Source of the DNA: an uncultured Candidatus Poseidoniales archaeon
GTDB lineage: Archaea > Thermoplasmatota > Poseidoniia > Poseidoniales > Poseidoniaceae
Direction of reading: 5' to 3'
Assembly: GCA_905182725.1 (NCBI GenBank)
Contig: CAJJCQ010000081.1
Span: 1-32,920, forward strand
Length of the DNA: 32,920 nt
In this document: one piece after another, positions 1-32,920 of the stretch
Position numbering within the stretch: the stretch's first letter is position 1
Layout of the letters: each line of letters opens with the position of its first letter
Notes under the pieces: generated by a model
The model's input: only the letters and a program-made list of their open reading frames with translations
Told to the model about the DNA's origin: nothing
The model's database searches: none
Translations under genes and position numbers: made by a program

Positions 1-264
1 TGGCGACGTCCAAACAATCGCTTTGAAGAAGCAAAGAACCTCTACATCGTTGGTGGCGGAACTCACCCCGGTAGCGGCCTTCCAACTATTTTTGAAAGTG
101 CTCGAATCAGCAGTAAACTTTTACTTGCAGACCTTGGAATTCATGCAGATTGGAACGGTGTTGACTCATGGTTCAAAGATGTACGACGCCCGAAAGTGAA
201 GAAGCAAGCACCTGCTCCCGTTCAAGCAAAAACCATCGCCCATGGTGACGGAAATGCTGCGTGA
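1..264 (+). CDS. crtI: Phytoene desaturase / CrtI-family FAD-dependent oxidoreductase, C-terminal fragment (truncated by window start)
   Basis: Frame 1 translates to ...NLYIVGGGTHPGSGLPTIFESARISSKLLLADLG..., matching the conserved CrtI C-terminal FAD-binding motif; stop TGA at 262-264. Confidence 0.8.
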   Translation, partial: WRRPNNRFEEAKNLYIVGGGTHPGSGLPTIFESARISSKLLLADLGIHADWNGVDSWFKDVRRPKVKKQAPAPVQAKTIAHGDGNAA

Positions 265-877
265 ACTTCTTTTCACATTGGTTACGGTTGTTCTCCTCAC
301 ACCGGGATGCATTGAACTTCAGAATTCCGAATCTGAAGAAATTTCAGAAACAAAACCGCTTCCTTTTGAGCTGGCATTCAAATCTGAAACTCTCAACAGA
401 GCTGAAGATGAAGGCATTCAATTTGATTTGAAAGATGAACTCGAAAATGGACCTGTCATGCTCCTCTGGATTGGAGCAGGGTGTACTGGTTGCCATGATT
501 GGACGGATATGATTCGAGAAAAGGTGGACACTGGCGTATTCAATGATTCCAACATAACCATCATCAGCGTACATCGGTGGGCAGAGTTTGAATCCAAGGA
601 TGAACTGATGAATGTCTTTGGTACTGTCAATGAATCAACTCATTATACTCCATGGAAGATTGTGATCCCTACTGAAGAGACTCAGGCCTATGATTTGATG
701 TCTGGTGAAAACACTGGGGCAACAGTGTATTCTGCCTATGGGGACCCTGGAACACCGACCCTCCAAATCATTGCTGAGAATGGCGTTCTGGCGTGGCAAT
801 CGAAAACCTATTGGGCAAATGAAACCGTGTTTAATGATGGATTCTCATTTTTCCAACAACAGGCGGTTGAAGCGTGA
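254..877 (+). CDS. Secreted lipoprotein with thioredoxin-like fold (CxxC)
   Basis: N-terminal hydrophobic segment ending in lipobox-like LTPGC; LLWIGAGCTGCHDW resembles a thioredoxin active site (CTGC). ATG 254 preferred over the track start at 242; overlaps the upstream CDS by 11 nt. Confidence 0.65.
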   Translation: MLRELLFTLVTVVLLTPGCIELQNSESEEISETKPLPFELAFKSETLNRAEDEGIQFDLKDELENGPVMLLWIGAGCTGCHDWTDMIREKVDTGVFNDSNITIISVHRWAEFESKDELMNVFGTVNESTHYTPWKIVIPTEETQAYDLMSGENTGATVYSAYGDPGTPTLQIIAENGVLAWQSKTYWANETVFNDGFSFFQQQAVEA

Positions 878-938
878 ACCTCAAAGACCTTGGTCGGTAC
901 CATGAGGATAGCAGCCAATACGGTTGCTGGTGAAATCC

Positions 939-1745
939 ATGGGTGAAGGGATAAAACTTCCAGTTCTTAACGGACTGGGACGTACAAATCGAATCGACAA
1001 CTGGCTCAAGCAACCTTTGGCCATGGCACTTGGCCTAACCGCTGCAATGCTCTATACCGCATGGCGACTTTTCCTCTACCCAGAGTCTATTTCATACGGG
1101 CTTGATGGCAGTACTGTGATGTCGCCAATCTTCTCTCCCAACGTCTTGGAATGGGATTTGTTTGGGCTCAATGAATGGGACCATCCATCATGGGTCAATG
1201 CCGCAGTATTGGTCCTGTGGATTCCTTTCGGATTCCGAGGAACCTGCTATTACATGCGCCGAGTTTACTACCGTACTTTCTTTGCCAGTCCTACTGCTTG
1301 TTGGGTTGACGAACCCGAAATTAACAAGAAACTTGGTTATAAGGGTGAAAAGCGATTGTTCATCATTAACAATTTGCATCGCTATTTCCTCTATGCTGCC
1401 ATGATTATTCTCGCTATTAAATGGTGGGATGTCACACATACCCTCCAATTTACCGACGGGTATGGAATGTCGATTGGAACACTCGTGATGGGTGTTGAAG
1501 CATTTCTCTTGACCATGTACGTCACCTCTTGCCACGCTCTTCGTCACCTCGCAGGAGGCGCTTTGGACCGATGGACCACTGGCATCAGTAAAATTCGCGG
1601 TAAGTTGTTTGGACGCATCAGTATCCTGAACCGCTCTCATGGATTCTGGTTCTGGACATCCCTGATCTTTGTATTCTTGGGCGACCTTTGGGTCTTAGCC
1701 GTATGTGAAGGATATTTGAGCGATATGGCGCTGTTTGTAATTTGA
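939..1745 (+). CDS. Succinate dehydrogenase membrane anchor (single multi-TM subunit, putative)
   Basis: Multi-TM protein with conserved-looking His (NNLHRYF, SCHALRHLAGG) and CYYMRRVYYR motif, directly upstream of sdhA and sdhB. Track starts at TTG 924; ATG 939 looks more likely. Confidence 0.65.
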   Translation: MGEGIKLPVLNGLGRTNRIDNWLKQPLAMALGLTAAMLYTAWRLFLYPESISYGLDGSTVMSPIFSPNVLEWDLFGLNEWDHPSWVNAAVLVLWIPFGFRGTCYYMRRVYYRTFFASPTACWVDEPEINKKLGYKGEKRLFIINNLHRYFLYAAMIILAIKWWDVTHTLQFTDGYGMSIGTLVMGVEAFLLTMYVTSCHALRHLAGGALDRWTTGISKIRGKLFGRISILNRSHGFWFWTSLIFVFLGDLWVLAVCEGYLSDMALFVI

Positions 1746-1746
1746 G

Positions 1747-3609
1747 GTGATGATGATGACTGAAGAATACACGAAACACGAATACGACGTTATTGTCATC
1801 GGAGCAGGTGGTGCTGGTCTTCGTGCTGCAATTGAAGCGGCTCGAAGTGGTGCAAAAACTGCAATTATCACCAAATCTTTGCTTGGTAAAGCTCACACTG
1901 TTATGGCCGAAGGAGGTTGTGCTGCTGCATTACAAAACGCCGACCCTCGAGACGGTTGGAAGGTACACTTCCACGACACAATGAAGGGAAGTAAATGGCT
2001 TGCTGACTGGAAAATGGCTGAGTTCCATGCCAAGGAAGCACCTGACCGTGTTCGTGAACTCGAACAATGGGGTGCTGTCTTTGATCGAACTCCTGAAAAC
2101 AGAATCAATCAACGAAATTTCGGAGGACACACGTTCCCTCGACTTGCTCACGTCGGCGATGCTACAGGTTTGGAATTGATTCGCACACTCCAAGAAAGAG
2201 GAATCCATGAAGGCATTGATATTTTTATGGAATATACAGTTCGACACCTTCTCAAAGAAGGGGATAGAGTCACTGGGTGCGTTGCTTATACGCGTGTCGA
2301 TGGCGATTTCCATGCATTCTCTGGAAAATCTGTGATTCTTGCCACTGGTGGAATTACTCGATGTTGGTCCGTTTGCTCGGGATCATGGGAGTACACAGGC
2401 GACGGTCATGCACTTGCTCTCTGGGCTGGCGCTGAACTTCGAGATATGGAATTTGTTCAATTCCATCCCACTGGAATGGTGTGGCCACCTTCAGTTCGTG
2501 GCATTTTAGTCACTGAAGGTGTTCGTGGCGAGGGTGGACAATTAACCAATTCCGAAAATGAACGTTTCATGTTCGATTATGTTCCAGAGAGGTTTGCTGG
2601 AGACCATGCAGATACGATTGAAGAATCTGAACAATGGGTCAATGAAGTGGTTTCTGGCAAACTGGCGACTGTTCGCCGACCTCCGGAATTACTCACTCGT
2701 GACGTGGTTGCAAAGGCAATTAATTCGGAAGTCAAAGCAGGAAGAGGCTCGCCTCACGGCGGCGTATTCTTGGACATCTCCTACCGAGGGGAAGAAGCGA
2801 TTCTGAAGAAACTGCCATCGATGCACCATCAATTCAAAGAATTAGCAGGCGTTGATATTACCAAGGAACCAATGGAAGTCGGTCCAACCGCTCACTATGT
2901 GATGGGTGGCGTACGTGTCAATGCTGAAACGCAAGAAAGCAATGTTCCCGGGCTGTATGCTTGTGGTGAAGTTGCTTCTGGATTACATGGCGCAAATCGT
3001 CTTGGTGGAAATTCGCTATCTGACCTCATTACTTTTGGAAAGCGTGCCGGTGAATTTGCTTCAAAGAGGGCAGAGGACCTTGCACAACCAAATATCGATG
3101 ACGCGCAAGTTCAAACAGCAATCAAAGTCATGATTGCACCTCTTCAAAGAGAAAAAGGTGAAAATCCTGGACGTATTTATGATGAAATGCGTGATATGAT
3201 GCAAGCGAAAGTTGGTATTATTCGTACAAAAGCGGAAATGCAAGAAGCCATAGAGGATTTGAAAGCATTCGATGAACGTCAAGAAGCCTGTTTCCCTGGT
3301 GCTTCTCGCAAATACAATTCTGGATGGCACCAAGCATTGGACCTCAAAAACATGGTCGATGTCTCAATTGCTGCAACACTCGCTGCCCTTACTCGAGAAG
3401 AGAGCAGGGGCGGACACACCCGTGAGGATTTCCCTGGCGAACTTGAACAATGGGGTAAGATTCTAAACATCATTTACATGGAAGACGGTGAAATAAAAGT
3501 CCGCCAAGAACCTCTTGAAGAGATGCGTTCTGATCTGAAAGATGTAATTGATGAAGTAAAGGCAATGATTGCTGAACGAGCATCAGAACAAGCAGGAGGC
3601 GGTCAGTAA
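1747..3609 (+). CDS. sdhA: Succinate dehydrogenase/fumarate reductase flavoprotein subunit
   Basis: FAD motif VIGAGGAGLRAAIEAARSG, AHTVMAEGGCAAAL, FVQFHPTGM, VTEGVRGEGG, HGANRLGGNSLSD; SD GAGGTGAT just upstream. Confidence 0.95.
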   Translation: MMMMTEEYTKHEYDVIVIGAGGAGLRAAIEAARSGAKTAIITKSLLGKAHTVMAEGGCAAALQNADPRDGWKVHFHDTMKGSKWLADWKMAEFHAKEAPDRVRELEQWGAVFDRTPENRINQRNFGGHTFPRLAHVGDATGLELIRTLQERGIHEGIDIFMEYTVRHLLKEGDRVTGCVAYTRVDGDFHAFSGKSVILATGGITRCWSVCSGSWEYTGDGHALALWAGAELRDMEFVQFHPTGMVWPPSVRGILVTEGVRGEGGQLTNSENERFMFDYVPERFAGDHADTIEESEQWVNEVVSGKLATVRRPPELLTRDVVAKAINSEVKAGRGSPHGGVFLDISYRGEEAILKKLPSMHHQFKELAGVDITKEPMEVGPTAHYVMGGVRVNAETQESNVPGLYACGEVASGLHGANRLGGNSLSDLITFGKRAGEFASKRAEDLAQPNIDDAQVQTAIKVMIAPLQREKGENPGRIYDEMRDMMQAKVGIIRTKAEMQEAIEDLKAFDERQEACFPGASRKYNSGWHQALDLKNMVDVSIAATLAALTREESRGGHTREDFPGELEQWGKILNIIYMEDGEIKVRQEPLEEMRSDLKDVIDEVKAMIAERASEQAGGGQ

Positions 3610-4376
3610 TGTCACTCAAAGGTAAGACACAAGATTTCAAAATACTTCGCGGTGAAGGCGACGCAGCTGCTCTTGAAGAATTCAGTATTGAATTGGATGA
3701 AGGCATGGTTGTTCTCGATTGTGTCCATCGTATTCAACACGAACAACAACCAGATTTGGCTGTTCGTTGGAATTGTAAAGCTGGAAAGTGCGGCTCCTGC
3801 TCTGCAGAGATTAACGGCCGACCACGTTTGATGTGCATGACACGCATGAGCGATGTGGTCGCAGAAACTCCTGAAGGTCAAGCTATTGAAATTCGCCCAA
3901 TGCAGGCATTCCCTCACGTCAAAGATCTCGTGACTGATGTATCTTGGAATTACGAGATGGCTCAAAAAATTAAACCGATTAAAGGCCCTGAAGAAATGAA
4001 TTGGGAATTTAATCAAATGGAAGCTGACAGAGTGCAACAATTCCGTGAATGCATCGAATGCTTCCTGTGTGTGAATACATGTCACGTACTTCGAGATCAC
4101 GCTTTGTTCAACGAATTCGCTGGACCTCGGAACTTAGTTCGCCTCGCTCAATATGAAATGCATCCAATGGATACTGAGGACCGAATTCCTGAGATTAAGA
4201 AGGACTTTGGAATTGAATATTGTAACATCACTCGATGTTGTACTGAGGTTTGCCCTGCTGGAATTCAAATCACTGACGATGCTATTATCCAATTGAAAGA
4301 ACGAGTCGTTGACCGTTACTACGACCCTTTACAGCGAATTTGGCGAACCCTTACTCGTCAAAAAGTCCGTTACTGA
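3609..4376 (+). CDS. sdhB: Succinate dehydrogenase/fumarate reductase iron-sulfur subunit
   Basis: 2Fe-2S motif CKAGKCGSCSAEING, and CIECFLCVNTC / CCTEVCPAGI 4Fe-4S/3Fe-4S motifs; overlaps the sdhA stop by 1 nt (TAATG). Confidence 0.94.
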   Translation: MSLKGKTQDFKILRGEGDAAALEEFSIELDEGMVVLDCVHRIQHEQQPDLAVRWNCKAGKCGSCSAEINGRPRLMCMTRMSDVVAETPEGQAIEIRPMQAFPHVKDLVTDVSWNYEMAQKIKPIKGPEEMNWEFNQMEADRVQQFRECIECFLCVNTCHVLRDHALFNEFAGPRNLVRLAQYEMHPMDTEDRIPEIKKDFGIEYCNITRCCTEVCPAGIQITDDAIIQLKERVVDRYYDPLQRIWRTLTRQKVRY

Positions 4377-4385
4377 GGCGATTTT

Positions 4386-4787
4386 TTGCCGTTGGCAATA
4401 CAGAGAATACGCCAAGTTTCAGCGCTTGTGTTCGGTATGGCATTCGTTTCGGTTGGTGTACAACATTTTACCAATACTCTGTTTTTCATACCGATTGTTC
4501 CCGAAATTCTCGGAGTACCTGAGTTTTGGGTTTATGTCAGTGGTCTTGTTGAAGTGATTCTTGGCATTGGGATGATTGCACCCGTCTCAAGAAGAAGAGC
4601 TGCTTTCTCAACTGCGATCTTTCTGGTAATGGTCTATTGGGCGAACTTGAACATGTGGATTCATGATATCTCCATCGGAGACACTAATTTTAGTACGTCA
4701 GGGCACATTATTCGTGCTTCAGCACAAATCATGATGATATGGCTTTCGCTATGGATTGCAGAATGGCCTGTTAAGAAAGAAATGTGA
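4386..4787 (+). CDS. DoxX-like small membrane protein
   Basis: 133 aa, about four TM segments, VFGMAFVSVGVQHFTNT...YVSGLVEVILGIGMIAPVSRR pattern typical of DoxX-like proteins; start codon (TTG 4386 or nearby) uncertain. Confidence 0.6.
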   Translation: MPLAIQRIRQVSALVFGMAFVSVGVQHFTNTLFFIPIVPEILGVPEFWVYVSGLVEVILGIGMIAPVSRRRAAFSTAIFLVMVYWANLNMWIHDISIGDTNFSTSGHIIRASAQIMMIWLSLWIAEWPVKKEM

Positions 4788-4837
4788 GGCTTCAAATCCC
4801 TCCGAAGAAGGAAGTGAAGCGGTGACCCTTTCGGGAA

Positions 4838-4859
4838 CAAATTTGAAATTTCAAATTTG
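4838..4859. repeat. Perfect 22-bp palindrome CAAATTTGAAATTTCAAATTTG
   Basis: Read directly: CAAATTTG-AAATTT-CAAATTTG equals its own reverse complement; lies in the 100-nt gap between convergent DoxX and MC1 genes. Confidence 0.9.
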
Positions 4860-4887
4860 GATAACGGACAATCAAGTTGTTATGGAA

Positions 4888-5151
4888 TCAAAGGTGTTCG
4901 ATTCCGGACTTCTTGACGTTTGCCTTCTTGATCTTATCAGGAAGCCAAGCTGGTCCATTGGCTGGCTTTGGAACCATGCTAATGCTGCCAGAGAAAACGT
5001 GGACACGCTTGGTGCCACGCTCTCGTAGGCGTATGTTCGTATGTCCGCGGGTTGCTGCCTTAAGGGCCGCACCACGGGGTTGTTTGCTAGCAAAAACCTG
5101 GCTCGTATCTTTTCCGTTCTCCATGAGAACAAAGTATTTTTTATCAGACAT
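4888..5151 (-). CDS. Non-histone chromosomal protein MC1
   Basis: 87 aa: KYFVLMENGKDTSQVFASKQPRGAALKAATRG..IRLRERGTKRVHVFSG...GPAWLPDKIKKANVKKSGIEHL matches the MC1 family pattern (QPRxAALKAA, IRLRERGTKKVHVF, RPAWMP.KI). Confidence 0.92.
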   Translation of the reverse strand: MSDKKYFVLMENGKDTSQVFASKQPRGAALKAATRGHTNIRLRERGTKRVHVFSGSISMVPKPANGPAWLPDKIKKANVKKSGIEHL

Positions 5152-5159
5152 TTCGGATT

Positions 5160-5196
5160 ACCTCCGATACTTGACACCCCCGCCAAGTATATAGTA
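5160..5196 (-). promoter_or_regulatory. Putative promoter and SD of the MC1 gene: TATA-like ACTATATAC at about 5187-5196 and SD GGAGGT at 5160-5165
   Basis: On the minus strand: ...aaatactatatacttggcgggggtgtcaagtatcggaggtaatccgaaATG; SD 8 nt upstream of ATG, TATA-like element about 40 nt upstream of ATG. Confidence 0.55.
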
Positions 5197-5313
5197 TTTG
5201 CCCAATTTAAACGCCTTACTGCGCTCTATAAGCCCCGCAGTGTGCCTTTCCAAAACCCTTTTTTGAGGTTCACGCCTCAGTCCATCGATTAGAAATCCTC
5301 GGATGCTTATCGT

Positions 5314-5320
5314 AAAAAAA
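5314..5320 (-). terminator. Putative oligo-U terminator after the RAM-domain gene
   Basis: A7 on the + strand (T7 on the coding strand) a few nt past the stop codon at 5328-5330; oligo-T tracts serve as archaeal terminators. Confidence 0.4.
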
Positions 5321-5327
5321 CAGACAA

Positions 5328-5570
5328 TTACAACTCAGCGCCAGCGAGTGTCTTGGTATCGACGATTCCAGGGATTTGGCGGATTGATTCTACAACGGAT
5401 TGGGCAATAATTGTAAGGCTATCTGCAACCAGTTTTACGATGAGATCGTGATCGCCAAAAAGAAGTGTAGCATCGTTGACAAAGGGCATATCTTTGACAG
5501 CGAGGTAAACTTCATGCTCCTTTCCAGGTGCAACATTAATCAAAACATATCCTACTGCCATAGCACTCAT
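5328..5570 (-). CDS. Stand-alone Lrp/AsnC ligand-binding (RAM) domain protein
   Basis: AVGYVLINVAPGKEHEVYLAVKDMPFVNDATLLFGDHDLIVKLVADSLTIIAQSVVESIRQIPGIVDTKTLAG is typical of the AsnC-type RAM domain with no HTH. ATG 5570 avoids overlap with the upstream gene; track start at 5645 is unlikely. Confidence 0.82.
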   Translation of the reverse strand: MSAMAVGYVLINVAPGKEHEVYLAVKDMPFVNDATLLFGDHDLIVKLVADSLTIIAQSVVESIRQIPGIVDTKTLAGAEL

Positions 5571-5604
5571 ACGAACCAAGTGCTCAAAGCACATCAACCC
5601 TTCT

Positions 5605-8600
5605 CTATTGAAGACCCTCATTCGAAAGTAACTCGATTTGTTCACCTGTAAATTCGACCCATTGCTCTAGTGCCCATCCCTCAGGCATTTCACCTTCAAG
5701 CCAAATACGGTATTGTTCTTGAGACCAACCAGATGGTGTTTTTAATTCCGAAAGAGGTTTATCCAATTCATTTGAAACAAAATCTTCTTCCGTTTGTTGA
5801 TCAGAACCCCACTGTGAAACTTCAGCCTCTTTCGGCGTCCTCATAATCAGACCAACCCCCAGTGCGAGTAGTAGAAGAAGAATCCCAATGATCAATGGAA
5901 GAAGTGGGGAAAATGCTGCTTGAACAGCCTCGCCCTCTGTATCTGTTTGTTGACATGAGTCGCAAACCGGCTCAGGGAGTAAAGTAAATCGAAGAACCGA
6001 GGTATTTGACTGAGACCATGAATCAATGCATGTCACTTCTACATCTAAGGTTGCATTACTCAGTGAACCTGTTGTAGGGTATTGAAACTCCAAGACCGCC
6101 GAGGTAAGATTCCTTGGTTGGAGAATAACTTGTAATTGCGCCAACTGTGATTGATTATTCGAGATTATTGCGGAACAAGATACATCATCCATCCCATCAG
6201 CATCAGAAACCGTCCCTGTAAAAGATAACAGTTCTCCAGCAGTCATGTTCTGATTCGATTCGAGCGTTGTTTGTGGTGAAGCGTGATAAAAATCAAGAGG
6301 TATATCTAACGATGTAGATAAGCCATCAACGTCTCGAACTGTAATTGATATTTGTCCTTCACCATCAATGAAAGTCCCATCCAATCTCAACCGGAATTGT
6401 TGAAGTTGCTCATGGATACCCAGGGAGGCCGCTGATGAACACTTTTGGAACATCGGATTTGAACTGTCAATTTCACCAAGAGAAGGTGCCAATACCGACC
6501 AACCAAGTTGGTTCAATGTCGTTTGCATCGATTTGAGAGGGCGTTCACTCTGAATACGCACCACTAAATATCCAGTATTCCCAAATCGTAAGGAGTCAAG
6601 AGAACCTTGCTCATCACAAAGATGTGATGAAACGAGAACTGGCGTGGTCAAGAGAAGAGGCAGATGATACTGTTGACTGAATACTGCAGCGTGTTGACCA
6701 GTCATCTCGAGTTGAAGTTGAAGTTCACCACTTTCCAAAGCTGACGATATTTGTGGCAATTCAATCAGTACTTGAGAACTGATGTTGCCCGCACCGACGG
6801 GAATCGTCAAGGAACCAGCACCAGGCCATTCCACGAGTAAATCACCAGTGGCAGAAGATGAGGGGTCATCCGAATCTGTAATTGTAATTCGAGCAAATTC
6901 ATCCCCTCCACCACGAACGCTATCGAGGATATTTCCTTCCCCATCTACAATATCAATGACTGCAGAAGGAGACCTATCATCCATTGAAAGAATTCGAGAA
7001 TTGAGTAAAGCATCATTACTATCTCGGATTTCAAAAAGGACATCGACCAGCGATTCACTCACATTTCTCGTATAGTAACCAATGTAACAATGATGGTTGA
7101 AATCAAATCGAGATTCATAACTGAGATTGGAAATTTGTCCGTTAGAAGCGGTTAAGATCGGTTGTTGGTTCAAGATGTCGTGGTCGTTATCTAAAACACA
7201 CATTGTAAAATTCGAGGATTCCCCACGGAACAAACCTTGCGGTGGATGTGAGGAGAGTTGATTGGCACCTGACCAAGATGAAGAGTCAATTCCGGAAAAA
7301 TGTGGACCGAACCATTGGGCTGGTGCATCGGTAATGATTGCAACATCTGTCTCAAGTAATTGTCCGGTTTGTTGGCTTTCATCAAATGCAGTTGCTCGTA
7401 AAACTAAATGACCGAGTGGTATAGAAGTCGGTAAAGTAATCGAAACTCGCCAACGTACAGAGTCGGCTCGGCTTGCGTAATCGGTGTTCCAGTTCAAACC
7501 AGAAAGATTAGAGAGATTCTGTGCAATAGCCCATTCGACTTCCACTGACGAAATATTCACATCGTCACTGGCTTCTATCGTACAAATGAAATTGTCACCG
7601 CGTGAATATATTTCAGCGTCACAATAGATTTCATCGACCGTAGGAGGTGCATTCACCCAAATTCGTAGTGTTAGAAGATTATTTGCTAAATTTCGTTCGG
7701 GGGAGCCGATACTTGCGTTCGAATATCGAATACGTAAATCCATCCAACCTGTTTTTTCAGGAGTAATACTGAGGTTAAAGAAAACTCTTGAACCATTAAG
7801 GTCACCACTTGGCAGAGAAAGATTCGAACTGTACATTTCGATATTCCCTTGAATATCCTGGACCAAAAGAGTACCATTCGAAGCGGACATTCCCAAATTC
7901 TCAACAGCAAGTTGAAGTTGAGTTGCTTGCATGTATGAAGCGTCATCAATTTGTCGAATTCCAATGAGATTGATGTCGTGGTTAAGATTAGCATACGGTG
8001 CCATTTTGGGGTCGCCAACTGTGACTCCCATCCAACTGGTTTGCAAATTTGCAGCTGCATGTGATTCTGCTAAATTATAACCTGATGCATACATACTCAT
8101 CAGCGTACTTGGTGAACCAACTGCAGTAAGGTATGGTTCGTAAACGTAACCTTTCGCTCCTGAAACACCATCTTCAAGTAAATCAGCAATCAATGATTGC
8201 CCATAACTTGTATCCCAATTGAAAGAACGTCCACTCGTTGAGACTGCAGTTTCTGCAATCGAACCGTTCACCCAGGTATTATGCGGCCGTATCGCATGTA
8301 AATTCATGGTATCAAGATAAACTGAACCATCGGTTGAAGTCGCTACAATATCTAATGGGATTCGTATTCGGAATGAAGTCGCATTGGTGTGGGGGCGAAA
8401 ACGTAATGTTCGAGACTCCCAGGTAGAAGCGAAACTTTTACTGCTCGATTGATTGGTCGAAAGAACTGTCCCATTCACATCAAGACCTTCGACTTCTATT
8501 GTAAAATCGCCATAGACATCACCTGTACGTTGCCCATAGAGGTAAATGATCCAAGCATGGTCTTCTAATTCAACAGGCATTTGGTAGATTTGCTCAATCG

Positions 8601-10863
8601 ATGCTGCGGCCTGTCCATTGCCTGAATATGCTGAACAATCTTTGTAGATATCTCGGTGTAATGTTGTAATTTCATGGTCTTGTAAGGAAGTATTCCAAAT
8701 CATAACATTGTCGATCATACCTTGGAAGTAAGCACTTTCACCTCGGTTTACCCCTAATTTGTAAACATCAAAATTATTCAATGAACCTGCATTGAATACT
8801 GTAGTTCGAACCAAGACGCCATCAAGGTATTGCCGTGCAGAACCATTATCGAATACAGTTACCAAATGCGTCCACTCTTGAGCCTCAACATCACCGAAGG
8901 CATAGGATTGATTGTTGTGCAAACGCCATTCGCCACTGAAGAGAGCATGTTGAAACGAAGCGTTTGAACCTGCGTTATCATCCACTGCAAAAACCGATGC
9001 ATAAGTAGGCAAAGTTGTAGAATTAGCCCAAACCCATTGACTCACAGTAAAGTCTCCAGCCCAATCATCGACATCAACTTCGAGCGAGTCATCAACGCCA
9101 TCATACCATAGGCATGAACCATCGACACATGTTCGCCAATTGGTCGAATTCATATTCTTGAGGGTGAAATTCGTACTTGAGTTCACTGAATCATGAGCAA
9201 TTGAACCTGAACCTTCTTCAAAATCCCAATGATGAATTAAACTGCTTTGAGATGGGATAAACGTATCTGCAAGTGAGAAGGCTGAAGGAGGCACAGGAGC
9301 CTTGCTTTGGTTTGGCCCAGACCACGAAAGTTGTAATCCATGTGGTCCGCCTCCTTGGAAGAACTCAATTTTGAAATCATATTTATCAGCATCAAGCTGA
9401 GCGGTATGGGAACGTTCAGTCATTCCATGCGAGCCGTAATTGGTAACGAAACTCTGCCCATCAACCCACAATTCCGAACCATCATCTGACGTGAGATAAA
9501 AAGTCCAATTACCTGCTTCTGGTACATCAATTAAGCCACTAAATCGAGCGCCCCAATCGTTTTTAAATCGGTTATCCAAACCAGGATAGGCCTGATAGGA
9601 GGCTGAGTTTTGAAATGAATTTTCAAGCCGCACATGGTCGGGAACCCGATCGATGAGTGTCGGCATGGAAGCGGCATTGAAACTTATTCCAGCGTTATCG
9701 AAAAACTCTGCCAGTATTCCTTGAGTGCCATTTCCAGACTCTTGTGTACATACTGCCGATAATGATGCTTCGATGGCTGATGCACCATCGCGTTTCACTT
9801 CTGTTTGAGTCGACCAATTAAATGAATCACCAGATGAAAGATTTGGCAAGGTAGCATTCCAATACCGTGCTCCACTTGAATACGAGCTATCTTGCGTATT
9901 GAATCCAGCATTTGGAAGCAAATTAGAGTCCCAATTACCATCATTTGAACCCCATGATGCATAACCCATTACATTCGAGAGATTCGTTAAGAATTCCGAA
10001 GTTTGGTCAAAGACAGTTGGTAGACCCATGCTGCCATTGAGTTCGGCTTCGGCTGTATAGAGGTCATCGTTCCAAAATTTATAACCCGAACCGTTACGAT
10101 TTGTTGCTAAATCCAAAGCAAAAATACCGCGTTGTTCGAGACTGTTGTTTGCCTTTTCAATTAACCCAAGCGCTGTTTCAACCGTATACCCAGTCAAGCG
10201 AGTTACCAGAAAGAAACCGTAGACATCCCGAGAAAAGGCTTTCATTCCACTACCAGCAAGTGGACCATAGCCATGGTCAATCCAATAGTCCGAACCTATG
10301 CTTGAATTGTAGATGCCACCGAGTAAAGAAAATTCTTGATCAAAACTGGCTTTGTCATTCCCTCCATTTACGCGAAGTGGAATCCCTTTCGTTGAAACCA
10401 AATAATTGAGTTCAGTAACCGAAGAACGATTTGACAACATTTCTAAGAAAGGCCCAGCAAAATAAACATCAAATTCATTCCTATTGATGGTTTCTTTGGT
10501 TGGTGTATTTGAATCGTTGAAAAAGAAGATGTTTTCATCGGAAATGTTTCGGGCATTGACAAAAGCCCAGCCGATGGTTTTACTCGCTTCAGAATTATTA
10601 TTGATGAGTATCCCCACATCTGAATAATCGTAGACTGTTCGGAAATCAAAACCTTCGGGTTGAGCACGTGTAGACCATGGAGTTTGATTCCAAAAGTCAG
10701 CACCATCTTCATTGGAAAAACCAACAAAGAGGTCGCTTAGTGTTGCTTGTTCGATTAAAGAGTGTTCGGATGAATCTTGAGAATGACCTTCAAGAAACGG
10801 TGTGGCAAGACTACTCAAAACAAAAATTAATGTCAAAAGAAGACTTGACCTTCTTCTGTCCAT
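5605..10863 (-). CDS. Giant secreted membrane-anchored protein: TIGR03790-like N-terminal region, PA14 domain, LamG/concanavalin-like domain, Ig-like repeats, C-terminal TM and cytoplasmic tail
   Basis: 1752 aa; signal peptide MDRRRSSLLLTLIFVLSSLATPFLEG; VGILINNNSEASKTIGWAFVNARNI..YLVSTKGIPLRV resembles TIGR03790; PA14-like ILAEFFDNAG..GNWTFYLTSDDGSELWVDG; LamG-like HHWDFEEGSG..WTHLVTVFDNGSARQYLDG; TM PLLPLIIGILLLLLALGVGLIM near the C-terminus. Confidence 0.85.
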   Translation of the reverse strand: MDRRRSSLLLTLIFVLSSLATPFLEGHSQDSSEHSLIEQATLSDLFVGFSNEDGADFWNQTPWSTRAQPEGFDFRTVYDYSDVGILINNNSEASKTIGWAFVNARNISDENIFFFNDSNTPTKETINRNEFDVYFAGPFLEMLSNRSSVTELNYLVSTKGIPLRVNGGNDKASFDQEFSLLGGIYNSSIGSDYWIDHGYGPLAGSGMKAFSRDVYGFFLVTRLTGYTVETALGLIEKANNSLEQRGIFALDLATNRNGSGYKFWNDDLYTAEAELNGSMGLPTVFDQTSEFLTNLSNVMGYASWGSNDGNWDSNLLPNAGFNTQDSSYSSGARYWNATLPNLSSGDSFNWSTQTEVKRDGASAIEASLSAVCTQESGNGTQGILAEFFDNAGISFNAASMPTLIDRVPDHVRLENSFQNSASYQAYPGLDNRFKNDWGARFSGLIDVPEAGNWTFYLTSDDGSELWVDGQSFVTNYGSHGMTERSHTAQLDADKYDFKIEFFQGGGPHGLQLSWSGPNQSKAPVPPSAFSLADTFIPSQSSLIHHWDFEEGSGSIAHDSVNSSTNFTLKNMNSTNWRTCVDGSCLWYDGVDDSLEVDVDDWAGDFTVSQWVWANSTTLPTYASVFAVDDNAGSNASFQHALFSGEWRLHNNQSYAFGDVEAQEWTHLVTVFDNGSARQYLDGVLVRTTVFNAGSLNNFDVYKLGVNRGESAYFQGMIDNVMIWNTSLQDHEITTLHRDIYKDCSAYSGNGQAAASIEQIYQMPVELEDHAWIIYLYGQRTGDVYGDFTIEVEGLDVNGTVLSTNQSSSKSFASTWESRTLRFRPHTNATSFRIRIPLDIVATSTDGSVYLDTMNLHAIRPHNTWVNGSIAETAVSTSGRSFNWDTSYGQSLIADLLEDGVSGAKGYVYEPYLTAVGSPSTLMSMYASGYNLAESHAAANLQTSWMGVTVGDPKMAPYANLNHDINLIGIRQIDDASYMQATQLQLAVENLGMSASNGTLLVQDIQGNIEMYSSNLSLPSGDLNGSRVFFNLSITPEKTGWMDLRIRYSNASIGSPERNLANNLLTLRIWVNAPPTVDEIYCDAEIYSRGDNFICTIEASDDVNISSVEVEWAIAQNLSNLSGLNWNTDYASRADSVRWRVSITLPTSIPLGHLVLRATAFDESQQTGQLLETDVAIITDAPAQWFGPHFSGIDSSSWSGANQLSSHPPQGLFRGESSNFTMCVLDNDHDILNQQPILTASNGQISNLSYESRFDFNHHCYIGYYTRNVSESLVDVLFEIRDSNDALLNSRILSMDDRSPSAVIDIVDGEGNILDSVRGGGDEFARITITDSDDPSSSATGDLLVEWPGAGSLTIPVGAGNISSQVLIELPQISSALESGELQLQLEMTGQHAAVFSQQYHLPLLLTTPVLVSSHLCDEQGSLDSLRFGNTGYLVVRIQSERPLKSMQTTLNQLGWSVLAPSLGEIDSSNPMFQKCSSAASLGIHEQLQQFRLRLDGTFIDGEGQISITVRDVDGLSTSLDIPLDFYHASPQTTLESNQNMTAGELLSFTGTVSDADGMDDVSCSAIISNNQSQLAQLQVILQPRNLTSAVLEFQYPTTGSLSNATLDVEVTCIDSWSQSNTSVLRFTLLPEPVCDSCQQTDTEGEAVQAAFSPLLPLIIGILLLLLALGVGLIMRTPKEAEVSQWGSDQQTEEDFVSNELDKPLSELKTPSGWSQEQYRIWLEGEMPEGWALEQWVEFTGEQIELLSNEGLQ

Positions 10864-11038
10864 GAATTTCGGCTAACATCAATAGCGTTTAGCAATACCG
10901 CAATCAAGTCAAGTGAAATTGGCTCTCGGCTTTGAAATAAGAAGTGCTAAATTCTCTATTTGGAGGTATTTTCATTCCGAAATGGCGAACTTGATAAGTA
11001 AGGTGGCCCTTCTTGGATGTTTGATGGCTGAACTCTAT

Positions 11039-11650
11039 ATGGCACGAACATGCAAATGGGGTATTCTTCGAGTCGTAGGTGGCGATGTATGGAATCATAG
11101 CGGTGATGTCTTAATTACACCTGCAAACAATCGACTCTCTGGCCGTGAAGGTTTGGATGCTCTCATCCATGGTAAGGCCGGCCCTGAACTCACTCAAGTG
11201 ACTCGGAATATTTGCCTCGATATGCGAAAAATCAACGCACCACCTTGTGCAGTTACCAAAAATGTAGTCACTGAGCCCTTTGAACTTGCAAGTAATTACA
11301 AGCACATCATCCACGTTGTTGGCCCTGATTGCCGCCGTCCAAACCAGGATGAAGCTCGTCGAGAGCTACTTCCTGAAACCTATGACAACCTCTTTGCAAC
11401 ACTCGCTGAAATGAAGGATATTACATCGATCATTTCGCCACCTCTTTCAATGGGGATTTTCGCATATCCACACCGTGAAGGTGCTCGACTCACTTTGGAA
11501 ATTATCCTCGGCAAGCTCGATGGGCATGAATACCCTGGATTTTCAGAATATACAATTGTCGTAAAGGAAAAGAACTTCATTTCGAACATGAGAACTGTTT
11601 ACAGAGAAACTGAAGACCAATTGCCTGGAATCGATTCAACTTCTGCTTGA
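11039..11650 (+). CDS. Macro domain (ADP-ribose-binding) protein
   Basis: LRVVGGDVWNHSGDVLITPANNRLSGREGLDALIHGKAGPEL aligns with the macro domain signature (GDI..VDAIVNAANS.L..GGGVDGAIH.AAGPEL). Start uncertain: in-frame 10913, 10982 (SD GGAGGT at 10962-10967) or 11039. Confidence 0.8.
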   Translation: MARTCKWGILRVVGGDVWNHSGDVLITPANNRLSGREGLDALIHGKAGPELTQVTRNICLDMRKINAPPCAVTKNVVTEPFELASNYKHIIHVVGPDCRRPNQDEARRELLPETYDNLFATLAEMKDITSIISPPLSMGIFAYPHREGARLTLEIILGKLDGHEYPGFSEYTIVVKEKNFISNMRTVYRETEDQLPGIDSTSA

Positions 11651-11660
11651 GGTTCATTCC

Positions 11661-12509
11661 ATGGTCGACCTCGCTGCGATGGTCACAAGCACTCTGTCCA
11701 ATGACAGACGTTCCTTTCAATCGGTTCTGATGCTTGCAAACAGCGTACGAAAAGTAAAATTGGTTGCAGAAGTGTTACCCCCTGAACTTCAATTAACTGT
11801 ACTTTCAAGCCAAAGTCGTGTGGTTGAATCATTAAATGAAAATGGCATTGCATGTTCTTTACTTGAAGAAAACCTTACCTCGCAAGGCCTGAGTGTTCTC
11901 ACACATATGCATGATTTGGTACTGCAAGCCATTGGTGAAGGGAACCTTTCCAGTGGTGAACGGATGTTAGTCGTCTTAGCAGAGCCGATTGATGGCGTTT
12001 TTGTCATCGATACATCAACCTTAAATTCAAATCGTTTTGCTTCCTTGGCACAAGACTTCCACATTGATTTGGGAGTACTTACCAAAGTAATGCAACTTGC
12101 CCGCCATATTGGATCAAGAGGAAGAGAGGGGCACTCAATTGGAGCGCTGTTCGCCATTGGCCCACTACCGGCATTGAGAAAGCATTCAACTGCACTTGTA
12201 TTGAATCCCTTCAAAGGTCATCCATCAGAAAAGCGAAGTGTATTAGATGATGCCAACCATGAAACTTTAGCTGAATTTGCTTGGCTTGATGGAGCAATTT
12301 TGTTCAATCGAGATGGCGTTGCAAGTGATGCTGGACGGTATATCTTGGTGCCTGCTGGCATTACTCCAAAAGCCGGTGAAGGTGGGCGTCATTTGGCTGC
12401 TCGTGCGATCTCTCAATTGGTGGAAGGCATTGCAGTTTGCGTATCTTCATCGGGAACAATCACGATGTATGCCAATGGAAGAGACCGCTACAAAGTGAAA
12501 CTCAATTGA
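11661..12509 (+). CDS. dacZ: Archaeal diadenylate cyclase (c-di-AMP synthase, DisA_N domain)
   Basis: C-terminal DAC domain with DGA (LDGAILFNRDG) and RHxAA (GRHLAARAIS) motifs, plus upstream GALFAIGP. Confidence 0.85.
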   Translation: MVDLAAMVTSTLSNDRRSFQSVLMLANSVRKVKLVAEVLPPELQLTVLSSQSRVVESLNENGIACSLLEENLTSQGLSVLTHMHDLVLQAIGEGNLSSGERMLVVLAEPIDGVFVIDTSTLNSNRFASLAQDFHIDLGVLTKVMQLARHIGSRGREGHSIGALFAIGPLPALRKHSTALVLNPFKGHPSEKRSVLDDANHETLAEFAWLDGAILFNRDGVASDAGRYILVPAGITPKAGEGGRHLAARAISQLVEGIAVCVSSSGTITMYANGRDRYKVKLN

Positions 12510-12510
12510 T

Positions 12511-13053
12511 TCATTCTGATTCGTCGGAACGAGTTCGAGAATTCAATTTATCTTCAACTGATTGTAAAGACGCAGTCGTTGCCAGAAAGTCCATTCGAAC
12601 CGCATCGAGGTTTGAATGATTTAAATTTCGTTCAATGTTCATTTTAGCACGATTAATGGAGGCAATACGTTGTGTTCTATCTTTTGGTCGAAACACATCT
12701 CCGCGTTGACCCATTAACCATTCTTCGAGCATTGTTTGACCCCATTCAGGAGCGCGAAGTCGAGCAGCAAGATGAATTTCTAAGTTACGGTGACGAAAGC
12801 GAACACGACCATCCGCTGTTCGAATCGCTTGAATTGAACCTGGGTTCCAACGATCTTGAGGAACTTGCAGATGTTCTTTGCAAGTCAAAGAGCCATCGTC
12901 TTCGACGACAAAATCGGCAATAAGTACACTTTGTTTGAGACGCATAAATACCTGAGCAATATCCTCATCTGCACACCATTCAGAAATTGCTTCAGGAGTC
13001 TGTCCCCATTCCTTTTCACACCATTGTTCCAGCGCCGCTCGATAGGTGTCCAT
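12511..13053 (-). CDS. Hypothetical protein (no family recognised)
   Basis: Long ORF convergent with dacZ (1-nt gap); likely start ATG 13053 (MDTYRAALEQW), longer track start at 13113 possible. Confidence 0.6.
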   Translation of the reverse strand: MDTYRAALEQWCEKEWGQTPEAISEWCADEDIAQVFMRLKQSVLIADFVVEDDGSLTCKEHLQVPQDRWNPGSIQAIRTADGRVRFRHRNLEIHLAARLRAPEWGQTMLEEWLMGQRGDVFRPKDRTQRIASINRAKMNIERNLNHSNLDAVRMDFLATTASLQSVEDKLNSRTRSDESE

Positions 13054-13137
13054 GCCATTGGGTTTTGGCGAACCATCATCAACTTTGTTGAGAGAGAGCC
13101 TGTCAAGATTCAAGGAGAAGGAGTGTTTGCCTCAACC

Positions 13138-14595
13138 ATGGATGGTGCATGGGGTTCGGTTGAAGCCGACTGGAAAGTTGTGCTCTTCCTCATCTTTGCA
13201 TGGTATCTTATGCTTCGTGTTTGGGAACGAAATGGTACACTTGACCGTTGGAACGCTACACGAGTCTTTGGCGTCGTGTTGATGGTACGCAGTAACTGGG
13301 GCCTGAAAACACTCGACCGTATCGCTCGACCACGTCGGTTTTGGCGGATCTATGGCGAAATTGCTCTTTGGGTATGTCTCTTTTCCATGTTTTTAGTCGC
13401 TCTTATGATGGTTTTGGCTTTTGTCACGAGCCTGCTTTACCCCCCAACTGCAAGTCCCCCAACTGCCAGTGAACTTGTCGCTATACCAGGAATAAACCCA
13501 ATGATTCCGTTGGGTTGGGGAGCAATGGCGTTTATCATAGCACTGGTCATACATGAATTTGGACATGGACTGCTGGCTCGGGCACATGGTATGCGTATTC
13601 GTTCGTTTGGTCTGCTTCAACTGGGTCCACTTCCACTTGGTGCATTTGCTGAACCTCAATACCAAGAATTGCACAAAGCACCTCGGAAAGAACGAATGCG
13701 GATGTTTGCCGCAGGGCCTGCCACAAATTTGTTTGCAGCATTCATTTGTTTGATGCTGTTAGGAGGCTTAGCGGCTAATTTCACTTCAACTTCTGAAAAC
13801 CCACACGTGCGAGGCATCATCAAAGATGCTGGTGCAGATGATGCTGGAATGCAACCGTGGGATACCATTCTTCAGATTGATGGCGAAGAAGTAAAGGGTG
13901 TTGAAGGGTTTCAAATCATTATCCAAAAGTATCAAGCAAACGATACCATCATCGTCGATGTCAAACATGAGAATGGTTCATTGGAAAGTATTGAAGTGCT
14001 GCTTTCGGACAAGTACGACTACTACATTGAACTGGGCTTGAGCCCTTCCAATCTCGAAACACTCGGAATCAAACAAGGTGACGCTTTTGTTGGCGTCGAA
14101 GGAATCGTTGAAGGAACTGCTGGAATAGACCGCCTTGCTGGGCCATTTTCACCACGATTTGAAGGGGGTGTGCTCATGAAAGTGGTCGGTACTCCGTTTC
14201 ATATCATCAATATGATGATCATTCCATTTGAATTGCAAGGTGTTTCGATGTATCCCGTAGAGGAGGCCATGCTAACACCGGCAGATGGTATACTTGGAGA
14301 CACACTTGGACTGAATGGACTGCTGTTCTTCGTTAATTTCTTCTTTTGGCTGATGTGGGTGAATATTCTACTCGGATTTACCAACCTTATTCCGATGGTG
14401 CCATTTGATGGCGGTCATTTGTTCAAAGATTGGATTAAAGGCACCCTCAATCGAGTAAAGAGAATTGGAAACAAAACGAAATTATGGAACATGCATCCAA
14501 TGTGGATTGACCATATCTCGAGCAAAGCCTCGAGTTTGTCATCAGTTGTTCTTTTGGTAATGTTATTGTTTGTACTCGTCGTCCCTTATTTCTGA
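13138..14595 (+). CDS. Site-2 protease family (M50) intramembrane metalloprotease with PDZ-like domain
   Basis: HEFGH at 13552-13566 in a TM segment, PDZ-like GIIKDAGADDAGMQPWDTILQIDGEEVKGVEGFQ, and C-terminal NLIPMVPFDGGHLFKD (M50 third ligand motif). ATG 13138 preferred over track start 12856. Confidence 0.88.
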   Translation: MDGAWGSVEADWKVVLFLIFAWYLMLRVWERNGTLDRWNATRVFGVVLMVRSNWGLKTLDRIARPRRFWRIYGEIALWVCLFSMFLVALMMVLAFVTSLLYPPTASPPTASELVAIPGINPMIPLGWGAMAFIIALVIHEFGHGLLARAHGMRIRSFGLLQLGPLPLGAFAEPQYQELHKAPRKERMRMFAAGPATNLFAAFICLMLLGGLAANFTSTSENPHVRGIIKDAGADDAGMQPWDTILQIDGEEVKGVEGFQIIIQKYQANDTIIVDVKHENGSLESIEVLLSDKYDYYIELGLSPSNLETLGIKQGDAFVGVEGIVEGTAGIDRLAGPFSPRFEGGVLMKVVGTPFHIINMMIIPFELQGVSMYPVEEAMLTPADGILGDTLGLNGLLFFVNFFFWLMWVNILLGFTNLIPMVPFDGGHLFKDWIKGTLNRVKRIGNKTKLWNMHPMWIDHISSKASSLSSVVLLVMLLFVLVVPYF

Positions 14596-15273
14596 TCAAG
14601 AACGACGTCGCGCAAGTTCTGCAAGGACGTCAAGTGGTTTTTCTGAGAGGGTCTGGGCTGGTAGGATTTCTTCCAGTTCAGTTGAAGGGAGAGGTTTTGC
14701 AAAAAGGTTCGTTCGAAGTGTTCGCACCTCTAAGTTGTGTAAAGCATGGTTCTCTGAACCAGCAGATGAGCAGACTAAGGCGATAAAGGCATGAAGTGGC
14801 ATACCATCTTCCCAATTGAGATAGACTGAACCGTTTCTCGTGGTAGGGAAGGGGGGAATTGATTTTTCCAGTTGACGAAGTCTGCCAGAGAGATTACTGG
14901 TTTCGACTCTGAAAATACGCCATGAGTCACCGCGCATTCCTTTTTGCCGATGAGCGTAGAGTGGCATCAAATTACATCTTTCACCTTCGGTAACCATCGC
15001 TTCATATTGGAGTTTAGTTCGACCAGAAAGGTAGAGTTTCTTCGGACGGGTCGATTTAACTTCAATTGGAAAACATAAATCACCTCGCAGAGCCAGCAAA
15101 TCACCAGTACCTTCCATTCCTGAACCTGCGGCTCGTACCACTAAGAAAGGGCGTTGTAACACTTGACGCATCTTTTGTTTCTCAAGAGGATTACAGGAAC
15201 GAATGACCGCTTCAACACCTTTTGGAACTCCAGCAAGAACCTGTCTCAATTCCCGCTCATAGTGACTCGACAC
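14596..15273 (-). CDS. Archaeal Holliday junction resolvase-like (Hjc, PD-(D/E)XK nuclease) with C-terminal extension
   Basis: YERELRQVL...VVRAAGSGMEGTGDLLALRGDLCFPIEVKSTRPKKLYLSGRTKLQYEAM matches the Hjc active-site layout (E, GD, ExK). GTG start. Confidence 0.75.
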   Translation of the reverse strand: MSSHYERELRQVLAGVPKGVEAVIRSCNPLEKQKMRQVLQRPFLVVRAAGSGMEGTGDLLALRGDLCFPIEVKSTRPKKLYLSGRTKLQYEAMVTEGERCNLMPLYAHRQKGMRGDSWRIFRVETSNLSGRLRQLEKSIPPFPTTRNGSVYLNWEDGMPLHAFIALVCSSAGSENHALHNLEVRTLRTNLFAKPLPSTELEEILPAQTLSEKPLDVLAELARRRS

Positions 15274-15403
15274 ATCCCTTCATCACCGTCAATCGTTCTT
15301 GATGACTTCGGTAGAAGTCCCACTACAATCATGGTTTTCCACAATCGCAAAATATGCCCGTAAGGCGGAAGTATAGTTAATCGCGGAACTTACAGTTTCC
15401 AAT

Positions 15404-16141
15404 GTGCCTCGGCTTGCTATACGCACCATCGACTTCAAATTGGCTTTTCGGCTGATGACTGAACTCAAACGTCGAGGACTGAGGTTCATTCTTCTCGAAC
15501 ATGATGCTGTACTTCCTGAACAGGATATGATTTGGTTTGGGAATGATCTCGAGGTTGCGACGTACCGCGATGAAGGAAAACCAATTGCAGCGTCAAGTGT
15601 TTCAGTCAAAGCGGCAGTTGACAATGCAGTACGCATTCAGAGAGGCATCACGCAAGTACACCAGCTTTGCTTTGGAGTCGACCCGGGTCCACGCCCCGGC
15701 ATTGCTTGGTTAGCCGATGGCGTTGTGCTCGGTGTTGCCCAGTTCGAACGGATCGAAAATATTGCAGCACAAATAATTGGAATTTCGTCTGCTCTTGAGT
15801 TTAAGCGAATGATCATACGAATCGGCGACGGTGCTCCATTGAGTCGTGATCAAATCATTAACGATTGCCTGACCCACCAACTTGAGGTCGAAATGGTAAA
15901 TGAAGCCAAAACCTCACGTGGTTTACTTCGTCATAACCATGTCATTTCCGCTATAAGAATTGCATTACTTTCAGGAGAACATGTCTGGGAGTTTCGAGAA
16001 ATTCAACCAACAATCGGTGAGATTAGAGAAATTCAACGTCAAAGCCGAAAAAGAAGTAACGGAAGAAAAACAATTTCTTCGAATGTCGCATATGCGGTTG
16101 CATGTGGTGAATTGACACTCGAAGAAGCGATTCAAGAATAA
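15404..16141 (+). CDS. RNase H-like fold protein (RuvC/YqgF-like candidate)
   Basis: QLCFGVDPGPRPGIAWLADGVVLGVAQF resembles the first strands of the RNase H fold with catalytic Asp; later RIGDGAP, EMVNEAK and HNHVISAIRIAL. GTG start. Specific family not recognised. Confidence 0.55.
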   Translation: MPRLAIRTIDFKLAFRLMTELKRRGLRFILLEHDAVLPEQDMIWFGNDLEVATYRDEGKPIAASSVSVKAAVDNAVRIQRGITQVHQLCFGVDPGPRPGIAWLADGVVLGVAQFERIENIAAQIIGISSALEFKRMIIRIGDGAPLSRDQIINDCLTHQLEVEMVNEAKTSRGLLRHNHVISAIRIALLSGEHVWEFREIQPTIGEIREIQRQSRKRSNGRKTISSNVAYAVACGELTLEEAIQE

Positions 16142-17227
16142 TTATTCGGATTCAGAATCGTACGAGTTCAGGGTTTTCCACATTGAATCATCTTCTGGTG
16201 TTTCGAGACTGGGTTGTTTCTTGTTATGTTCGGACATTGCTTGCTCGAATTCCGGTGCTTTGGACATGAATCTACGTATTGCTGGTTCAAGAAGCATGGG
16301 TAAAACAAGAACGCCGCCCACCAAAGTGAATAAAATCAAAAACGATGAACTCGGAACATATGTCGTCCCGGGAGTGCCTTCACCACTAACCATCAGTTTA
16401 ACCGTTCCAAGCCAAGGGATTTCTCCACCACCAACTCCAATGAGCCAAGAGCCTCGTATTGGCCCTACCGTGCCAGATGCACTGTGGACGCCTGAAGAAC
16501 CATTCACTGCTTGAGATCCTTGATCGACTGAACAATTATTGTTATCTCCGAGTGTAAGAATACCGGCATGCCGTGGCTGCCATTGCCAGACAACCAAATG
16601 AGGCTCAACATTGGCATGTACTGGCCGATTACAATCATAAAAGCCAGCCTGAATTCCATCAAAGTGAACGGTGACTGTTTCGACATTACGAACATCGGTG
16701 CCTGGAACATCCCAAGTCAAGACACAAACACCGGGAACGCCGTCACTGTCCAAGGATTCAGAGTCGTATGTTCCCCCTTCAGGGCAATGTTCACTGTTCG
16801 ATGCATTCGAAGATGCAGTTCGGTTTGGTGTACTAATTTCATTTGGAACCACCTCCATAATGGCTCGATGAATAATCGGAGTTCCTGCTTCACCGTTCTT
16901 TTTGTAAATGATCACGTCGCCTCCAAGTCCGTGTTGTGAATATCCATATTTGGAATTATCAGGGTCAGTGGCTTCGGCAAAGGTGACAATTGTATCAAAA
17001 TCTTGATTGTGAACTAAAACTAAATCACCAGCGTCTATACTACCGACTTCTCCATCGATATCATGAATCATTGACGAGGACTCGACGACCACTAAAGGTG
17101 GCATTGAACCGGTATGAGCGTATAATGCTAAAATGAGTAGACCAATCATTCCAGCTGCAAGAAGAAGTTCTCGGAACAGCGTCTTCAGCGGGTCACTGTC
17201 ACTCACGCTTTCTCCCCTCAAGTTCAC
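16142..17227 (-). CDS. Signal peptidase I, archaeal/ER type (S26B), with large insertion and C-terminal TM
   Basis: VVESSSMIHD (Ser), GGDVIIYKKNG..PIIHRAI (His box), ILTLGDNNNCSVDQ (Asp box); N- and C-terminal hydrophobic segments. GTG start overlaps the upstream stop (GTGA). Confidence 0.85.
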   Translation of the reverse strand: MNLRGESVSDSDPLKTLFRELLLAAGMIGLLILALYAHTGSMPPLVVVESSSMIHDIDGEVGSIDAGDLVLVHNQDFDTIVTFAEATDPDNSKYGYSQHGLGGDVIIYKKNGEAGTPIIHRAIMEVVPNEISTPNRTASSNASNSEHCPEGGTYDSESLDSDGVPGVCVLTWDVPGTDVRNVETVTVHFDGIQAGFYDCNRPVHANVEPHLVVWQWQPRHAGILTLGDNNNCSVDQGSQAVNGSSGVHSASGTVGPIRGSWLIGVGGGEIPWLGTVKLMVSGEGTPGTTYVPSSSFLILFTLVGGVLVLPMLLEPAIRRFMSKAPEFEQAMSEHNKKQPSLETPEDDSMWKTLNSYDSESE

Positions 17228-17604
17228 CGTCGAAGTCCTTTGCTTTCAAGGAATGCCGTCCATGTAATTGCATGGCCAGCACCTAAGACATCTGCTGCTT
17301 CGTTTCCATCTTCCTTACGGCGACGAAGTTCGGAGGTTGATTCGATCGATTGAAGTTCTTCAAGGGTACTCACATGACCACGTAATGAAAGGAATTCTGG
17401 CAGCACAATCAATAGAGCAAGAGATGCAAAAACAGCCAAACCTATTGATTGCCCAGTGTAGTCCCCCCATGAAACATGGTTTTGCAGGAAAAGTAATTGA
17501 TATGCTGACAGGCCAAGAAGCACTCCGAGTGCCCCCGAAAGCGTCGCAGTGATGCCTAATTGTCGTCCATGTTGTTGTTTCCACCAGTTTGAAATCAGAC
17601 CCAT
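17224..17604 (-). CDS. Small membrane protein, unknown function
   Basis: 126 aa, two TM-like segments; translationally overlaps the signal peptidase gene. Confidence 0.65.
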   Translation of the reverse strand: MGLISNWWKQQHGRQLGITATLSGALGVLLGLSAYQLLFLQNHVSWGDYTGQSIGLAVFASLALLIVLPEFLSLRGHVSTLEELQSIESTSELRRRKEDGNEAADVLGAGHAITWTAFLESKGLRR

Positions 17605-17740
17605 ATTACTCTCTCCTCAGTGTAAGCAGGTACGCTGGCCTTCTTTTTCCTATCGCTTGTTTGACTGACCGGATAGGGCGAAGTTCAAATGGTTTGGTTC
17701 GTGTGGGCCAAAGGCCCATTGAGGGACAGCGGTGATTTTA

Positions 17741-20700
17741 ATGCAAAAAGCAATCTTTTTAATTCTCTTATTCACAGTATCGTTATTCGGCCCAATGGCA
17801 TCGAGTGCCACGGTTGAGACTCAGTTTTCGGACGGTACTTCTTCCTACAGTCACACCTTCGCTGGTACCGGCAACGGTACAGCCGGGTACCTTACGATTC
17901 CATTCGGGGCAGAAGTCACCGCTGCACAATTCAATTTGAAAGGTGAAGCAAGTTCAACATCGTATACCAATTTCACGACAAATTCACATTTCGGCGGAGC
18001 GGGCGACGGCCTCTGGTCTGGCTCTGCACCTTCACCGTTCACCTCTGGAAGCCGTACAAATGTAGATGTTGCTTCACAGACAATGTCACTCAAAGGCAAC
18101 CCATCTCTGCAATCAATTGATTTTGGTCGTACTTCACAGGTTCAATCAAAAGTCGGTGCTCATCAAAACACTACGGGCCAGTTCGTCTCTTTAACGGATC
18201 AAGGATATACCGGATTAACGAAAAAATTCTCTCAATCAACGGTCAGCACAAGCGCCTCATGGGGCTACATTGGCGTGGTTGTCTTGGTTGGCGACGAATA
18301 CCATATCATGAAATATTCATCTTCTAGTTTATACAATACGCCAACTATTCTTCGAATCAACTCGACGACTGGGGCCTATATTGGTACAGCCTCACTCAGT
18401 ACCAACGGTTGCAGTACGTCTCAATACTACAATATGGTCGATGCCACCGTTGATGGAAGTACAGTTTACACCGCCCATTATACCAGCTATTACATGACAA
18501 AATGGTCCATTATCACAACAGGCACTGCAAAGTCGTGGCGATGTGACAGCTCATGGCAGTACAGCAGTAATTACGTCACTGGAGTCGACATCGATGATGC
18601 GACTGGCAAACTGTATGTCGCAACGTACTCTTATTCAGCAAACGCACATTACCTCAATGAAGTAAGCAAGAGTTCTCCATCGTCAATCCAGGGCACATGG
18701 ACCTTAGCCACCGGCTCAACTGTCTCCCGTTATGGCGCTGGAATGATTGTGAACATGCCGACCATTATCTACAACGAATATGACCAATCATACGTCAGTG
18801 GAGTTGGTTACAATTACGACTCATACCATCACTTTTTCACTATGAATGGCAACTTCATTGAACATATGGGTGAAGTACCTGTCCCAGAAGGTGGCCATTA
18901 CGGCATGGTTGAATCGGAACTCGGGCAATTCAGTTTTTCTTGCCACTATTACTCTACGGCCTATTGCAGCACGAGTACCCGCCACAAAATCAACAACTTT
19001 GGAGACGGAGCTTTGTATGACGAACGGAGTCACTCTTCAACAAGTGCAACAATCATGGGGACTTCGTTTACCACTTCGAAGGCAATTGATACCTTGAAGA
19101 TCAGCAGCATCCTTGGATACATGCCTACTGGAACCAGTATCAGCGTGGACATTTCAAACGATGGAGGAACAACTTGGAGGCACGTCACTGCTGGACAAAC
19201 AGTTAATTTTGCTCAAACCAGTACGGCATTTGTATGGCGAGCAAGTCTCAATGGAACCACGAATAAAGCACCAATCCTCGATGGAGTTGGCATTCAATAC
19301 ATCACCTCTTATGTTTCTTCAGCGAATATGTATACCTACCAATATGTAGGTTCTGGAATAAAGAATGTCGTTGCTGCAACAATTACATGGGACCAAGTTT
19401 TGCCTACAAGTACTTCGATTCGCGTTTACTTCGGGTACACAACTTCGAGCACATGTACACCCGGTAGTGCTGGAGTTCTAACTTTCACTCAATCGAACCA
19501 AACGAAGTCGGTAACAGGGACGGGTTACTATCTTTGCATGCGTGTTGTACTCGGAACTTCCAATTCAGGTGTAACGCCTTCAATTTCGAACATCTCTATT
19601 GCTCAACATTCGAATGCACCAACTCAACCAGGAATCAACATTGCTGGTAAGTCAGGCTGGGCACGTGCATCACAAGATGGCGCATTGCTTGGACCATTGA
19701 CGGTTACGCATCAAACGACTGGAGGACCCAACAACCTACTCAAGCGTTTTAACGATGCCATTCCAGACACTGGCACTGGTTTCAGTAACATTTCTATTGA
19801 CTTAGTCGCTGCTTCCTCGGGAATATTAATTCTCGAATCCTTCGCAGTCACCTACACAATGAATACAGTGAATCTTGACATCAACATTCCAGAAGGTGAA
19901 GTCCTCCATGAACGCTTGGCTCCTTACGAAGTGGTGACTCGGCATATCATCGGAGAAGATGCATCCGGTATGACTGAAGCAACCCTTACCCTTGTGACAA
20001 ATTCAATTGCCAAGAACCCGACGTTGTATTGGCAAAATGGAGATGTATTCCCTGAACCGAACGATCCTGAAGATTATATTGAACTGGACATAAGTTCATG
20101 GTCGTCTGAAAACAATGGAATTCTCGAAATCCATTGGATATTCCATGTGACTTCTGAATTCCCTGACCAAAGTAATGTCCGATTCAGAACCGGATGCCTA
20201 GATAATACCGGCTCAGCAGGATATTCACCACTCGATCTTATGAGCCTCACTGGATTGGAAGTCAACCGCACTTTCGGACTTGGATGGATGAAGGTTCGTG
20301 ACAATGATGGCGCATTAATTATGGATGATGTCCCTGACAATTCATGGGTTGCCGCAGGTGAAACACTTCACTTCCAAGGTGCCATGTGGTTCCAAAACAC
20401 CGAAGATGCTCCCAAAGACAACGCCTTCGATGTTCGAGTATCTCGCAATGGATGGGTTGAAAGTACTGCACGAGATACGACCAACAACAATGGTAGTTTC
20501 TTCATCTCAGTTGATCTTCCAGACATTGATGTCGAATCTGGTTTGACCTACGAAATTCAAACCTATAACGAAAAGGAACCAACCCATGTAATGCAGCCAA
20601 ACCTTGACTGGCAACGTACTTTCAAGGTTGATGCAACATCACCTCATCGTGATGATTTCCTACCGGTTGATGATGGCTATGAAGCTGCGAGCCCAGTCCA

Positions 20701-22810
20701 AGAAGTCAAGGTCTTAATCAACGATGATGTTGGCCACCCAATGGCTCTTGAATTGATGTATTGGGTTGAATCTGACCATGACCTTAACCGCAATGGTGAG
20801 GCAGATCCTCAAGAATATGTCAGTAAAACAGTTCACAACACAACTGAAGCAAAGAACAAGTGGTTCATCACTACCATTGACCATACTCGAAACCCGAATA
20901 TGGGACGAGTTTCCTATTATTGGGCTGGAGGAGATCAAGCCGGTAATTCTTTGCATTACACCCATATGGACGACGATGGTACCGTTCTTGAATTCCAATC
21001 AGGACCTGGCTTCCTTTACGATGATGCAACATTCCGAACTCGCAAAGATTCAACTGCTGTATTCACGGGATTAGAATGGTTTGGCCATGTCGATGATGGA
21101 CTCGTTTTTGCTGGCATGAAGCAAGTCATTACTCTTGGCTTTATTGATGCCAACACCGCTATCGACTTCGAACACATTTCATTGGTGTTTGATTTCGAAG
21201 GACCAAACCCAATGAGGGATGCTCAACGCATTTCATATTCTGGAATGAACAATACGTTTTGGTCTGAAAGTAATTTCATCACCTTGTTGACATCGAGTAC
21301 TATGCAAGAAACAACCAATGAATCAGGACTACCTTGGATTATTGTTACCTTTGAATTTATCATCGGCTGGGATTGGCCAGATGAAGAAATGGGCGATGTT
21401 GCCTTAGTGTTCAAAGAAAGAGGCTCAACGGATGATTCGCAAATTTTGCTCCTTGAACATACCTTCCGAGTCGAAAATGACTTGATGCTCTCTCCAACAG
21501 AATACTTCGTAGAAGATGTGTCTGAACCAAGAACTGGAATTGTAGCTGATGGAAGCCGAGTACGCAAGGATGACCGTTTGGCATTTACGGGCCGTGTTGT
21601 CTATGAAGGCAGCACAGTCGCTGCTCCTCGGGATGTAGGTATTCTTGTCGAAGTATTCGATGGTGAAAAGATGTGGAGCGATGGTTCAATCAGTTCTTCC
21701 GGAGAGTTCTCTGTTGAAGTCCCCTTGTCCTCTGCTTCAACCCTTCAATCATCTCCAACTCGAACATGTCTGATCTCCATTACAAATATCCCTGGAAGAG
21801 GAGAAGACATGACTGGAACATTGGTTTCAACCACATTACAAGTTGTTGTCGATGATGCTGCACCTCGTGTAGTTCGACGTATATCTCCTCTCAATATCAT
21901 CGATATTTCAGCGAACAATGATCTCAGCTATGTCCCAGTCGAATTCCATGGAACTGAAGATGCTGACCTCACTGGTTCGAGCCAGATGGTACATTGGGTT
22001 ATGCGAGATGCTACTCGAACCGTCACGATTGGTGCTGGTTCAACCTTGTTAGGTATGCAACAAGAAGGTCAGAACGTCATTTGGACTGGAGCGGTCGATT
22101 TGACTGACAATGGACGAATCACGCCACAATCTGGAGATTTCGTAGGCTTCTATGTCACCGGCTATGATGCTGCAGGAAACCAATTCCCTGTCGTCTCGAA
22201 TTCTGAAGCAAGTCCAATTCCGGAACTTGCTGTTGATGACACTGACTTTGAACGCCAATGGATCCGTTTGGGAGCAGTTGGCCCAGAACTCCGAGTGAAA
22301 TCAATCTCACTTTCTGACGACCATATTGCACCTGGTTCAAACATCGTCATCAATGCTGAAGTGATTAACATTGGAGGTTCAACACCTGCACTGTTCAAGG
22401 TCGCTTTCTATTCAGGTGACGATGAAAAGCCATTCGATACCGTCGGTGTTGCTGGAATAGATGGAGATGAAGTCGTCAAAGTGAGCACAACATGGACTGC
22501 AGAAGACGTTGACCGTGTTCGCGTCGTTGTCGATTACGATAACCTCATTGTCGAAGTGAATGATGATGATAACAGTGCAGAACATTCGATTGATATTGCC
22601 TACGGTCAATACTTTGGATGGTTTGATTCTCCACGTGAAAGTCCACTCGCTTGGATCTTTATTATCACTTCAATCCTTGTTCTCATTGGTGTTGCATCCA
22701 TTGCAGCACGTACGACCATTGACCATGGCGAAGGTGTATTCTCTGATGAAGAAGAATGGGAAGAGGAAGACGATGATGATGAAGACGACGACGATGAAGA
22801 CGACGATTGA
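17741..22810 (+). CDS. Giant secreted surface protein with CARDB-like domain, C-terminal TM and poly-acidic tail
   Basis: Signal peptide MQKAIFLILLFTVSLFGPMASSA; CARDB-like LRVKSISLSDDHIAPGSNIVINAEVINIGGS..; TM LAWIFIITSILVLIGVASIAA; tail EEEWEEEDDDDEDDDDEDDD. Track start GTG 17732; ATG 17741 likely. Confidence 0.85.
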   Translation: MQKAIFLILLFTVSLFGPMASSATVETQFSDGTSSYSHTFAGTGNGTAGYLTIPFGAEVTAAQFNLKGEASSTSYTNFTTNSHFGGAGDGLWSGSAPSPFTSGSRTNVDVASQTMSLKGNPSLQSIDFGRTSQVQSKVGAHQNTTGQFVSLTDQGYTGLTKKFSQSTVSTSASWGYIGVVVLVGDEYHIMKYSSSSLYNTPTILRINSTTGAYIGTASLSTNGCSTSQYYNMVDATVDGSTVYTAHYTSYYMTKWSIITTGTAKSWRCDSSWQYSSNYVTGVDIDDATGKLYVATYSYSANAHYLNEVSKSSPSSIQGTWTLATGSTVSRYGAGMIVNMPTIIYNEYDQSYVSGVGYNYDSYHHFFTMNGNFIEHMGEVPVPEGGHYGMVESELGQFSFSCHYYSTAYCSTSTRHKINNFGDGALYDERSHSSTSATIMGTSFTTSKAIDTLKISSILGYMPTGTSISVDISNDGGTTWRHVTAGQTVNFAQTSTAFVWRASLNGTTNKAPILDGVGIQYITSYVSSANMYTYQYVGSGIKNVVAATITWDQVLPTSTSIRVYFGYTTSSTCTPGSAGVLTFTQSNQTKSVTGTGYYLCMRVVLGTSNSGVTPSISNISIAQHSNAPTQPGINIAGKSGWARASQDGALLGPLTVTHQTTGGPNNLLKRFNDAIPDTGTGFSNISIDLVAASSGILILESFAVTYTMNTVNLDINIPEGEVLHERLAPYEVVTRHIIGEDASGMTEATLTLVTNSIAKNPTLYWQNGDVFPEPNDPEDYIELDISSWSSENNGILEIHWIFHVTSEFPDQSNVRFRTGCLDNTGSAGYSPLDLMSLTGLEVNRTFGLGWMKVRDNDGALIMDDVPDNSWVAAGETLHFQGAMWFQNTEDAPKDNAFDVRVSRNGWVESTARDTTNNNGSFFISVDLPDIDVESGLTYEIQTYNEKEPTHVMQPNLDWQRTFKVDATSPHRDDFLPVDDGYEAASPVQEVKVLINDDVGHPMALELMYWVESDHDLNRNGEADPQEYVSKTVHNTTEAKNKWFITTIDHTRNPNMGRVSYYWAGGDQAGNSLHYTHMDDDGTVLEFQSGPGFLYDDATFRTRKDSTAVFTGLEWFGHVDDGLVFAGMKQVITLGFIDANTAIDFEHISLVFDFEGPNPMRDAQRISYSGMNNTFWSESNFITLLTSSTMQETTNESGLPWIIVTFEFIIGWDWPDEEMGDVALVFKERGSTDDSQILLLEHTFRVENDLMLSPTEYFVEDVSEPRTGIVADGSRVRKDDRLAFTGRVVYEGSTVAAPRDVGILVEVFDGEKMWSDGSISSSGEFSVEVPLSSASTLQSSPTRTCLISITNIPGRGEDMTGTLVSTTLQVVVDDAAPRVVRRISPLNIIDISANNDLSYVPVEFHGTEDADLTGSSQMVHWVMRDATRTVTIGAGSTLLGMQQEGQNVIWTGAVDLTDNGRITPQSGDFVGFYVTGYDAAGNQFPVVSNSEASPIPELAVDDTDFERQWIRLGAVGPELRVKSISLSDDHIAPGSNIVINAEVINIGGSTPALFKVAFYSGDDEKPFDTVGVAGIDGDEVVKVSTTWTAEDVDRVRVVVDYDNLIVEVNDDDNSAEHSIDIAYGQYFGWFDSPRESPLAWIFIITSILVLIGVASIAARTTIDHGEGVFSDEEEWEEEDDDDEDDDDEDDD

Positions 22811-22862
22811 CGCCTTTTCTTCATTCCCCGTTTACTGCAAATACTCAAAAGAGGTCGACTAG

Positions 22863-22881
22863 ACCCCTACTCCATAGGGGT
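22863..22881 (+). promoter_or_regulatory. Hairpin ACCCCTA-ctcca-TAGGGGT directly before the SD and start of the helicase gene
   Basis: Perfect 7-bp stem, 5-nt loop, followed by GGGGAGAG and ATG at 22891. Confidence 0.5.
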
Positions 22882-22890
22882 GGGGAGAGT

Positions 22891-25800
22891 ATGTCTAATG
22901 TATTTTCTAACCTTGAACCCCGATTGGCTGCAGCACTCCATTCAAAGGGGTGGAACCCAACACCTGTTCAAACCACTACATTGCCAGAATTGTGTGAAGG
23001 TGGCGATAGAATTATTGTTGCCCCAACCGGTTCAGGAAAGACACTCTCGGCTGTACTTCCAATGCTAAACCGGTGTTTAGTTGAAGAATGGAAACCGTTG
23101 TCTATTCTCTATATCACTCCTCTTCGAGCATTAAACAGGGACGTTGACCGTCGACTCACTGAAATTGCCGAAGCGGTCGGTTTGAAAGTTGGTCTACGGC
23201 ACGGAGATACCAAACAAAGCGAACGTACGCGACAAGTACGGAATCCACCAGATCTGTTGATTACTACGCCTGAAACGTTTCAATTGATGTTCACTGGCAA
23301 AAATCTACGAGAACTTTTGAAACGGGTTCAAGCTGTCATCATTGACGAAGTTCATGATTTAGCTGCGAGTGAACGTGGTTGGCAATTGTCTGTTGGTTTG
23401 GAGCGACTTGAAGCTCTCTCAGGACATTCTGTTCAGCGGATTGGCCTTTCGGCAACTGTTGGAAATCCAGAAGAAGTTGCAAAGTGGCTTTCTCCGAAAA
23501 AAGGCAAAGCATTGATCACAACAGGAGACCGAACTACAGAACTTACTGTAGAATGCGCTCAAGCCTTACCTGAAGATGAAATTGGCGGCTTGGAGATGAA
23601 TATCCAGCCACGAGCACATGCGAGTTTTCGAAGGCTGATTGAAGTGTTACGAACTGAACCCCCTTGTTTGGTATTTGTCAACAGTCGAAGTGATGCAGAA
23701 ACAATTGCGAATCGGTTACAAACAATGGCACCAGATGTGCCGATCGGAGTACACCACGGTTCACTCGCTGCCGAAACTCGTCAGGATATGGAAGACAAAC
23801 TTCGAAGTGGAGAACTGTCTGGTTTGGTGTGTACTTCAAGTCTTGAACTCGGCATCGATGTCGGAAAAATTCGACGTATAATTCAAGTGAAAAGTCCACG
23901 TTCAGTTGACCGGATGCTCCAACGGGTTGGGCGTGCAGACCATCGTTTAGGCGGTGTCGGAAAAGGACATTTACTGTCATGGGATACCGATGATATCGCA
24001 GAAAGTGCCGTTGTGGGCCGCCGTGCAATGCTTGGCCAAATCGAATCGATTGAATGGCGACAACGCCCGTTATCTGTAGCTGCAAATCAATTGGTTTTAA
24101 TGGCGCATTCTTTCAATGCTGTCGCTATTGATGAGGCAACAGATATACTTGCAAAAGTCGCTCAATTTGAAGGATGGACTCGGAACGATACTGAATCGAT
24201 CTTACGCGTATTAGCTGACAGTTGGATTCTCCGGTTCACACCGGACCCTGATGAAGTTCCCTGGTACAGATGGCCAAAAGCGGTGTACACTGTTGCTCAA
24301 GAAGAGGCATTGGAAAAAGGTAAACCCCTCCCAGATGAACGACCATTGTTTTCCATTCCCGATGAAGAAGTCCCTGAACTGTTCAAAAATCGTACTGTAC
24401 CTGTACCTCTTCCTTTCAAACTCGGTTGGTTTTCAACTGCTGGAAGAACTCGTCAATGGGTTGGCAATCACCTTTCAATGATTCCTGATAAACAATCATA
24501 TCGAGTTCGAGATGCTGTCACTCGACGTCACTTAGGAAGCGTGGATGAAGCGTTTGTGCTCTCCTTGAACGACAGCGGTGAAGATGACGATGGAAGTCGC
24601 CGTCAATTTGTCATGGCTGGACGAACATGGCTGATCATTGATGCTGACCCTGAACAATCGGAATTACTTGTCGCACCAGTGTCTGACAAAGCAGAGGCGC
24701 CTCGTTGGGTGGGAGAATTGCCCCCTGTTCCAAAAGCCATTGGAAGAGACATAGGGCGATTACGGCAATTAATTGCCGATGATCTTCTCTTGTTTGAACA
24801 TGAACCAAATGCCCTACTTAATTCTCAAGCGATCGATACGGAAGGTATCTTTGCTGACCGTGATTCAGTTTTGACTGAACATCCCTTTGATGATGAAGCA
24901 CTGGGTCTCATGGCTGAAGCGATTACGGCTCATGTTGAAGCAACTGGCCATGTACCTACAGACCGATTAATGACACTTGAACAACGTGAAGATGCCATTG
25001 TCATCAATTCATGTCATGGTTCTCGAATCAATGAAGGATTAGGACATTTCCTAATGGCGATGGCAACGACAAAATCGGGTAAATGGGGACGGTTGGTTGT
25101 TGAACCAACTCGGATTGCTCTCCAAACTGGTGCTGTATCACCTGAAGAATTAATCGGGTGGATGATGGAAACGCCGCCTGATGCGATTGAGGGGCTGCTC
25201 AGTGTTACATTACCAAATTCACGGCAAGTACGCTGGAGATTTGCCCAAGTTGCGAAAACTTTTGGAATCTTGCGTCACGGTGTTGACCCACGTAAAATCA
25301 ACCTTCAAGCACTCTTACGAAAATACCGTGGAACCGTGGTCATGGAAGAAGTTCTGTCCAAATTATTCCATGAGCGAATGGACGTATTAGGTGTACGAGA
25401 TATACTTCGTGCTGTTCAAAACGGAAATATTGAATTGAAAATTACGGCTTCAGGCCCAATTGGGTTGTCTAACCATTCGAGTCGTGACATGCTTTTGCCA
25501 AATTGGGATAGTGCACAAGTTCGAACTCAACTGAGAAGCCGTTTGACAAATGAACGGGCTGTTCTTTGCTGTTTGAAATGCAAAGTCACTCGGCGATTCC
25601 GTGTAGCCCGTTATCCTGAAATGACCGATATCAAAAACTGCATAAAATGCAAAGGCTCGATGCTTGCCTGTTCGCCGGAACGAATGCAATCAATGTTAGT
25701 CGGGTGGGTTGAATCTGAGGATGAAAAAGACCAGGCAAGAATGATGAAAAATGCCTCAGTGGTTCAGTCCCGAGGATATGAAGCAATTCTCTGTTTAATG

Positions 25801-25932
25801 GGCCGAGGTATCGGAGAAGCAACTGCCCAGAGAGTCTTACGAAAAGTTCAGCGCAACAACATTGACGGTTTACTCGAAATGATACATAATGCTGAGATGG
25901 AATATGCTCGAACTCGACGCTTTTGGAGCTAA
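22891..25932 (+). CDS. lhr: Lhr-family DEAD/DEAH superfamily 2 helicase
   Basis: APTGSGKTLSAVLP, TPLRALNRD, IIDEVHDL, GLSATVGNPEEVAKWL, LVFVNSRSDAE, QRVGRADHR motifs; C-terminal Cys-rich CCLKCK..CIKCK segment. ATG 22891 preferred over track start 22807. Confidence 0.9.
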   Translation: MSNVFSNLEPRLAAALHSKGWNPTPVQTTTLPELCEGGDRIIVAPTGSGKTLSAVLPMLNRCLVEEWKPLSILYITPLRALNRDVDRRLTEIAEAVGLKVGLRHGDTKQSERTRQVRNPPDLLITTPETFQLMFTGKNLRELLKRVQAVIIDEVHDLAASERGWQLSVGLERLEALSGHSVQRIGLSATVGNPEEVAKWLSPKKGKALITTGDRTTELTVECAQALPEDEIGGLEMNIQPRAHASFRRLIEVLRTEPPCLVFVNSRSDAETIANRLQTMAPDVPIGVHHGSLAAETRQDMEDKLRSGELSGLVCTSSLELGIDVGKIRRIIQVKSPRSVDRMLQRVGRADHRLGGVGKGHLLSWDTDDIAESAVVGRRAMLGQIESIEWRQRPLSVAANQLVLMAHSFNAVAIDEATDILAKVAQFEGWTRNDTESILRVLADSWILRFTPDPDEVPWYRWPKAVYTVAQEEALEKGKPLPDERPLFSIPDEEVPELFKNRTVPVPLPFKLGWFSTAGRTRQWVGNHLSMIPDKQSYRVRDAVTRRHLGSVDEAFVLSLNDSGEDDDGSRRQFVMAGRTWLIIDADPEQSELLVAPVSDKAEAPRWVGELPPVPKAIGRDIGRLRQLIADDLLLFEHEPNALLNSQAIDTEGIFADRDSVLTEHPFDDEALGLMAEAITAHVEATGHVPTDRLMTLEQREDAIVINSCHGSRINEGLGHFLMAMATTKSGKWGRLVVEPTRIALQTGAVSPEELIGWMMETPPDAIEGLLSVTLPNSRQVRWRFAQVAKTFGILRHGVDPRKINLQALLRKYRGTVVMEEVLSKLFHERMDVLGVRDILRAVQNGNIELKITASGPIGLSNHSSRDMLLPNWDSAQVRTQLRSRLTNERAVLCCLKCKVTRRFRVARYPEMTDIKNCIKCKGSMLACSPERMQSMLVGWVESEDEKDQARMMKNASVVQSRGYEAILCLMGRGIGEATAQRVLRKVQRNNIDGLLEMIHNAEMEYARTRRFWS

Positions 25933-25937
25933 TCAGT

Positions 25938-26885
25938 TCAACTCTCAAATTCATTGATCGCCTTTGCCGCAGCAACTACATCTCCATCTTCCCACCAATC
26001 AACCGCGATAAAGGTAGGTCGTTTCCCATGTTGCTGCCAACACTCTTGGGCACGTTGTATCAGGAAATTGACATCGTTTGCCTCAGCACCACGAGACGGG
26101 TCAGACAATCCGATTGGGCCTCTTAACCAGTTATTCATGTGGTAGACTTCTTGTTCAATATCTCCACGCAAAAGGTCACAATTCATGTCCTCAGTGTTCT
26201 CTTCAGCAAAGTTCGTCGTCCAACTGTGCGTGAGGAAATCATGAATCCAAGGGTGCGAGGCATCTCCACCTTGTTCCCAAAAGACCACCAATGTTGTGTC
26301 GAGGTCAATGAGTTCTTGTAATGTTGGCCAAGGAGTATTTGATTCATGGATGAAAACTTTTTCATATAATTGTGAAAGTTCAAACACGGATTTGAGATGT
26401 TCTGCTTGAACATAGTTTTCAACCAACAGTGTGACTACATCACGCGGGTTCTGTTCCATTTTTTCGTTAAGGTTCGTTAACCAGTCAACCGAATCCACAT
26501 TACCGTAAGCGCATGGGCTGAACCCTCGGTCGTCATCACCATGGCATAATCGAACGGTTTCAACCCGCTCATCACCAAGATTTTCATAGTGGGTGTCAAT
26601 CATAAAAGCTCTCATTCCAGCGTCCCATTGAGCATTAAATCCAGTTTGATGATTTGCAGCTGGATAATAAATCCCATCATCATGAGTAGAAAAGGCGTTA
26701 TGAGTTTCTGGAAACGTTACATCATCATAGGTTCGCAAGCAGAGAATCAACAAACCGTTGCAAGGTTCAGTTGGTGATTCGGTTTCTGGTGATTGATTCA
26801 TTGAGAGCGTGTCAACAGTCGGTGCAACACAACCAGAACTCATCAAAATGAAGGTTACCATGAATGCACATAGAACCCCTCGCAT
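25938..26885 (-). CDS. Secreted lipoprotein, PI-PLC-like phosphodiesterase
   Basis: Lipobox-like LMSSGC; FPETHNAFSTHDDG, DAGMRAFMIDTHYEN, RLCHGDD resemble PLC-X core with two catalytic His; AVDWWEDGD near the C-terminus. Confidence 0.7.
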   Translation of the reverse strand: MRGVLCAFMVTFILMSSGCVAPTVDTLSMNQSPETESPTEPCNGLLILCLRTYDDVTFPETHNAFSTHDDGIYYPAANHQTGFNAQWDAGMRAFMIDTHYENLGDERVETVRLCHGDDDRGFSPCAYGNVDSVDWLTNLNEKMEQNPRDVVTLLVENYVQAEHLKSVFELSQLYEKVFIHESNTPWPTLQELIDLDTTLVVFWEQGGDASHPWIHDFLTHSWTTNFAEENTEDMNCDLLRGDIEQEVYHMNNWLRGPIGLSDPSRGAEANDVNFLIQRAQECWQQHGKRPTFIAVDWWEDGDVVAAAKAINEFES

Positions 26886-26933
26886 GCCTTTGCCAACCTC
26901 TCGTAGAGCATGAAGGCGTCGGTAAGGAGGAAA

Positions 26934-27371
26934 TCAAACCGTCCGGACAACAATACCTGCTTCAAGAAGCATGCCGTTCGAGATTGTGAAATCTTCCATC
27001 CATCGTTCGGGGATTTCTTTCGTTTCAGGATACACGATTTCTTTGATACCTGCTTGAATCAATGAACGAGCGCAGCGAGAGCAAGGGGGCCATGTCACAA
27101 AGGCAGTACTCCCTTTCAGAGAGATCCCGATTCGGGCAGCATGCATAATCGCGTTTTCTTCAGCATGACAAATCAGAGGATATTTTTGTGAGCGGTCAGT
27201 TAGACGTTCCTCATCATCGTTTATGCCACGTGGAAATCCATTGAATCCAGTCGATCGAATCTCTCGGTCTTCACCTACAACAACACAGCCTACTTTGGTT
27301 GAAGGGTCTTTACTCCAACCTGAAATATGCTTTGCTAATTCTAAAAAACGAATATCCCATTTCCCACTCAT
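26934..27371 (-). CDS. Deoxycytidylate (dCMP) deaminase family protein
   Basis: STKVGCVVV, ICHAEENAIMHAAR (HAE) and TWPPCSRCARSLIQAGIKEIVY (PCxxC) zinc deaminase motifs. Confidence 0.88.
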   Translation of the reverse strand: MSGKWDIRFLELAKHISGWSKDPSTKVGCVVVGEDREIRSTGFNGFPRGINDDEERLTDRSQKYPLICHAEENAIMHAARIGISLKGSTAFVTWPPCSRCARSLIQAGIKEIVYPETKEIPERWMEDFTISNGMLLEAGIVVRTV

Positions 27372-27406
27372 GGTCCTCAACAAACCTCTCACAGGCCAAC
27401 TCTCTA

Positions 27407-28702
27407 TCATTGCTTCGCTAACAAAGAAAGGTTTTCATCGGTGGCCCAATCAAAGACATTGAGTATATTTCCTTGTAAATACAATGAACCTAAACTCACA
27501 ACAAGGCCAACATCTGCTTCTGAATAGGTCGCTAAGGTTTCCACCGCTTGTTGTGCAGAAGCAACGCTCAAAGGCGCAGCATTCGACCACTTTTGTTCGA
27601 GAAGGGTTTCGGTTTCAATGCCAGGATAGCGTCCACCGTGGGGCTGAGTGAGCAGAATGTTTTGAGGTGGCATGCGTCGGCATAAATCATGTAATGGAGA
27701 AAGAAATTCCGCAAGGTTATGTTGAGGTGAAGTCCCAAACAGCAGTGTCCAAACTGGCTGACCATTCTTTTGAGGCGCATGTTCTGAGACATATCGCTCT
27801 AATTCAGGGAGAATTCGACGCAGACCAGATGAATTGTGAGCTGCATCGAGCAAGTAGGGGTGCGTTGATGTTTCATGTTCGGTTAACAGTTGCATTCTAG
27901 CAGGCCATTGAAGAGTCTGTTTTGCCTGGTCAATTGTTTCAGTGGTAAAACCAAGTGATTCAAACAATGCTGAAGCTAAAACTCCAGCCTCATCTTTAAC
28001 AGTAGAACCTTTTGGAATGGTCACAAAGAAGGCGTGTGCAGGAGCGAGCGTCTCGTTCAGTGCTTCATTGCCGGCGTTTTGTATCTCCCAAAGCATTGCT
28101 TCACGAACCTCATGGCTCTCTGGGTTTCGAATAATGATTGGACAGTTTGGTCGCGCTATGGCTACTTTTTCTTGAGCGATCGTTGGAAGGTCTGAACCTA
28201 AAATATCAATGTGTTCTCGGCTGACAGAAGTGACCAATGAAGCGGTAGCAGGGCCACTTCGAGTCGCATCGAGTCGCCCTCCCAATCCCGTTTCAAGGAT
28301 TAACACATCGCTACCAACTGAAGCAATCATTGAAACGAGATACGTCACTTCGAAAAAAGTCAATTCAATGGCTTGATTCAACGTGTCTCCAATTGCAGCA
28401 TGGTAGATTTTTTCGACTGCTTCATCGAATTCTTGAGAAGAAATTGGAATACCGTTTCTGCGAATACGTTCTTCGATTCGAGCGACGTGTGGTGAAGTGA
28501 AAAGTACATTTTCGGTACCACCTATTGACAAGGATGCTGCCATCAAAGCACATACTGTCCCTTTACCGTTACTCCCTGCCACGTGAATAATGTGAGATGG
28601 AAGATTGAGCTGAAGACGGTCGAGAACGGTTTTAGTGCCCTTGAGGCCAAGTGCCATACCCCGCTTTTTAGTCGATTCAAGCCAAGAGCGTGCTTCAACC
28701 AC
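27407..28702 (-). CDS. folC: Folylpolyglutamate synthase / dihydrofolate synthase-like Mur ligase family protein
   Basis: IHVAGSNGKGTVCALMAASL, FTSPHVARIEERIRRNGIPIS, ETGLGGRLDATR, LLDAAHNSSGLR; GTG start. Confidence 0.88.
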   Translation of the reverse strand: MVEARSWLESTKKRGMALGLKGTKTVLDRLQLNLPSHIIHVAGSNGKGTVCALMAASLSIGGTENVLFTSPHVARIEERIRRNGIPISSQEFDEAVEKIYHAAIGDTLNQAIELTFFEVTYLVSMIASVGSDVLILETGLGGRLDATRSGPATASLVTSVSREHIDILGSDLPTIAQEKVAIARPNCPIIIRNPESHEVREAMLWEIQNAGNEALNETLAPAHAFFVTIPKGSTVKDEAGVLASALFESLGFTTETIDQAKQTLQWPARMQLLTEHETSTHPYLLDAAHNSSGLRRILPELERYVSEHAPQKNGQPVWTLLFGTSPQHNLAEFLSPLHDLCRRMPPQNILLTQPHGGRYPGIETETLLEQKWSNAAPLSVASAQQAVETLATYSEADVGLVVSLGSLYLQGNILNVFDWATDENLSLLAKQ

Positions 28703-28764
28703 ATGCTGCCGAAGTGTTGGTATGATTAGGCCTTTTCTTCACTGCTGTTTGAACGGTGTTGTAT

Positions 28765-28781
28765 CGCCCCCGTAGGGGGCG
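28765..28781 (+). promoter_or_regulatory. Hairpin CGCCCCC-gta-GGGGGCG upstream of the presenilin-like gene
   Basis: Perfect 7-bp GC-rich stem, 3-nt loop, in the divergent folC / A22 intergenic region; outer GTATC...GATAC can extend it (28761-28789). Confidence 0.5.
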
Positions 28782-28804
28782 TAAGATACGCGACGCTCAT
28801 ATGA

Positions 28805-31030
28805 GTGTCCGAACTCGCACAGGGTATGACCGAACAGCCTCAACCATCGACACCGGGACGAAAGGTTTCGGAGGAATTTGCTGCGGTTCAGGCAGAATTA
28901 GTTGCTGAAGATAACATTTTCTCGATGATGAGAGAGCAACTTCCTTCAATGATGGGCATGGCGTTCATGTTTATTTTGACCATTGCCCTTTCGCTCTTTA
29001 TTCGACCTTGGTATGATATTGCAGGTTTGCAGGCATTTGGTGAGGCTGGAGCATCGCAAGTACGCTACATTGCACTTGAATTGTTCATGATTTTTGTCTT
29101 TACTGCATTCATTTTACTGCTTGCTAAATATAAGAAAGAATGGATCATCAAATATGGAATCATGGGTGTTCTTTCGATTGCCTTGATGTATTCTACCGTA
29201 CCATTGGCTCATATGCTGGTTTTGGATTTAGAAGTTGAACCGTTTGAATACGAAAATGAAAGCGAAATCGACATGTCTTATCTTTCACATCATGGTATGG
29301 ATACACATCTAACTAATTCATTGCTCGGAAGTCCTGGAATGTGGAATGATACGATTAACGTCTATCATGGTGCAGACATGTTGGATGCCACACCTGCTTG
29401 GTCCATGACCCATGAACGTATTGGGTTTGACGATACTGGAAAAGTACGCGTTGTGGTTTCAGATGAATATTTTTCATTCACAAACCAAGGATATATTTGG
29501 TATGCTGATGCTGAAACCGGTGAATTGCAAGACTCCTATGCGTGCCATCGTTACGTCGAAGACGGAGATGGAAATTCTAATCTTGATTTCCTCGGTACCT
29601 TATCCGGTACTTGTTCACTTGCTTTTTATGCAGATGATGCAATGTATGTCATTGACGAAAACAATCTCTTGGTGCGCTTCAACGTGTTCGATGAAAATCC
29701 TGGTGAACTGTTCTATCAAGCAGGGTGGAATCTTCCATCCGAACTTAAAACGCATACGGGGGTTGAATATGCTGAATTGATTGATGATGATAAAATTCTC
29801 ATTGTCACCTCAAACATGGCTATTGTCGTTCAATTAGAACAAACTTCAGCGCCATTGAATCCTCTCGTCATTGATTTCAAGGAAGATGCTAAACTCTTGT
29901 TCGAAACAAATGCTACGAGTAATTTCACCAGTGCTGACTTTGGACATTCCCCTTGGTCTGAGAATTCGATCAATGAATCGAACGTGAATGAAGGGCTTTT
30001 ACTCCTCGGAGAAGAAAGTGGAGATGTCGTTAGTTTTGAATGGAATGGAAATGTAACTGAAAGTGAATTCACGCCACAAACGAAAATGAACCTTCTTGGC
30101 TATGCTGATTCTATCCAATCCGTTCGTATCACTGACCTTGATGAAAGTGGTTGGAGTGACTTACTTATTACTACAGATGAAAGTGCAAACTGGCACCATG
30201 GGCAATTATTGAAGAACAGAATAAGTTTCTCAGTCTCAGATGATTTGGCAACAAGTTGGTTTGGTCAATCAGACAACACCTCACAATTCCATGCAGTGTA
30301 TGACAACGGTTCAATCACAATAGAATCCGGTGAAGTAACGGGTGACATGATGGCTCTCGAAGGTTTACAACTGGAAAATGGACCTCTCTTGGCTGGACTC
30401 TTAGTCGCCATAATTTTGATGATTTTACTCTATGTTCACAGTGAGTGGTATGTGGTCAATACCGTAGGCGTACTCGTGGGTTCTGGCGTCATTGTCATGC
30501 TTGGAGTTACGTTCGTTCCAACATTGATTATTATCTTCATGATTGCTGCGGCCATCTATGATGCATGGGCGGTCTACAGCTCAAAGCATATGCTTGCCTT
30601 GGCTGATACAATGATTGGACTTCGACTCCCGATACTTTTGGTTGCCCCACAAGAAAAGGGCTATTCCTTCATCGATGAAACAGTTTCAATGAAAGAAAAG
30701 AACACTCCCCCATCTGAGCGGCCAAAGGGACCATCTGCGCCTAAGAAGAAAGGTAAAGATGCTATGTTCATGGGACTTGGCGATGTTATATTCCCTGGAA
30801 TGCTCGTTCTTTCTGCTGCACAATACATCGAAGGAACTGATGGCTTCCTTGTGGCCATGACAACCCTTCTCGGAGGGTTAATGGGATACTTTGCATTGAT
30901 GACCTATGTCGCACGTGGACGTGCACAGGCAGGACTTCCATTGTTAAATGGCGGCGCTATTTTGGGCTATGTCATCGGTGGCTTACTGATTGTAGGAACT
31001 GCAATCTTCGACTTTGGAATTACATTGTGA
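28805..31030 (+). CDS. Presenilin / signal-peptide-peptidase-type (A22) intramembrane aspartyl protease with large extracytoplasmic insertion
   Basis: About nine TM segments; TM6-like AAAIYDAWAVYSS (YD, 30557-30562), TM7-like FMGLGDVIFPGMLVLSA (GLGD, 30773-30784), TM9-like AGLPLLNGGAILGY (PAL-like). Roughly 385-aa insertion between TM3 and TM4. GTG start. Confidence 0.8.
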   Translation: MSELAQGMTEQPQPSTPGRKVSEEFAAVQAELVAEDNIFSMMREQLPSMMGMAFMFILTIALSLFIRPWYDIAGLQAFGEAGASQVRYIALELFMIFVFTAFILLLAKYKKEWIIKYGIMGVLSIALMYSTVPLAHMLVLDLEVEPFEYENESEIDMSYLSHHGMDTHLTNSLLGSPGMWNDTINVYHGADMLDATPAWSMTHERIGFDDTGKVRVVVSDEYFSFTNQGYIWYADAETGELQDSYACHRYVEDGDGNSNLDFLGTLSGTCSLAFYADDAMYVIDENNLLVRFNVFDENPGELFYQAGWNLPSELKTHTGVEYAELIDDDKILIVTSNMAIVVQLEQTSAPLNPLVIDFKEDAKLLFETNATSNFTSADFGHSPWSENSINESNVNEGLLLLGEESGDVVSFEWNGNVTESEFTPQTKMNLLGYADSIQSVRITDLDESGWSDLLITTDESANWHHGQLLKNRISFSVSDDLATSWFGQSDNTSQFHAVYDNGSITIESGEVTGDMMALEGLQLENGPLLAGLLVAIILMILLYVHSEWYVVNTVGVLVGSGVIVMLGVTFVPTLIIIFMIAAAIYDAWAVYSSKHMLALADTMIGLRLPILLVAPQEKGYSFIDETVSMKEKNTPPSERPKGPSAPKKKGKDAMFMGLGDVIFPGMLVLSAAQYIEGTDGFLVAMTTLLGGLMGYFALMTYVARGRAQAGLPLLNGGAILGYVIGGLLIVGTAIFDFGITL

Positions 31031-31039
31031 GGTGATGAT

Positions 31040-32332
31040 ATGCTCGACATGAATCTGTTCCGAAATGAGCCCGATGTGATTCGTAAAGATCATGATAAAC
31101 GTGGGCTACCTCATGATAAAATCGACCAAGTCATTGCTTTAGATCAGCAATGGATTAACCTTCAACATGAAGCAAATCAACTTCGTGCAACAAAAAACAC
31201 CGCAGCACGAGGCATTGGGGCTGCCAAGAAGTCAGGTGATGAGCAAGCCGCCCAACGTATTCTTGCTGAGGTTGCCGATTTAGGTTCACAAATTACCGAG
31301 ATGGAAAAGAAAACCGAACAAGCCATGGCAGAACGAGACCGTCTGCGGATGAGTATCCCGAATATCCTTCATCCTGATGTCCCTGTTGGGGCAGATGAAT
31401 CTGAAAATACTCAATTGAGTGTGCATGGAGAAAAGCCACAATTTGAATTTGAAACGAGAACCCATAACGAACTCATTGAAATGAATAAATGGGTTGACCT
31501 CAAACGCGCTGCAAAGATTGTAGGGAGTCGTTTCTTCTTCCTTAAGGGCGACTTGGCACGACTTGATTTCGCTTTACAACAATTTGCTGTTAATTTCATT
31601 CGAGAGCGTGGCTATACTTTCGTTCAGCCCCCTCTTATGATGAACAGGGAAGCCTATGAAGGCGTAACAGATTTGTCTGACTTTGAGACGGTCATGTATG
31701 GGGTTGAACCTGATAATTACTACATGATTGCAACCGCAGAACACCCACTTACGGCTATGTTCATGAATGAAACCATACCTGAAAGCGATTTACCACTACG
31801 CATTGTAGGACTCTCACCGTGTTTCCGAAGGGAAGTAGGGTCTCACGGTCAGTCTGATTTAGGAATTTGGAGAGTTCACCAGTTCACCAAAATTGAACAA
31901 ATCATTATTGCCACACCAGAGCAATCATGGGAACTTCAAGAAGAACTGTTACAGAACTGCATTGACTTATGGGATGCATTGGAAATGCATTACGAGGTCG
32001 TGAACATTTGTACAGGCGACATGGGAACGGTTGCTGCTCGAAAATATGACCTTGAAGCTTGGATTCCCGGAGCAAACCAATACAAAGAGATCGTATCATG
32101 TTCGAACTGTACCGATTATCAAGCAAACAGATTGCAAATCCGATATGGACAGCCGGGTCACTCAGGACAACCGATTGCACATACACTCAATTCGACCGCA
32201 GTGGCAACTTCTCGTGCATTGGTTGCCATCATGGAACAAAATCAAATGGAAGATGGGCGAGTTCAAATTCCTCAAGTGCTACAACCTTTGATGGGTGGTC
32301 AAGAAATTCTTGAACCATGCACTTGGGGCTAA
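31040..32332 (+). CDS. serS: Seryl-tRNA synthetase
   Basis: N-terminal coiled-coil arm; class II motifs ATAEHPLTAMF, SPCFRREVGSHGQSDLGIWRVHQFTKIEQ, EIVSCSNCTDYQANRLQIRY, HTLNSTAVATSRALVAIMEQNQ. Confidence 0.95.
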   Translation: MLDMNLFRNEPDVIRKDHDKRGLPHDKIDQVIALDQQWINLQHEANQLRATKNTAARGIGAAKKSGDEQAAQRILAEVADLGSQITEMEKKTEQAMAERDRLRMSIPNILHPDVPVGADESENTQLSVHGEKPQFEFETRTHNELIEMNKWVDLKRAAKIVGSRFFFLKGDLARLDFALQQFAVNFIRERGYTFVQPPLMMNREAYEGVTDLSDFETVMYGVEPDNYYMIATAEHPLTAMFMNETIPESDLPLRIVGLSPCFRREVGSHGQSDLGIWRVHQFTKIEQIIIATPEQSWELQEELLQNCIDLWDALEMHYEVVNICTGDMGTVAARKYDLEAWIPGANQYKEIVSCSNCTDYQANRLQIRYGQPGHSGQPIAHTLNSTAVATSRALVAIMEQNQMEDGRVQIPQVLQPLMGGQEILEPCTWG

Positions 32333-32372
32333 TTCAGTAAGGTTTGATATAACCTTGCGTTGCTGTAAATGC

Positions 32373-32920
32373 ATGGAAGGCGACGGTACGCTGTATTTCG
32401 GATACGGCTCAAACCTTGATTGGGATGACTGGAAATCTTGGTGTGAAAAGGAAAACCTCCGCTATGATGGATTGGTCGAAATAAGTCCGTGTTGGCTTCC
32501 GAACTATTCTCTAAAGTTCCATTATTTTTCAGATGGTAGAAAAGGTGGTGCTGCGGATGTCGTTGAAATCGGTCGAGGTCATGCAGTCCCAGGTGTTCTT
32601 TTTCGCATGAATGATGTCACTCTCGAAGTTATGGATCGAAAGGAAGGAACTGAAGTTCAGGCGTATGAACGTCGGGAAGTGAAAGTCGTTCTTCCGAATG
32701 GAACGTTTGTCCAAGCAATGACCTATTGTGTGACTGAAAAGAGCCGAGACGGACGCTTTATTCAGCCAACCAGCACCTATACCAACTTGATTAAGCAGGG
32801 TTTAGAAAAGAGAAAACTTCCAATTGGAGAATTAAAAAACGCTATTGAAAACTTTTCGCCCAGTTACCCGATAGAAAAAATCTTTGTGTATGGAACACTC
32901 ATGAATGGAGAGATACGAAA
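32373..32920 (+). CDS. Gamma-glutamylcyclotransferase-like (GGCT/AIG2 fold) protein, truncated by window end
   Basis: Open to window end: LYFGYGSNLDWDDW... then a second start-of-domain signature IFVYGTLMNGE at the very end; not in the ORF track because no stop is present. Confidence 0.65.
   Translation, partial: MEGDGTLYFGYGSNLDWDDWKSWCEKENLRYDGLVEISPCWLPNYSLKFHYFSDGRKGGAADVVEIGRGHAVPGVLFRMNDVTLEVMDRKEGTEVQAYERREVKVVLPNGTFVQAMTYCVTEKSRDGRFIQPTSTYTNLIKQGLEKRKLPIGELKNAIENFSPSYPIEKIFVYGTLMNGEIR

Follow-up and report, generated by a model that had tools for sequence, protein, structure and literature searches.

The locus described here raises the question of why a presenilin-type protease from a planktonic archaeon carries a large soluble domain between its third and fourth transmembrane (TM) helices, and what this domain might do there. 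The gene occupies positions 28805..31030 (plus strand, as do all features of the gene given below) of the window, the 32,920-nucleotide stretch of DNA that was analysed, and encodes a 741-residue PSH-type (A22) intramembrane aspartyl protease with a predicted propeller insert. The product is an archaeal presenilin homologue (PSH) of the presenilin/SPP-type (GxGD, A22) family, and its score of 218.6 bits on the NCBIfam PSH equivalog profile lies above the cut-off of 125; it also matches Pfam SPP at 2e-53. By sequence, its PDB match is the archaeal PSH structure 4hyc (E 1.1e-28), with both catalytic motifs aligned. Specifically, Asp586 of the YD motif in TM6 (residues 585–586, 30557..30562) aligns with YDA of 4hyc, and Asp660, which closes the GLGD motif (residues 657–660) at the start of the TM7–TM9 segment (30773..30994), aligns with GMGD. 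Both aspartates are invariant in 68 aligned sequences, as are, fully or nearly, the residues of the PAL-equivalent motif QAGLPLLNGG (residues 708–717, 30926..30955; GLPLL at 710–714). The protein thus combines YD and GxGD on successive TM helices with a PAL-type motif in the TM9 region, and the alignment to 4hyc predicts that Asp586 and Asp660 face each other as the catalytic pair. The ATG at 28826 (Met8) is probably the start codon rather than the GTG at 28805, because all 15 aligned sequences have Met8 and several of them begin with it.

The position of the insert is defined by a profile HMM built on plain PSHs of the phylum. This profile matches residues 41–140 (profile 7–104, E 8e-16) and 527–732 (profile 108–299), and the insert therefore comprises residues 141–526 (29225..30382), lying in the TM3–TM4 loop. 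TM1–TM3 (approximately residues 45–68, 85–107 and 114–139; 28937..29221) fall within the first matched block and correspond to AF2 helices 38–72, 82–108 and 112–139, while TM4–TM6 occupy 30380..30580 according to the 4hyc alignment, the HMM and AF2. AF2 modelling of the full-length protein places both the helices and the all-beta insert at the HMM-derived positions. AF2 helices and HMM alignment together give nine TM helices across a membrane core modelled at moderate confidence (pLDDT ~50–80), a modest value that is perhaps due to an input alignment of close relatives alone. The original prediction had named an A22 protease with the same ORF, length and YD, GLGD and GLPLL positions, interrupted between TM3 and TM4 at 29225–30379; the ORF and its translation, the PSH profile and the 4hyc alignment bear out the former, and the HMM-derived bounds reproduce the latter almost exactly.

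Modelled alone by AF2 with 68 homologous inserts, the inserted domain reaches a pLDDT of 90.6 and a pTM of 0.90 and contains 30 strands (approximately residues 151–511), which can be read as about seven four-stranded blades. Among the PDB matches listed by Foldseek, beta-propellers predominate overwhelmingly (WD40 proteins, DDB1, BamB, Sec12; E ~1e-7), and this confident model matches solved propellers across the whole domain. TM-scores of ~0.4–0.5 to these PDB propellers make the class clear and point to no close structural relative, and a structure search against viral structures returned generic propellers and nothing else. By sequence, the window insert yields nothing significant, or at cut-off, against Pfam and PDB. 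One blade contains an FG-GAP-like motif, IQSVRITDLDESGWSDLLITTD (residues 437–458, 30113..30178), in which D444 is invariant and D446 and G449 are conserved in >90% of sequences. The window insert stays below the Pfam gathering score of the FG-GAP repeat family (best E 0.63), FG-GAP matches are weak in 11 of the 68 sequences, and FG-GAP_3 falls below its cut-off. The insert of a distant relative (family f33) matches the BBS7 propeller at 1.1e-5, BBS2 at 4e-4 and FG-GAP_3 at 8e-4, all below the curated cut-offs. Taken from the model, the insert is a predicted beta-propeller of about seven blades that replaces the extracytoplasmic TM3–TM4 loop.

This domain very probably lies outside the cell, because several features point in that direction. 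First, the whole protein contains just two cysteines, Cys247 (29543..29545) and Cys270 (29612..29614), both located within the insert, both kept in 68/68 aligned sequences and presumed to be disulfide partners; a conserved disulfide probably braces the propeller. The inserts of Thalassarchaeaceae likewise contain two invariant cysteines, the position of one being apparently shifted. Second, the insert is strongly acidic (69 D+E versus 13 K+R). Third, it is enriched in N-x-S/T sequons, with 8 observed versus 4.4 expected from shuffles, and a mean of 6.2 versus 3.5 expected across the 68 sequences. Fourth, the K/R residues of the core concentrate in loops on the predicted inner side, among which the presumed cytoplasmic TM6–TM7 loop (30581..30772) is Lys-rich, with 11 K+R versus 7 D+E. 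Finally, the TM3–TM4 loop faces outward in the known presenilin topology, and in one other lineage the same site holds a DUF11 domain, a family found mostly in surface proteins. A beta-propeller on the extracytoplasmic side, rich in N-x-S/T and opposed to a Lys-rich cytoplasmic TM6–TM7 loop, had been anticipated; these counts agree with each part, and the AlphaFold model proposed as a check returns an ordered propeller instead of a disordered segment.

The architecture recurs widely across the survey, which covered the phylum Thermoplasmatota, with one or two genomes per genus in Thalassarchaeaceae. A homologue is present in 264 of the 293 genomes of the class, and >100 of these proteins align across nearly all 741 residues, a recurrence that argues against both chance and local fusion. 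Nearly all of the 80 best-matching named public contigs share this architecture, and the chromosome-scale MG-II record CM001443.1 (L186) carries the insert-bearing form. The insert is present in all sampled genera of Poseidoniaceae and in four of the 11 Thalassarchaeaceae genera (g15, g17, g19, g22); the other seven (g12, g13, g14, g16, g18, g20, g21) have a short loop instead. MGIII and most of Thermoplasmatota encode a plain PSH of ~280–330 aa. In these counts the survey families f1, f2 and f3 are taken, from named contigs and kinship, to be Poseidoniaceae, Thalassarchaeaceae and MGIII, respectively. A class-wide insert was considered and rejected, since MGIII and the seven Thalassarchaeaceae genera lack it. 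Several near-complete genomes of family f17 gave no PSH match in the phylum search, and two f17 members gave weaker, divergent matches.

Inserts of 220–370 aa also occupy the same site in the Thermoplasmatota families f8, f11, f18, f26 and f33 (L083–L094, L096), and probably in f28 as well. Additionally, a PSH from an f5 genome (L095, genome G411) carries at its TM3–TM4 site a 96-residue DUF11 domain (residues 94–189, E 1.7e-8, above cut-off), apparently the product of an independent event. Such an insertion had been regarded as unusual for a presenilin homologue. For the A22 family this description stands, but this genome is one of many with the insert-bearing form, which is the regular one in Poseidoniaceae and in some Thalassarchaeaceae; the search of archaeal genomes suggested with the original prediction, run in Thermoplasmatota, found it in >100 genomes.

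Trees built on the protease core with the insert removed address the history of the domain. The insert-less Thalassarchaeaceae proteins (L229, L231, L233–L239, L241–L244) group together in a single clade that lies within the insert-bearing Poseidoniales, with support of 100/99 in the more careful tree and 99 in the other; this nesting therefore indicates a single loss of the insert within Thalassarchaeaceae, as reconstructed from the core sequences. In one of these insert-less proteins, L244, the domain split is unusual, with overlapping parts. Profile comparison identifies the Poseidoniaceae and Thalassarchaeaceae inserts as homologous (99.6%, E 1e-23). In such comparisons the inserts of f11, f18, f26 and f33 show no detectable homology to the Poseidoniales ones, and the sequences do not align reliably with each other. 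One tree groups all large inserts, consistent with a single origin (SH-aLRT 90), and the careful tree leaves the backbone unresolved. A search for free-standing copies of the insert in its own and related genomes returned nothing beyond one marginal match (E 0.09). Similarly, no trans-encoded propeller was found in the insert-less Thalassarchaeaceae, using a profile of limited sensitivity that also missed the non-Poseidoniales inserts. Within the insert-bearing proteins the two parts evolve at different rates, the median identity to relatives being 35% for the insert versus 74% for the core, a pattern often seen in domains that are exposed and adapting.

The genomic surroundings of the gene are conserved. 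The seryl-tRNA synthetase gene serS (31040..32332, plus strand) begins ~10 bp downstream of the protease gene. Among 80 Poseidoniaceae loci, 79 have serS downstream in the same orientation; in nearly all it is the immediate neighbour, mostly within ~15 bp of the aligned ends. A folC-like gene is found in 76 of the 80 loci. The linkage with serS suggests that the protease gene is co-transcribed with a housekeeping gene, which offers no clue to the substrate. Elsewhere in the window, a 315-aa protein encoded on the minus strand (25938–26885) begins with a lipobox-like sequence (SSGCVAP), has no Pfam match at E 0.01 and looks like a secreted lipoprotein.

On balance, we lean towards an active PSH protease whose propeller sits over the outer face and gates or recruits membrane substrates. 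The product would be proteolytically active, and the propeller would be placed on the outer face, above the side at which substrates enter. From there it would gate or recruit substrates among membrane proteins: remnants whose ectodomains are short or of a particular kind would enter, and intact membrane proteins would be kept out. With its rapid divergence, the propeller might follow the substrates or ligands of each lineage over a catalytic core that is held constant. Gating is proposed because of positional analogy, not homology, with two systems of unrelated fold that act from this side of the membrane: nicastrin, which in trans denies substrates that have large ectodomains access to presenilin (PMC6551803), and the PDZ tandem of RseP, which is inserted in cis in a periplasmic region and forms a size-exclusion filter (PMC7728848). 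Against this reading, seven Thalassarchaeaceae genera have no propeller, and the domain is therefore dispensable for basic function.

The same domain could instead act as a ligand sensor, in which an external small molecule, sugar or peptide bound by the propeller switches the protease allosterically, with no filtering by size. Propellers often bind ligands, and both the fast evolution of the insert and its loss in one Thalassarchaeaceae group would suit such a role. However, the Pfam search of the insert gave no recognisable ligand-binding family or motif at cut-off, and its FG-GAP-like Asp motif was matched weakly, so that we regard allosteric sensing as unlikely. Equally unlikely, in our judgement, is a propeller with a separate surface job, such as adhesion or scaffolding of envelope proteins, attached to an ordinary peptidase of signal peptides or membrane debris. 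This arrangement would accord with plain PSHs being the rule across the phylum and with the DUF11 domain that takes the propeller's place in one lineage, as if the loop tolerated passengers; it sits poorly with a propeller held always at the same site in >100 genomes and with the absence of any detached copy from the genomes searched, a search of limited sensitivity to distant copies. Least likely, and very improbable, is an inactive pseudoprotease whose role is to tether the propeller to the membrane, since the YD, GxGD and PAL-region residues show little or no variation across 68 aligned sequences even as the insert diverges.

The gating enzyme favoured above bears on a wider pattern and on a long-standing question. 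Somewhat short of an even chance, in our estimate, is the broader proposal that the TM3–TM4 loop of archaeal PSHs is a recurrent acceptor of extracytoplasmic domains, here propeller and DUF11, that serve as built-in gates or receptors, which would make these enzymes a single-chain counterpart of gamma-secretase. How presenilin-type proteases choose their substrates has long been asked and is hard to approach in the four-subunit gamma-secretase, whereas an enzyme that carries an ectodomain within its single chain, and has natural insert-less relatives, would make the role of an ectodomain directly testable. If the gate reading is true, the Thalassarchaeaceae loss series provides a natural comparison for its effect. 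The insert-bearing form is, moreover, the normal form of PSH in Poseidoniaceae, a very common planktonic archaeal group.

A literature search found no description of a presenilin homologue with a propeller in the TM3–TM4 loop, within an incomplete coverage that leaves room for a prior description. Several known systems nevertheless share parts of this architecture. The archaeal PSH of Methanoculleus marisnigri (MCMJR1, PDB 4hyc; NCBIfam NF041679) shares the whole catalytic core, the plan of nine TM helices and the YD/GxGD motifs, but is ~300 aa long with a short TM3–TM4 loop, where the window protein has 386 inserted residues. Members of the SPPL2 family are GxGD proteases with a lumenal accessory PA domain; this domain is N-terminal, unlike the propeller within TM3–TM4. 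The FG-GAP/VCBS, BBS7/BBS2 and BamB propellers share the fold and the FG-GAP-like D-x-D-x-x-G motif with the insert, but none matches its sequence at family cut-off. Gamma-secretase, comprising presenilin and nicastrin, is a related GxGD protease in which a large ectodomain above the membrane part controls access (PMC6551803); nicastrin, however, is a separate glycoprotein subunit of unrelated, peptidase-like fold, whereas the domain described here is encoded in cis and modelled as a propeller. In RseP and related PDZ-containing site-2 proteases, a soluble periplasmic domain also interrupts an extracytoplasmic loop of the intramembrane protease and serves as a size filter (PMC7728848), but both the metalloprotease and its PDZ domain are unrelated to the parts of the window protein. 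Collectively, these comparisons identify the protease family and the propeller fold as known, and their combination as apparently new.
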